Assembly (NCBI GenBank): GCA_900095095.1
Contig: FMBT01000300.1
Coordinates: 1 to 64,000 of the forward strand
Source of the DNA: Fragilariopsis cylindrus CCMP1102
Lineage: Eukaryota; Bacillariophyta; Bacillariophyceae; Bacillariales; Bacillariaceae
Reading direction: 5' to 3'
Length of the DNA: 64,000 nucleotides
The notes under the pieces were generated by a model that was not told the DNA's origin, did no database searches, and worked only from the letters and a program-made list of their open reading frames with translations. Position numbers and translations under genes: made by a program. Of this stretch, positions 1 to 64,000 are shown piece after piece. Within the stretch, counting starts at the first letter, position 1, and each line of letters starts with the position of its first letter.

Positions 1-84
1 ATAATTCTCATATATGAGAATTATTTTTTTTTAGATCGACGCTTCTTTTTTTTCAAATTGAAGCAATCTCACGTAGATTTCTAC
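1..84. repeat. Left palindromic terminal repeat of a possible DNA transposon
   Basis: The window opens with a near-perfect palindrome, ATAATTCTC-n6-GAGAATTAT (1-24), followed by a T-run. A second small palindrome, GTAGATTTCTAC, lies at 73-84. Read in reverse complement, 7655-7739 has the same two palindromes at the same spacing (the second at offset 74-85), so the pair behaves as an ~85-bp terminal inverted repeat. The element may begin left of the window, so no target-site duplication can be tested on this side. Confidence 0.5.
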
Positions 85-560
85 AGGACTTTCAGTACTA
101 CAGATCCAATTTATGACAATTTAAAGGGGGTAGTACACAAAATTTTCATTATTATGTGATTTTTTATGTGTCGTCTCCAAAATTTCCATCCAGGACGGAC
201 AAAAAGAAAAATCAGTTGACCAATGTTATAGTATCTCTTCCAGGTCTACTCAACAATAGGTCATGCCGATGCTAATGGGAAGAGAAATGGCGCTCAAAAG
301 CTGTTGTAATGGTGAAAATTCCATTACCGGAGTTATCGGTATGTTTGATATTGCACCTCTTTCCATCCTATCGCATCACATCACATCGTATCATCTCTAG
401 CACCGACGACGACAACGACAGTATGGTTTGAAGTAGTAGAAGAAGAAGAAGAAGAAGAAGAAGAAGACGTCGTAGACAAGGACAATAACTATCATCATCA
501 TCATTGGTATTTGAAAAAGAAAAAACAACAACAACGACGACAACAACGACGACAACAACG

Positions 561-3500
561 ATGGATGATTCGTACGATCCTACCTTCCTTACAGCCGATG
601 TTGATGTGGACTTTGACTTTCTTCGAGCACAGACTCAACATCAGGATGATACTAATGACTGTTGGGAAAGACAAGCAGAAGAAATAACAGATCCTAGTGA
701 TTTTCCTACTGCAACTGATTGGAAAGATGATGCACCAGATGTTATTTCTAATACAGTAGTAACATGCGATAAGGGCCGTATTCATATATGGAAACAAGGA
801 AAGACAGAAATCGGAATCATCCGTACTGCATTTGGAGAAGATCATCCTTCATTTGGTACACTTGCTACTAGAATATTCGGATCAAAAAGCAAGCTGTTTC
901 AATTGCTAGAATCAGAATTATCATTGTCATATGAAAAGTACTGCAGGTTTCTTGCCACTTTTTTTGCTGCATCAAGTAGAAGTTCGCCTGCCGCACGACT
1001 ACTAGAAGACGATCGATTTGATTCTACTGGTATGATGGAAAGGGGTGAATATCATAGAGTCATCAAGCAAATAGAGGAACACAGGAGTGGTGACGAATCA
1101 TTGTGGATGCAGATAGAAGAATTATTTAATTCACTTGCTAAGAAGCACTTTCTTTCAGAAAGAGGTGATGAAGAACTTTACATCGCATTGGATGACGACA
1201 AGCACCATTTCAATTATTCTAAACACGCTGATACATATGGTTTACAGAGAGCCCGGCACATTAAGACTAATAGAATGGGTCATATCGCACATACTGCAGG
1301 TTTAAGTGCAACAGGAATGCCTCTCTGTGTTATGTTTCAAAGAGAAGAGGAAACACAATCACAGGTGTATGAAAGGATGTGTAAGAGGATGTTTGGTGGT
1401 CGAACTGGCAATGGCAATCCTAGTCTACAAGGTAAGTGTTTTGATCTGTTGTATTCATATTTGTTATTCTGGTACGGGCGTGTTCATATTGTGATGGATT
1501 ATTAGAATGTTGTTTTGATTTGCTGCGACGTCACCCGAGGTGCTTGTTGTTAAGTCATTCGACGTCACTTGGTGGTGCTTGCTGTTAAGTCATTCGACGT
1601 CACGTGAGGTGCTTGTTGCTGTTGTTGTTTCTTTTCGCGTCGAGACGTCACTTGAGGTGCTTGTTGTTAAGTCATTCACTTGTTGCTTCGCTTGTTCTTG
1701 TTAAGTGCTTCGACGTCACTGGAGGTGCAGACGGGTTCCGTATGTTTTTCTTCACAATATATGGTGTTGTTAATGATTTTACAGATTTTCTTTACAACTT
1801 ACATTACAATTTTTTTTTTTAATCTAACAAAATATAGGAATAACTTTTGGTTCCGATCGAGGATACTGGACACCAACTCTTCTGTTTGTATTTCTTCTCA
1901 AATGTGGAGCTGATGTGATTGGTACTGTAGCTAGATGCTTCTGGTATCCCTTTACATTCACAAAAGGGAAGGTGACAGCAATACCAGAAGTTGACACACA
2001 CAATAGAATTGAAATTAGGATGAAAGGAGCAAAGGATGTATTCTACAAGACATTGAAATGGGGTACTGCTAAGATCCGAGCAACATGTTACAGAACCGGC
2101 ACCGGTACTGCTGTATCACTTGCAATGTCAACCCTTCATCATGGTCCTCTATTTGATTTGAATCTATCTTTCCCCAAGGATCACAAGTGGTATTTCAATC
2201 CAACTGTATTACAGGATGAAAGGAATGCAAAAGCATTCCCTGTTGTGGCTGGATCCGATCATTATGATATTATTAAATCACTGCCAATTCAACCTCTTAC
2301 TCTTGTACAAGGTGATACTGTGTGGTTCATCATGAGACAATTTTCTCTAACATCATCTACTGTTGATAAATGTATTTCTTCAAGATGTAGAGAGATAACA
2401 CAAGACCATGCTCTCCGTGATTCATATGAGACTGTTCTACATGCTGTTGATAGAATGAATCTATTACCAAGGATATCTGATTACAATGATGCAAGAAGAA
2501 ATAATAATAATAATAATAACACTACAAACCGGCGAGCAAGAGGAAGGACAGTATTAGATGATATTATTGGTGGTGACAGTGATAGTAGTGACGACGATGA
2601 AGAGGAATCACCGGCCATGGATTGGCCAGCAAATTGGATCCGTCGTGTTAATGATGGTGAAGATGGTCTATTCAGAGATAGACTCAACTCTGATAATATG
2701 GATGAAGCTGTTATTAGAGGAATCATTGATAAGCATGATAATGGAAAATCAACCAGTTCTATATCAATATTGAAGAAGAAACTGATTGAATGGTCGGAGT
2801 TGTCTTCCTATCGCCATAGAAAGTACTTCTTTTATAATGTTCAACAACTCAAGGATCGAATATTAGAATTGGATGGTCAAGCAGCAGTAACAGGAAAGAA
2901 CAAGATTGCTTTATTTGATCTTGTTGTGCGGTGTGATAGGAAAAGAGTTGGTCGTAATACAACTTTAAATAATAATCAAGATCCATATGATGATGATGAG
3001 GATGATGAGGATACTGTAGATCCTGTACTACTAGATATTTTTAAAGCATCGAAAATGAAGCCGTTAAAGGAAGAAGCCAAGGCGTATTGCAGACAAGGAC
3101 ACCTTCTAGAGCTTCCATTCTTGAAGCAGTTCCATCAGCACAGTATGGAAGGACTTACATGTGGTTACAAGTCAATTGCTATTCACGAAACACCTGTTGG
3201 TACGTTGCTTTGTTCTGATTTGATTTGATTTTTGATTCGATCCGATCCGACGCGAATTGTACTGTACTGTACTGTACTATATCGATTCGGATAGATTCGG
3301 ATCGTACCATAAACTGTACTGTACTCTACGATTCAATTCGATTCGGTACCGTACCGTACTGTACAGTACAGTTTATGGTACGATTCGATTCGATTTGATT
3401 TTTATTGGTCAAGAATGATTATGTAATTGTTCCTTGCCGAAAACCATTGGCCTGAAATGATAATGTAAATTTTCTTTACCGAAAATTACTGGTCAAGATT

Positions 3501-5449
3501 TATTATGTAAATGTTCTTTACCGAAAACCTTTGGTAAAAAATAATTATGTAAATGTTCTTTGCCGAAAACCTTTGGTCAAGAATCTTTATGTAAATTCTC
3601 TTTACCAAAAATTGTTTGTCAAGAATTATTATGTCAATGTTCTTTGACGTGACGAAAACCTTTGGCCAAGAATTGATTCGATTTGATTGATTCGATCTGA
3701 TTGATTTGATTTGATTTGATTGATTCGATTCAATTGTTTTCGCTCAGATTTAGTCCTTCCTTGTCTAATTTCGATCAGATTTGTCTGATTTCGCACTGAT
3801 TTAGTCCTTTCTTGTCTGGACCAGTCTTTTTCTGGACTGATTTAGTTGCGAATCTGTTTCGTATATCATATAATCTCACTCTTATCTATCTATTTATATA
3901 TATATATATATCAGTTGAATCGACATCAATTACAGGTGCACTGGATTCATCAGACGCTGAACTTATTTACAAGAAAGAAGATCATGCTGTTAATGATAGT
4001 GGTAGTGATACCGATGATGATGATGATGATATTGCTATTGAAACTATGCCAATCGAAATTAAAGCTCGCGTTGCTCATAGCACTTTCTATTCTGAAAGAC
4101 AACTGATTGAAGCTAATCTTGGATTAGCTGCCTTTGAGAGTGGAGAACCTTGGTATGTTGAAATTGATGCAGAGGGAGGAGAGCTTCACAAGTGGATCCC
4201 AAAGCACAAGGAAAGTTTTCAGCTGCTTCATCATGTTGCTGTTAGAGATTCAAGGAAGGGTCTCTTCCTTGTTGGGAACAAGACGAAATTGATGTTTGGT
4301 GTGTTTGTTACATACAGTGACAATCTTATTGCTTCCTACCGGGCTCTGTTGAAAGATCTTTTTGATCGAGCTCTGAAGCCCTTCTATGATGATAATATTC
4401 AACTACCACAAGCGAAGATTGAGAAGATTCTACAAGCAAAGGAAATGAAGAAACTTAACATGACCTATCATTCCTTTCAAACTGACTTCTATATTTGGAG
4501 GCAGTTGCGTATAAAGAAAGCATTACAGCTCCCAATTCCTCCTTGTAATCGGATCCTTCCTTACAATCATTCAGTTTGGAATAACTTGAAGGGTGCTTCC
4601 GATACAGCCACAAAGCTGATGTGGAACTGTCAGATCAAGTTTGCTTCTAGTGGACGGTCTCAAGTGGTTGCTTCTGCTAAATTCTTACAGTTGTATTCTA
4701 TTCTATTACATCGAGAATATCAAGTTTCTACTGCAAAGACAAACTTAAACGTTTATGCCTCTCTATATCATTTCCGGAACTCAAGAAATAAAAATTATCC
4801 CTTCCACAAGACAGTTGATACACTTTCTATTTGGTTTATCAAGCAAGCAGATGATGCTGTGGCTGCTGCTGCAGCTGCTGTACCTCCTACTCCTCCTACC
4901 ACAGCACTAACTATCGATACTACTGGAAGCAATGGTCCTCTCGTTCAAACACCTCCTCGTGTACAACGGAATAACAGAAGCTCTTTCCAAGAGATTAGAA
5001 ACTATACTACAGTCACCGGTGGTACTCCTTGTACTGGTAGAGCTAGAGATCCATTGAATAAAACAGCTGAATGGGAAGCAGATCAAGATCGTCTGAAAAA
5101 TTGTAATGGTACTCTATATAAGGATACCAAGAAAAGAAGTAAGTGCTGTATTTGTGGTGGCAATACAAACCATGTATGTATTGGATGTAAGCGACCTTAT
5201 TGCATGGTGAATCGAGATGAAAAGATATGCAGTATGATTTTAGGTGGTGATTCTAGAGTTGCATTTTTGGATGGGGAACGACCACCTAGTGAATTAGTAA
5301 TGAATGGTGTAGCGGCTGATGGAAGTACAAAAGAGTTTTGTACTGTTGAAAATGGATGCTTTCATATGTATCACCGGCAATCAATCTCACAAAGAGTTAA
5401 CAGCCTACCATCGCCAGCTCTAGTCAGTCCGGTGGCAGTAGAGGAATAA
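561..5449 (+). CDS. Large DDE-type transposase-like protein (piggyBac-like, tentative), three exons
   Basis: The model is exons 561-1431, 1838-3199 and 3936-5449, giving 1,248 residues. Both introns are phase 1. The start is the ATG at 561; the upstream in-frame run has no ATG. The sequence shows an acidic ALDDDKHHF stretch (near residue 211) and then GSDRGYWTP...GADVIGTVAR (D297). Spacing and context resemble the first two catalytic aspartates of piggyBac transposases (DDE_Tnp_1_7), where the second lies in a D-x-F/Y-T-S-x-x-L...G-T-V-R motif. A C-terminal Cys/His-rich segment (about 1147-1230: KCCICGG, CIGCKRPYC, CFHMYH) resembles the piggyBac Cys-rich tail. An acidic linker lies near residue 520. 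The protein is about twice the usual piggyBac length and the third catalytic Asp is not clear. It could be an autonomous transposase or a domesticated derivative. An alternative exon-3 acceptor at 3915 is also in frame. Confidence 0.5.
1526..1735. repeat. Diverged ~38-bp tandem repeat in intron 1
   Basis: Five copies of CGACGTCACnnGAGGTGC with the spacer TTGTTGTTAAGTCATT lie inside the first intron (1432-1837) of the transposase-like gene. Copies are imperfect and one carries extra TTG-rich sequence. The GACGTCAC core is a CRE-like octamer, but nothing shows that it is bound by a factor. Confidence 0.75.
3403..3670. repeat. 268-bp repeat, copy 1 (in intron 2)
   Basis: About six units of ~46 bp (GGTCAAGAATNATTATGTAA plus a TTCTTTACCGAAAACCTTT half) lie in the second intron of the transposase-like gene. 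The block is flanked by GATTCGATTCGATT-type runs and short palindromes built from GTACTGTAC. A second copy lies exactly 2,315 bp downstream at 5718-5985, with only a handful of differences. Confidence 0.85.
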
Positions 5450-6150
5450 ATTTATTCGTATTCGTATTTGTATTACTACTGCTATTTGTATTTGTATCTG
5501 TAGTATGTAAATAAATAAATGATAATAATAGTATTTATATTATAAACTTTATCTTTGTTATCACACTAGTATTAGATTTACGATTTGATTCCGATTTGAT
5601 TCGATCCGATTCGATCGATTCGATTCAGTACATCAATGTTTTGTTACCACTAGTATTAGATTTACGACTTGATTCCGATTTGATTCCGTTCCGATTCGAT
5701 TCGATTTGATTTGATATTTATTGGTCAAGAATGATTATGTAATTGTTCCTTGCCGAAAACCATTGGCCTGAAATGATAATGTAAATTTTCTTTACCGAAA
5801 ATTACTGGTCAAGAATTATTATGTAAATGTTCTTTACCGAAAACCTTTGGTAAAAAATAATTATGTAAATGTTCTTTGCCGAAAACCTTTGGTCAAGAAT
5901 CATTATGTAAATTCTCTTTAACAAAAATTGTTTGTCAAGAATTATTATGTCAATGTTCTTTGACATGACGAAAACCTTCGGTCAAGTTCGATGACTGTAG
6001 AAGAATAAACAACGTACATATGTTACGATTGTATTTGTATTTGTATTACTACTGCTATTTGTATTTGTATTTGTAGTATGTAAATAGTTAATAGTATTTG
6101 TATTATAAACGTTACTAGTATTAGATTTATGATTCGCTTCGATTCGATTC
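5442..6150. repeat. Duplicated 3' end of the transposase-like gene
   Basis: The stretch around the stop codon and 3' UTR (about 5442-5580: GTAGAGGAATAAA, a TATTACTACTGCTATTTGTA block, then CACTAGTATTAGATTTA) recurs at about 5996-6130. The second copy lies beyond the second 268-bp repeat. CACTAGTATTAGATTTACGA also occurs at about 5566 and 5647. This indicates a local tandem duplication covering the gene's 3' end and the spacer. Confidence 0.7.
5718..5985. repeat. 268-bp repeat, copy 2 (downstream of the gene)
   Basis: This is the downstream copy of the 3403-3670 block, equal in length and about 97% identical by eye. The same ~46-bp internal units can be seen. It lies between the transposase-like stop codon and the duplicated 3' UTR. 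Confidence 0.85.
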
Positions 6151-6187
6151 GATTCATTCAATACATCAATGCAATTCATTTTGATTT

Positions 6188-6556
6188 TCATTCCATCCAT
6201 GAATTAATCGTACCGATGATGGTGTTACTGTCTTCTAATGAAATTAAAAAAGTAAATACTTCATCAGCATGAAGAATAGAAGGGAATACAGTAGCTGTAG
6301 AAGATGTTGTAACAGTCATCTTTCCCATCTTGTGAGTGTCGTTTCTGCTCTTGATTGGTTTGAATCTGATGTTAACACCAACACCAGTAAGTGATATTAC
6401 TAATTCTGGGAAGGGGACTGATGGCCACTTAATATCATCATAAACTAGGAGCCTCTTCAAGGAGTTATCAATTGCAATACTACCATTAAATCCTAAACCA
6501 GGCCGACTAGATCTCTCCCACATCGGACACTGCATTCTAATTCGATTGTCGGTCAT
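6188..6556 (-). CDS. Unknown 122-residue protein, possible transposon passenger
   Basis: An intact single-exon frame starts at an ATG (complement of 6554-6556). The protein has no signal peptide, no membrane segment and no low-complexity tract. It has alternating hydrophobic stretches such as ELVISLTGVGVNIRF and VFTFLISLEDSNTIIGTI, which suggest beta-strands. I do not recognise a family. It is convergent with the transposase-like gene and divergent from the acidic protein at 6975, and it lies between the terminal repeats. It may therefore be a second gene of the same mobile element, which is inference. Confidence 0.45.
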   Translation of the reverse strand: MTDNRIRMQCPMWERSSRPGLGFNGSIAIDNSLKRLLVYDDIKWPSVPFPELVISLTGVGVNIRFKPIKSRNDTHKMGKMTVTTSSTATVFPSILHADEVFTFLISLEDSNTIIGTINSWME

Positions 6557-6677
6557 GGTGGTGGTACTTGTTTGTTTATTTATTTTTATGGTGTTGTTGT
6601 TGTTGTTGTTGTTGCTTTGTTTTGTTTATGATTTATGATTTATGGAAATAATAATAACAGTAATGGTAGTACAGCGA

Positions 6678-6888
6678 GTTGAGTTGCGTTGTGTCGACGC
6701 CAACTTTCTTTCTTAAGAGAAGACCAACTGAAGGAATTTTCACGAAGACAAATAATAATAATAATACAACGTGTGGAGTTGAGTAGAGTTTGAGTTGCGT
6801 TGTGTCGACACCAACTTTCTTAAGAGAAGAGCAACCGAAGGAAGGAATTTTCACGAAGACAAAACTCGTTGTATTATTATTATTACTA
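6678..6888. promoter_or_regulatory. Duplicated divergent promoter region
   Basis: A ~80-bp block (GAGTTGCGTTGTGTCGAC, CCAACTTTC, TTAAGAGAAGA, GGAATTTTCACGAAGACAAA) occurs twice in direct orientation, at about 6678-6760 and 6789-6865. The second copy is bracketed by ATAATAATACAACG and its inverse CGTTGTATTATTAT. The block fills the space between the divergent starts at 6556 and 6975, so it is a good candidate for a shared bidirectional promoter. The promoter role is inferred from position only. Confidence 0.5.
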
Positions 6889-6974
6889 TTATTATTATCT
6901 TCATAAATCATAAATCATAAACAATACAATACAATACAAGCACGACGACGTAAACAAAAGCAACAACAACAAAA

Positions 6975-7454
6975 ATGAAGACATCCTTTTCCGTAAATGT
7001 AACTGGTAGTATTACTATCAGTATTGAATCATCGAATGAAGATGGTGGTGGTGCTGCCGGCGATGTTGATGATGTTGGCAATATTCTTGTTGATATGCTT
7101 CTTAAATCATTAGTAAATGATGCCGTCAAGAAGTATGCCGGTGACAAGGGAACTCCTACGATTGAAAAAGAAGAACAAGATATCTCCAGTCCTCTTCCAC
7201 AACGTCGAGTTCCTTTAGATGCTGACGATGATACTGTTGATCCATACGCTTCGAATGATGCTGATGCTGATGATGATGCTAGTACTGTTGATCCAGACGC
7301 TTCGAATGACGATGACGATGACGATGGCGATGACAATGAAGATGAAGATCAGGTCAGTGATCTACTACCTAATGTCGAGATCGACAATGAGTATGAGGAA
7401 GACTACGAGCTCTCCCAGAAGATGGGCTTGATGAGTCTTCGTCGTCGCGACTAA
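6975..7454 (+). CDS. Unknown 159-residue acidic protein, possible transposon passenger
   Basis: The ATG follows an A/C-rich leader (ACAACAACAAAAATG). Residues 1-55 are ordered-looking (MKTSFSVNVTGSITISIE, then a hydrophobic helix NILVDMLLKSLVNDAVKKY). Residues about 75-140 are extremely Asp-rich, with two copies of an S/D-x-VDP-Y/D-ASND motif, and the tail ends SLRRRD. No family is recognised. It could act as a charged nuclear or chromatin-binding accessory factor of the surrounding element, but nothing in the sequence proves this. Confidence 0.5.
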   Translation: MKTSFSVNVTGSITISIESSNEDGGGAAGDVDDVGNILVDMLLKSLVNDAVKKYAGDKGTPTIEKEEQDISSPLPQRRVPLDADDDTVDPYASNDADADDDASTVDPDASNDDDDDDGDDNEDEDQVSDLLPNVEIDNEYEEDYELSQKMGLMSLRRRD

Positions 7455-7654
7455 GTGTTGACCACCATTGTCATTCTTAATGATAGTAATTTAATTATTC
7501 TAATCCATTGTCATTCTTAATAATAGTAATTTAATTATTCTAATCAAATTTACCTCATTTTAGTGACAACTTTATGTGTTCCTAGTTGTTTGTGCTGTTA
7601 CAGATGCATCGGCTTGTCATCCTCCAAAATGAATGAAATTTAAAAAAAAATCAC

Positions 7655-7839
7655 GTAGAATTCTACACAAACTTTGTACTAGAAATTCAAAAAATCTTGC
7701 GTTGTGAAGAAAAAAATAATTCTCAAATATGAGAATTATTTTTTTTCAAACATGGATAATTCTCAAATATGAGAATTAAAAATCATCATGGATATAGTCC
7801 TAATATATTTATATTAGTATGAAACTCAAATATGAGTTT
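7655..7839. repeat. Right palindromic terminal repeat plus extra hairpins
   Basis: 7655-7666 (GTAGAATTCTAC) and the palindrome at 7716-7739 (ATAATTCTC-n6-GAGAATTAT) mirror the left end. A second copy of the large palindrome lies at 7756-7779 and ends in TTAA, the piggyBac target sequence. A related hairpin (AAACTCAAATATGAGTTT) is at 7822-7839. The exact element end is therefore ambiguous between 7739 and 7779. Confidence 0.5.
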
Positions 7840-8164
7840 TATTTGAGTCGATTGAGTCGAGCGCAATTATATTGACAACTTCTTTCTAATTACCGGGCTG
7901 AAGTTACAAATCCGTTATCAATTAAGCCTAAGTGCGCACTAATTCGCTCACCTTATCAGCGAGGAATGAAAAAGTGCGAGGCGCATATCATCGCTCAACT
8001 TTTGTTTCAGATTTTTGTGCGAGGACGTTCAATTCGCAAATTGATCGAACTTCAAAATATCTCTCACAACTTGCACAACTTGTTGACAGGGGGCGTCATC
8101 ACTACTTTCTTTTCCTTTACCTTACTTTATCTTCTTATAGTATCATACCATCGAATCGAATATA
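7840..8164. other. Intergenic leader of the 8165 gene
   Basis: The stretch is AT-rich with no convincing coding frame, only short overlapping frames. No promoter motif could be assigned. Confidence 0.4.
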
Positions 8165-9244
8165 ATGAATGTCTTCAAGAAACTAGTTGTGGCGAACAGG
8201 AGGAATCGTTCCACTTCTGTCGTTAGCGATGATGGTAACAACACAGATGAGGATAACAACTTTTGTTATCACCAGCATGACGATGGCGACGGAACGGGAA
8301 AGATCGTTGGTGAGAATAGTGGTTCTTCGTCCCTGTCGCTTTCATCCCTATACGGACGTCGCTCTTTACCTCCTCCGACTGTGGTTACTTGTTCCAAGTT
8401 TGACAGTGATGAAGCCTTTGCGATTGTCGCCAGAGCTATGGTGTATAGATACGAACACGATGACTTGACCGAACGGGAGGCGATTGAAGCAACTCTTGGT
8501 ATGATGGACGATAAGCGTGCCTTTATAGAGGCGATGGACTTGAAATTCACTACTCTAGTTAGCGATGATTATATCTCATCTCAGCAGGACGGTAGTGATG
8601 CTATTTCAGAAATCATTATTCAAACTCGATCTATTTTTGATAGCACGCTCAAATCAATGTGGAGAGAAATGGATAGTGACGAATCAACGAGTGTCGACGA
8701 TGAAACTTTGGTTGAACAAAGAGATGATGATGATATGGTCGGTTTTGAACGGTACGCGAAGCAACCAAAAACTCCAAAGAATCTACGTATGTCACCTATC
8801 CAAAGCTCGTATAACTACAAAAGCCAAGGGGAAGATATGCCTCAAAGCACTACTTGTTCTGGTGGAAATCAACCATTCAAACGTCAACGTCGATGGTTTT
8901 TTGCTGAAACAGAAAAACATTCTTCAGTTACTCCACCATCTATTGGTAGTGAGGAGACCGAATGCGGGAAACTCTTTTCGAATCCATTCTCGGTGAAAAA
9001 ATCCCTTCCAAAATTTCATTTCGACTTTGGTGGTATCAACAGCAATTCATGCAAAAGTAAGTTCTTTCTAATGGGAGGAGGAGGAAGAGTGTCTCATCAA
9101 CCCGTACAATCGTTGCAGCTTGATGAGTATTCATATATGGGTGGAGAAAGAGCATCATCGTATCTGCCTCCGACGAGCCCCATTCGGAAAGTATCGGAAA
9201 CATATAGCTCAGCAACTGACACGGGGAAGTTTATCATCGATTAA
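8165..9244 (+). CDS. Unknown 359-residue host protein with an FxIxA...FIEA domain
   Basis: This is a single-exon frame from ATG to TAA. The N-terminus is basic then acidic/Ser-rich. A predicted helical segment runs from about residue 80 to 165, including FAIVARAMVYRYEHDD and KRAFIEAMDLKF. The rest is polar and probably disordered. I do not recognise a named family. The segment resembles one in exon 1 of the neighbouring minus-strand gene (FHIIAKLLVDRFEEHL ... QSFIEAVRYRLKEC). The two may therefore be distant paralogues or share an undescribed lineage-specific domain. The gene is convergent with the PLAC8-like gene (375-bp gap). Confidence 0.65.
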   Translation: MNVFKKLVVANRRNRSTSVVSDDGNNTDEDNNFCYHQHDDGDGTGKIVGENSGSSSLSLSSLYGRRSLPPPTVVTCSKFDSDEAFAIVARAMVYRYEHDDLTEREAIEATLGMMDDKRAFIEAMDLKFTTLVSDDYISSQQDGSDAISEIIIQTRSIFDSTLKSMWREMDSDESTSVDDETLVEQRDDDDMVGFERYAKQPKTPKNLRMSPIQSSYNYKSQGEDMPQSTTCSGGNQPFKRQRRWFFAETEKHSSVTPPSIGSEETECGKLFSNPFSVKKSLPKFHFDFGGINSNSCKSKFFLMGGGGRVSHQPVQSLQLDEYSYMGGERASSYLPPTSPIRKVSETYSSATDTGKFIID

Positions 9245-9619
9245 AGGGTTATTGATCGAGAATCAGTTGCGGAATTAATGAATGCTACAAGAAGTAACAC
9301 AAATAATAATGCGATAGTACAGCAATTGAGTTTAAAATATGAGATAGATGGCTCTTATCTTACTATTTTCTGTAGACTTAAATTAGTTTAATATTGTACT
9401 GCACAAAATTTCATAACGAAATAGATAAAATAAAAAATTATAAATCAATTAACATACACAAAAAATTAACAATAGTTATAAATTCTGTAGATAAATATAT
9501 ATAAATGGATATTAACATAACAATTTTCATTCTATACTACGGTCGAAGCGAAAACAATTTTCTGAAAAGAGAACATATACAGTACATCCTTTTTACGCTA
9601 CGGCATTCCTTTTTCACGT
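9245..9619. other. AT-rich convergent spacer
   Basis: This spacer lies between the 3' ends of two convergent genes. It is AT-rich (runs such as ATAAAATAAAAAATTATAAAT) and holds no frame, and probably carries both 3' UTRs. Confidence 0.5.
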
Positions 9620-10838
9620 TCATGGTCCTTGGTGCTCGACGAATCCAGTAGCATTGCACCAAACGCCTCCATAGTGTTCATACGAAGTCGTATGTCTCCC
9701 CATCTGTGCTATGGTAAGAGGGAAAAGTATAATAGACTTTATAGTTTCGTTTCGGCTGCCTAATCTTCCAGTAGGAATTTGGTATCTTTCCATTAGACTA
9801 TCTCGTGTATTGATGGTGGCTTTGATAGTGAAGGCTATCATGGAGGCATTAACGAGGATAATCGAAAGGAAATCCGCAGCTGAAACCGTCACATAGCTGT
9901 GGAGTTTGAACTCGAGCCCGGAAACAATAGTTAGATTTAGACCAGCCCAAAAGCACAGGATACTTATTGCCATACCACGGGGGGACCATAATCCATCCTG
10001 TGGAGTATTTTCGATGGGTTTCCTTCCAGTTATATCCAAACCAACTCTCTCCATTACTTGCGCTAAGGCAAGGAGCGGGCAAAGGAAAGAAAGAAGGAGC
10101 ATAGGGTGACGAAAACCATATTTAAAACAATCAAATGGTCGGTCTCTCCATCTACCAACAGGAATACCCTCGTCATTTGTTACTTTCATATAGCAATAGA
10201 AAGTTTGCCCCTTTCGTATACCACCATTTGGTACAGTTGCAAGGAAGCGCTTGTCGTTTATTTCAGCTTCAAACTGATAGCCTCCTGGTAGATCGGAGGG
10301 GGCAACAACGTCAACAATCGGCAGTTCATTTTCTGAACTACTGTGCCCAGGCGGTAACGTATCTTTTCCGTTGTTATTTTCAACATCAGTGTCAAATGAT
10401 GAAATTACTTCAAGTTGTTTATCTTGGGTGGGAGGGACATATCCAATGTTCTGCCACAAACCAGATAAAACCGTTTCGCTGGCCTTCAAACTTTCTGTGG
10501 TGACGTTGGTTGTATCGAGGTTAGTAACGTTGGTTGGTCTGATTCCTTTTCCATGAAGCGCACGTAACTTTCCCTGGAGTTCTGCGACCTGATTCCTCCA
10601 AAATTGTGACGCCTCTGCTGTTACCGACTCTGACATAAGATTTGAGGCTTCTTGAAGCTCTGTGGTTAGTTGCTGTCGAGCTAACTCATCTGGGGTGTTT
10701 GGTTGTGCATTTTGAATAGCTACATTGTTCACCTTAAAAGTTCTTCTTGATGCCGATTTCGATTCTCTCATTTTCTGCAACACAAAAAGCGAATTGATAC
10801 AACACAAAACAATACAATAAATGAGTTCACGAAGTTGT

Positions 10839-10870
<32 letters not shown>

Positions 10871-11595
10871 ACATACTAGAAATTACTTACGCTGATGGGA
10901 AAATTGGTTCCAATAGGAGCATAAAGCAGATTGGCTTCGCCATCACGATCAAGGCCCAGGGCATGACATTGACGAGTCACTAAATGAATTGGCTTTGACG
11001 AATCATCTGGACACTCCTTCAATCTGTACCTAACTGCTTCGATGAAACTTTGCCTTCCTGGGACTACCCGATTCAAATGGTACAGGTCTCCAGCTGATAG
11101 TCTAATGGTTTTAACGTTTTCATTTGATAAGTGTTCTTCAAATCGATCGACGAGAAGCTTGGCAATGATATGAAACGAATTGTCATTGTGATTCAAATCC
11201 AAAGCTTGCGAGCGAGAAGTTGCACAACTACGACTTGCAATCATAGGATGTGCGGGATCGAGTTTTTCCAGTCGAACCAAAGAGGAAGTTGAGATGTCCT
11301 TATACCTTGTCGGCGCCTGGTCTCTCTCATTATTCATAGAAGTATACCTGGTCGTAGATGCTTCCACCTGACGCGAATCGGTTCGGTTTTTGAATGCATT
11401 CGTATCATCCCCTTCAGCAGATGTAGGTGATAGATACGAAATAGTATCTGGAGGTCTTGTTTTACTGCTTTGATGTTTTGTGTTGTTGATATTATTGCTC
11501 AGCGGAGAGGCCAGTCCCTTTTTGCCTTTGTAACGAAAACCTGGGTCCACATTTTGCTCTGCTTCATTAGCATTTCTATTTATCCACCCAAACAT
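9620..11595 (-). CDS. PLAC8-like membrane protein with N-terminal extension, two exons
   Basis: Exons are 11595-10891 (235 codons) and 10774-9620. The intron is 116 bp and phase 0, with GTAAGT donor and TTGCAG acceptor, and carries a (TA)n tract near 10846-10868. The product is about 619 residues. The C-terminal third shows GGYQFEAEINDKRFLATVP...GQTF, then GRWRDRPFDCFKYGFRHPMLL and CPLLALAQVM. This is the pattern of PLAC8/Cys-rich membrane proteins (WRDGLCDCFxxG...CxHP...CCPxxxxGQVM), but most of the usual cysteines are replaced. Three or four hydrophobic segments follow. Exon 1 holds the helical FHIIAK...QSFIEA segment shared with the convergent neighbour. Function is unknown; PLAC8 members act in metal handling or cell-size control in other organisms. 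Confidence 0.65.
10846..10869. repeat. (TA)n microsatellite
   Basis: An uninterrupted TA dinucleotide run lies within the intron of the PLAC8-like gene, close to the donor side. Confidence 0.9.
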
Positions 11596-12346
11596 ATTCG
11601 TCTTCGTCGATAATAATATGTACCGCCGACTTTTAGAGTGAAGTCAGATTAGACGTCAATTAGAACCTAACGATTTATAAAAAAAAAAAAGACACGATGG
11701 TATCACGATAGAGAAGATAAGAACGATGGGAATGGTGGCATGTACATGCTATGCTTTCTTAGAGCAGTTTAGGTGGGGTTTTATTTCGATACAGTTTACA
11801 CTTTGAAGTACTTAGTGGAGAGAAAAGTATAACGTTACTCTCTTTCGATAAAAAAACGCCTTTTTTTGCGATTTCCAAAATGCATGTCAGGCGCGGAAGA
11901 AAAAAAACGGCTAATTACGCATTTTTGATTGGCTCACAAATTCCTCAGTCATACTTCGATATGTACATGCATACTGCACTAACAATTTCATTCGTACTAT
12001 TCTGTACAAAATGATGATGTATTCACATCGTCTCATCATGTGTGTTAATGTTAGGTGATATTTATTGTACAAAAAGTGGATCTTCGAATGAATCTTCAGT
12101 CTACTGAATTCAATATTTTGCTTAATACCGTAAATCTTACTTAGTGCAGTATCAATCAAGGATCTTCATCGCTTCGCCAACAATACCGATACCGTGCTCG
12201 ACACAAATTATACATAAATTTTAAAAATACTTGCTTTTTCAAGTCTTACTATCGTTGTCTTCAGCGACGTAATGATCAGCGCGATTGGTATCACATCTTT
12301 CAAATATTAGCTTTAGTTTTCAATTTTCTGGCGAATACTCAGGAAT
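11596..12346. other. Divergent intergenic region
   Basis: This separates the divergent PLAC8-like and isocitrate-lyase-like genes. It contains an A-run (about 11678-11689) and AT-rich sequence, and presumably both promoters. No credible gene is seen. Confidence 0.5.
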
Positions 12347-13528
12347 ATGAATCATTTAGAAAAGATGAAATTGGTAATCCTGCTAGCTATAATAGTAGTT
12401 GCTACTACCACTATTGTTTCAGGGATGAAATTTTCTTCATCTCATCAGAATCGACACAAGCATCCATCAGAGCGTTTACTTGACTTACTCTCAAGTGCAA
12501 GACAGCACCAAAAGGCAATGAAAGTTGTTGGAGTCCACGATGCTCTATCGGCACGTATCGTACAACAACAACACGAGAGACAAGAGATGAAATTAATAGA
12601 AAGACAACAACAACAGAAAGAAGGTGCGCTGTTTTTGCCTGAGCCTTCCACTGCAATGGGACTTTTTGTGAGTGGATTTGGTGTCTCAGCTGCTAGAATT
12701 GGGCGACCTGATGTATCAATTTTGACTCGTTACGAAATCGAAGATACTGCTAGGAATATTATTTCGGCGGTATCGTCGTCGTCGTCGTTATTCCCTCCAC
12801 CACCGGTGATAGTGGATGGGGATACCGGTTTTGGTGGAACTGCTAATGTTCGTGAAACGGTCCGTCGAATGGCTGCAATCAAAGCCGCTGCTATAACAAT
12901 CGAGGATCAAATTTTCCCTAAGCGGTGTACTTATATCGCTGGCACCGATATTACGTGTGTATCGAGGGAGGAATCAATCAATCGGATCCGAACAGCTTTG
13001 GCCGCACAAAAGGAGGCTTACGAATTAGATGGGAATGAAATATTGATCATAGCTAGAACTGATTGTAGAATGTCATTCGGTTTAGATGAAGCCATCGAAC
13101 GCTGCTTGGCCTTCCAACAATTAGGTGCAGATATTGTGTACGCTGAAAATCTCCAGAGTGAATTGGAGTATCGTACTCTACGAAAAGCAATGATCGATGG
13201 CGGGTCAGATGACGCTACTGCTAGTAGTAGTAGTAGTAGTAGTATCACTCCTATGCTAATGGCGCAGTTCCAAACAGGAGAAAAAGACCAACGCTTATAT
13301 ACGGGGAAGGAAGTGAGCGCAATGGGCTACGAAATGACTCTGTACGGTGTAGTCGGTCTCCAAGCGGCGGTTTCCGCCCTACAATTAGTATCATCCGAAA
13401 TCTTTGATGATGACAGTGGGTGTGACGGAATCGTTAAGTCAGCATCGCTGTCGACGCTTGATCAAATAAAGGATGTTGTAGGGTTTTCAGAACTTGATTC
13501 CTTCGAAGAGAAGTACGGATGTATCTAG
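12347..13528 (+). CDS. Isocitrate lyase / PEP mutase superfamily enzyme
   Basis: A 393-residue single-exon protein begins with a hydrophobic signal-like N-terminus (KLVILLAIIVVATTTIVSG), so it is probably secreted or enters the endomembrane system. The superfamily signature is clear: VDGDTGFGG (metal/substrate loop), ITIEDQIFPKRC (catalytic loop Cys near residue 194), IIARTDCRMSFGLDEAIERC and GADIVYAEN. Methylisocitrate lyases and related C-C lyases have KRCGH; here it is KRCTY, so the cysteine is kept but the Gly-His is not. Substrate could be 2-methylisocitrate, oxaloacetate or a phosphonate-type acid and cannot be decided from sequence. Ser-rich insertions (about 145-150 and 290-297) are typical of the neighbourhood's low-complexity style. 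Confidence 0.85.
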   Translation: MNHLEKMKLVILLAIIVVATTTIVSGMKFSSSHQNRHKHPSERLLDLLSSARQHQKAMKVVGVHDALSARIVQQQHERQEMKLIERQQQQKEGALFLPEPSTAMGLFVSGFGVSAARIGRPDVSILTRYEIEDTARNIISAVSSSSSLFPPPPVIVDGDTGFGGTANVRETVRRMAAIKAAAITIEDQIFPKRCTYIAGTDITCVSREESINRIRTALAAQKEAYELDGNEILIIARTDCRMSFGLDEAIERCLAFQQLGADIVYAENLQSELEYRTLRKAMIDGGSDDATASSSSSSSITPMLMAQFQTGEKDQRLYTGKEVSAMGYEMTLYGVVGLQAAVSALQLVSSEIFDDDSGCDGIVKSASLSTLDQIKDVVGFSELDSFEEKYGCI

Positions 13529-14973
13529 CACCGCATAAAGTTGTTATAATTGTTTCAAAATTGATTCTAGCTAGAACGTTAATTTTATTAATATCAGTAT
13601 CAATTATTATTACTATTATTATTGAAATATGTCATTAACACGATCATCCCAAAAAGTCCATAGATTAATCCGAATTGATTTCTACCAAATATCAAAGATG
13701 GAGAAACCTTGTACAGGTTCAAACATAGTAATACCATTAAGAAGAGGCGACAGAGAGCTTCCAGGACTGCCATAGATCATCTTGCAAACAGACATGTTCA
13801 GCATTAATTAAGAAGTATGTGATTTGTAGCTAAAATATTGACCTGGAAGAACATATGTTATGGTCTGAGATTTATATTATTCATATTTTCATACAAGGGT
13901 CCTCTCCACTTTTGGTGGATATGTGTTAGCAATACGCTATACAGGCTACTATTACTAGCCAGTAGGAGGAGGTACATATAGGCATCTGGTGATAATTATT
14001 AGGGGGTAGTATGATGTGATGAAAGGCTGGCAACAAAGTTGGATGAGAGACAATTATGATAATCGATAACAAGGTATTGTACTCACAACTAATCCCCCAT
14101 CCATTCCTTCAGAGTCCACTCAACTGAGGGATTGGAGTCAGTGCAGTGCCTGCCGTGATAAATTCAAGAATTTGTTGTGATGGCTTTGATTATGCTTCCT
14201 AGATCCCATGCTGATACTACTATAAAGCCTTCCTGGATCCCATGCTGATACTATACAGCTTTATCTTATCTCAAGCACTTTTGATCTGGTCACCGACCAG
14301 TTACAAGAACATTTTTGCAGCTAAGAGTTGTAGTTTTCAGTTGTTGATGGGCTCTGTGCAAATATGGGGGTTGTATTTTGGTCCAAAGTTACACGTACTT
14401 CCTCCAGTCAGCGCTAATTTACCCCGCGCTATCGCGTCAAAATTTCCAATCAATGAGATTTTGAAAGTTTTCGAATCACTCTCCGTGCTCTAGCGCGTCT
14501 TAATTTTCAAGGGATGGCCCGATCCGCCAAATAGAGGAATTTCCACGCTATCCCTTAATAGACTGAGGGTAGGGGCCGTATATGGGCCCGTAACACGCGA
14601 AATAATCAAAAAAATATGTTATAATCTAAGCTAAACTACGTGCTAATTGCATAGAATGACTAGAAGCAGTTAATAAAAGGAATAAGTAAAATTCTCTTAT
14701 AATGTTAAGTTTATAAATAACAATGATATCAAGTAGATGATGATATCATTGTAATGATGCCACACACACTGTTACTGTATCATCAGTACGCAGATAGTGA
14801 GGCTACGATTAGATGCGGATTTTAGTAACGTAGTATCTAGTAGGAACTAATTCAGTCCCCAACAAAATACGCGTAAATTCGCGCGATAAGATAAAGAAAA
14901 ATAGCAATACTGAGCGCGAAATAAACTAAAAAACGCATAATATTTTGTCCAGCAGTCTGGCTGAAATCGGTCC
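13529..14973. other. Gene-poor region before the LTR element
   Basis: No convincing coding frame is present. About 14196-14262 holds a two-copy tandem repeat of ~34 bp (GCTTCCTAGATCCCATGC / GCCTTCCTGGATCCCATGC, each followed by TGATACTA). The remainder is unique-looking sequence. Confidence 0.5.
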
Positions 14974-14978
14974 AGTAC

Positions 14979-15168
14979 TGCCATGCCCTAGACTAGTATA
15001 TAGGGAAGAGGCTTTCTATTGTGAGATAATGTATATTATAAGCATTAGTATTGGGTTCTATTCTAGAGAGCTGCTTCCATCGTAAAGGAGGCAGTTCATT
15101 TGATTCGTTAGCGATTGATTTAGCGATGAATCACTAGTGTTAGTCCCGTGATATATGTACGCACTGCA
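14979..15168 (-). repeat. 3' LTR of the young Ty3/gypsy element
   Basis: This is a 190-bp LTR, TG...CA on the plus strand. It is identical to 20682-20871 except for one base seen by eye. It is flanked by the target duplication AGTAC at 14974-14978. In element orientation a purine tract, GGAGGAGAA, sits directly upstream (15169-15177 on the plus strand as its complement), as expected for a polypurine tract. Confidence 0.95.
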
Positions 15169-15210
15169 TTCTCCTCCGATCCATATTAGTATTTCAAATA
15201 GATCCTATTG

Positions 15211-16392
15211 TCATTCAACTGTTGTGGTAGGAGTTTCAAGTTTGCGATAGTATGGAGCAACCCTCCTAACATTGACATTCTTGATGTTTGTTGGGGATTT
15301 TTCAATTAATATTGATCCATTATTGTTATGTTTTATAACTTTATAAGGCCCTTCACGAGGTATTGCTAGCTTGCGAAGGATGCCTGGCTTCTTCAGGGTG
15401 ATGAGGTCACCTTTCTGATAGATGTGAGGTACTCTGCTTGAGTTTTCTCTAATATTATTTTTGTTTATTTTTGTTTGTTTATTATTTTTGATTTCATTCC
15501 AGTCAATTTCAGTTGATACTGGTGAAAACATATCTCTTCCAAACACAAGCTGTGCTGGTGAGTGTCCATGTGATTGATGATATGATGATCTAATTGCATA
15601 GGCCACTGAAGAGAGGTATTCATCGAATGGATCTTCGTTATCCGGATCGATTGGTGTATTTTCTAAGTCAAATGTTGCTAAACCATCACCTAACACTTGG
15701 TGTATACGTTCTAGTATCGCATTTGATTGAGGGTTCCAAGCATTGCTTGGTCTTTGTTTTAAACCCATATTATCACAGAGTTCAGCAAACTCTGCTTTAA
15801 ATTCAGTTCCATTATCAAATCCAATTTCTTTTGGGCGTGGGTATCTTGCTAACCACACACTGTCAAGGATTTGTTGGCATCTGTATGCTGTCGGAGGACC
15901 ATATAACTGTTGTTGTTCGAACCAACCAGTGACTGGATCGACCATGGTCATTACATGTACTTCATATGTAAAGCCATTCGAATTCACTACTGACTTTGGT
16001 CCCCATAGATCTACGTTGACTCTATTCCATCGAATAGCTTCTGCAGTCTTGGGTGGTAGTAGTGAGTACTTTTTCTTGCCAGCTTTCTTGTACATCTGGC
16101 ACTCATGACAGGTCTTGACAAGCTGTTTCACCTGCTTGTTGAGACCACTCCAAGTGAATACTAGCTTGATTGTTTCAATCATGCGTTTTTCACCTGGATG
16201 AATTAAGATATTATGATACCACTCTAATACAACTTGTTGTTTCGATTGGGGTACCAATATTCTGTTATTCTTGTGTATTAGTTCAATTCCTTCCACAGAT
16301 TTATATGTGTAGGTTGTTGAACTTGTATTGCTCTTAATGTGGCTGTCAACCATATTTACTAAGTGTTCATCATTCAGCTGTGCTGTTTGCAT
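15211..16392 (-). mobile_element. Integrase portion of the Ty3/gypsy element
   Basis: An H-x-H-C-C type zinc-binding region (HPGEKRMIETI, CHECQMYKK) is followed by the D-D-E core (VNVDLWGP, GFDNGTEFKAEF, NPQSNAILERIHQ) and a basic C-terminal domain. The core order is that of LTR-element integrases of the Ty3 group. Confidence 0.93.
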
Positions 16393-16737
16393 TGATTGTA
16401 GATCTAATGGGTATGACGATTGGTTGTTGGTTGTGTAGTCTTCAGTATGTTGTTATCAGAGTCAAAACCATCCTCAGTGAAGTTTGATTCTGACATAACA
16501 TGCAAAGATTCATCATCTTTACGTCTTCATACTGTAGTCTCTTTTGTTTTTTCCCACACTCTCAAGTCATCAGCCTTGTCATTAAGATCTAATCTTGATA
16601 GAGCATCGCAGCATCGTTATCAATGCCTGCAATGTGGACCACTTTAGGATTATATTCTTCTACAAGTTTCCTCCACCTCATCATTCGTTGACTAGGCAAT
16701 TTGGCATAGAGGAGATTGAGATGATCCGTGTGGACTG

Positions 16738-18486
16738 TCAAGTCTGGCCACGAATGACTCCTGCAAAGGCTTTCAGACCTTCTACTATTCCAAGGAGTTC
16801 CTTTTCACCTACAGTGTAGTTCAACTGTGGATCGCTGAGTTTTCTTGTGTAGAATCCAAGCGGTTTGCCGTCTTGTACTAGAGTGGCACCCAGTTGGATG
16901 TCACTCGCATCTGTGTACAGATGAAAGGGCTTGTCAAAGTCTGGAAATGATAACAGTACATCTGTTTTGATCATTTCCTTGGCTTTGTTGAATGCAGCTA
17001 GATGCTTTTCCAACATAAGAAATGGGATAGGACGTTGGTACTGTTCTTTTCTTTGTTGAAGCTGCTGCTAATTCATTCAATGGGGCTAGGATATGACTTC
17101 TACCCCGGAATAGGTCTCTGTAGAAATTTATCATTCCTAGGAACCTTCTGAGTTGCTTTCCACTGTTGGTGGTAGTATTCGATCCATTGCTTCAATTTTC
17201 TTTGGCTGTGGACCGATACCTTCACTTGTAAGCTGGTAGCCAAGATATTCTACACTCTTTTGCATGAAGAAACTCTTTCTAAGATTAGCTTTGAATCCGG
17301 CATCTTGTAGACGCTGCAGGACTTGCTCAACCTTTTGTAAGTGATTTTCTGTTGATTCATTCACTCTTTGAATCACCAGTATATCATCTATGTATACCAA
17401 TACGTCGAGTCCTCTAAGTGTTTCGGTCATGATTGACTGAAACATTGATGGAGCACACGCGACACCCATAGGCATTCTTAGATATCTATACTTCCCCCAG
17501 GGTAGTATAGTTGCACATAGTTTCTGACTCTCTTCATCAAGTGGAATCGTATAGAAACCAAGAGATAGATCAAGAGCTGTTGCAGATTTAAACTTTTCAA
17601 GTTTCTGCAGTGTTTCGTTGATTCGTGGAAGTGGAAAGGGATCCACTTCAACCCACTTGTTCAACTCGCGGAAGTCTGTTACGATACGTATATCACCAGT
17701 CTTCTTAGATACGCCAAAGGATGGAGAAGCCCAAGGGCTATCATCATGCCATGGTAACTCCTGTAGTACACCAATGCTGACCATTCTTTCCACTTCTTTC
17801 TTCGCGATATATTCATAAGCCTTAGGAAGGTTGAAATACCTTCCCTTATACGGCACCACACCAGGCTTGAGCTTGATGTGTGCGGGCTTGCAGTGTTTGA
17901 GTGTACCCAAACCTCCACCAAAGAGACCCTTTTCGAATTTACGGAGGGTCTTTTTCAGCTTTTCTTTGTTGTTCGAATCAATATCTAGATCATTAACTAT
18001 AGCATCTATGTTAACCTTGGAGTAGTTGCATTCCAACATCTTGTTTTGCCTCTCTTCTGCTTCTTGTAGGAGAGGGCTATCGGTGTGCATGCTATAGAGC
18101 ATGTTACAGGTGGCACGACTGTGCAACTGACCAATAGTCTTTAGAGGGATCTTATCTTCATTCCAATGAATTTCTTGCTCTTTGAATAAGATATTGATAC
18201 CCATATTCCATAGGAGATCATTCCCAATAATAACATCATACTGTTGTTTTCTTGGGTTAGATGTCTCATCCACTTGGAACTTGTATTCGATGGTTTGATT
18301 CTTTTGGTTTTCAAATTCAATCATCTTGAATCCCACGCTAGCTGTCATTGAGGAATGAAATACACTTCCATATGTTTCATATTTGATGGTGTTTTCTTTT
18401 GACAGCTTGGTTCGTCGATTCTTATCTGTGAACTGTTTTAGTATCATTGACTTGGTACATCCAGTGTCTAGGAGACATCGCGCCAT
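16738..18486 (-). mobile_element. Protease, reverse transcriptase and RNase H portion of the Ty3/gypsy element
   Basis: A retropepsin-type LLDTGCTKS motif is seen near the start of this part. Reverse transcriptase motifs follow (IRIVTDFRELNKW, ATALDLSLGFY, LRMPMGVACAPSMFQ, VLVYIDDILV). An RNase H-like stretch comes next (HLYTDASDIQLGATLVQ). The order and motifs are those of Ty3/gypsy pol. Confidence 0.93.
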
Positions 18487-18844
18487 AGTATCATGTCCAT
18501 TGACATTGATAGAAAGCAGTACCTCACAGAAGCGTCTCGCGCCATGTTGAGGTTTAGCTCGGCTTGGATATAATGTACCATCAACAGTACCAACTAGAAC
18601 CGGTGTAGGCCTGTGAAGGATCCTACGTGGCTTCTTTGTTGTTGCACTTCATCTCTTGAAGTACTTCTTTGCTTGCTTTTTGTATCGCTTAAGATCTGAA
18701 GGATCGAAATTGATATTCTTTCACAAGGATCAAGCCAGCTGATGCTAGACATGCATCTGTTCGCTTGATTCAATCCTTCTTCCAATCATCGTCATCGGAA
18801 TCACTTGAATCGGAGCTTGCGCCGGTTGCTTGCAAACATGGCTT

Positions 18845-20032
18845 TCATGTATTGCTTAGCTTCCTTGTTGAAGGTATTATAATTGTTGCCCTTACGACCA
18901 CTGTTATTCCCTCCTCCAGATTGGAGCTTCCAGCATTCACCTGCGTGTCTCTTGCCACAGGTGTCACACTCGCGCTTGCGCTTCTCTCCACCATTCTGCT
19001 TTCTATTTGAAGAAGATGTAGCAGTATTGAAGATTTTCCTTTTCCTTTCTGCAGTTCAGCAATATCTTTTGCTTGTTGCAACTGTTCTTTTACAAATTTT
19101 AATTGTTTAAGAATACCCGGTTCAATCTCCTTGAGTTTGGTGATTGATTGGACGTATGTGTTGCTTTGTAAGCACCACCCATCATCGTGAAGTTTTGTGA
19201 GGTATACTGGAGATAGAGCGTACTCTAATATCTCTCGACAGTTCTCTTCATCATACTTTGTAGGATAAAGTCCTTTCTTCGCGCCGGCATCCCACAAGCA
19301 CATAGGAAGGTATAGCTGGAACGTATCGAAACGTTTGCTCCATGCTGCTACTCCCAGTTGTGGTGAGATCTTCATATTACGTATGGATCTCTTTAGTTGA
19401 ATGAAGCTTGATCTTCCAAGAGTTTCATTACCAAATATCTTGAGTTTAAGATGATACATACATTCACGGATGATATGTGTTATCTTCTTTCTCTTCTGCG
19501 CTGCATTACCAGCGTTGAAGTACGCATCAATGGTAGCATCATCAGGACAGTCGTCTCTGATCTCATCTCTGATAGTTTGATCTTCAATAAGGTCAATATC
19601 TTCAGCATCAGAATAGCCTTCAAAGGCTGTTTCCACATTGCTTACGATGGTTTGTGCTTCCTTGTCCACGATTCTTCTAAGGAAGGTTAATCGTGCTGCT
19701 GGTGCAAGAGCTACATTGATCTTGTCATTGTAGTTCTTGATCCATAACATTAACTGTTCAGGTGTTTCATCACCCTGTAAAATGTACATCTTATTATCGA
19801 TTCTATTTCCATTTTCAGTTGTCTTGAGGATCTGAGATGGGGATTTTGTATCCCATTCTTCTGCGTCATAGAGGAACGGTTTGAACCCGCTGATTCTATG
19901 GACCCTCTTTGCCTTGGCTGCCTCCTTGGCTGGCTCTTCAGCGTTGTTACGATTGGATTTTGCCATGGTCAAATCAATATTTTTAATATTAAATCGAACG
20001 TGTTTGTGGTTGTGTGGTTGTAATATTTCCAT
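18845..20032 (-). mobile_element. Gag portion of the Ty3/gypsy element
   Basis: The reading frame encodes a helical capsid-like region (FIQLKRSIRNMKISPQLGVA and surroundings), followed near 18.95 kb by a C-x2-C-x4-H-x4-C zinc knuckle. It lies directly downstream of the 5' LTR and leader in element orientation. Confidence 0.85.
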
Positions 20033-20681
20033 TACAATTCCTATAATTTTTGTGCGATTGAATTTTCAATATTGAATACTCAGTGCTAGAGACAGTGATC
20101 GCTGTATTTAACCCGTTGGGCACCTGTCAGTTAGTGTCAGTTCATTTAAAATGACATTTACTTAGTTAGGCTTGTGTAATGGGTACCTTACACATGTTGC
20201 TAATCCTCTAATTATTTCTTTTAATATATCCATACATTGTTATGTATTTTTGTATAATACTCTCAACGACTTATTTTACTTAAGTGTTGGAAGTTAGACA
20301 CGCATGCCTTTCTGGCTGTCATGCTTTATTGAATGTGTGCTTGCGCGCACCTCAATCAATATATGACTCATTCGATTAGAATAGCTAATTCTATTTCGCT
20401 TCATCATATCATGTGATTTTCTTCCAAGTTGATATCAACGATGGTTGATACTGCCTTGAAGCAATACGATGGAGCTCTTAGACTCCTCCATATCTTATCA
20501 TTGTTCAACGTTCTGGTATAGGAGCTTTCTCTCCACCATGGTTGTTGTCGTCCATTCGATATCACTCTTGGTGTTATCGATGCCTACTTGTTTCGAACAA
20601 GAGGTACGTAGTACTTCATTTTAGATAAAATATTACGTCCTATCTTATTGTCAATAACTTATTAGTAAGATTTTAAAATCA

Positions 20682-20871
20682 TGCCATGCCCTAGACTAGT
20701 ATATAGGGAAGAGGCTTTCTATTGTGAGATAATGTATATTATAAGCATTAGTATTGGGTTCTATTCTAGAGAGCTGCTTCCATCGTAATGGAGGCAGTTC
20801 ATTTGATTCGTTAGCGATTGATTTAGCGATGAATCACTAGTGTTAGTCCCGTGATATATGTACGCACTGCA
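20682..20871 (-). repeat. 5' LTR of the young Ty3/gypsy element
   Basis: This is the 190-bp partner of 14979-15168. The AGTAC target duplication follows at 20872-20876. In element orientation it precedes the gag leader. Confidence 0.95.
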
Positions 20872-20889
20872 AGTACAATCCGGACCCAA

Positions 20890-21195
20890 TAGGCAACCAG
20901 ATACATCAATAGATAGCTCTTGACGTCAGCTTTCCAGAGATACTTTAATTGTAATAATCCAATTGGTTTGCATTGATTGAGTGCCGATCTCTAAAAGGGG
21001 CCTAAAAATCAAAAATTTAATAGTTTTTTTAAAAAACTGCGCGGACTGAATAATAATTAAATAGCTGAATTTTTGGCCTTCTAATGACCTTACAAGACTG
21101 GGCTGTATTTTCATCCAACTCAATTGGATTCTAACAACCAATGTACTGATGGAAAGCTTAAATGTAGAGCTATCATTCGATGTATTGGCTAATTA
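20890..21195. mobile_element. Foldback MITE-like element, ~300 bp
   Basis: The left arm (GATACATC, TAGATAGCTCT, GCTTTCCA, AATCCAATTG, then GGCC/AAAAAT-rich sequence) is matched by the reverse complement of the right arm along most of its length. The centre is near 21045, in a T/A-rich stretch, so the strand could fold into one long imperfect hairpin. There is no coding capacity. It lies immediately beside the target site of the LTR element. Arm similarity is roughly 70% by eye, suggesting an older insertion. Confidence 0.65.
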
Positions 21196-21199
21196 ATCA

Positions 21200-24100
21200 T
21201 GTAGAGCCTGTAGCATATGAGCCTGAATCAGTACTTGAAGTACTGACATCACGAGACGGCGAGCGAATAGCAAGCACTTCACCTGGCGCAATTGACGTTC
21301 CAACGTCTACGTAATCGTGTCAAGGGAATCAGCGAGCACTCTCAATTCCTATTTTAGTTCTATAGAATAACATGTATTCACATACATGCTCACAATTTAA
21401 TATAACTTATTAACACACTATATAAGACGTACTTAGTACATAATAAATTTACTTGAACGCTAAGCGTTATAACAGAAAAGAAAAAGAAATCAAGACAATG
21501 GCGAGGCTATTTCCTCCGGCAATAAAATATGAATGTGATTTCAAACCTGAAGATCTAAGTTCACATAAGTGGGAAAGAACTCAAGCACAAAGGAAGATCA
21601 TTTCCTATGTACCACAGTTCACAGGAGATGGCGTTGAAGAACTTCTATATACAGAAGGAAGGTTCATAGACGCAATGAATGCACAAAGCATTCCAGTGAA
21701 CCAATGGCAAGATCAATTTCGATTGACATTACATGGAGATCCTGTGGAGGTGTGGGATGAAGTCTTCGTTGAAGGAGACGCAGATGGTGATCCATTCGCA
21801 GAAAATGAAGAAGGATTCAATAATAATATAGTAACCAACTATATCAAAAAATATGTTGCAGATCCAAATGCAAAAGAAACTCTATTGCAAGCACTCAATA
21901 CAGACAAATTTTGATTCCGTATTTAAAGCAAGATGTTGCAAAACACATTAGACGCTTACGGACTATCTACCGTTATGTTGATATGCTTCCAGGTGATGCA
22001 GAAGTTAATCCAAATACAATTAGACACTCGGTTATGAATTCCTTTCCAAAAAGATGGCAAAATTCCTTTATGAGAGGAGGCGCTGAGAGATATCACTCTG
22101 CAAAATTAGAAACCATTCAACAACACATGGTTTTTGAACAAGCAGCGGAACAACAAAGCAACTCAAGAAATGATAGAGTAGACAATAGTAATGGTAGAGG
22201 CAGAGGCAGAGGCAGAGGCAGAGGCCAAGGTCGAGGAAGAGGCCGAGGCGGTCGATGGAACAACAATAGAGATAATCAAAGATCAAATCAATATCAAAAT
22301 CCGTCCCATCCATATAATAACAATGGAGGAAGAGGCGGTCGTGGTGGACGCGGTGGAAGAGGCCGTGGTTCAAACGGAAGAGGCAACAATGGTAGAGGAG
22401 GTCGTGGTAACGGATACAACAACAATCAAGGCTGAGGTTATAATAATAATAATAATTACAATAACAATAATTATAACAATAACAATAACAATGCAAGGAA
22501 TAATCCGTATCAACAACAAAACCAAAACCATTATCAGCAACAGAATGATAACAACAACAACCAAGTCCATTTTCAACAAAATCAACAGCAAAATATGGCA
22601 CCAACGCAACAGTTTCAACCACAGCAAACGCAATCACATGTGTTAGATCGAGGTTTTTACAGTAATAATCAAAACAATAATCAACGAAATAATAATAACA
22701 ACGGCTATTATAACAATAATGGTTGGTGAAACAAGAACATATGTGTGGACGAAACAATGAATGTAGAAACAATGAATGTAAAAACTATAAATGAAAATGA
22801 AAACAGTTCCTGTCATGACGACAGAAGTATTATAATAAAAAATGATAATAAAATCAATACCTGTTACGACAACAGAAGTAATACACAAAATATACATAAA
22901 AATAATACCTGTTACGACAACAGAGGTTGTAAGCATCCTAATCAAATTATTATTAACAACGATACCTGTTACGGCAACAGAAGATGCGAACAAACAAATA
23001 CCTGTTTTAATAACAGAGAAAAATACAATAACAATGATACCGTCTTTTCAGATGATAAATATGCAAGAGTAATGCATAACCTAATGAATGAAGGAGTTCA
23101 TTGAGACTTTATCTTCGACGAAACATACGATGAACATACCGTACCTATCATGTATACCGAAGAAGAAGACAACCAGATAATGAATGAAATGAATGAGATG
23201 ATGTTTATACCAACTCCAAAACAACAAAACAAAATGAATAAAGATGTTGCACCAGTATGTATTGTAAAGATACAGTACATAGGAGGAGTATGACTAGACA
23301 GACCGTTAATATGCTTACTAGATACTGGTAGTACTGGTACTATGGTACAGCAACATGCCTACCTCCTGGAGCCAAACCAAATATATCAAATAGAAAAAGA
23401 ATAACAACAACCATAAATGGAAGTTTCGATACTTCTTTATCAGTACAACTGAATGACATATCATTACCAGAATTTGTTAATGGACGAATAATTGATGGTA
23501 TAGAAGCAAGATTATTCGACAGTCCAACTTGTCGGTATGATATAATATTTGGAAGAGATTTCCTAAAGAAAACTAACATGAAATTTTGTTTTGGAAGAAA
23601 TATCGTTGAATGGATGGGTGCGTCTATAACAATGAATCCGGTAAACCATTATAATATGTTATCTGAAGCTCATGATTTCGGATTACAACCACAAGATGCT
23701 CTCTTCATAGAATATTTAAATATATGTCTAAATATGGAGGAGAATGAATTATTCAATACAGAAGAAAAAGAATTAAAAGACGCAGCCTATGGCAAAGTAA
23801 CAACAGGTGAAGTGGCAGATAATCAAACACACTTATCAAAAGATGAAAAGCAACTATTAAAGAAAACGCTTGACAAACATGAAACATGTTTTAATGGAAA
23901 GCTTGGAAAAGTTCCAGGATTTAAATCTAAATTAGAAATACAACCAAACGCAACACCATTTTATGGAAGAAGATATCCTATACCTTATAGATATCAACGA
24001 CAGTATGAAAAATAATTAATACATATGGAAGAGGAAGGCATACTAAGCCGAACACATACTGGAAGCCAATGGGCAGCTCCATCATTTGTAGTTCCCAAGA

Positions 24101-24305
24101 AAGATAACAGAATCAGAATTGTAACTGATTTTAGAGAGCTAAACAAAAGAATATTAATGCGACCATACCATTTACCAAAAATACAAGAAGTAATGAGAAA
24201 ACAACAGGGTTATAAATACTTTACAGAGATTGATTTAAGTATGTGTTTCTATTGTTTCGAATTAGACGACGAAAGCAAACCTTATACAACTACTTTTGGT
24301 CCATG
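21200..24305 (+). mobile_element. Decayed Ty3/gypsy-type retroelement remnant
   Basis: Gag-like sequence begins with ATG near 21498 and is followed by an RGG/GRG-rich nucleic-acid-binding region (about 22190-22430). An Asn-rich stretch and a protease-like stretch (LLDTGSTGTM-like near 23.3 kb) come next. Then comes the first half of a reverse transcriptase (IRIVTDFRELNKR, FTEIDLSMCFY). RNase H, integrase and a 3' LTR are not present. The left boundary is approximate and no 5' LTR could be defined, although about 21200-21470 is where one would be expected. Many interruptions (at least five) mark it as older and more broken than its neighbour. Confidence 0.85.
22800..23020. repeat. Periodic CCTGT(Y)ACGACAACAG repeat within the remnant
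   Basis: Five imperfect copies of ACCTGTTACGACAACAGA-like units, spaced roughly 45-60 bp, lie in the Asn-rich part of the second retroelement. In one frame each encodes T-C-Y-D-N-R. It is an unusual module inside a gag-like region. Confidence 0.75.
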
Positions 24306-25522
24306 GCCGAATAGACACCGGTCTCGATTGACAGTTTTCCTGCCCGGAGCCGATCCTCTTTGAAATCGAAATCGCAGGAACCAGCGTGGGATACCACTGA
24401 CTTGACGTGATCCAGGACCTGGAGTGACTCATTCCAGGTATTTGGCTCTTCGGCCCGGAAAGTCCACATGGATTGCATTGCGTGCAAGCATATTCTTGAG
24501 TGTTTTCGGTATTCAGATTCCGTTTGGGAATGCCGCAGGGCTTGCGCTAGCAGCCGATGCATGCTTCCCTTTCCTTCCTTCACAATCAGCATCGAAAAGG
24601 ACTTGAGAATGTTCCAAACAGAATCAGCGTCTTCGTAAACTGTTGCCGAATATGCCGAATGGGAAAGCCGTGCGACGGCGTCCACACTTTTGATTTCTGC
24701 GGAATAATAATTCTTGTACAAGGCATATCCGCTGTACGAAGTCACAAGCGCTGCCGATGCCGCTGAGATTGATGCCATGGTGGTATATTTGTTACTACTA
24801 CTTGTGGTGGTAATAGATCGATCACTATTTCTTCCACTAGCTCTGAGTGAGAGCTCAGCAAGCCCACACGACAGCAGGGCAGAAGCCCCAAGCAAAACGA
24901 GTTTCTTTTGCCGTTGCTGTTGATTCCGCAATCGGTCAGAAAGGATTTGAAGTTGGTTCTGAGCAGGTTTGCCAACGCGCCATTGATAGTGCTGCCAGCA
25001 GTCTTGGCAATATGCCAATGACCATTACCGTCTTTAGATATAGGCAACGGGTGTAGAAAACGTAAAACTTCCTTCAGACATCTGCAAGCCGAATCTTTCC
25101 AACATTAGCATGCCCAAAATGTTCCCAGGTTGGTGGGTATGTGGGGTGACCCGGATGGCTGCCTTTCTCCCCTCGATGGTAACGAAAAGCGATCCGAGCT
25201 CATCTGTATCGATTCGGCCAGCCGTTTCTAAGACCTTCAAAGCCGGTTCTGAGAGATAAATGTGTATCGGAGCACCTGTATCACACACAAAGGTGTAAGG
25301 AACAAAGGATTTCTCTCCAAGGCGCAGAGAAATTCGGACAAGCATTCGGAAGTGCCCTCGTCGTGAGTGTCGAATAAACTGTGGCGTGATCGGATCGGCT
25401 TGGACCGTGCCATCCTCCGGATGAGCCATGTTCACGTAATTGTCGGGGAAATCATACTCTTGCAAGAGAAGATCAGCGTCTGCTGCATCGTCCTGGTCCA
25501 CCATTAGAACTTCGGCCGTCAT
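24306..25522 (-). pseudogene. Retropepsin-like aspartyl protease gene remnant
   Basis: The N-terminal part (from an ATG at 25522) contains TFVCDTGAPIHIYLS, the D-T-G-A active-site motif of retropepsin-fold proteases, followed by GNILGMLMLERFG, which resembles the second-half Gly/Leu motif. The later part is helical and hydrophobic (KKLVLLGASALLSCGLAEL; ISAASAALVTSYSGYALY) and suggests membrane anchoring. The frame is not continuous and the gene has no natural 3' end before it meets the retroelement remnant, so it looks broken. The region is visibly more GC-rich than its surroundings. It may derive from a retroelement or be a co-opted protease gene, and I cannot decide between them. Confidence 0.6.
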
Positions 25523-26549
25523 GGTGTCGTTGTGCTCTGTCGTGTTTTGTGTTTGTTGTTTGTTGTTGTACGTAATGAAATGCTACTCAGGCACAAATAA
25601 ATGGACCGAACCCCTGCCCACTAGCAACAGCATCAAGATAAAATGGTAATATGTACTACTTATGGGGGGAGGAGGATGAGAACAAAGAGGAATATGGAAG
25701 GAAGTGTCTACTAGAGTATTCAGCTTGTGGTGAACCCTCTCATTTCGCTATGTCAACAATAAAGAAATGACTCGCTCGACTCACTCGCTCTGTTCTCCAG
25801 AAAATTCCTTTAGCGTTTGCTTATGTTACCACGGTTCATTTTATTGTGTATGATGTCATAAAATCGTCTGTGTTGAGTTTTCTTCCCTTTTATGAAAGCG
25901 CGACCACCACCGGAGCTTGTTTCCATTAAATCTTTTTCTTATTTCTAATCTTAGTACAAACACTGGCATTTTCGCAATCATTTCAATATGCCTTAAATAT
26001 AAATTTCTAGTGTTCGAGATCCGACAGAATGTACTTAACGCCTACTCAGTAAGGTGCAAGAGGTGAAACATTAGACTACAGCACGGTAAGAAAGATAGGC
26101 CACAATTTTTGCAATTTGTTTGCATGAAACGGACTTCATAAGACATCGAACATAACACATATACAGTACTGCAAAAGGCAAACATTAACTGACTTCATTA
26201 CTTCACATAATCGAAATCATACTATCTTCATTTGTGTACTGTGTAGCAGAGTACTATATTCGATAATATCTGTAAGTCAAATAGAAACGATATGCATTTT
26301 CCTTCGTACTTTAATTCGATTCGTGTGAATGTCAAGCCGGCAATAAAATATATAAAACGTGGATAAATTGCGATTTTTTGTGATTTTTCGGAGTTATCGT
26401 GTTTTGAAATAGATGATCATTAATATTGTACCTAACACCTTCTTTTCAACAATTCAATGTATCTTTCATACTGTTTGTTTAATATCGCTATCTGAAGGGC
26501 AGTTCCATTTTTATATTAATAATTTTTTTATTTTGATATAGGTATTATT
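25523..26549. other. Intergenic region upstream of the CFP1-like gene
   Basis: No coding frame is supported. The composition returns to AT-rich after about 25560. A TTTGATATAG just before the ATG at 26550 could be a 5' UTR intron acceptor. Confidence 0.4.
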
Positions 26550-29312
26550 ATGGATGGTAGATTTCCTTTTGATCAGTCCGGAGGTGGCAACCCGGTAAGT
26601 ACACGCTAAAGTTACACAAACGCACCGCGTTCTAATGTTAAGTTCAGGATATAACGAATGCACACGAAACACACACACAAAAAACGCAATATGTACCCGT
26701 CGTTGTAGTAATGAAATTCCAAATTATATCCTTAAATTCATCTAACATATCAAATTTTCCTTCATTATTTTGAATTGATATGATGTACGTACGCGTTCTT
26801 TTGTTTAGTTAAACAATCCTCAAGTAAGGGCTGCCTTAGGTCTTGGTAACGGTAACATCGATGAAGCCATTTACATACAAAGGCAACAAGAACTTCAACG
26901 GGACTTTCAACTTCGCCAACTACTTCTACAAGAACAGCTTGAACAGTATAATCAACAAAATAGGATGGAGAATTTGATGCAAGAGCAGCAACTCAAGGCA
27001 ATTGGTGATCATCTTCAAGAATTCCCGGATCTACAGCAACATTATTCTCGTCTTTTACTTACCGAGCAATTACAAAGAAGTGAAGAACGGACTCTTGCGA
27101 ATGATCGTCTCCGTTTGCAGGCCGAGGAAGAACTCCGCCGAAGGCATCTAATAGCGTCAGCGCAACATCAGCAACAATTGCAGCAGCAGCAACAACAACA
27201 TCAACACAACAATCATGCGCTGCCGCCTCAGGCACAATTACCTGCACCTACTGTTCCGAATATACACTGTGTGAATCAATCTATGCTTCGTGACATAGCA
27301 GCTGATTCTTTGGCAGGAAATGCTGTTAAGAGAAGCGATTTTGACAAGAGGCAATTTGCCCAACCAGGTGCTGATATGATGATACCACCCGTGCCTGTTA
27401 AGAAACGTGGACGTTCAAATACGAATGAAAGTATGGATATACATAGTAGTATCGAGAAGAAAATGAGGAGCCTAGTTGATAGCGCAATGGTTGATGCAAA
27501 TGGTGGGCATACTGATGAAAGACACACAAATGCTTCAGCCCAGAATATGTTAGATTTTGCTACATCATCGAAGACAAACGGTCATGATCCAACGCATTTA
27601 GATAGTCCTCGATCGGTACCAGATTCGCCACGTGGGTCGTTTGGAGACCTTATTGAAGCTGCGCTTACAGATAATAAAAAAGACGATGCGGCTGATATAT
27701 TGGCTAGCATTAAAAAAGAAACAGCAGAATGGTCCGAGTCCGAACACGAAGAAGAAGCGGGCGAAGAGGAGGAACGTCAAGTTGCTATTGCCAAAGGCGA
27801 TGCAATAATGCTTCCTAATTTCACATCATTCTTGCCACAACTTCCGGAAGAGCCTACGTTAAAAGAAGTACCTGCTTCAAAAAAGAAGACAAAGAAGAAA
27901 AAGAAATTCAGGGGGATCTTAGATGAGGATGATTCCTCGGTCGAAATAAAAGCAAGTGGTAAAAAGAAACACGGAAAATCTCAAGCCGAAAAGGATGTGG
28001 ATAAAAAGGAATACGAACGTGAGTTCGGGGACTTGCCATACCCTGTAGACAATTGGTGGCCTACCTCCACAAGCATTAAACGGGAAAGAAAGGCGTTGGG
28101 AGAGACAAATCACGATAATGAATGTGATGAAAACACAGAAATACTCGGTGATGAACGTCAGTTCCGTGCTAATGTGAGCAAGATAAAAGAGAGATTAAAG
28201 AACGACGTCGAACCCGGTGTTCTCGAGAAAATTCCACATTGTAGGGTCCATCGAATGGCTATGAAAAAACGAAAGAATCCATCTGCCCCCGAGCTTGTCT
28301 ATTGTACACAGGTTACAGAACTCTACCCAAACGATGTTATGGTATGCTGCTCGCGTTGCGGTACATGGCGTCATACGGCTTGTGGTGGGCATCATAAGCA
28401 ATATTCTGTCCGCGAGGCTATCGATACACCGTTTGAAACCGTTTGTGATAGGTGTTATGCAGAGGAAAATGTATTGGCTGACCATCCCGTTGCGCGGAAA
28501 CGTTTAGATAGGCAAAGATGTGAGCAGATTCGCCGTGGTTTAACAACATCCGCTGCAATGCGGCAACATTCTTTCTCAAAGCATGGGGGTACGTATAAGT
28601 GGCCTTTGGGAAGCGTGTCTGCTACTCACATTGGAGGTCATACTCGCAGTGTCCATTCTCGTCACGATAAGGCAGAAAAGCAATGGACAGATATGGCAAC
28701 GAAATTGGGCCGAGGATATGGCCACCGTCCAAAAGAGAAGGTGAAAGTAAGGACAAAGGAATTAGAACGACTTCTCATATCAATCGAGGATGCAGGTAAG
28801 CAAAAATTATTTACGTTGTTATTCGCGGCTCTTATTTCTGTATAGATCTCACATTGTTTCGTGCTTTGGTATACTATATAAATATTACAGAGGGACACAC
28901 GGATAGGCACAATATGCTTGTCTTTCTAATGCAAGACACACTAAAAAAATCCCCCGTTGGTTTTGAAAAAAAGCGCCGAAATATGTTTGACCCCGAAGAT
29001 GACAATGAGGCAGAATCTGAGGTTACTGACACATGCATAGATCTTAATAAAAAGCCTCCGTCCACACCTAACAATCAAGAACAATCTACACCTTCGCAAA
29101 GACCTCAAGAAGTTGACGACACAAACGTAGATGTTCTAGAAAAGAGTTTGAAAAGGAAATATGCTACGTGTAAACGAAAAGACTGCACCGTGAAGTCTCG
29201 TTTTGATTCTATCTACTGCTCAGATGCATGCGGCGTGTCCTCTTTGGAAAGTGATCTTCTACGCACATTCTTTTATTCCAGTGACATCCACCCATCTGCA
29301 CTTCGTCATTGA
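26550..29312 (+). CDS. PHD-like and CFP1/Spp1-type zinc-finger chromatin protein, three exons
   Basis: Exons are 26550-26594, 26809-28795 and 28891-29312, with GTAAG donors, consistent phases and 817 residues. The N-terminus (NPQVRAALGLGNGNIDEAI, then a Gln-rich coiled coil) is followed by acidic and Lys-rich linkers. A Cys/His cluster at about 512-565 (CCSRCGTWRHTACGGHH ... VCDRCYAEE) is PHD-like. Near 770-795, CKRKDCTVKSRFDSIYCSDACGVSSLESDL matches the C-terminal zinc motif of CFP1/Spp1 (xxYCSDxCGxxLA). Those proteins are subunits of the Set1/COMPASS H3K4 methyltransferase. A nuclear COMPASS reader role is inferred from these two features. No CXXC CpG-binding domain was seen. Confidence 0.72.
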
Positions 29313-30224
29313 TCTCGATTGATACCAACGCGAAATTTCGCACGTCTCATACACCACCAACATCATTTTGCTAGGTTTTGCATAGTGTAATGATTGATAT
29401 GTAACAACAGATTTTGGTTCATACAATGTTCATACCCATTATATACTGCATATTGGTCTACGTATTTAAAGAGACTGTGCGAACTTAATTTGTATGTGCC
29501 ATACAATTAAATTCGTGTTTCTTTTCAGTGATAATTCTGGAAATTATTATAATAAACATCAACACTTCTTGAAGAAATCGACAGTACTGTAGTTCTGTAC
29601 TCTTCTGCATCTATTCAGCTAATCACACATATTACATCTGTCTATTTTTTCAAATCCATCATACTGTTATAGTTATAGTTATAGATGATATGAATGATAT
29701 TTGTTCCAAAGATATAATATATATTGAACACATATGGAGGGAACATATATATCAATACTTCAGGAGCATGAGAAGCTATAGAACCAGATACCCGCTCTAT
29801 GAAACTTGCCAGGAAGGATATCTCTGATGTTGAATTAGGAGAATACTAATAGTTATGATATCTAACAGTATAATTATTTACACTACTACTATCAATATTA
29901 ATATATTGATCAATGTATTTATTTTGTTTGTCTGGTGTTATGTTTTGAAGATAATTGATGTAGACATTACCTGGCTGTCATCATTACTGACTATTGCAAC
30001 TTGTATGTAACCAAGATTCAATTGAGTCCAGTATTTGATACAATCCAACTATTCAGTAAATAAAAGGTAGGGTTGCTATAGATTCCATAATATTATTATG
30101 TATGAATAATATTATAATGAATGTAAAAAATTGGTACAACAATCAACACATACCTACCTACCTACCTACCTACTAGGTGTAACACTGAATTGCAGACAAT
30201 TGTGTGTGTAGCTTATTTTTTACC
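29313..30224. other. Intergenic AT-rich region
   Basis: No gene is supported. An (ACCT)n microsatellite lies at about 30151-30174, just before the inverted-repeat element. Confidence 0.5.
30151..30174. repeat. (ACCT)n microsatellite
   Basis: About five and a half tandem ACCT units are followed by ACTAGG. Confidence 0.9.
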
Positions 30225-30227
30225 CAG

Positions 30228-31695
30228 GACCATCTTCCGCTCGGCGTATTAAAAAAATTATTAAACATTACGAATATTCCCCTGGTGGCGTGTTCCGGCT
30301 CAAGGCTGCGCATATTTCGACAAAAAAGGACAATCTGCGGACAGACGCTTGTTCGCGGGATTGGTTTACACCCTCTACAACACGCGCTATGCAGTGAAGT
30401 ACTATCAATTGGGCGGATTTTTAGCTTCTACAGAAGCTCTTCTTTCCTTTAATTGACCAATCATAATCCATGCATTGAATCAAGACGCATCGACAGGTGT
30501 AGGTGGTGTCATCAGTATCGTGTTATTCGTGTAATGAGAATTTCCCCCAATCAACCATCGTATCAAAGTTGAAAAAGTATTATTTATCGCGCACCTATGC
30601 AGTAATAAGCGGAAAATTCCTTATTAACACACCATGACAATGGGATGTATTGAATCGAACCTCCATGGATATCGATCTATCTAACAAAAGCTTATGAGAC
30701 GAAATATAGATGCTTGTACTCTTAACAAGGACGAAAAGTTTCGATTGAATATGGTTGAATTTAACTACTTAATCTCTCTTGTAACAAGAGACACATGATT
30801 TTCGTATTTTCGAAAAAAACACGTCCAATATATCCGTTGATAATGGGTCCTCTCTTAACGTACCAATAACAATAAAAATTATCGCATTAGCTTATATAAT
30901 AGCAACAGAGACATCTGTATTAGCACTTTATCTATTAGTCCATTATTTGATTTTTAATCTTCCTCTCTTATGCACCTCTTCCTGGCGATTCGAAATCTGC
31001 CTGCCACCCATATAAATCTTCATAGAATTTTCCCCAGATGACCAAATCACTCCCAAACTTTTTTGCCTTGTTAAGAGAACGAATATCTATATTTTTTCTT
31101 ATAACCGTATGTTAAATAGAGCAATAGCCATGGAGGTTCGATTCAGTACATTCCCATTGTCATGATGATAGGATAATTTTCCATCCAATACTTAATAATT
31201 TTCTAAAGAATTTTCCTTGTCGCGAGATATCGCGCATTAAAAAATTTTAGTCGCGAGTGTCCCTCGCGCGAGGCTAGAAAAATCATATAAGCAATCATTA
31301 AGCAATCATTAAGCAATCATTAAGCTTTAAAAAAATCATTAAGCTCATTAAGCAATCATTAAGCTTAATGAAAAATCATTAGACCTAATGAAAAATCATT
31401 AAGCTTGAAAAAAATCATTAAGCTAAAAACAAGAAAGCGCGGCATCTTTCGCGATAGTGCTTAATGATCATTAAGCTATAGAAAAATCATTAAGCCCATT
31501 AAGCAATCATTAAGCTCATTAAGCAATCATTAAGCTTAATGAAAAATCGTTAAGTTTAAAGAAAAATCATTAAGAGAGATAATTGAAAAATTTGTCTTAA
31601 TGATTTTTCATTAAGCCAAAAAAATATTTTTGGGTTGCTAGGGGAATATTAACAATTTTTAATAATTTTTTTAATTCCCCGAGCGGAAGATGGTC
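30228..31695. mobile_element. Non-autonomous inverted-repeat DNA element, 1.47 kb
   Basis: Ends are inverted repeats of ~55 bp beginning GACCATCTTCCGCTCGG, continuing through ATTAAAAAAATTATTAAA to AATATTCCCCT. A CAG flanks each side (30225-30227 and 31696-31698), consistent with a 3-bp target duplication. No protein is encoded. A second, nested inverted pair lies inside (about 30620-30672 and 31130-31195, core CATGACAATGGGA ... GAATCGAACCTCCATGG). Three-base duplications are made by PIF/Harbinger and CACTA families, but the ends do not show either family's typical terminal bases, so the superfamily is unassigned. Confidence 0.75.
31281..31620. repeat. ATCATTAAGC repeat array
   Basis: Roughly 18 copies of an AATCATTAAGC-like unit, many as the mini-palindrome CTTAATGATT/AATCATTAAG, lie in the right half of the inverted-repeat element. 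The array is interrupted once by a GC-rich spacer (GCGCGGCATCTTTCGCGA). Confidence 0.85.
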
Positions 31696-31698
31696 CAG

Positions 31699-32295
31699 TA
31701 ACACTCATATTGTGTAAATAGTGAATACTGTTACATGTCATGTATGAAGGCTGCCTTCAAAACAACATCTATAGTATAATTCAGGGGTCATAATCTTCGT
31801 GGATCTTATTTGGGGGAATTAATGTAAGGTTTTTGTCTCCTCTCTTCGCGATTTCGTCTTTCTTAAAAAGGCTATTCCAGTACCAAAAACGTTCACGTCT
31901 GTCCTTCTATCACACATACCTGTTATCGCCTTACTTTTTTCCATTTCGCACGCAGTTTTTTCTTTTTTGAAGATAATTATTTGTTATGAGTAGTAGCGAA
32001 TAGCGTTGTTAATCGTTAATCCTAGTGCCCTCAACAAGCAGTGACTATACTAATAACAACAGTGTCGTTTCGTAAGGTATGTTGCCGTACGATGCGTTAT
32101 GACTAGGAAAATAGTAGACTAATTTATTCGTTAATAGCTGTAGGCCTCTCCATGACCTTAGAATCCTATTGACGTTGTGCTTAATAGCCGGTTATATTAT
32201 TACATCCCAATTTCTTTTCTACCGTTGTACTCACAAAAACTTTTTCTTCCCCTTCTCATTACAGTAAATAATAATAATAACAAAAATATACAAAG
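31699..32295 (+). promoter_or_regulatory. RPL35 leader with a probable 5' UTR intron
   Basis: GTATGT at 32077 and TTACAG ending at 32264 would define a 188-bp intron just upstream of the start codon, leaving a short TAAATAATAATAATAAC leader. 5' UTR introns are common in ribosomal protein genes. The remaining sequence between the inverted-repeat element and 32077 shows nothing coding. Confidence 0.45.
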
Positions 32296-32661
32296 ATGGT
32301 TAAAGCATTTGAATTAAGAGATATGTCTAAGGATGAACTCCTTAAGACACTTACAGAACTTCGTAAAGAATTAGGAGAATTACACGTTGCCAAAGTTACC
32401 GATGGTGCCGCATCCAAGATTGCTAAGATTAAGAGTGTACGAAAATCAATTGCACGAGTACTAACTGTTCATAATCAACAACAAAAGGATGGCATCCGTA
32501 AGGCATGTGCAGGTGCTAAATACATGCCTAAGGATCTACGAAGCAAGAAGACCCGTGCTATGAGACGTGCATTGACCAAGGAAGAAAGAGGAAAGAAAAC
32601 ACTTAAGGCAAAGAGAATGTATGCTGCATTCCCAACACAAAAGTACGCCATCAAGGCCTAA
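32296..32661 (+). CDS. RPL35: 60S ribosomal protein L35 (uL29)
   Basis: A single coding exon of 121 residues is close to the usual eukaryotic RPL35 length (about 123). The family features are all present: a helical hairpin N-terminus ([29 protein letters not shown]), [22 protein letters not shown], and a basic tail with [20 protein letters not shown] and [14 protein letters not shown]. It is part of the large subunit near the peptide exit tunnel. Start context is AAAGATGG. Confidence 0.97.
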
Positions 32662-34130
32662 ATTATTAGTAGGGATTGATTTGATTTGATATGATATGAT
32701 ATTGGTTTTTTCATGAAATGATAATAGCAAAATTGTGTGTAGGAAGTGAAGTCGTTTTTTTTGTATTTCTTCCAGTGGAGAAAATGTACTTGCGAATGAA
32801 TGTATTCATTTGAACCTCATTTTTATTCTATCATAACGTTCACCGAAATGAATTAGAAGCAGAGAGAAAAAGGATAGCTGTATCAATCATCGTTTGGAAA
32901 AACCCAAACTTATTCGAGAATATTGATGTAGTTCCTGAAACAAATAAAATAATGCTCAAGAGGCTAATTGACTAGATTGTGGAATTGCGGACATCCCCCA
33001 CCCAACGAGAGTGTTGTGTCATTTCTTTTGTATTACTGTTTTCATAAGAAGCCTGATATCCGTTCGACTTTCTTCACCTTTTCGAGCTACAATTGTAGTC
33101 TCTACCATCGCTGTTAGTGTTGTTCATCCCCCCCCCCCCCTCTTCAGCTCTAGATATCAATCATCATGTCTGAAGTAGTGACATTCTTCTATTGTTTTGA
33201 TCATTCCAACAACCATCATCCGCATTGCTTCTATTATCATCTGCAACAATTCCTGTTTTTGTTGACCAAAAGTCAAGTTGTGCAATGCATTATTAATAGC
33301 ATGTATCAATCCAAATTTATCATGAACGAGATGATGTATGTACAACAAGTAAGTAGTAAAGTGTTTTTTTTAACGTTGCTGAGCCCAGAGGTAATTGGTT
33401 GAGAACCCTAGCCCACCATACACACTGCTAACCTCACAATGTAGCCGCATCATGTCATTATATCAGGCAAAGCAATCTACCACACCATTAATGGTCAAAC
33501 ATACCACACACATCAAATCTCGTTCGTATCACTAGCTAGCTCAACATACTAATGATATAGCTCAATATGGATGGTATAATAACAATTTTCTAGTTATAAC
33601 TCTTACTTGCTAATGAAAACCAAATGACTTCTCTAGCATATTATACACCAGTTCCAACAAGTATAGAGACTATTACAGGATCACAAAAGAAAAGAGGATC
33701 AAATCAAATCAATCAAAATGTAAGAGAATGATATCACGAAAAACAAAAAGACCTCAATAGTGAGAGGATCACACACAAATAACCACCACGCCATCAGGAA
33801 AAGTATCCAATACCAATCAAATATAGACAGTGATAACAACAACAGTAAGACTAATGATAAATCCAATTCCAACAACAATAATGATTGAAGCAAGATACAG
33901 TACCAATCAACAAGGAAAAAACATGAAAAATAGACAAGAATTCCCGCGACTCACCTCATTTTTTGTTATTCACACATTCAATCCCCAATCCCCCAGAAAA
34001 GTATTTTCGATTTTAGCACATCATTGACATACTACTGCGTACGTAACGGTAACGTTAACATGATTTGTATTTAGTAAACATCAAGCCAAAGGAGATCTTG
34101 CTATCCATAAAAATCTACTGTAAGGTCGAG
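32662..34130. other. Intergenic region with no supported gene
   Basis: Small frames here have no domain, codon or splice support. A C homopolymer of about 13 bases lies near 33127-33140. Confidence 0.5.
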
Positions 34131-35458
34131 ATGATGGCCTGTGTAATTCTTCTTGTTGTTTTAGCGTTTATAGCTACGAGCATGGCATTCAAACCTTCAG
34201 AAGTGAGTGGTCGAGACATCGTAGCATTCGAATCATGGGCGAGTGGTAGCGGTGTTTTGAAAGAAAATGGATTTGTTCTATCTGAAAATGATAACGGTGA
34301 TTGGAGCGTTGCGATCAACGATGCTCTTACTTTAGGAGATCCTTTAGGAGATCGAGTTCTCCAGGTCCCTTCTTCACTTGTATTGTCGTCATCAACAATT
34401 CGCAAAGAAAAAACAATAATGGACAAAACATCCACCGCAATGGAATTTTTGATTAAAAAAAAACTTGAAAATCAAGCGAATCAATTTCTACTGTGGCTTA
34501 AAATTCTTCAGGAATTTGAAAAGGGAGAAGATTCGATATTACATCCCTGGTTAAGATCGCTGCCGAGAAAGTTTAGTAATGCAATCTGCATGGATGAAGT
34601 CGAACTCGACTGCTTACCACCATTTGCTTGGTCACTTGCGACAATTGAGATTCTTCATATGGATTCATTTATCGAAGCGTTACATATGACTCGTGGTATC
34701 ATTTCACAACAAACGATGGATGATAACGAACTACTTCGATGGGCGTTCAATGTCGTCTTTACAAGATGCTGGGGACAAGATGGGGATGACGATGACGCTG
34801 ATCGGAAAGATATAGTCCCTATGGGAGACATGTTCAACCATGGACATCCGGGTAATGTATTTGTCCATTACGATGAAAATGGCAACTGTAATATCATTCT
34901 CAAAGATGATATGCTACCCGGAAGTCCCTTGCAACTAAGTTATGGCTTCGAGACAACCCCTATCGGTTTCTAGTTGTTTTCGGATTTGTCGACGAATCTC
35001 AAAAGACGATATATTCTCAATTATTATCCAAGAACCCGACGAAACGTCACGTGGAAATGGGATACGATGTCAGTGCAATGACGTTCGATACTACGGATGG
35101 CAGTTTTACAGAAGAAGTTTGGGATTTTCTTCTGTTTTCCTTGTTAGAGCAGGTTCCAGAACTTCAGGAAGTCTATTACAAAGCTCATATATCAGGAGAC
35201 AAAAGTACTAAGGATTCATTACGACGGAAATTCTACTTGGAAACATGTATAATGTTGAAGAAACATGTAGATAAGACGCTTCTCGAGATGAAGAAGTTAA
35301 TAGACAAAGTTGATCAACAAGATATGAGTAAGCACGAACTCCTTCCAATGATCCGTAAAAATAATGTTTTTGTTGCACAAACCTTTTCCAAAGTCAAGTC
35401 TCGAGTAGATCGAATGATTCAAGATGAGCTTTCTGCACGTAAGGCACAAGAGCAGTAG
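34131..35458 (+). CDS. Plastid-targeted RuBisCO LSMT-like SET methyltransferase, with apparent frameshift
   Basis: The ATG at 34131 starts a signal peptide (MMACVILLVVLAFIATSMAF) with an SM|AF site like the diatom plastid ASAF motif. The SET region is split-type: MGDMFNHGHPGN (the NH motif) and LQLSYGFE. The continuation DNPYRFLVVFGFVDES and a helical C-terminal domain (about 34973-35458) match the LSMT/SETD6 family, which methylates lysines on RuBisCO and other proteins. The two parts are in different frames. The first hits TAG at 34971-34973 and the match moves to the +2 frame within about 34945-34960, too tight for an intron. This is a one-base indel (assembly error or recent loss). Combined length would be about 440 residues. 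Confidence 0.75.
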
Positions 35459-35679
35459 ACTACACAGAAATCGGAATTATGAAAACATTTTACAAAAAAT
35501 GATCATAAACAAGGTACTAACTAGAAACCCAGTACCTATTTTTTGAGTAGCACTACTCGCGTATGGTCAACATATAGAGATCATCATAGGTCAAGAATTC
35601 TAAAAATCTCACGAAATTCAAATAAAATAGAGCTTATTATATGAATACGGTAGGAAAATATTTTATTGTATATTTAAGA

Positions 35680-38086
35680 TCATCTTCTCTTAGTACCTCG
35701 TGATGGAGCATTTTTTCTGTTACTGGATGATGGTCGATCTTTTTTTCTGTCACTAAGTGAACGACGATCATTTTTCTTTGTAGTATTCTGTGTTTTTTTT
35801 GGTTTCACACTAAAGCGAGCACCAGGTTTGTAGTCAGACTTCCGCGATGAAATACCGTCGAGAGTCTCTCCGCGAAGGACGGCTTGTTCGATTCCTGTTG
35901 CTAAAACTTTATCTCGTTTTGCTACCAAAGCCGTGACTCTACCCTTACCTACTCCTCGAGCTGTGCGCCCACTACGATGCCTGCAAAGAAGAAAAATCAG
36001 GTAGGAAGTGTAGATTAAAAGTAGTCTCCGGGGTGAGTCAAACAATACAATCAAAAAAATCTTCCTATCTCCACGAAACAAATCAAACTTGGTCTAGAAT
36101 ACTTACAAATAATCCATAGCATTGAGAGGAAAATCAAACATAACAACGCTATCGACTTGCGGTATGTCCAATCCACGAGAGGCCAAGTCGGTACATACTA
36201 GTATATTGTTGTTGTCAAAGTTGTCAACCTTCTTGGAATCATCGCTTGCAATTTTTCGAAATTTCTTTAAATTTTCAGACCGAGTATTACTATTTAGATC
36301 GCCATGGTAGCCTAAAGATTCGATCCGAGCTTCTGCCAATGCATATTGAGTTGCACGAACTGCTGATGCTGTATTGCAAAAAACAATTGTCGCCTTTGCT
36401 CTTTGAGAGGCAATCACATCCAGGAGGAGACTTATCTTATCTGTATTACCAACATCAACAAATACTTGTTCCAGTCGTGGTACAGCCTTGTGCAAACCAG
36501 GAGTAGAAATAATCTTCATTGGTGGGAATTTTAATTTTTGATTTCTATCTTGTTCCTGTTTTTGTTTATCGAACTTGTCATTACCGGAAGGACCATTCGT
36601 TCCATGTAGTCTTTTCGCCGTAATTGCTAGTTTGGACGTTTTAGGATTTTCTCCTAATAATCTTTGAATACTTTGTGTCATTGTTGCCGACGTCATAACA
36701 ATTTGAGGAGCATTCTCCTTCAATGGTAATGATGTCGTGGAACCGATTTTTTTATTGCTGTTGGTACGTTTATTATTAGTAGCCGTTCCTTCTCCCCATC
36801 CACCATCTTCTTTTTTCTTCTTTGATTTTTCTCCGTTGTTATCAACTTCCTTAGGACTTGCATTGTACAATAATGGGTACATGATTTCTCGTAATTCACG
36901 TTGAAACCCTTGTTCTAGCATGGTATCCATTTCATCTATGATAATAGTCTGTACGGAACCTAAAAATACATTCCCATCCTTCCATTGTTGCAATAATCGT
37001 CCAGGTGTTGCAACCACAACATCCACTGGTCGATTTTCTAATGCCTTCCGTTGAGAGCCTTTATCGACACCACCTACCAATGCCTGGGTACTTAATTTAA
37101 CAGAATGTGACAATGATTTCATAACAGCCGTAATCTGTATCGCAAGTTCACGAGTTGGTGCTAATATTATAACACGTGGCCGTTTCGGACGACGTTCGTA
37201 ACTTTCAAACATTTCTTGATGCTTAAGTTGTTGCATAATTGGTAATACATAGGCCAACGTTTTTCCTGATCTATAATATAATATATTATGTTATATATAG
37301 TATGTTGTTTTGCACAAGAATATATTCATTGTATTATATATGAGTTCAGTTATTAGTAATTTGCGCATAGCCGATGCGTTGAAAAAGAAAAACAGTAACC
37401 ATGATTATATGAGGATTAGAAAACAACCAAAAGGAACAAAGTACCAGATTTTATTTTGTTTTTATCAAGTTTTTTACGTACCCAGTTGCAGCTAAAAATG
37501 CTATTGATTCTTTTTCCGTTTTAAGTAATTGTGGTATAACTAATGATTGGACTTGTGTTGGCTTCTGCAACTTCAATTCATCTTGTAAGCACGAACATAT
37601 TTCTGTTAATAAACCTAAACGATTCCATGATAATGTTGTGGTTGCTGTTGACGTTCCAGGATTATTAATATCATATTCTGATGTCGAATCTGAATCATCG
37701 GCACTATTCTTTGGCATACGAAATGGTACACGTGATTTTGATATAGCCGATTCGTCTGAAGCAGAGGAAGTTTTAGTAGCATAAAGATGACTGCTTCTCG
37801 TAGTAGTATATCCTCTATTATTATATTCATATATCGACGAGGCTGCTGATCTTTGATTGTAATGATTACAGCTGCTTGTCGTGCTTGTTGTTGTATGTTG
37901 AGAGAATAAAGATGATGATCTGCTAATAGTAGTAGTAGTAATAGAACGTGCTGATGGGGAGCCCATGAATGCACATGCCCGAGGAATTTTTCCAGAAAAC
38001 ATCACCATTGCCATTACGACCAGAATAACCAGCGTCAATAATTCAAAACTACTTCTTCTTTTTGTCGTAGTAGGATAAGAAATCAT
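35680..38086 (-). CDS. DEAD-box RNA helicase, probably plastid-targeted, three exons
   Basis: Exons are 38086-37482, 37270-36107 and 35980-35680, with phases closing exactly for 689 residues. The start at 38086 gives a signal peptide ending RACAF|MGS, a diatom plastid-import motif, followed by a Ser/Thr-rich transit-like stretch. Helicase motifs in order are: Q-motif region (LQKPTQVQS), AATGSGKT (spanning the first intron), APTRELAIQI, VVATPGRLL, IDEMDTML (motif II reads DEMD, not DEAD), MTSATMTQ, TIVFCNT, LVCTDLASRGLDIP and HRSGRTARG. The C-terminus is Lys/Arg-rich (about residues 630-689), like many RNA-annealing tails. It probably remodels RNA in the plastid; the specific substrate is unknown. 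Confidence 0.93.
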
Positions 38087-38480
38087 ATGAGCGATATTAT
38101 ATTCTTCTGTACTCTGTGTGTGATCTGATCTGATCTGATCTGGGTTAATCGTCAGGAGGTGGGAAACGATCGCAATTATGGATTTGTATGCGAAAAAGTG
38201 TCGATGGTACTGCTTGTGCAACTCTGTACAAGTATTTCCTTTGTTCTGCTCTACCTATTTCCATATTGCACACCACAATCACTCGTCGAAGCCATCAAAT
38301 CGACTTTCCAACTAAAAGAAAAGAAAATTCAAAATGAAAAAATAAATTTAGCGGTGAAATCACGTATAGGGTCAAGGGACAGACCAATGGAAGTCCGTGA
38401 TCAAATTCAGTCCCGAATATCTAATAATTTTTAACAAACGTAACGTAAGATTTCTACAGAACAACAATGAACTACTGTAC

Positions 38481-38503
38481 TAGCTAGCTAGCTAGCTAGC
38501 TAG
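38481..38503. repeat. (AGCT)n palindromic microsatellite
   Basis: Five to six tandem TAGC/AGCT units, self-complementary, lie between the divergent helicase and SET genes. Confidence 0.9.
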
Positions 38504-38615
38504 ACAAATGATCTAATAGAGCTAATGAATGATACGAATAAAACAGGTTGTACAGTAACGAATGAGAGAGAAAACCATCATTTGTAGACATACATATAAC
38601 TGAATTTGCCTTATT

Positions 38616-39515
38616 ATGATGCTTGCTATTACTGTTGCTAGGCGATCAAATAATAATATTAGTTTTGTTAAGAAGATCCACCATCGTCTTTCGATACTAC
38701 GCATTGCATGTACTGATGACAGGATCAACAGATACTATGGATCAACTCAAGATGAATCTGGTTTAGTATCATCATCGTCATCATCGTCATCATCGTCATC
38801 ATCATCGTCATCATCGTCACCATCGTCATCATCATCATCATCATTTTCAAAGACTAAGATTACGGATCATTGTCATCATCATCGTCATCATCGACATCAT
38901 CGACATTATTTACATACTAATAGCAACGACGAAGAACAGCAACAGCAAAATTTCAACGACGAACAACTCCATAATGAAGCTAATGAAAGATATACAAATA
39001 TATTAAATATAACTGGAACTCCAAATAAAGGATATGGTTTATTTGCATTAAAAGATTTTGATATAGGTGATTTAATTATGACATCAGGACGGACCGCAAA
39101 AATTACAACCACAAGATGTTCACATTCTGTACAGATTGATTGGAATAAACATATTCTTATGGATTTACCAGCAATTCTAATAAATCATTCATGTAGTGCT
39201 AATGTTGGCATACATAATAACAATACTACTACTACTATTACTACTTATAATAGTAATAATAATAATGATGAGCATGCTACTGTTGGTGGATACAATTTTT
39301 GGGCTATCCGTCCAATAATAAAAGGTGAAGAACTTACATGGGATTATGAAGCAACCGAATGGGAACTTAGTACACCATTCCGTTGTACTTGTGGTAGTAA
39401 AAATTGTCGACATATACTGAAGGGATTCAAACATAATGGTGATAATATTCGGAAACAATATGGTGAATATTATGCCAATTATCTGAAAGAAAATAATAAT
39501 AATAATAAATATTAA
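38616..39515 (+). CDS. SET-domain protein with post-SET cysteines
   Basis: This 299-residue single-exon gene starts at the first ATG. A Ser/His-rich low-complexity stretch (TCATCG repeats, about residues 50-105) precedes the SET fold: GTPNKGYGLFALKDFDIGD, ILINHSCSANVGI (the NHSC AdoMet motif), GEELTWDYEATEW and the post-SET cluster CTCGSKNCRH. An Asn/Thr-rich insertion (about 205-220) interrupts the fold without removing motifs. SET proteins of this layout are lysine methyltransferases; the target (histone or other) is not evident. It is divergent from the helicase gene, ~530 bp away. A mitochondrial or plastid leader is possible, because the N-terminus is basic. Confidence 0.88.
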   Translation: MMLAITVARRSNNNISFVKKIHHRLSILRIACTDDRINRYYGSTQDESGLVSSSSSSSSSSSSSSSSSPSSSSSSSFSKTKITDHCHHHRHHRHHRHYLHTNSNDEEQQQQNFNDEQLHNEANERYTNILNITGTPNKGYGLFALKDFDIGDLIMTSGRTAKITTTRCSHSVQIDWNKHILMDLPAILINHSCSANVGIHNNNTTTTITTYNSNNNNDEHATVGGYNFWAIRPIIKGEELTWDYEATEWELSTPFRCTCGSKNCRHILKGFKHNGDNIRKQYGEYYANYLKENNNNNKY

Positions 39516-40169
39516 ACAAGAATAATAGAGAATGAAATAGATACAATAGTAAAAAATGCAGGAAGTGACATTGAATAAATAGAAGAGTTTGTTATTTTTC
39601 CAATGGTATTACGTAGATACATAGGTTAAGCTTGCTCTTATTTACTAATTGTATCAGCAATCACGATGGCGGAAAAGTTTATAAAAGGTACCACCTCCAA
39701 CTCCAACTCAAATATAATCAGTACGATGGCCGTCAGAAGATCGACTCATTGGCTTTCATCAGTCTTGAATTTTGATACATCCATTCCTTCTAGTGCTCTT
39801 GAATTCGACTTTTCCTTGATTTCTTCCAATAAGAAATTCCTCTTAAATTTCACTACACTCCTAGCTTTTGAGCTTATAAAAAGCAAATGGTGTTGTTGGA
39901 TTGGATTCCGGAAATAATCTTCTTGAGTTTTATTGGTTGCGAGATCTTCATCTCCTTTTTCGTAGTTATCAAATTCCTTCTGGTATTCTTTATTGTGGAC
40001 AAAACTTTCGTCGGATGCGTTACTGTTGTTGCTAACAACAACAACAACAACAACATCAACAGAAGTTTACCTTATACAAAATATTCTTACAATTGCATCA
40101 TTGCGACACACCAGATAAATAATACACTTCCCACATAACACCCGATACATATATATACATAATATGTTA
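39516..40169. other. Spacer with small unsupported frames
   Basis: A frame from ATG at 39666 encodes a short Ser-rich peptide with no homology signal, and I do not call it a gene. A (CAA)n run is near 40035-40056. Confidence 0.4.
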
Positions 40170-40526
40170 TTACAATTCATCATATTCATCATTATCTGAC
40201 TTCAATAAATCAACGACCACTTTTCCCATACATATTATTGCCGAACCGACCAATATAACCACAATAGCGGTAAGTTTCCAAATGTTCTTCATCTTGTTGA
40301 TTTCCTCTAACTCAATCTCTTCTGGAGTCATCATTCCGTCACCAACGCTAGCATTAGCCTTTGCGGCAGCAGCGTCAAAAGGACAAGTCATATCTTTTCT
40401 AGTGGCAGCGGTGGTCGTAGTATTATCATTAGCGTTTTTGTTACCGTTAGCAGTTCCAGCATCAAAAGGACAAGTCATACCTTTTTTAGCATTAGCTTTA
40501 GAGTTAGCATCAAAAGGACAACTCAT
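40170..40526 (-). CDS. Small tail-anchored protein with three CPFDA repeats
   Basis: The 118-residue protein carries M-[ST]-C-P-F-D-A three times (residues about 1-7, 17-23 and 46-52), separated by Ala/Asn/Lys/Thr linkers. A helical EEIELEEINKMKN and one C-terminal membrane segment (IWKLTAIVVILVGSAIICMG) follow, with a short acidic tail ending DEYDEL. This topology suggests a tail-anchored protein with a cytosolic or stromal repeat arm. Cys-Pro dipeptides are known as heme-regulatory motifs, so heme or metal binding is conceivable, but that is inference. No named family is recognised. The intact frame and repeated motif argue for a real gene. Confidence 0.6.
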   Translation of the reverse strand: MSCPFDANSKANAKKGMTCPFDAGTANGNKNANDNTTTTAATRKDMTCPFDAAAAKANASVGDGMMTPEEIELEEINKMKNIWKLTAIVVILVGSAIICMGKVVVDLLKSDNDEYDEL

Positions 40527-40616
40527 TATGCCTGTCTTGCAGCCTTGAGCTATTGTTTGCCTTGCTTGAGGCCCTAGTTGCCTATTCCCGTTCTAGAATA
40601 GACTATTCAGATCTGC

Positions 40617-41163
40617 TTGCACTCTTTTGATCACCAGCAAGTAATTGAAAAAATTCTTGCATTTCTTCAACAACCTCTCGCGATTTGGAACCGTTTCCCC
40701 AAAAGGGTTCCCCTGACTCAAAAAGATCCAAATCATCAATCCAGTCCCACGAACAATTCCCGGGAACCAATAACACGACTAAAATTCCATCACGTAGAAA
40801 TATATGAGATCGATTCTAGTCGGCCAATTCAAAATATGACATCATGTTTTTTTTCGCTTCAAAATCACTTTTTAATGCAAGATCGAATGATTTGTGCTAT
40901 CAAAATATCGACGTCAAGTTGCCGAACATCTGGAATCGATCGACTTGAGTCAACATATTTTGCCGTATGATGAGCCCGACTTATACAATGATTATGTAAC
41001 CAAGGAGCCGGACTCCGTGGACCGTATTTTTATCAATTGTCCTCGCCACTGTGTACTCGGACACGTTCTTTTGGATTCCGATCCGCTCGACAATTTGGGT
41101 CCATGGAAGGAAGTTGTACGACCTACCAAGAAACCAAGGGGATTTATGTCCTTGCAAAGATAA
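40617..41163 (+). pseudogene. Degenerate gene fragment, unknown family
   Basis: Two overlapping frames on the same strand look coding. One is about 40617-40905 (QQVIEKILAFLQQPLAIW, LKFHHVEIYEID). The other is 40905-41163 (YRRQVAEHLESIDLSQHILP, VDRIFINCPRHCVLGHVLL). Neither has a credible ATG and the transition is within a few codons of 40900. It may be a broken host gene or transposon fragment. I do not recognise the family. Confidence 0.35.
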
Positions 41164-41361
41164 TCAAAGCAATTATGGGTTCAGCAGCAGAAGCTGAAGT
41201 TGGTGGACTATATAATATGAATGCAATAGAATTATCACCAATGAAAACAACACCAGAGTATACAATATGCATCGTAATCACAAGCGCATACAAGAACGGT
41301 TATATTTGTTATTTCTTCCCTATCTTGCTTTTTGATTTTTTAATTTACTATGTTTATCTTT

Positions 41362-43485
41362 TTAGAATCCTTTGTCAGCTTCGATAGCAGCACTACGTAT
41401 TCCTTCCACAAACTTTTTAACCTTACTATGATCCTTAATTCCGGGGCTAGCTTCAACTCCACCACATACATCGATACCCCAAGGTCGAGTAGCAACGACA
41501 GCATCTTGTGCATTATCAGGTGAAAGTCCACCTGCAATAATAACCGGAACACCACTATTTTGAATCTTTTCGGCAATAGTATGATCGAATAATACACCTG
41601 TACCACCTCCAACTTTTTCACCCTTAATAGATGTATCTAATAATATTGCTAGTGGATCCTTTGTGATCGAGTTTAAGATTGTTTCGACAGCACTTTCAGA
41701 TGCCTTACCAGTTTCTGGATCAGTATCGATATCAACAACACGGATCGCTGGAACGCTACAAATATCTGAGCTGGTTGCCTCCATGCCTTCATTGCCATGC
41801 AATTGAACTAAATCAAGACCACACGAATCCACCATTTCTCGGATAAATTCCGGTGTCTGATTCTGAAATACTCCCACGACTAATGGTCGTCGTGAGGATT
41901 GTTCTAGTACCCGAGCATTACCTATCATTTGAGATATGGGAGATCCAGAGTCAGGTAATTTAAGAGATGTTCGTGCAGTACGTTCTCCAAAGGTACGGAC
42001 AGTATCCACAACTGCACGACCCTGTTCTGTAGTGACACAACGTTTACTTTTTGGGACGAAAATAACACCAATAAGATTCGCACCGGATTGACACGCCACA
42101 AGAGCATCGTCAGGATTAGTTATACCACAAATTTTAATTAATTTTGTCCCTCGTGTGTACGCTCCACCTCCAGCTGTGGAAGGATTTTCTTCATTTTTTG
42201 CCCAGTCTATCGGATCGAGACATAATCCAGCAATGGCAGCTTTTGGATCAGCAGCTCGCATCAATGATTCGCCAATCAAACACATACCAACATCAATCGA
42301 ACGATACCGATCCACATCAAATGCTGTTGACATCCCCGACAATGAACATAACGTATATTTGGATGCAACTGCATCAACCTTAGAGGAATGATCGAATACA
42401 CAACCTTGCTTCATTAATTCATCTGCAACATGTTCGGTTGTTTCTAAATCCATTTGGAACGTATGTAGGTTCCGATTATTCACTCCGATTACTTTAGCAC
42501 CAGCCTGAATTGCCACTTCCATTTCAACGTCGGCATGGATTTCAACTAATGGTTCCATACCAAATGATCGTGCATGATCGATTAATTCTTTAAGTAAATG
42601 TTGTGGTAAAACAGCAACAATTAATAAGATAGTATCAGCACCTTTCGCTAATGCCTCAGTGATTTGATATTTATTTGTAGTAAATTCTTTTCTTAATATA
42701 GCAGGACGTTCGTTGTTTGGATCTTTTGTTGTCGATAGACGTACCGATGTAAGATCCTCTAATGAACCCAGAAACCAACGAGGTTCGGTTAAGACACTTA
42801 CAATATTCGCTCCGGCTGATGCGTATGATTGTGCCTGTTCTCCAGCATCCAGACCGACTGCAATATTACCTTTACTTGGAGATGCACGTTTAAATTCAGC
42901 AGCTAATGCCATTCGTGGTGCTTGTTCTTGAATAACAGTTTGTAAATTCAATAACGGACCATGATCCTTCCAAAATGATTTCATTTCTTTTGCAAGTGAT
43001 TCTTCCGATGGTGGATTATTATTTAGATACTGTTCATAGTCTAAAACACGTGTGGCTGTAATAGATTGCAACTTCGAAAGTTCGTGATTTTCATAGTCGT
43101 CGAATCCAAATAAATGCCTTCCATCATGGACTGGATCTGGGGAATCTAACAATAAACTATACAATGCCTTCTTCAGTTCTTCTTCGGAGTATTGAGGATA
43201 TTCGTCATTCATATTATTATTGTTGTTGTCGGTACTACTTGCGCGTTCTTCTGTCGTCGAATACAACGGTCTGGTAATACTATTGCTATTGATCTTCCGT
43301 TCGGAACGGATAGACGGAAAAGAAGTAGAACTCCAAGCGACAACGCACTGAATCGAGATAAGTATTATCGCCGATGTCGTCAGAGTGACAAATGCAGCAG
43401 CAGCAGTAGTAGTCGGAAGTAGATTTCGTCGTCGTCGTCGTCGTGATTGTTGTTGTTGTCTTTGTTGTCGTAGTAGCAGTTTCAT
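41362..43485 (-). CDS. Fused indole-3-glycerol-phosphate synthase / phosphoribosylanthranilate isomerase
   Basis: A single 707-residue exon carries out two consecutive steps of tryptophan synthesis (PRAI, then IGPS). The N-terminus has a basic stretch, a membrane-type segment (FVTLTTSAIILISIQCVVAW) and a diatom-like plastid motif (VVAWSS). IGPS (about 190-430) shows AEFKRASPSKG, ILRKEFTTNKYQI, ADTILLIVAVL, PLVEIHADVE, IGVNNRNLHTF and CLIGESLMRA. PRAI (about 445-705) shows IKICGITNPDDA, NLIGVIFVPKSKRCV, VGVFQNQ, VQLHGNEG, LLDTSIKGEKVGGGTG, IIAGGLSPDN and GIDVCGGVEASPG. All catalytic motifs look intact. The order IGPS-PRAI matches bacterial TrpC-F and is known from diatoms. Confidence 0.96.
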   Translation of the reverse strand: MKLLLRQQRQQQQSRRRRRRNLLPTTTAAAAFVTLTTSAIILISIQCVVAWSSTSFPSIRSERKINSNSITRPLYSTTEERASSTDNNNNNMNDEYPQYSEEELKKALYSLLLDSPDPVHDGRHLFGFDDYENHELSKLQSITATRVLDYEQYLNNNPPSEESLAKEMKSFWKDHGPLLNLQTVIQEQAPRMALAAEFKRASPSKGNIAVGLDAGEQAQSYASAGANIVSVLTEPRWFLGSLEDLTSVRLSTTKDPNNERPAILRKEFTTNKYQITEALAKGADTILLIVAVLPQHLLKELIDHARSFGMEPLVEIHADVEMEVAIQAGAKVIGVNNRNLHTFQMDLETTEHVADELMKQGCVFDHSSKVDAVASKYTLCSLSGMSTAFDVDRYRSIDVGMCLIGESLMRAADPKAAIAGLCLDPIDWAKNEENPSTAGGGAYTRGTKLIKICGITNPDDALVACQSGANLIGVIFVPKSKRCVTTEQGRAVVDTVRTFGERTARTSLKLPDSGSPISQMIGNARVLEQSSRRPLVVGVFQNQTPEFIREMVDSCGLDLVQLHGNEGMEATSSDICSVPAIRVVDIDTDPETGKASESAVETILNSITKDPLAILLDTSIKGEKVGGGTGVLFDHTIAEKIQNSGVPVIIAGGLSPDNAQDAVVATRPWGIDVCGGVEASPGIKDHSKVKKFVEGIRSAAIEADKGF

Positions 43486-44067
43486 GACTGAAATTAATAT
43501 TGACCTTTTCTCTACAGTAGCTGGTAGAAAGAGTTACTATGGTCGTGTTGATACAATTTGTCTTGGTCTTGTCTTATTGGCCCTTGGTCCAATAGACAGA
43601 ACAACACTTTTAAACATCTTGTTCACAGTGTATTTTTATTTCGCAGAACTTCACCACATCATGTTCGGTTGTCTTAAGTGACTGATAAGTGGAAGCCTGT
43701 AAGCCTGTACGCCAAATTACTAAACCGAACCCTAACGGAGTTCCATGAAAAATGAAACACGACTAAAAAGCGTTGAAAAAAAATATAAACCATGATACAG
43801 TCACTTGTTCAGTATAACTACTGTAGCTGCGGAACAACAAGTCAAGCAGTGTTCCTCATCGTCACTCGACATCACCACTTTCACTTTCTACAATCCACAC
43901 GACAGATATTATACAATTCGTAACAATAGCAGCAATAGCAATAGCTTTACCCGAAGAAAAACGAAAAGGAAATAAGACATCGAAACAGAAGGAATCAATA
44001 CCAAAAATAACAGAAGACAAACGAAAAGAAAAACAAGCAAGCAAGCAAGCAAGCAATCAAATTAAAA
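43486..44067. other. Divergent promoter spacer
   Basis: This separates the IGPS-PRAI gene (minus) from the vWA gene (plus). An AAGCAAGCAAGCAAGCAA run lies just before the 44068 start codon. No gene is supported. Confidence 0.5.
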
Positions 44068-45684
44068 ATGTCCGGAGCACAACCAAAGAAATATGTCAAA
44101 ATTGATGGCGTTATGAAAATGAATCCTGCCTATAAAGCATGGAAAAATAATCAAAAAGATGGTTCACCTCCAATTCTTGCGAGTGCTACTGCACTACCTG
44201 TAGTTTCAAATATGGATGATCATATGAAAATGAATGAAGATCTTGGTATGAACGTCCTCCTGGCGGAATCGACGGATGCGACCATTGAAATGATGCAAGA
44301 ACCGGAAATAAGTTTAGCAGCCGGAATGCAACCAGATGAGATGGTGGATAAATTGGGTGAAATCTTAGCGAAATATGAGGTTCCTATTGGACTCATGAAT
44401 AAACGTAAGCAGTTTTTTTTTCCTTCTTCTAGAACTTACCTGACGACTTGTATGTGTTGATTGTGTTTCTTTCTTTCCATCTTGAAATATTTTCTAATTT
44501 CGTCATATTCTTCTTTTTCTCATTGTGTATCATGTTACATTCTTTCAATTTGGTAGTCATGATGCTAAGTGAGTATGCTAGTCTCGAATTCATTGTAGAC
44601 GATTCCGGTAGTATGCAAATGGATTCTGATACGATCAATCCTAAAACGAAGAGGGCCAATACTCGATGGGAGGAGGCTCATCAACGATTGAAGGAAATGG
44701 TAGAAATATTAGCCTATGTACCATTTAATCAAATTGGTGTGGAATTTTTAAATCGTAAAGATCGAATTTCACTCAAACGAAATGGAATGGCCCCACCGCA
44801 ATTCTTAGCTGGCGCGCACGATCAAATTGATGCAATATTTGCACGGAAACCAAGTGGGACAACTCCAGCATTGGAAAAAATTCAAGAAAGTTTCTTACGA
44901 GGACAGGGCGTGAACATAGCTCGGTACATTTTTGGTGATGGTCTTCCCAATGGTGGACAGGTAGCAATCAAGGAAATTGTATCTCTCATTAAGAATCGTG
45001 TAGATCCTGCTATGAATCCAGTAACATTCCTCAGTTGTACCAACGATGGTAAGTTTTGCATTATCTTGATTTCTGTGTGCGTGTGCATTTGTTTTGTCTT
45101 GATGTGTTGTCCTTTTGATCACCGATCAATTATTGTAAATAGAAACAAACTAATTACTATTATGTTATTGTCTCTTTTTTTTCATACAACTATGTGTGTC
45201 GTCATTATGTTTACAATGAAATACCATAGATGATGCTGTGGAATGGATGAAGGATGCCGAAGAGGTTGCCCCTTATTGTTCCGAATCGGATGACTACGGT
45301 GACGAATCTAGAGAAGTTTTAGGAGATCAAGGAGAAGCCTTACCATACACTCGTGGATTTTGGCTTATTTGTCAATTAGTGGCCGCTATGAATCCGGACG
45401 ATCTGGATGCGATGGATGAGAGTGTTCCTTTCACTAAGCAAACTCTTGATAACCTACTGGGAATTCAACACAACGAACAATCATTTCGATACTACTTTGA
45501 TTGTTTCGTGAAGAATCAACAAATACGTAAGGTTAGAATCGACAGTAGAACAGGTCAGCAAGAACAGAGCGACTTGTTAAAGAAGAGAACCCAATGGAAC
45601 TACCAAGAGTTTCTAAGAGCACCCGTCGCAAAACAAATTCCACAAGTACAACAGTACAACCGACAAATGGCTCAAATACTCTAA
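44068..45684 (+). CDS. von Willebrand factor A-domain protein, three exons
   Basis: Exons are 44068-44404, 44557-45048 and 45230-45684, with GTAAG donors and phases closing exactly for 427 residues. The vWA fold is shown by LEFIVDDSGSMQ (the MIDAS D-x-S-x-S, near residue 127), SGTTPALEKIQ (the MIDAS Thr) and ARYIFGDGLPNGG (the late Asp). The metal site therefore looks complete. The N-terminal 110 residues are mostly unique, with YVKIDGVMKMNPAYKAW. No signal peptide is present, so it is probably cytosolic or nuclear. Intracellular vWA proteins often serve as scaffolds in large complexes. The partner is unknown. Confidence 0.85.
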
Positions 45685-46430
45685 AAATTGGGACCACCGA
45701 AATATCATATGTTCATTTTGTATTGTTTGACGTTATACGTATATATACATCTATTCTTAAATCTGGGACTTCCATAGTAATTATGCATTGATTTATTTTC
45801 ATTTGGGTTATAAATAATAATAAACAAAAATTAATAGGAAGAATTTAATATATCATACATTTAGCTGGAGGCTTATTCATAGTACAATTTTTGCCAAGAA
45901 GAACAGAAATAATCACTTGTATGGAAGTTTCATTTATTGAATGTGCGTATTGTAAACTCCCTTAGGCAAGGTTGGGATCCAATGATAGGGGTACTACTAG
46001 TACTACTGGTCACAAAAGCTACTGCTACAGTAGTAAAAGTCCTGCCTCCAAAGTGATTCTTCTTGTACTAAAAGGGGGACGAGGTCGTAATCCCCGTTCT
46101 TTAGTGAAATTTTGTCGACAAAATTGCGCGACTTATTTTAATTCATTGTTCTTCGTTTCGTTGACATCACAACGCGTCATAGCTATTATAGTACTGTACT
46201 TGCAGCATGCAAATAATTACTTCGAACTCAATACGATACAAGACAAAACAACACATAATAAAGAAGGAGGACAATGTATTGAGTGTATTGTTGTAGGGAA
46301 GGCGTATGGTGTGACTATGTTACTGAACATTATCTTCAACACAACATCTTAGATACATATTAATTAAATCTGTAGTTCTGCATATCCTCGCTACTTCGTC
46401 ACATTTACTGTACGTCGTGTATCTTTCAGA
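45685..46430. other. Intergenic region
   Basis: No convincing gene is seen. A frame near 45972-46352 lacks an ATG and any recognisable domain. Confidence 0.5.
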
Positions 46431-48089
46431 ATGAAGTACCTCCTTGCTGGAGGGCGTCAAATTTCCAGCAGATGCTGCTGGTCGAGATATTACTCAATAA
46501 GCGGAGGAAATACAAAATCAGCTGGAGAAAGATTACGTGTAGCCGTGGTGGGGGGAGGAGGAGTTGGTCTCGCTACGGCTCTTCATTTGGCACCATTGAT
46601 AAAAAGTGGATTAATTGGTGGTCCCATTGACGTGTATGATGCGGCAGAGCAACAGTCATCTACAATTGGGGTAGGGATATGGAGTACTGCGTTGTACGGG
46701 TTCCGAGACTCGAAGGACGTCGATTCACATCAGATCGCTTACAATGACATGGTTCGAAATGGTACTTTTTCCCAGGGAGTTGGATTTCGATCTCCCCGCG
46801 GGGACTGGTTAGCTGAGTCGAATTTATCGGGATCGGAAACACCCGATCTTCTTTTTTTGCGACAGTCGGATATGATTGGTGCATTACGAAAAGCAGTGCA
46901 CCATGAAGTTCAATTAGGAAATGTTGTCATGCATTCTGGAACCTATGGTAAGATTCGTTCTATCTCCGAGGATTCTCCCGATCCTTGGTCCGCATCCCTT
47001 GAGATTGAAACAAACGGTCCCGATAAACCTACAGAAAAAACAGCAAGAGACTATCATTTAATCGTGGCTGCGGACGGGATGAATTCAGTACTTCGAAAAA
47101 CCTATGGTGGTCACGTCATAACTAAAAGACGATTTCTCGGAACTAATAACTTGGAAGATGGTTCAGGCGGGCCAATGGACCTACCCGATGGAAGGAACAA
47201 CGGGGAGGTCGAAGAAACATGGGCGACGTCGGGCCATGCCGAGGCGACAGGTACACAAGATCGTCACTATCATGTTTTCCGTGGCAATTCACCGGTGACG
47301 CGACAAGAAGTTAAGGGATTGGAAAAAGCCTTTCAAACGTGGGGGGAAAGTGGGAACATGAGATTTGCCACAGTTCCGATGGAATTTACACTAGCCGGAG
47401 GAGCGACAGAAGAAAGACATACATGGTTTATAACTATTGATGATTCTAAAATCGCATCCGAACATGACCTAGCAAGACGGAAAGAAATGCTACTAAACGC
47501 GTTCCGGGATTGGCACGATCCAATTCGCCAGCTGGTTGAGGCAACTCCGCCGGATGAGATACTGATGGACCGGGCCATGGCGCATAAACATTCATGCGAA
47601 CCGGTCGTAAATTTCAACGGAGTTGTGCATTCTATCCGTAAGAAACCAGTTCCAGCCAACGGGAATGGTCCTGTTATTCAATTTGTAGGCGATTCTTTCA
47701 TGACGGTAGATCCAATTCTAGCTCAGGGATACACGTTTGGTATAGAAGGTGCAGCCGCTCTGGCACAATCCTTGAGTGTTTGTTTAGATGTAGGTAAAAC
47801 TGTTTCCTCATCTACTTCAAATCAAAGACAACTAGCATTCGACCCTCACTTGCTCAGAAAGGAATTATTGGATCGATACGATAAACGGTTAAGTCGATTG
47901 ATTTGTGAACTGAGATGTAGTGAAATCGTACAAGTACTAGGTCAACCAACCAAAGGGAGTCTTTCGGGTTTGATCAGTCGACGTATCATCCGCCCCTTGA
48001 TGCGTCTGACACCAGACGCAATTAAGACACCATTTTTCAATCGTGTCATGCAATATTCTCTGGGATTACTTTCGAGACAGAAAGAGTGA
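46431..48089 (+). CDS. FAD-dependent monooxygenase, probably organellar
   Basis: The single-exon, 552-residue protein starts with a basic Ser/Tyr/Arg-rich leader (MKYLLAGGRQISSRCCWSRYYSIS), consistent with mitochondrial import. It has the class A flavoprotein hydroxylase motifs: RVAVVGGGGVGLATAL (dinucleotide GxGxxG, residues 41-46), LIVAADGMNSVLR (DG motif) and VQFVGDS-like IQFVGDSFMTVDPILAQGYTFGIEGAAALA (GD motif). These enzymes hydroxylate aromatic substrates with NAD(P)H; ubiquinone-pathway (UbiH/Coq6), kynurenine 3-monooxygenase and others share the fold. The mapping to any one is not secure. The insertion around residues 240-275 (Gly/Asp/Glu-rich) is unusual. Confidence 0.88.
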   Translation: MKYLLAGGRQISSRCCWSRYYSISGGNTKSAGERLRVAVVGGGGVGLATALHLAPLIKSGLIGGPIDVYDAAEQQSSTIGVGIWSTALYGFRDSKDVDSHQIAYNDMVRNGTFSQGVGFRSPRGDWLAESNLSGSETPDLLFLRQSDMIGALRKAVHHEVQLGNVVMHSGTYGKIRSISEDSPDPWSASLEIETNGPDKPTEKTARDYHLIVAADGMNSVLRKTYGGHVITKRRFLGTNNLEDGSGGPMDLPDGRNNGEVEETWATSGHAEATGTQDRHYHVFRGNSPVTRQEVKGLEKAFQTWGESGNMRFATVPMEFTLAGGATEERHTWFITIDDSKIASEHDLARRKEMLLNAFRDWHDPIRQLVEATPPDEILMDRAMAHKHSCEPVVNFNGVVHSIRKKPVPANGNGPVIQFVGDSFMTVDPILAQGYTFGIEGAAALAQSLSVCLDVGKTVSSSTSNQRQLAFDPHLLRKELLDRYDKRLSRLICELRCSEIVQVLGQPTKGSLSGLISRRIIRPLMRLTPDAIKTPFFNRVMQYSLGLLSRQKE

Positions 48090-48685
48090 ATCTCAAAGAA
48101 TATCTATATGTAGGACCGAAAAGTACATTCAGGATCCATGTACAAGATGTACGACGGCTAGTTGATTCGAATGTCCAAAAATATATCTGGACATTCAATT
48201 TGTATGCCGTGTAAAAGCATCAACTGTGGTCTACTCCGAGAAATAATCTACTGAAGCGAAGTACCAAGACGATTGGACATTAGTTCTGCGGGGCCTGCAT
48301 CGCTATATTTTCGTATATATAAGTAATTAAATGAAACTCCACCATACGAATATTTACAACAAATAACATCATACCATGGTTTTACTATACTATACTATAC
48401 TATGAATGCAGTATTTCTTGGTTGGCTAAAATTACTAAAGAATAGTTTGGTTAGAAAATCATTTACTTACTGTGTTATTTATTCCTCTCTTCGTTCCCAA
48501 CAATAATGCACCCCCGTAATAGCACAACTTTACTTATTATTCAAGAGACGTTCCCGACCATTTTCGTTTTTCCTATCGCAGGCACAAATATATACTATAT
48601 AAAACTATGAATGATTGATTCTTTATTGCTCCGAAGAATCCGTGTCCAAAACATATCATTATTTCCTTGCGTATCGTAAATTTAG
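48090..48685. other. Intergenic region
   Basis: The spacer contains a TATAC tandem run (ACTATACTATACTATACTATG, about 48383-48403). No gene is supported. Confidence 0.5.
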
Positions 48686-50675
48686 TTAGTGATGGATTTG
48701 CCAAAAAGATTGCCACGGATCTTCAAGAAGATCTTCCTCTTCTACTCGTACATCAAAAGAACCAGTAACAGAAGAAGGAGAATAGGTATTAGAAGTAGCT
48801 GTAGTTGATGCTGCTATTGCTGCCGTCGTTGTTTTCTTCTTCATCATCGTTGATAGTAAAATTCCCTGAAGACTTGAAACAATACGGATCTGTTCTACCC
48901 TTGGCAATGCGTCGGGTACATATGATGTACATAGAACAGTAGCTCGTAAAACCATTCGTAGCTTGACTCCATGCAACGGATCTCGTAATAGGTTCGCAAC
49001 CCAATCTTGACTTTCACTTGTCCAGTATTCATCTGGATGTCCTAATAGTCGAAGGATGGTAATAACCAAGATAGAAAATTCCTCTTCCGAAAGACGACGA
49101 CGATCATTGTTGTTGTTGACCACGTAGTTACCACGATAATTCTCATCCATTACTCTTCGATTATGGAAGAGTATATTATGAACTTGATGTTTAGTCAAAC
49201 GAAACAAAACGTCAGTCGCAGCGATTTGACAATCCTCATTGTCGCTATATTCTTCCTCCTCCTCCTCATTGTCGTCGTCGTTGTCGTCATTCTGGCTACG
49301 ATCGACCTCCTCGACAACGAATCGGGCCAATGCTCGCCACAAAGTTCGTGATAAACCAGCTAAGACGTTACCGTGACTACTGTTACTACTACTGCTACTA
49401 CTACTGTTAGTGGCGTTATTAGATACATCATCATCATTATCTTCCATGACCAGGAAGAAGTTGGTAGACATGGTAATGTGTTGTAAGACCTTTACGATTC
49501 TTTCTCTTTGCGTCATCGGAGTCGGATGAGAGCAGCCTACTAGATCATTATTGTTGATCTTTTCTTCACCACCGCCATCATCATTGTCATAATTACTATG
49601 ACTACGATCTCGTTTCCTACTGGTCGTGGCTGCTGTCGCTACGGATCCATTCTTTTGTCTACGAGGAAGTTCCTTCTGTGGCCGAAGAAGTTCTAATGTT
49701 GTCTCTACCTGTGTTTGTTTAAGTGTGAAAAAATACAAAAAGAAGAATGAAAGAAAAAGATACGATCATTACATTGATTAGCTATAAAGACGGTACAAAT
49801 ACAACTCACAACTTCTCTCATTCGAAGCGGTCGATCGAAATCTCAACAGAAAGGAACAGGTACAGTCCAGTACGTACCAATTGTAAGCCATATCGGTCAA
49901 TGAGTTGTAACAAATATCTATGGTCGATATTATTATTACTGCAGTGCTGCGGATGATGTGATACTTTTGCGGTGGACAGCCATCCCCGTATAGATAATGG
50001 TGGTGATGGTGTACATGTAGTTGTAGTACCGTTATTGTTGCTGTTGTTATCATTATTATTAATATTATTATTATCATTATTATTGTCTCCGACGACGACA
50101 GCAACAATACTCTTAAGCATTTCCATAAGTGAATTAATTAATATACGTAATGACAAAACAAGATCATCTGGTAGTGTATAGAACGCAATAGACGTTTCCG
50201 ATGATGTCGCTTTTGTTAATTCTAGTAATTCTAATGGGACTTGCAATGCCAACATCGCATCATTATTATTATTAGTCATTCCAACTACACCTTGTAATTG
50301 ATCTAAAGTCAATTCTTGATTCAACCACGATAAGAGACATTGTAATAAATGTTGTTGAGGTGATGACGATTGATGGCTCTGCTGATTATTGGTAGGTTGA
50401 TGATAATAATCTTGTTTCAATTGTAATTGTTGATGCTGTTGATGTTGTTGGAATGTAATTTCACCTTGAATCAATGATAAAACCTTCGATAATAAATCAT
50501 ATGTTTGATTAGTATCGAGTGATACGCCGCCGCTTGCTTTTGATGATGATGAGGACAATAATGATGATGATGGAAATCTATTTGTTGCTAATACAATCAA
50601 TGAACGATACAATTCACATACACCTGGATCATTTTCAAATAGAAATAGTAATGCGCCCTCATCATTGCTGCTGTT

Positions 50676-50706
<31 letters not shown>

Positions 50707-51323
50707 TCAAAATCTGACATCGTCACGAGTTGTACTATATCATCCGCGAAGATCTTAATAAGATCAATTTTGACATTGTTAGCATCGTGTGATTCATCAT
50801 CGTAGCTATTATAGTAGTCATCAAAGTCGTCATATTCAAGTAGGTCCATTAAATCATCTCTCATTAATATTTCTCGTATATTTCTCAAACATCGACGAAT
50901 TTCGAAATAATGACGAGACAATAAAGTAGTCTGTTGTTGATCGTCTGCATCGTCTGCATCGTCTGCATCGTCTTGATAATTGTAAGTATTCGTGAGATGA
51001 TGATGTTTGTGTTGATGTTGATGTTGATATTGATATTGATGTTGATGTTGGTACGACGGTAAAAATCGCGATGATGACGATGATAATTGCGATTGCGATG
51101 ACGACTGTGATTGTGATGAATCAAAAACAATGTCTCGCATATGCTCCAAAATTGTTGGTAGTTCAACGTATACATGATTATGAAAATCTGAAACTAATTG
51201 TCGAAGATTATCCCAATGATCATTATTATTATTATTATTGCTATTATTACTACTTTGATGACTACTATTACTATCATCATTATTATGAGATGATGTGGCG
51301 AGGGATGGTGATAATGATGACAT
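48686..51323 (-). CDS. Asn/Ser/Asp-rich protein of unknown function, two exons
   Basis: Exon 1 runs 51323-49878, ending TTG|GTACGT. Exon 2 runs 49708-48686, after AACACAG. Both are phase 0, giving about 822 residues. Between Asn, Ser, Gln and Asp tracts, folded-looking helical segments can be seen: LRQLVSDFHNHVYVELPTILEHMRDIVF, RRCLRNIREILMRDDLMDLLEY, LARFVVEEVD, FSILVITILRLLGHPDEYW and LRMVLRATVLC. These could form helical repeats (ARM/HEAT-like), but no family is recognised. An alternative donor downstream (GTGAGT at about 49814) lies beyond an in-frame stop, which favours the model given. Expressed low-complexity tracts of this size are typical of diatom genes. Confidence 0.6.
50676..50706. 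repeat. CTG/TTG-type trinucleotide tract in coding sequence
   Basis: An interrupted GTT/GCT trinucleotide run encodes a poly-Asn/Ser tract on the minus strand of the unknown Asn-rich gene. Similar tracts near 51000-51060 encode His/Gln/Tyr repeats. Confidence 0.8.
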
Positions 51324-53087
51324 TGTAAATATAAAATAAAGTCGCTACTACTGTACGGCCGTTGTCGTTATGTTGTCGTCGTCGCCTTTTCTGTTAATTT
51401 TATTGTTATTCGTTTATACTCGACCACCGGATTATTGTTGACCTGCCTTGTACTTACAAGAGTAGTAGTCGTTATGATATCTAACTATATTCCAAATAAA
51501 CTTTACTGGATGATTTTTTATTCCCTTCAGCAAACAAAATGCTTTCTTCTTCTTCTGCTTATTATGTTCGGAGCTCGTTTATATTTTGGCTTTCTTACTT
51601 TTTTGTTTGAAAATAAATTTTGTGACTGATAATTCTCGAAAATCGAACAAAAGATCGAGAACCGCTTATTCCTCTCTAATACAAAGTAATAGTATGTTGA
51701 TACTATACTATAATAGGAACGTATATTCTAAGTACTAGTAATTTGTAGGTAAATTATTTTTATTTTCATGCGCGAAAATCAGAAAATAGGGCGGCGGCAG
51801 GAAAAAGTTAAGTTTATTATCTAGAGTAATCTAATTTAGAATCCTGTTATGAATGGAAGCTCAATTACTGATTGAATACAGCCTAGGATAGAATCAATGA
51901 GGAACGAGGTAATAATGATTATTATGATTTGGTCGTTGAGATTGATGATTTAATCATGAAACAAAGTGAAAAGGGTTCAGACCAATGTCGCTTTGAAGGG
52001 AGTTAGCAGAGAGAGTGTGATGATGCTTCCGGGATTTACAATGATTGTCTTAAATGATTAGTTGTGTCCGAAACAGTGGTAGCATTGCTTCCAGTGGTAT
52101 ACTATTTGATATCATATTTATATGATGAATCAATCGTAACCGAAAAGAACAATATCACAGTCGATCGATGGAAGTTGGTGCGATTGTTGGATGTACATCC
52201 CTTGGGGGGAAACGAGTTAGAGAAGACAAGTGATAGATATGATAATTCGTGGGCTTTGATTTGTTGGTTTGTAATGATCGATTATTCGATAATAATCATA
52301 ATAATCATTCCTGTCGTAAATATACTATCATTGTTTGATTCGAATTTCTCTTGTTGTTTGATTAATATGATTGATTGTTTGATAATAATAAACAGATTGA
52401 AAGTGGTATTGAGTGAAATAATATTCTCTTGTAAATTATGACGATAAAGTTACGTCTCACTATATATCTGTGTTGTTGTTGTTGTTACCTTTCATAATAA
52501 TCAATAAGATAAAATGAGCCTGAATCTTTGGCGCATTATGTAGGAGCGTAGGTAGGTTTTTGGATTATTCTTAAAAATTCTTCGTCGTTGTCATCCTTCC
52601 ATCTAGCTTACATGAGCGTCCAATCTATGACACCAACCTGTCAAATAATATTGACGTAATCATCTATGCTTCTCAAATCAGTCACAGTTTCTTCAACGCT
52701 TTATCCATCTCTGTTGAAGGATATCTCAATCAAATTGAAATGGCAAGAAAGAAATTTGCAATGGACAAAGCAAAGAATTCAAACATGAATACATCTTTCA
52801 TACTACTAGCTTTATCAACCATTTGTGTTAATTGAAATCATTAGTTCATATTTTATTATTGAATGCTGGGCAGAATTTTTGTATAATGTACCTTCCTCCA
52901 GTTGATTTTTTGTATTTTCAGTGCGTAGCTACCCTAGGAAAGTGCTTTCATATGCTTACTGACGGTTGACCGTCAATATTTTTCAACACACTGCATTATG
53001 TAGAGTACTAATTGGTATTTCATGGTGCAGCGGTAATATTACTTACAATTACTCTGAATATCAAGTTATTTATCTGATGATTTTATT
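51324..53087. other. Long intergenic region without a supported gene
   Basis: Only short AT-rich frames are present. There are no terminal repeats, no domain matches and no splice-linked exons. 52974-52990 holds a small inverted motif (TTGACCGTCAA). Confidence 0.5.
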
Positions 53088-54551
53088 TCATTGAGATGCT
53101 GAAATCTCCTTTGCTTCTGAAGCCAACCCGACAGCATGGAACAAATGTATGGGGAATGTCTTCAAAACTCTCTTGGCATACTCTTCCAGATCATTCAAAT
53201 TGAGAGGCTGGGATATGGTGGCGAACGCTTCTTCAATTTTCCCTACTTTATGAGGTTCGCTGCGTCTCAGACTTGAATAGAAGTCATTGAATTTGAAATC
53301 CCCTGGTGCACCGGAGAGTCTTAGCCTTCTACTCGCAATTCCAAATGCTTCACTGAGAATGATACCATGGAGAGAAGATGATACAACCTCGCCACATGTT
53401 TGTAGTGCGAGGGTCATGTTTACCCATCCTATACCAACTGTCAGTTTTTTGGTGTTTTGCGACGTATTCTTCCACTCCCTGTTTCCCTCGTCTTTTTTAT
53501 GCGGAATGATACACTTCTCTTTAGCAGCAATAACAGCAGCATCATCTTTCACCACCTTGTATTCTGGAAAGATGAAAGGGACCAAGAATCCAGCATCCCC
53601 AGCACCTTCGATCGCCACTTCCTCTTCACCAGTCGTGCTGTTCAGATGGTGGGCTTTATTGAGAGAACAATACTTTCCAATTTCTTTAGCAGAGTTTGAT
53701 CCTCTGCTTGAATAAACAGTGATGTTCGCAACTTTCTCAATCCTTCTTCCAAGGCATCTCTGCTCAATAGTTTTACTATATGCCGCCCCTGTGCCCCAGA
53801 TATGATCTCCTGATTTGAGCATACGCCACAAAGAACCAACCGCCATGAGGCATGTATCTATTTTAGTACCAGTGCGGTTCAAAAAACCATTATCCCCTCC
53901 TCCACCATATATGTCCTTGAGGTTAGATACAGCCAAATCATCTGCAGAGCAATTAAAATGAAGCTCAAGAATCCGCTTCACTACTGGCGGTCCAAGTTCA
54001 TCGCCAAAATTAGCCCAAGGCGTAATGTGACACAAAGACATTTCATCATTTTTGAACATCACTTTGCAATCCTTCTTCACAATTGGGGGTTCTAAAGGCC
54101 ATTCAGGATTTAAAATATCAAATGAGTAGGCAGCAGCCATATTAGCATGTTTTGTACTAGTAAGGACCTGCATCATATCTTCAGCAATCATCATGGGGAC
54201 TGTGTTTACGATTATTGTGAGGACAAATAATGACACCACTATGATAAAAGGTATGACGATCATGCTCCTTTTCCTGCCAACGATAACTTTCCCTGCAAAA
54301 GAGTAAACAAGTCCTCCAATGGCAGCAATGCAGAGCCCCATGACGCCACTGATGAAACACTTTTTATCTTTCCTATCGATATTTCTTACACCTTCCCCGA
54401 TTAGATAGAACCTACTTCTATTCTTCGCTTTAAATTGTTTATTCTTATGATTGTTGTGCTTGTCTCTCACATGCTGTGAAGGATGAATACAATGGGTTCG
54501 TACTGTTCCTGTTGCTCCGACCCCAGCGGAGCCCTTTATCGACCTGGCCAT
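53088..54551 (-). CDS. Polysaccharide pyruvyl transferase-family protein, membrane-anchored
   Basis: The 487-residue single exon has two hydrophobic segments near the N-terminus (about 71-90 GLCIAAIGGLVYSFAGKVIV and 98-120 IVIPFIIVVSLFVLTIIV), so it is probably a Golgi/ER-anchored luminal enzyme. The catalytic region shows WANFGDELGPPVVKRIL, IYGGGGDNGF, AVGSLWRM, IWGTGAAY, and the hallmark CGEVVSSSLHGIILSEAFGIAS near the C-terminus. In the family these motifs mark the pyruvyl transferase/WcaK fold, which modifies exported polysaccharides. A role in diatom glycan or extracellular polysaccharide synthesis is inferred. Confidence 0.85.
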   Translation of the reverse strand: MARSIKGSAGVGATGTVRTHCIHPSQHVRDKHNNHKNKQFKAKNRSRFYLIGEGVRNIDRKDKKCFISGVMGLCIAAIGGLVYSFAGKVIVGRKRSMIVIPFIIVVSLFVLTIIVNTVPMMIAEDMMQVLTSTKHANMAAAYSFDILNPEWPLEPPIVKKDCKVMFKNDEMSLCHITPWANFGDELGPPVVKRILELHFNCSADDLAVSNLKDIYGGGGDNGFLNRTGTKIDTCLMAVGSLWRMLKSGDHIWGTGAAYSKTIEQRCLGRRIEKVANITVYSSRGSNSAKEIGKYCSLNKAHHLNSTTGEEEVAIEGAGDAGFLVPFIFPEYKVVKDDAAVIAAKEKCIIPHKKDEGNREWKNTSQNTKKLTVGIGWVNMTLALQTCGEVVSSSLHGIILSEAFGIASRRLRLSGAPGDFKFNDFYSSLRRSEPHKVGKIEEAFATISQPLNLNDLEEYAKRVLKTFPIHLFHAVGLASEAKEISASQ

Positions 54552-55587
54552 TTTGTCTTCTTTTTTGTTCTTACTTTTAATATTTGTGCCAAAATAACAT
54601 GGTTGAGAGAAAGAAATCCAATCGAACTATCGACCGCCGAAATAAGTTCGCATCGTGTGCTAAAACATAACATAATAAAGTTTAAACAGAGATTTGTTAT
54701 CGATTAGGTATCGATAACAACATATCATTGTTCGGAGCTCATTGAGGTTGCTTCGCTGAAGGATTTCACGAAACGAAATTCGTGCACATAAAACTTTCAT
54801 ACCGCACACAAAATCAAGCGCACGCGTGGTTGAATAACAGTGCAATCAAACAACAAAAAAACGAATTTGAAAATTCTGAGTGAGTCGTGGAGATGTACCG
54901 TGCTGGCCTCTGTCACGTGTAAGTTAGCGTAAGCAGCACGTTAACAGCGGCTGTACAGTAGCAGAATAGTAGCAGCCGTGGTCGACAAGCCGATGTCAAA
55001 ATACATTGTAATCACGTTAAAATAAAATTTTGCATAACGATAAAAAGTTTTACCTAATTAAAAGTGCGTCATCAACCTTGCTTTTTGATCGCGCGATGAT
55101 ACTCTTTAAGTACGTCGTTTTTTTCTTCTTTCTCTCTATTGTTGAACTTTCAAATTCTTTCAGTTCCCACGCCACAAAACCAACGAACGAACGAATGAAG
55201 AGATTCCTCATTCTTTCGTCTGCGTAAAAGACATCCATCATCAACAGTTACACGTCGTCGGCAGTCGCACGTCGCTTATTACCGTATTCATTTTTTTTTT
55301 TGAATACTGTAGGAGAAAGAAAACGACAACAATCGCCCATCGACGTCGTCTCTGTACATATATATTTATTTCATCACATACTAGCAGCTAACAATAATAC
55401 ATTTTACGCCTTTCATAATTCATTTCTACATAATTCTCAACGCAACACAACATAAAACGAAGCATACCTAGCCTAACCAAGAATCGCCAATCAATCAATC
55501 TTTCTACCTATCTCATTGCCTAAAACGAATCGAATTTAATCTTCATTCCGATCATTATTATAACAAATTATATAGAATAATATAAAT
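54552..55587. other. Divergent intergenic region
   Basis: This lies between the pyruvyl transferase gene and the thioredoxin-like gene, which diverge. Short frames at 55030-55227 overlap on both strands and look spurious. Confidence 0.5.
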
Positions 55588-56474
55588 ATGACACAACGAC
55601 AACAGCAACAACAGCAAGTTAAGGCATCGCCTTCCTTCGCTGTTTCTTCGGTGATACTATTATTAAGCATTTCATCACTATTATTATGTCAGTCGTTCCA
55701 AATACAGTCACAGTTCTCATCAACTCGATCATCATCATCATCAACTCGATCATCATCATCAAGACATTTTCTTTATCGTCTACCTTACAAAGAAGAAGCC
55801 CCAGTCCTCATTTTTATGCCGACCCATCTCTTCATGATAACGAAGAAACAGCACCTGCTGGGAAAAGCTTCGAACAACGCATGCGTGAACAATTAAGACA
55901 AAGACAATCTATTGAAAGACAAGAACAAAAAATCTCATCGTACAACACTACTCCGACAAGATCAACAACAAAGACAAGAAAAACAAACGTATTAATACCA
56001 GATGTACGTAGTTTAGAAGACTATAAGAATGTATTAGATCAAGCTGCAGAAGATGATAAGATGGTTGCTGTATTTTGGTATTCACCATGGTGTAAGGCAT
56101 GCAAGGCTGCATCACCTGGTTTTAAAACAATTGCAAAGAATCATCCACAAATACAATTTATACAAGTTCCTGTACTAGAAGATAATGCTGTACTACATCA
56201 AGGTTTGAATGTACCATCTGTACCATATATGCATTTATATACACCAGATGATCCACGTCTTGTGGAAGAAAGTAAAATGACAAGAAAGAAATTGTCAGGA
56301 TTTCAAAAATTACTGCAAGATTATGAAGATGGTTCATGTTCATTAGAACGATTAGGATTAGTAGATTCAGATGATGTTGGTGGTGGTTGGTCAACAACAT
56401 GTCCATATTCCTTTTCAACGACAACGCTGAGTACTAATACTAATACTAATACTGTTGAGGTAGTAACACCGTAA
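55588..56474 (+). CDS. Thioredoxin-like protein with organellar leader; apparent frame change
   Basis: The ATG at 55588 begins a signal peptide (FAVSSVILLLSISSLLLCQSFQ) with an S-F site similar to the plastid motif. The main body, in the +2 frame from about 55760, contains MVAVFWYSPWCKACKAASPGFK, a thioredoxin active site of the W-C-x-x-C class (WCKAC), with the cis-Pro loop NVPSVPYMHLY. The fold ends near 56340 and is followed by a Thr/Asn-rich tail. The frame must change within the Ser-coding TCATCA repeat (about 55720-55790), where I see no good intron. Slippage in the repeat, an unrecognised small intron or an assembly indel are all possible. The product would be about 290 residues and probably acts in plastid redox control. 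Confidence 0.72.
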
Positions 56475-56703
56475 AAGGGTCGGTGGTTTACTATGCCCTC
56501 CATCAAGTAAAGTTAATTCATTCGATAATAGAACATACAAACATACGTTATGTAAAATATATAATTTAGAGAAAAGCATTAAAAATTTACATTTGTTTGT
56601 TTCTGAAACTATACATACGGTATTTATCTATTTATATATCATTATTATCACTATTATTGTATAGTTCATGTATCGACTGACGTAACGTGTAACAAAATTA
56701 TTA

Positions 56704-57198
56704 CTACGACCACTTCGAGCTGACAAACCCTAGAACAAATCCCAATCCAATAATTGCAGTAACAACCAATACAGTAATTCCCAATAGAATACACAGACGA
56801 TGAAATCGAATAGTAGTAGTAACAGTCGTGTTCTTATCTGAATCATGATCCCTATCCCTTCTCCCCAATTCCTCGTCGTCGGAACCATCCTTTCCTTTTC
56901 CTTCATCATCTACAAATAAACCTACTGGCACAAGTAACTCTGATACAGCATCCTCAGTTGTATCTAATAGTAACATAGACATAACAGTATCATAATCTGC
57001 CTCAGATCCGAAAAGTTGTTTCTTACCAAGTAAGATATTGTTTTTCTTTCCCTTTGTTATTCTTTCATCATCAGAAACATTATGTTGCACCATCATATTA
57101 CTATTTCTTGTATTATTATCTGTATTATACATTATTTTATCAGACGATACGATATCAGGTGCATTCTCTATTATATCACATTTTATGGTTTCTTCCAT
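56704..57198 (-). CDS. Small acidic protein with a C-terminal membrane segment
   Basis: The 164-residue frame is polar and acidic up to about residue 130 (DEEL, DSDK). It ends in a single hydrophobic segment (CILLGITVLVVTAIIGLGFVLGFV) close to the C-terminus, so it could be a tail-anchored protein. It starts at the ATG complementing 57196-57198. It might instead be the last exon of the minus-strand gene upstream (57356-58311). No family is recognised. Confidence 0.5.
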   Translation of the reverse strand: MEETIKCDIIENAPDIVSSDKIMYNTDNNTRNSNMMVQHNVSDDERITKGKKNNILLGKKQLFGSEADYDTVMSMLLLDTTEDAVSELLVPVGLFVDDEGKGKDGSDDEELGRRDRDHDSDKNTTVTTTIRFHRLCILLGITVLVVTAIIGLGFVLGFVSSKWS

Positions 57199-57355
57199 AC
57201 TCCAAGTAGTAGTACTACTACTAGTAGAACTTTTACGTAATACCGATGATTTGTTCTTTTTTGTCGTCGAAGTATTCTTCTCCCTTACTTTTGTTGAGTA
57301 TTTCTTCTGATTATTTTGCTTTGCTCCTTTAATTGGTTATTATTTTTCGACTTTT

Positions 57356-57706
57356 TCACCACGGTGCCCGAGGAGATTCTCCCTCTCCTTTCCCCTTATT
57401 CTCTTCCAGAGATGTCCGCTCAATGGAGGTTTTCGATTCCATCGTTTCGTAATCATCATCTGTTGAATAATGCTCACGTTTCACGGGACCAATACTATCA
57501 CCATTTCCGTATTTCTCTCCAATATCTCCCAATAGTGCTCCTATTTTACTAGTGGTATTATTATCTGTCTCGCGACCGTCGATAGAAGATGATGGACAAA
57601 GATCAAACCCATGAAGTTTTTCATTAGTGGCAGTAACTTCATTATTTATCTCTATTGAATCTTTATCTTTATCTATAGCTTCTTCTGTATTATTATATTC
57701 ACGCAC
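57356..57706 (-). CDS. Possible internal exon, hypothetical
   Basis: An open minus-strand frame without ATG encodes an Asp/Glu/Lys-rich peptide (GDIGEKYGNGDSIGPVKREHY). It could be joined to the 57673-58311 frame through a very short intron near 57680-57715 (GTGTGC ... TACAG), or be UTR. Support is weak. Confidence 0.25.
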   Translation of the reverse strand: MREYNNTEEAIDKDKDSIEINNEVTATNEKLHGFDLCPSSSIDGRETDNNTTSKIGALLGDIGEKYGNGDSIGPVKREHYSTDDDYETMESKTSIERTSLEENKGKGEGESPRAPW

Positions 57707-58311
57707 ACATCAATCAAGCGATCCTTTTGTTGTTTAATAATCGATTTTGAGAGGCATTGAGCTTTTGATAACGATGATGATGATGAGGATGATGGATTCT
57801 TGTCATGAGTAGTTTGCGTTTCATTGTTGTTGTTGCTGCTACCATATAATGCCTGGATATGAAGTAGGGAGGGTGACCCCAATGATCTTTCTCTTTCATT
57901 TAATTGACCTTCGATGAAACGAGGTGATGGTGTATGGTTCAAGTTCTTTTCCTTACTCATCTTTCTTGCTTTCAATTTTTTGGCAAGTAAAAGAGCACGT
58001 TCGTTATCAGGATATTCTTGAAGTAGCTTCTCAAGTCTTGCTTCTACTGACCCTGGAGGATGCTGCTGCTGCTGCTGCTGCTGTTGAGAATAAGGAAATT
58101 CTGAGGGTAACTTTCTGTTTGATTGACGAAGGATGTTGTTACCTTCTGAAGTAGTAGAAAAATACGCGACGAGATTCCCTGTCATGTCGACTCTTTGAGG
58201 CAATCCGGGTTTACGTTTAATTTTTTTATGTTTGATCTGGTATTGGTCATCACCGTCGACGACTGCTGGGACTGTTGGGTGCCCATTCTCATCGCCGATC
58301 TCATTCATCAT
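57673..58311 (-). CDS. Hypothetical protein with poly-Gln tract, possible N-terminal exon
   Basis: From ATG at 58311 the frame encodes a basic segment (YQIKHKKIKRKPGLPQRVDMTGN), a poly-Gln run (CTG repeats, about 58063-58086), then a helical ARLEKLLQEYPDNERALLLAKKLKARKMSK and a Ser-rich tail. I do not recognise a family. The 3' boundary is uncertain, and the frame may continue into a downstream exon. Confidence 0.5.
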   Translation of the reverse strand: MMNEIGDENGHPTVPAVVDGDDQYQIKHKKIKRKPGLPQRVDMTGNLVAYFSTTSEGNNILRQSNRKLPSEFPYSQQQQQQQQHPPGSVEARLEKLLQEYPDNERALLLAKKLKARKMSKEKNLNHTPSPRFIEGQLNERERSLGSPSLLHIQALYGSSNNNNETQTTHDKNPSSSSSSSLSKAQCLSKSIIKQQKDRLIDVCVNIIIQKKL

Positions 58312-58895
58312 ATATTGTGTGATGTCAAACTATTAGTAGATGCTCAGAGCCTATTTTCGATTCGACGAAACTACTTTCTAACAACGAATGATACGATTGA
58401 TTCTATCGCATTTCACTGCTTGGGCACGAATCGTTGATGAAGTCGAGTCAATGAAACAATGAACGACAACGGCTCTATTTTTTGCTGTTGTAGAAAATCA
58501 ATAATCGTTGATGATTCTCTTGTGAGTTGGCAAAGTATTTGAAGGACCGCACAGGCTCATTGTCTCATTGTCTCTCACAAATGAGGCGTTATTGTTGCTT
58601 GTTGTGTTTTGTGTTTTGTGATTCGCAATTTTAAAATTCGCATTAATTTTTGAATTTGCTCAATTTTCACTCATTAATTAAATAAACTTATGCCTAAAAA
58701 TAAGCCTCACTGTAGCGCGCGGCATAAGTCCAACAGTGAAATTGATCTTGCACCGAAAGATATACCGCATCCCCCTCTAATCACAACGCAATTTTTCGAG
58801 TGAGTTATTAGTAATTTTATGTATATTTAACATCGTAAACTTTTTTTCTTTTTTCTACATTTTAAATTTCATTCCAAAAACGACAAAAAGACAAA
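58312..58895. other. Divergent intergenic region
   Basis: This lies between the minus-strand hypothetical gene and the RRM gene. It is AT-rich, with no supported frame. Confidence 0.5.
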
Positions 58896-60938
58896 ATGGC
58901 AGATTATGGTGCGGAAGGGTTCCTAGGCGTGGGATTATATCACCCGTCCTCGTTGATGGAGACTATAGAAACAAGCACTATAAGTTCTAGCGCCAGAACA
59001 ATGTATTACACGAGGAAAATGAGAGCGAGAATAAGAACAATCAACAACAACTATCATTCGTTGCGGCAACGAGACGCGAAGGTGCTCAACAAGCAGTAAC
59101 TTACTCTGACAACAATACTTCTGACGGAACTACTAATCGATCATCGTCGATGGATGATGCTGCTGCTGCGGCACGAATAATTGTTCAACAAGCATTACAT
59201 GCCCAGCCTTCGCCGCCGTCTCCTGCATCATCTTCATTGATCGAGGAAGAAGCCGAAAATGCTCGTATAAAAGCCATGGATATTATTCGCAAATTTAATG
59301 GTCAAAAAGAAGGACATGGTCCATTATCCTCGACTACTAGTAGCGATTTTAATAACAGCACAAGTAATACCAATAATCACGCTTATAATTGTGAACCTTC
59401 TTCTAATGATGCAACAACGACGGAGATCCTACTACCACAGGAACAACAACGCCAAAATCAATCTTCTTCTTCCGATCGAGACAGATGCTCAAGTCGCTCG
59501 TATGAAAGCTATGGATATTATGCGCAAGTTCCATCATCAACAGCAACAATCGCTGGTGCATACAAATAATGTTAATAATTGCAACGATGTAAACGGTAAT
59601 ATTAATGATAATAGCAGCAGCAGCAACAACAACAACAACTATTACGGACATCCGGAAGTTCCCATCGTCGAAAACACGGAAACGACGACTACGACATTAG
59701 CAATAACGACGACGCCACCTTGGGAATTGAAGCGTAGAAGGCGCGAATGCTTGGATCGGTTCAAAGAACGAATAAAGCGAGCTTTGTTTAAAAACTTAGA
59801 GCATGTATCACTGATTGAAGATGAACGAATACGTCAAAAATTGGATCAAGTAGAACAAGTAAAGACATTGGAACAACAAATTGAGGATCGTTATAATCAA
59901 CGACTTGAATCACGTCAGCAACAGCGACGTACGAATAATAACAACCAAAATGATATCAATACTAGTGGGGCGGGGATTGGAACAAAACAAAGAAATCGAG
60001 CTGAAAAGAAACGTAAACGAAATGCTCTTCCCTCAAGCTTAAGAGAAGAGGAGGAAAAGAAAAATCGTGATATTGGAGGTGATGATTGTGTCATCAACAA
60101 CAATAAAAGTAACCCATCAATATCATCGTCTTCATCATCCGTCGCGATTTATGTATCAAATATACCCAAAGATGATGGTTCTACTACCGATGGCGAAAAC
60201 ATAATAAAAGAATTGTTTGGAAGTTATGGCAGTATCCGAAAAGTACATTTTTATTTGGACAAAATGTCTGGTAGAAAAAAAGGTGATGCACTCGTCATAT
60301 ATTCATTGCAAGAAGGTGAAGATGAAGGATCTTTTTTGGAATCGGTCTGTTCACAGGTATGTACAACAATACTGCAGCATAATAAAGTATGTCAGTAAAA
60401 AGTCGATCAGTGTATTATAGATATATAGATAGGTAATGGAAAGAATGGATAAGCGACAAATGAATTACAAAAGAAATTCCCATCGCATATATTCCACAAA
60501 TGAATGATTCATTCAGTCAGAAATATCTTCACAGATCGTGTAAACAAACACAATATGTATCGTTTTACCATACGTATTATCTCAACCTTTCATGTCCGCG
60601 TACCATATCATATCATATCATATCATATCAACATAACATAACATAACTCAATTGTCACCATCGTTGTTAATGTCATCTGAAAGGTCAACGGGTGCGAGCT
60701 GCCTGGAGGAATAATTCTCTCTGTTCAGCCATCAGATCCATTACACAAAGACAAAAATGCTACCACATCTTCTTACAACGAACAACAATCGCCGCCATCA
60801 CCATCGTCATCGTCAGCAGCAACAAAAGGAAAAGGACCGTTTGGTATTACTAATGACGATAACGAGAAAATTGATACGGAGAAAGGTGGGGGAGATGATG
60901 GAGAAGATCTCGACGACTTTTTTGCCTCACTAGAATAA
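58896..60938 (+). CDS. RRM RNA-binding protein; multi-exon, with apparent frame changes
   Basis: The C-terminal part is secure. An exon ending at 60356 (CACAG|GTATGT) carries KRRRRECLDRFKERIKRALFKN, a long charged coiled coil and an RRM: IYVSNIPKDDG (RNP2) and KKGDALVIY (RNP1). It joins in phase 0 to the exon 60684-60938 (VNGCELPGGIILSVQPSDP ... DDFFASLE). That exon finishes the RRM beta-sheet and ends in an acidic tail typical of diatom RRM proteins. Upstream, coding potential continues to the ATG at 58896 but changes frame twice (near 58.98 kb and 59.48 kb). A duplicated helix AR[IM]KAMDI[IM]RKF appears on each side of the second change. Indels or tiny unrecognised introns may explain this. 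Confidence 0.72.
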
Positions 60939-61421
60939 ACAAATTTCTCATTGGTCTATTTAAGACGAGACAGGTTTGCCGACCGTTATTCCTCGCATCC
61001 AGACTTGAGATCGATTAGGACGCAGCAGTTGGGAAACTATTTACCTGTTAAATTAGGAATCCTAGATACAGTTTAATATTTTTTGAATCTTTACCAATTT
61101 TTCTATTATTTGTGTGTGTGAAGCTGCTCTCCTACTAGAAGAATAAGAGGTGTGGGTTAAGTACGTTGAGCATACATACCGTGCGATAAATGATTCGGAG
61201 ACAATATGTCCAACTGTTTGCCCCATTGCTTTGATAATATTGTGGATCAAGAAATTATTATCAGCGGGGGAGTGGGATGACTTCATTGAGTTTGTTTATC
61301 TCATCCATACTTATGGTTACTTTTTGGAATAAGAACACGATCGTCAGTCAGTTACGTGAATAATTTATCCCTTGCTATAGTACTTTAGTAGCTTAGAGAA
61401 TATAGACTTTTTGTTTCAATT
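60939..61421. other. Convergent spacer
   Basis: The 3' ends of the RRM and Hikeshi genes converge here. No gene is supported. Confidence 0.5.
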
Positions 61422-62135
61422 CTATTCGCTGTTCTTTAGAAAGAAATTCGGATCCCTTCGAAGTTTGTTTTCGAAGCGTCGCATCCATCGGTCGAAAATA
61501 TTTGTTGGAACCATCATCATCTGGTTCCTTGTATTTTCTCCTGTGTCGAAGGATGTCATAAAATTAAATAGATCTTCAGCAATTTTACGCCCCACCATTG
61601 GTCGTGTATCAGAGGTAATCGAGGTCGGACTGGCAATCGTCGATGGATCTCCACCACCAACACCACCAATAAGATTACTAACTACGTCCATTGGTTCAAT
61701 CGATATCCCGATATTGATCTTCACCGATTGATTAGCAAGACCGATAAATTCTTCACGTTCCGACCATTTTGTTCGAAAAATATCTGATTGTCGACTGGTA
61801 GGTTCTAAATATCCGAGCAGCTCGAATCCAGACTGTACAGTTGGACTTACTTCTATTTGCCAATAAATCAAGGCCCCAAAATTAGGCGGAAATACATTGG
61901 CCGCCCCCGGTAGTAGGAAAAATACCAATTCGTTCACTACAGTCAAAGGAGACGGTAAGTACCCTGGACTTGTTATTGACAGTGTGAATTTCGTGTTATT
62001 AGATGAAGCAACTGAAACGAAGTCTGTACGAAGAGGTGAAGATGCGGCGATCAAACCAAAAATGGGCGGACCTTGGACTTGAAAATTATTGTCATTGAAA
62101 CTACTTGACCTCGACGAGTCTCGATCCATATCCAT
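61422..62135 (-). CDS. HIKESHI: Hikeshi (OPI10) family HSP70 nuclear import carrier
   Basis: The 237-residue single exon has the family start PPIFGLIAASSPLRTDF, a long beta-rich domain (VNELVFFLLPGAANVFPPNFGALIYWQI), FELLGYLEPTSRQSDIFRTKW, VKINIGISIEPMDVVSN and the C-terminal FDRWMRRFENKLRRDPNFF. Hikeshi carries HSP70 into the nucleus after heat stress in animals and yeast. The N-terminal extension and a Gly-rich loop (GGVGGGDPS) make it longer than the usual ~200 residues. The ATG at 62135 is the only good start. No introns are seen. Confidence 0.92.
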   Translation of the reverse strand: MDMDRDSSRSSSFNDNNFQVQGPPIFGLIAASSPLRTDFVSVASSNNTKFTLSITSPGYLPSPLTVVNELVFFLLPGAANVFPPNFGALIYWQIEVSPTVQSGFELLGYLEPTSRQSDIFRTKWSEREEFIGLANQSVKINIGISIEPMDVVSNLIGGVGGGDPSTIASPTSITSDTRPMVGRKIAEDLFNFMTSFDTGENTRNQMMMVPTNIFDRWMRRFENKLRRDPNFFLKNSE

Positions 62136-62545
62136 GGTTACGTTATGGTTGTGCTGAAAATAAATTGTGCAATAGATAAACTAGCTAGAATTTTTCCGTC
62201 ATCGATTCATTCTGTTTCGGCATGTCAGTAAACGACGTAATAAATCATAAAATATTATATGATTTTTTTTAGAGGGAAGTGTTCAAGTGCTGTGTGTTCG
62301 GGAATCAATGCAATTGCTAAAAAATATATCTTTGCGCAAATTTAAGAATACACAATTTTAAAATTGTAACTTAAATCTGATAAAATTTAGAGATAGCTAA
62401 CAAGAGGTGTGAATATTTCTCTATCAGAATCAAAAACAGGATGTAGTGGCACCAAAATATATGAAAGGAAAATACCTCAATAACATATCCATGTCATAGC
62501 AAACAGTTTCTAATAAGATGTTATATAAGTTTAATAATATTAAAT
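62136..62545. other. Spacer between Hikeshi and GlyRS genes
   Basis: This AT-rich spacer lies between the start of the Hikeshi gene and the 3' end of the GlyRS gene (same strand). It contains no frame. Confidence 0.5.
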
Positions 62546-64000
62546 TTAGTTTCCATCAGCAGGTCGCGAAAAACTTCCGCGAGAAGTTTTCACCACTACG
62601 GTCTTAGCCTTTGATGGTGTTTCTTTAGGAGCTGCTGGGGCACTGTTATCGCCATCTTCTCCCTCGTCCACTTGGACAACGGGGTATTTTTCGGTGCAAG
62701 ATTCCCAAGTAATTCTACCGTGGACGATGTCAAAAATTACGCTATGAACATCCTTTTTAGGTAACCGTATTTGAACCATCGAATCACGTTCTCGAATTGT
62801 TACAGAATCGTCAGACAGTGTGTCAAAGTCGACTGTAATAGCAAATGGAACACCAATTTCGTCGGATCGTGCGTAACGTCGTCCAAGTGCTGCAGTAGAT
62901 TTGTCAACACGGGTTGCCAAATCGTAATCCATAAGGGACGCAGCAATCTCATCAACAACAACATTGAACTCGGGACCACTACTAATCGGAAGAACGGCAC
63001 ACTTCTGTGGTGCAACTCGAGGATTGAACCTCATGACGCATCTTTGTTCGTCCATATCGCGTTGGTAGAAAGAATGTTCCAAAAGTGAATACAGAATTCG
63101 CCCCATACCGAATGATGGTTCAATGACGGAGGGAGTAAACTTGGCTTCATGTACCTTTTTCTTCGTCTGTGCCCAGCTCACCATATCCTTCGTAACTTCA
63201 AACCCATCAATACTTGTCTTTCCATCTGCATCAAGTGCTTTTGCTATCGGTTCGAAGTCTTTCCAATCTTCGGCCAAAGCATCGAGTGCTGTAGAGACTG
63301 CTCTGGCATCTTTTTTGAAGACCATACCAATAAGTTTTCGATTGAATTTCAACTTGGCTACCTCGATTTCTACTGGTGTTTCGTACTTCATGGTGGCTAC
63401 CATGGATGTATTGGTTGCCTTTGCATGTACATCCAAATCATAACATGCACGATCGGCATGACCAACACACTCTACCCAACCATAACTCGACTTAATTTCT
63501 AAATCCCAACAATCGGCAGCGTAATGAGCCATTTCTGTGGCCAAATGTTGTCGATAACGTAGTCGTTTCGGATCCATACCAATCTTCTCCATGTACAATT
63601 GAGTTCGAGCCATGAAATATCCCAATGTTTCATTGTTCACCAAACCGGTACTTACAGCCTCACCGACACTAAGGGTTTTGGTCTTACCAGATCCCAATTG
63701 ATCATCAGCGCCGAACAAAAGTAATTTTTTGTCTTTAATGGAAGCAAAATTGGGATGCGATTTGTCATCGGGATTGACAAAATGCTCGATTTCTGCCATA
63801 CAGAATTCACGAACACGAAGGAGACCACTACGAGGAGCAATTTCTGTATACGAAAAAAAGAAAACATTTAGTCAGTCATAGTCCTTCACTAACATAGTAG
63901 TAAGATACAATCGTCGTATCGGTCGGTACCCGTGATTGTACTGTTTAATAAAAATACCACCACTAAAGACTTACCATTTCGGAAACCAAGTCCAATTTGA
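62546..64000 (-). CDS. GARS: Glycyl-tRNA synthetase, class II eukaryotic type (partial, runs off the right edge)
   Basis: The C-terminal ~440 residues are present. One exon occupies 62546-63843 and the preceding one ends at 63975 (AATG|GTAAGT) and runs past the window. The join gives [30 protein letters not shown], the class II motif 2 region. Other signatures are SYGWVECVGHADRACYDL, SVIEPSFGMGRILYSLLEHSF (motif 3), the anticodon-binding domain starting RVAPQKCAVLPIS, and GVPFAITVDFDT. It charges tRNA-Gly in the cytosol and possibly organelles; the N-terminus that would show targeting is missing. A Lys/Pro/Ala-rich tail ends the protein. The 131-bp intron has standard signals. Confidence 0.95.

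Follow-up and report, generated by a model that had tools for sequence, protein, structure and literature searches.

How the specificity of a transposase and that of its end sequences can change jointly, when a change in either alone would be expected to stop movement, is an open question. It is raised by the start of contig FMBT01000300.1 of the diatom Fragilariopsis cylindrus CCMP1102, of which positions 1 to 64,000 (the window) were analyzed. An initial annotation proposed a large DNA transposon with passenger genes and hairpin ends at 1..7779. Comparison of copies identifies the region as a cut-and-paste DNA transposon of ~7.8 kb that was inserted into ATAT and duplicated it. Three zinc-finger/palindrome sets, carried on nearly interchangeable backbones in this one genome, make the question of joint change testable.

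The transposon proved real, while its ends required revision: the right tip extends to 7795 and the left one lies off the contig. The right end is composed as follows:

7782-7795: true right tip, ATCATCATGGATAT, absent from the initial annotation
7778-7791, reverse strand: right terminal inverted repeat, reading inward as CCATGATGATTTTT
7792-7795: ATAT, right copy of the duplicated target

Because the first base of the window is the start of the contig, the left tip is missing; judged from the C742 and C72 copies, ~46 bp of outer left end lies beyond it. Other genomic copies with matching ends do exist. The tip pattern TATCCATNNTGATTTTT occurs at 36 places in 67.9 Mb of genome (reversed control, 0) and is preceded by the base A at 33 of them, and five inward-facing tip pairs spaced 216-219 bp apart represent a family of MITEs that has its tips in common with the full element. 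The element thus displays the terminal inverted repeats, target duplication and non-autonomous relatives by which cut-and-paste transposons are recognized.

Six insertions, comprising four full elements and two MITEs, were examined in a joined-flank test. The C253 MITE site has an insert-free counterpart (C360) that is identical at 62/62 positions and carries a single ATAT, while the counterparts of the C72, C240 and C375 sites span the junction at 89-90%. At C293, where the C240 site has its counterpart, ATTTTTGAT with five extra junction bases takes the place of the expected single ATAT. With regard to the seamless excision of piggyBac, the exact C253/C360 junction and this longer one are candidate excisions. 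The TTAA at 7776-7779, formerly taken as the right end, is internal to the element; copy comparison and the ATAT counterpart site rule it out as a boundary, and the target, anticipated to be TTAA on both sides, is ATAT instead, as seen in the A before most tips and in the exact single-ATAT counterpart. The proposal that repeats and genes form one mobile unit is borne out by the copies, the insert-free site and the shared travel of the three genes, which occur together, some of them broken, in 6/6 insertions in which exon 3 was found. A single domesticated host gene cluster is ruled out by the copies, tips and counterpart sites.

The largest gene had been described as encoding an intron-bearing protein of 1,248 residues, and a three-exon frame with GT-AG introns was indeed recovered for this putative transposase:

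561..1431, forward strand: exon 1, residues 1-290 and the first base of 291
1432..1837, forward strand: intron 1, GT-AG
1838..3199, forward strand: exon 2
3200..3935, forward strand: intron 2, GT-AG, with one 290-bp minisatellite block inside
3936..5449, forward strand: exon 3
residues 211-213, exon 1: candidate first catalytic Asp, in LDDDKHHF, by eye
1855-1857, residue 297, exon 2: candidate second Asp, in GSDRGYWTP, by eye
4601-4603, residue 967, exon 3: candidate third Asp, in KGASDTATK, by eye
5129..5248, forward strand, residues 1143-1182: zinc-finger (CRD) core, the type-specific cassette

Its dN/dS is 0.20-0.26 in five between-insertion comparisons, which shows purifying selection on the spliced protein; the DDD-like triad is putatively catalytic. 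Predicted structures of exon 3 and the zinc finger are of low confidence (pLDDT 28 and 35). A PD-(D/E)XK (YqaJ-like) nuclease at residues ~690-890 was considered on the basis of motifs noted by eye; this piece gave no Pfam match, and the domain is not claimed.

The ends of the element carry palindromes and inner motifs:

1..24: left subterminal palindrome, type AATTCTCA...TGAGAATT
71..101, forward strand: inner subterminal motif with GTAGATTTCTAC, having a direct-orientation repeat near the right end and similar motifs in other copies
7653..7684, forward strand: inner subterminal motif of the right end, GTAGAATTCTAC
7716..7739: R1, a right palindrome centred 68.5 bp from the tip
7756..7778: R2, a right palindrome centred 28.5 bp from the tip, absent from the initial annotation

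The equally spaced palindrome pairs first noted at the two ends are present, with 12-bp (near-)palindromes at 73-84 and 7655-7666 lying 66-67 bp inward, centre to centre. Perfect arms measure 12 bp in the palindrome at 1-24 and 16 bp in that at 7716-7739. Three palindromes with arms of at least 10 bp occur in the first 12 kb, one of them being a TA repeat, whereas 20 resampled sequences have 0.05 on average. The arrangement is one palindrome on the left and two on the right, with centres across copies 48.5-58.5 bp from the left tip and 28.5-29.5 and 58.5-68.5 bp from the right; the offsets between copies approximate one helical turn. The exact window-type palindrome is found at three places in the genome, every one within the element; the second type is found at 14 places, 12 of them at element ends.

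Among 14 distinct palindrome sequences, 96.4% of 140 cells are paired, 7/10 stem pairs have changed on both sides, and the covariation score is reached by 0/500 shuffles. Two of the five measures are weak: further pair types number 9 against 9.1 in shuffled sequences (384/500 reach this), and both-side-changed pairs 7 against 4.9 (8/500). Such near-perfect palindromes with compensatory changes would also be expected of DNA hairpins or cruciforms serving, for example, replication or end shielding, with zinc-finger diversity unrelated; these forms are suggested for piggyBac-like subterminal repeats in the available part of one report (PMC12324416). We consider this explanation improbable, as it does not account for a half-site type that is common to both ends of one full copy and that tracks the zinc finger. 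The palindromic ends are retained from the first description, and by analogy with piggyBac they are read preferentially as dimer-binding sites instead of hairpins.

Three zinc-finger/palindrome types coexist in the genome: that of the window, that of C742 (with C72 and C640), and that of C375 and C240. Zinc-finger type equals palindrome type in 6/6 insertions, one outcome among 60 possible label arrangements, in a sample limited to the six independent insertions that have both informative parts and in which the copies that revealed the link also served to test it. The zinc-finger frames of C375 and C240 are broken, and the reading of C640 covered its right end and zinc finger. Between the same-type copies C742 and C72, the zinc-finger core is 99.2% identical and the transposase outside it 88-92%, exon 1 being at 90.1% and exon 2 at 87.9%. 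Same-palindrome-type pairs are the most alike in 16/227 overlapping windows (five copies), and type-linked similarity peaks at 5147-5254, with an excess of 0.251 (mean 0.004, sd 0.059).

This pattern could reflect shared descent only, whereby three subfamilies diverged and their zinc fingers and palindromes came to differ together without functional matching. The copies are few, and C375 and C240 have further stretches in common, as such descent would predict. The backbone contradicts the subfamilies: C72 and C375, whose palindromes differ, are 97.6% identical in exon 1 and 69.5% in the zinc-finger core, the reverse of C742 and C72. In gene 2, C742 falls with C375, and C72 falls with the window copy; core dS between types is 0.9-1.3 versus ~0.3 for the whole protein. 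Shared descent is therefore an unlikely explanation, somewhat less so than hairpins, and the backbones outside the recognition sequences are mosaics. Assembly chimeras or ordinary gene conversion could yield both a mosaic and an apparent link, and near-identical C72 tandem copies that differ by frameshifts do suggest some assembly errors. One and the same zinc-finger core nevertheless lies on the separate contigs C72, C742 and C640, each time with the same palindrome type, which makes this the least probable of the alternatives.

The exchange of matched zinc-finger/palindrome cassettes on mosaic backbones, through a piggyBac-like mechanism, is probably how these copies change the DNA sites that they recognize. 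The DDD catalytic core of the multi-exon transposase would act at the short tips starting with CC, while the C-terminal zinc-finger domain, as a dimer, would bind the palindromes set back from them. CRD dimers of piggyBac and piggyBat bind palindromic subterminal sites, according to the accessible portions of two reports (PMC7351741, PMC11707139), and the zinc finger here may bind its palindromes likewise. Each zinc-finger cassette would have a matching palindrome sequence of its own, present at both element ends, recombination would split the backbone from the recognition modules, and selection for mobility may leave the matched combinations. Because the palindromes of the fully read MITEs C253 and C674 are mixed or decayed and follow no single type, our confidence in matched cassettes is slightly reduced. 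If the set is portable, an element could escape one recognition group and the MITEs that parasitize it, and then enter another group or establish a new one; such sets might also provide orthogonal transposase/end pairs for laboratory use. In the accessible text of the open-licence literature, neither zinc-finger/palindrome co-switching nor a piggyBac-like element with an ATAT target was found to be described.

The large protein had been called piggyBac-like, and its anatomy provides a good lead in that direction. Like piggyBac (Trichoplusia ni) and piggyBat (Myotis lucifugus), as far as the consulted parts of their descriptions extend, the element combines a candidate DDD-type triad (here by eye), a C-terminal zinc-finger domain, unequal palindromic subterminal sites at the two ends, a 4-bp palindromic target and CC tips. 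Unlike them, it targets ATAT instead of TTAA, encodes 1,248 residues versus 594 and 578 in PDB entries, and has two introns, two passenger genes and three matched zinc-finger/palindrome types in a single genome. Membership in piggyBac is not established, because the target is not TTAA and no transposase model matches: neither DDE_Tnp_1_7 (PF13843) nor any other was hit by the whole protein or five pieces of it with E cutoffs of 5 and 10. The best piggyBac alignment pairs both CRD zinc fingers over 26 columns (42% identity, E 0.03, probability 1.7%). PDB sequences gave no match to the whole protein and five chance-level matches to an exon 3 profile (best E 0.2), and exon 3 homologues were confirmed for 0 of 37 pattern matches in viral contigs and 0 of 56 in prokaryote genomes.

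A separate DDE superfamily, whose likeness to piggyBac would reflect convergence on a zinc finger and a 4-bp palindromic target, is compatible with cassette exchange. In its favour, the target is ATAT, PF13843 has 53 matches in the host genome, none at the element loci, and the gap between the second and third Asp is ~670 residues versus 98-113 in piggyBac clades. The first gap of 83-85 residues, in contrast, falls within the piggyBac range of 78-85 (all residues placed by eye), YN...KGASDT resembles YNQTKGGVDT of piggyBac by eye, and the alignment of the zinc fingers also speaks for kinship. The tips do as well in starting with CC; after ATAT they begin CCAT, where the piggyBac rule is CCYT in the available part of PMC5601938, and CCCAT is listed among animal piggyBac-like tips in that of PMC10813416. 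Excerpts of the latter describe animal piggyBac-like elements with other targets (e.g. TATG), a likeness in target variation; ATAT is not among the targets given there, and those elements have coding regions of 1,737-1,929 bp and the shorter second gap. A separate superfamily is a tentative option, and it is equally doubtful, though conceivable, that a separate diatom DDE lineage pairs a >1,200-residue transposase and its ATAT target with a portable recognition set, in which a 40-residue zinc-finger cassette and the palindromes of both ends are exchanged together. If kinship with piggyBac is true, ATAT would be added to the targets of such elements.

Two intact small genes of no recognizable family had been noted beside the transposase, and both open frames are confirmed:

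6188..6556, reverse strand: passenger gene, 122 aa, no Pfam match, kept in copies
6975..7454, forward strand: passenger gene, 159 aa, acidic, Pfam matches not above chance, kept in copies
6612-6671 and 6875-6934: arms of an inverted repeat between these divergent genes, 85% complementary
5697..5986, forward strand: second 290-bp minisatellite block, 42-bp units, 97% to 3381-3670

Their dN/dS is 0.22-0.57 (stop-free alignments). Both genes may help mobility. Extra genes also occur in Teratorn, a piggyBac-superfamily element that differs in its 180 kb, its herpesvirus fusion and its CCYT and TTAA rule, in the sections available (PMC5601938). Kolobok and KolobokP resemble this element as DDD/E elements with accessory proteins and a 4-bp target, and Kolobok is reported from a diatom; the superfamily is defined by TTAA targets and 5'-RR tips, which differ from the ATAT and 5'-CC found here, and KolobokP carries a homing endonuclease and is bounded by long terminal direct repeats, in the accessible part of that report (PMC9587614). 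A weaker second peak of type-linked similarity lies in the third gene at 7039-7210, and DNA binding does not account for it.

The window forms the start of contig C80 in a genome of 67.9 Mb. This genome belongs to a diatom: it has 27 above-cut-off matches to the silicon transporter family, which passes the cut-off in none of 14 control genomes. The palindromes and two small genes described for its left part by the initial annotation are all present in the sequence:

1-24 and 7716-7739: outer palindromes, read from the sequence
73-84 and 7655-7666: inner palindromes, read from the sequence
6188-6556, minus strand: gene 2, small open frame
6975-7454, plus strand: gene 3, small open frame

Scanning the whole 64-kb window for perfect arms of at least 10 and loops of at most 4 returns four sites, namely 1-24, 7716-7739 and two simple repeats; a third palindrome, 7756-7778, falls slightly under this threshold. 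The proposed intron-bearing frame also holds, as three exons (561-1431, 1838-3199 and 3936-5449) joined across GT-AG introns encode a putative transposase of 1,248 residues. All four splice sites are conserved in seven of eight aligned copies; the second acceptor is GG in the copy on C742 (copies are named by their contigs) and AG in the other seven. Introns vary in length and content among copies, and the exons are alignable. A 290-bp block of 42-bp units occurs twice in the window, once within intron 2 (3381-3670) and once in the 3' region (5697-5986), the two being 97% identical; C72, C742 and C375 likewise have it in the 3' region, but their other block is in intron 1.

Further copies with matching ends, which had been proposed as a check, occur genome-wide, with shared tips and full-length or near full-length relatives on C72, C742, C240 and C375. 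The left-end query has at least 23 matches and the right-end query at least 24 (query place and fragments included), counts that are lower bounds because the search scored best candidates only. On C72 (167877-206674), a 10.4-kb tandem array comprises four copies, with 99% identity among its three inner spacers; the array is therefore counted as one insertion, duplicated later. Despite these spacers, its transposase frames carry differing frameshifts. The three genes travel together wherever exon 3 was found: both small genes are present in all six exon 3-bearing insertions (window, C72, C742, C240, C375 and C640, the last read for exon 3 and the small genes), with gene 2 broken in C375. C90 and C47 have both small genes, with no exon 3 match among the best candidates scored, and gene 3 or its remnants occur on C524, C307 and C108. 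On C90 (locus L040), a frame at 6371-9993, named by eye as a Copia-like reverse transcriptase, adjoins the element fragment. The sample is one genome with few copies and some broken frames, the latter perhaps partly due to assembly error.

Sequence comparison shows that the transposase and its passenger genes have been under selection during the spread of the family. Five between-insertion comparisons of the transposase (1,211-1,246 codons) give dS 0.29-0.35, dN 0.06-0.09 and dN/dS 0.20-0.26; three within the C72 array give dN/dS 0.63-0.75 at dS 0.004-0.075, in shifted frames, and are not relied on. For alignments of at least 60 residues, dN/dS is 0.22-0.52 for gene 2 (eight alignments to the window copy) and 0.26-0.62 for gene 3 (12 alignments, three containing a stop).

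Copies start with ATATCCATAATGATTTTT and end with AAAATCACCATGGATAT, or near variants. The tip pattern TATCCATNNTGATTTTT occurs at 36 places in the genome (reversed control, 0) and is preceded by A in 33 of them. Ten of the 36 matches form five inward-facing pairs 216-219 bp apart, which are a MITE family sharing its tips with the element (C253, C354, C367, C648 and C674). The flanks of C742, C72, C375, C240 and the MITEs on C674 and C253 were joined around a single ATAT and searched against the genome, the best 40 of 265 candidates being scored. For the C253 MITE site, C360 carries a counterpart that matches at 62 of 62 bases, and the C72, C240 and C375 sites have counterparts spanning the junction at 89-90%, the C72 flank being itself repetitive; among the candidates scored, the C742 and C674 sites matched only themselves. 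The C240-site counterpart (C293:42971-43090), fully read, has ATTTTTGAT where ATAT is expected, which may be a scar left by excision or a target that has diverged. The right flank of the window element resumes from 7792/7801 on the element-free contigs C572 and C180 at 97.4-97.7%, within an AT-rich stretch. Given these counterparts, the A-preceded tips and the element-free contigs, the target is ATAT, and the TTAA at 7776-7779, previously taken as the boundary, is internal to the element.

On the right, palindrome centres are set back from the tip by 28.5-29.5 and 58.5-68.5 bp; on the left, the distance is 48.5-58.5 bp. Across 14 different palindromes at copy and MITE ends, 96.4% of 140 cells are paired, a value that applies to the better-kept sites. 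This set excludes clearly decayed or mixed palindromes (C674, C253 left and outer right, C46/C88, C108 inner), the outer right palindromes of C240, C375 and C524 (shifted register) and a relic on C180/C572. The covariation score of 0.580 is reached by none of 500 shuffles, and slid controls give 0.02-0.20. Two weaker measures are both-sided changes, found in seven of 10 stem pairs (8/500 shuffles also reach seven), and further pair types (9, where shuffles average 9.1). The palindromes fall into types by half-site:

Window type: AATTCTCA
Type 2: GAAACTCA, on C72, C742, C640 and C343
Type 3: GAAAACYG, on C240, C375 and C524

Left and right palindromes are of one type in all five full copies; in the fully read MITEs (C253 and C674) they are not matched. 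The C253 MITE has an additional right type, AAAACCAC...GTGGTTTT, and the C674 palindromes are mixed. The exact window-type palindrome occurs at three places genome-wide, all inside this element, and the second type at 14, of which 12 are element ends and two the C180/C572 relic. This relic, a left end (C180:33229-33248 and C572:63758-63777), also lies in the window at 7819-7867, 24 bp from the element's right tip. A right end on C108 (locus L039, minus strand from 7492) has another half-site, AAATCTC...GAGATTT, which suggests that more recognition types may exist.

The transposase has a C-terminal zinc-finger core (residues 1143-1182, CxxC...CxxC...C) that differs between types at 16-19 of 40 residues (ungapped) and is followed by a nearly invariant DSRVAFL.GERPPSELV. 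One core is common to C72, C742 and C640, a second to C375 and C240, whose reading frames are broken there, and the window has a third. Zinc-finger type thus equals palindrome type in six of six insertions, one of 60 possible label arrangements and, relatedness ignored, a chance of 1 in 60. Relatedness being the main worry, five copies (window, C742, C375, C240 and C72_2, one of the array copies) were compared along 227 overlapping windows, each covering 100 shared columns. Pairs of the same palindrome type are most alike in 16 windows, of which 12 fall in 4982-5448, and their similarity excess peaks at 0.251 at 5147-5254 (mean 0.004, sd 0.059). Outside the core, the backbone contradicts the palindrome grouping. 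Identity between C72 and C375 falls from 97.6% in exon 1 to 69.5% at the core, and between C742 and C72 it is 99.2% at the core, as compared with 90.1% for exon 1, 87.9% for exon 2 and 92.4% for the part of exon 3 that precedes the core. By gene 2, C742 pairs with C375 (92.2%), and the window copy with C72 (91.8%). Across only 40 core codons, dS is 0.9-1.3 for comparisons of different types and 0.05 for C742-C72, as if recombination had moved a zinc-finger cassette that predates the backbones carrying it. Gene 3 has a further, weaker same-type peak (7039-7210), and C640 does not seem to fit this peak.

In piggyBac and piggyBat, CRD dimers bind palindromic subterminal sites, as described in two reports (PMC7351741, PMC11707139). 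By analogy, the zinc finger would bind the subterminal palindromes in a similar arrangement, which would explain their palindromic form, the joint change of their halves, their match at both ends of a full copy and the agreement of palindrome type with zinc finger. Of the piggyBac-type element first proposed, mobility is well supported and a piggyBac-like mechanism is probable; piggyBac membership is not established. The protein matches no Pfam transposase model in a profile scan, DDE_Tnp_1_7 (PF13843) included, whose genome search also misses the element loci, and PDB sequence searches returned nothing relevant. The best profile alignment to piggyBac and piggyBat covers 26 zinc-finger columns (42% identity, E 0.03, probability 1.7%) and the second covers 63 columns of acidic stretches (E 0.3). 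Since the element also differs from piggyBac in its target and second Asp gap, it is not filed as a member, and is best described as piggyBac-like in mechanism, without family assignment. Beside this family, the genome carries 53 DDE_Tnp_1_7 matches, several in frames of 781-938 aa that are recognisable piggyBac-like genes.
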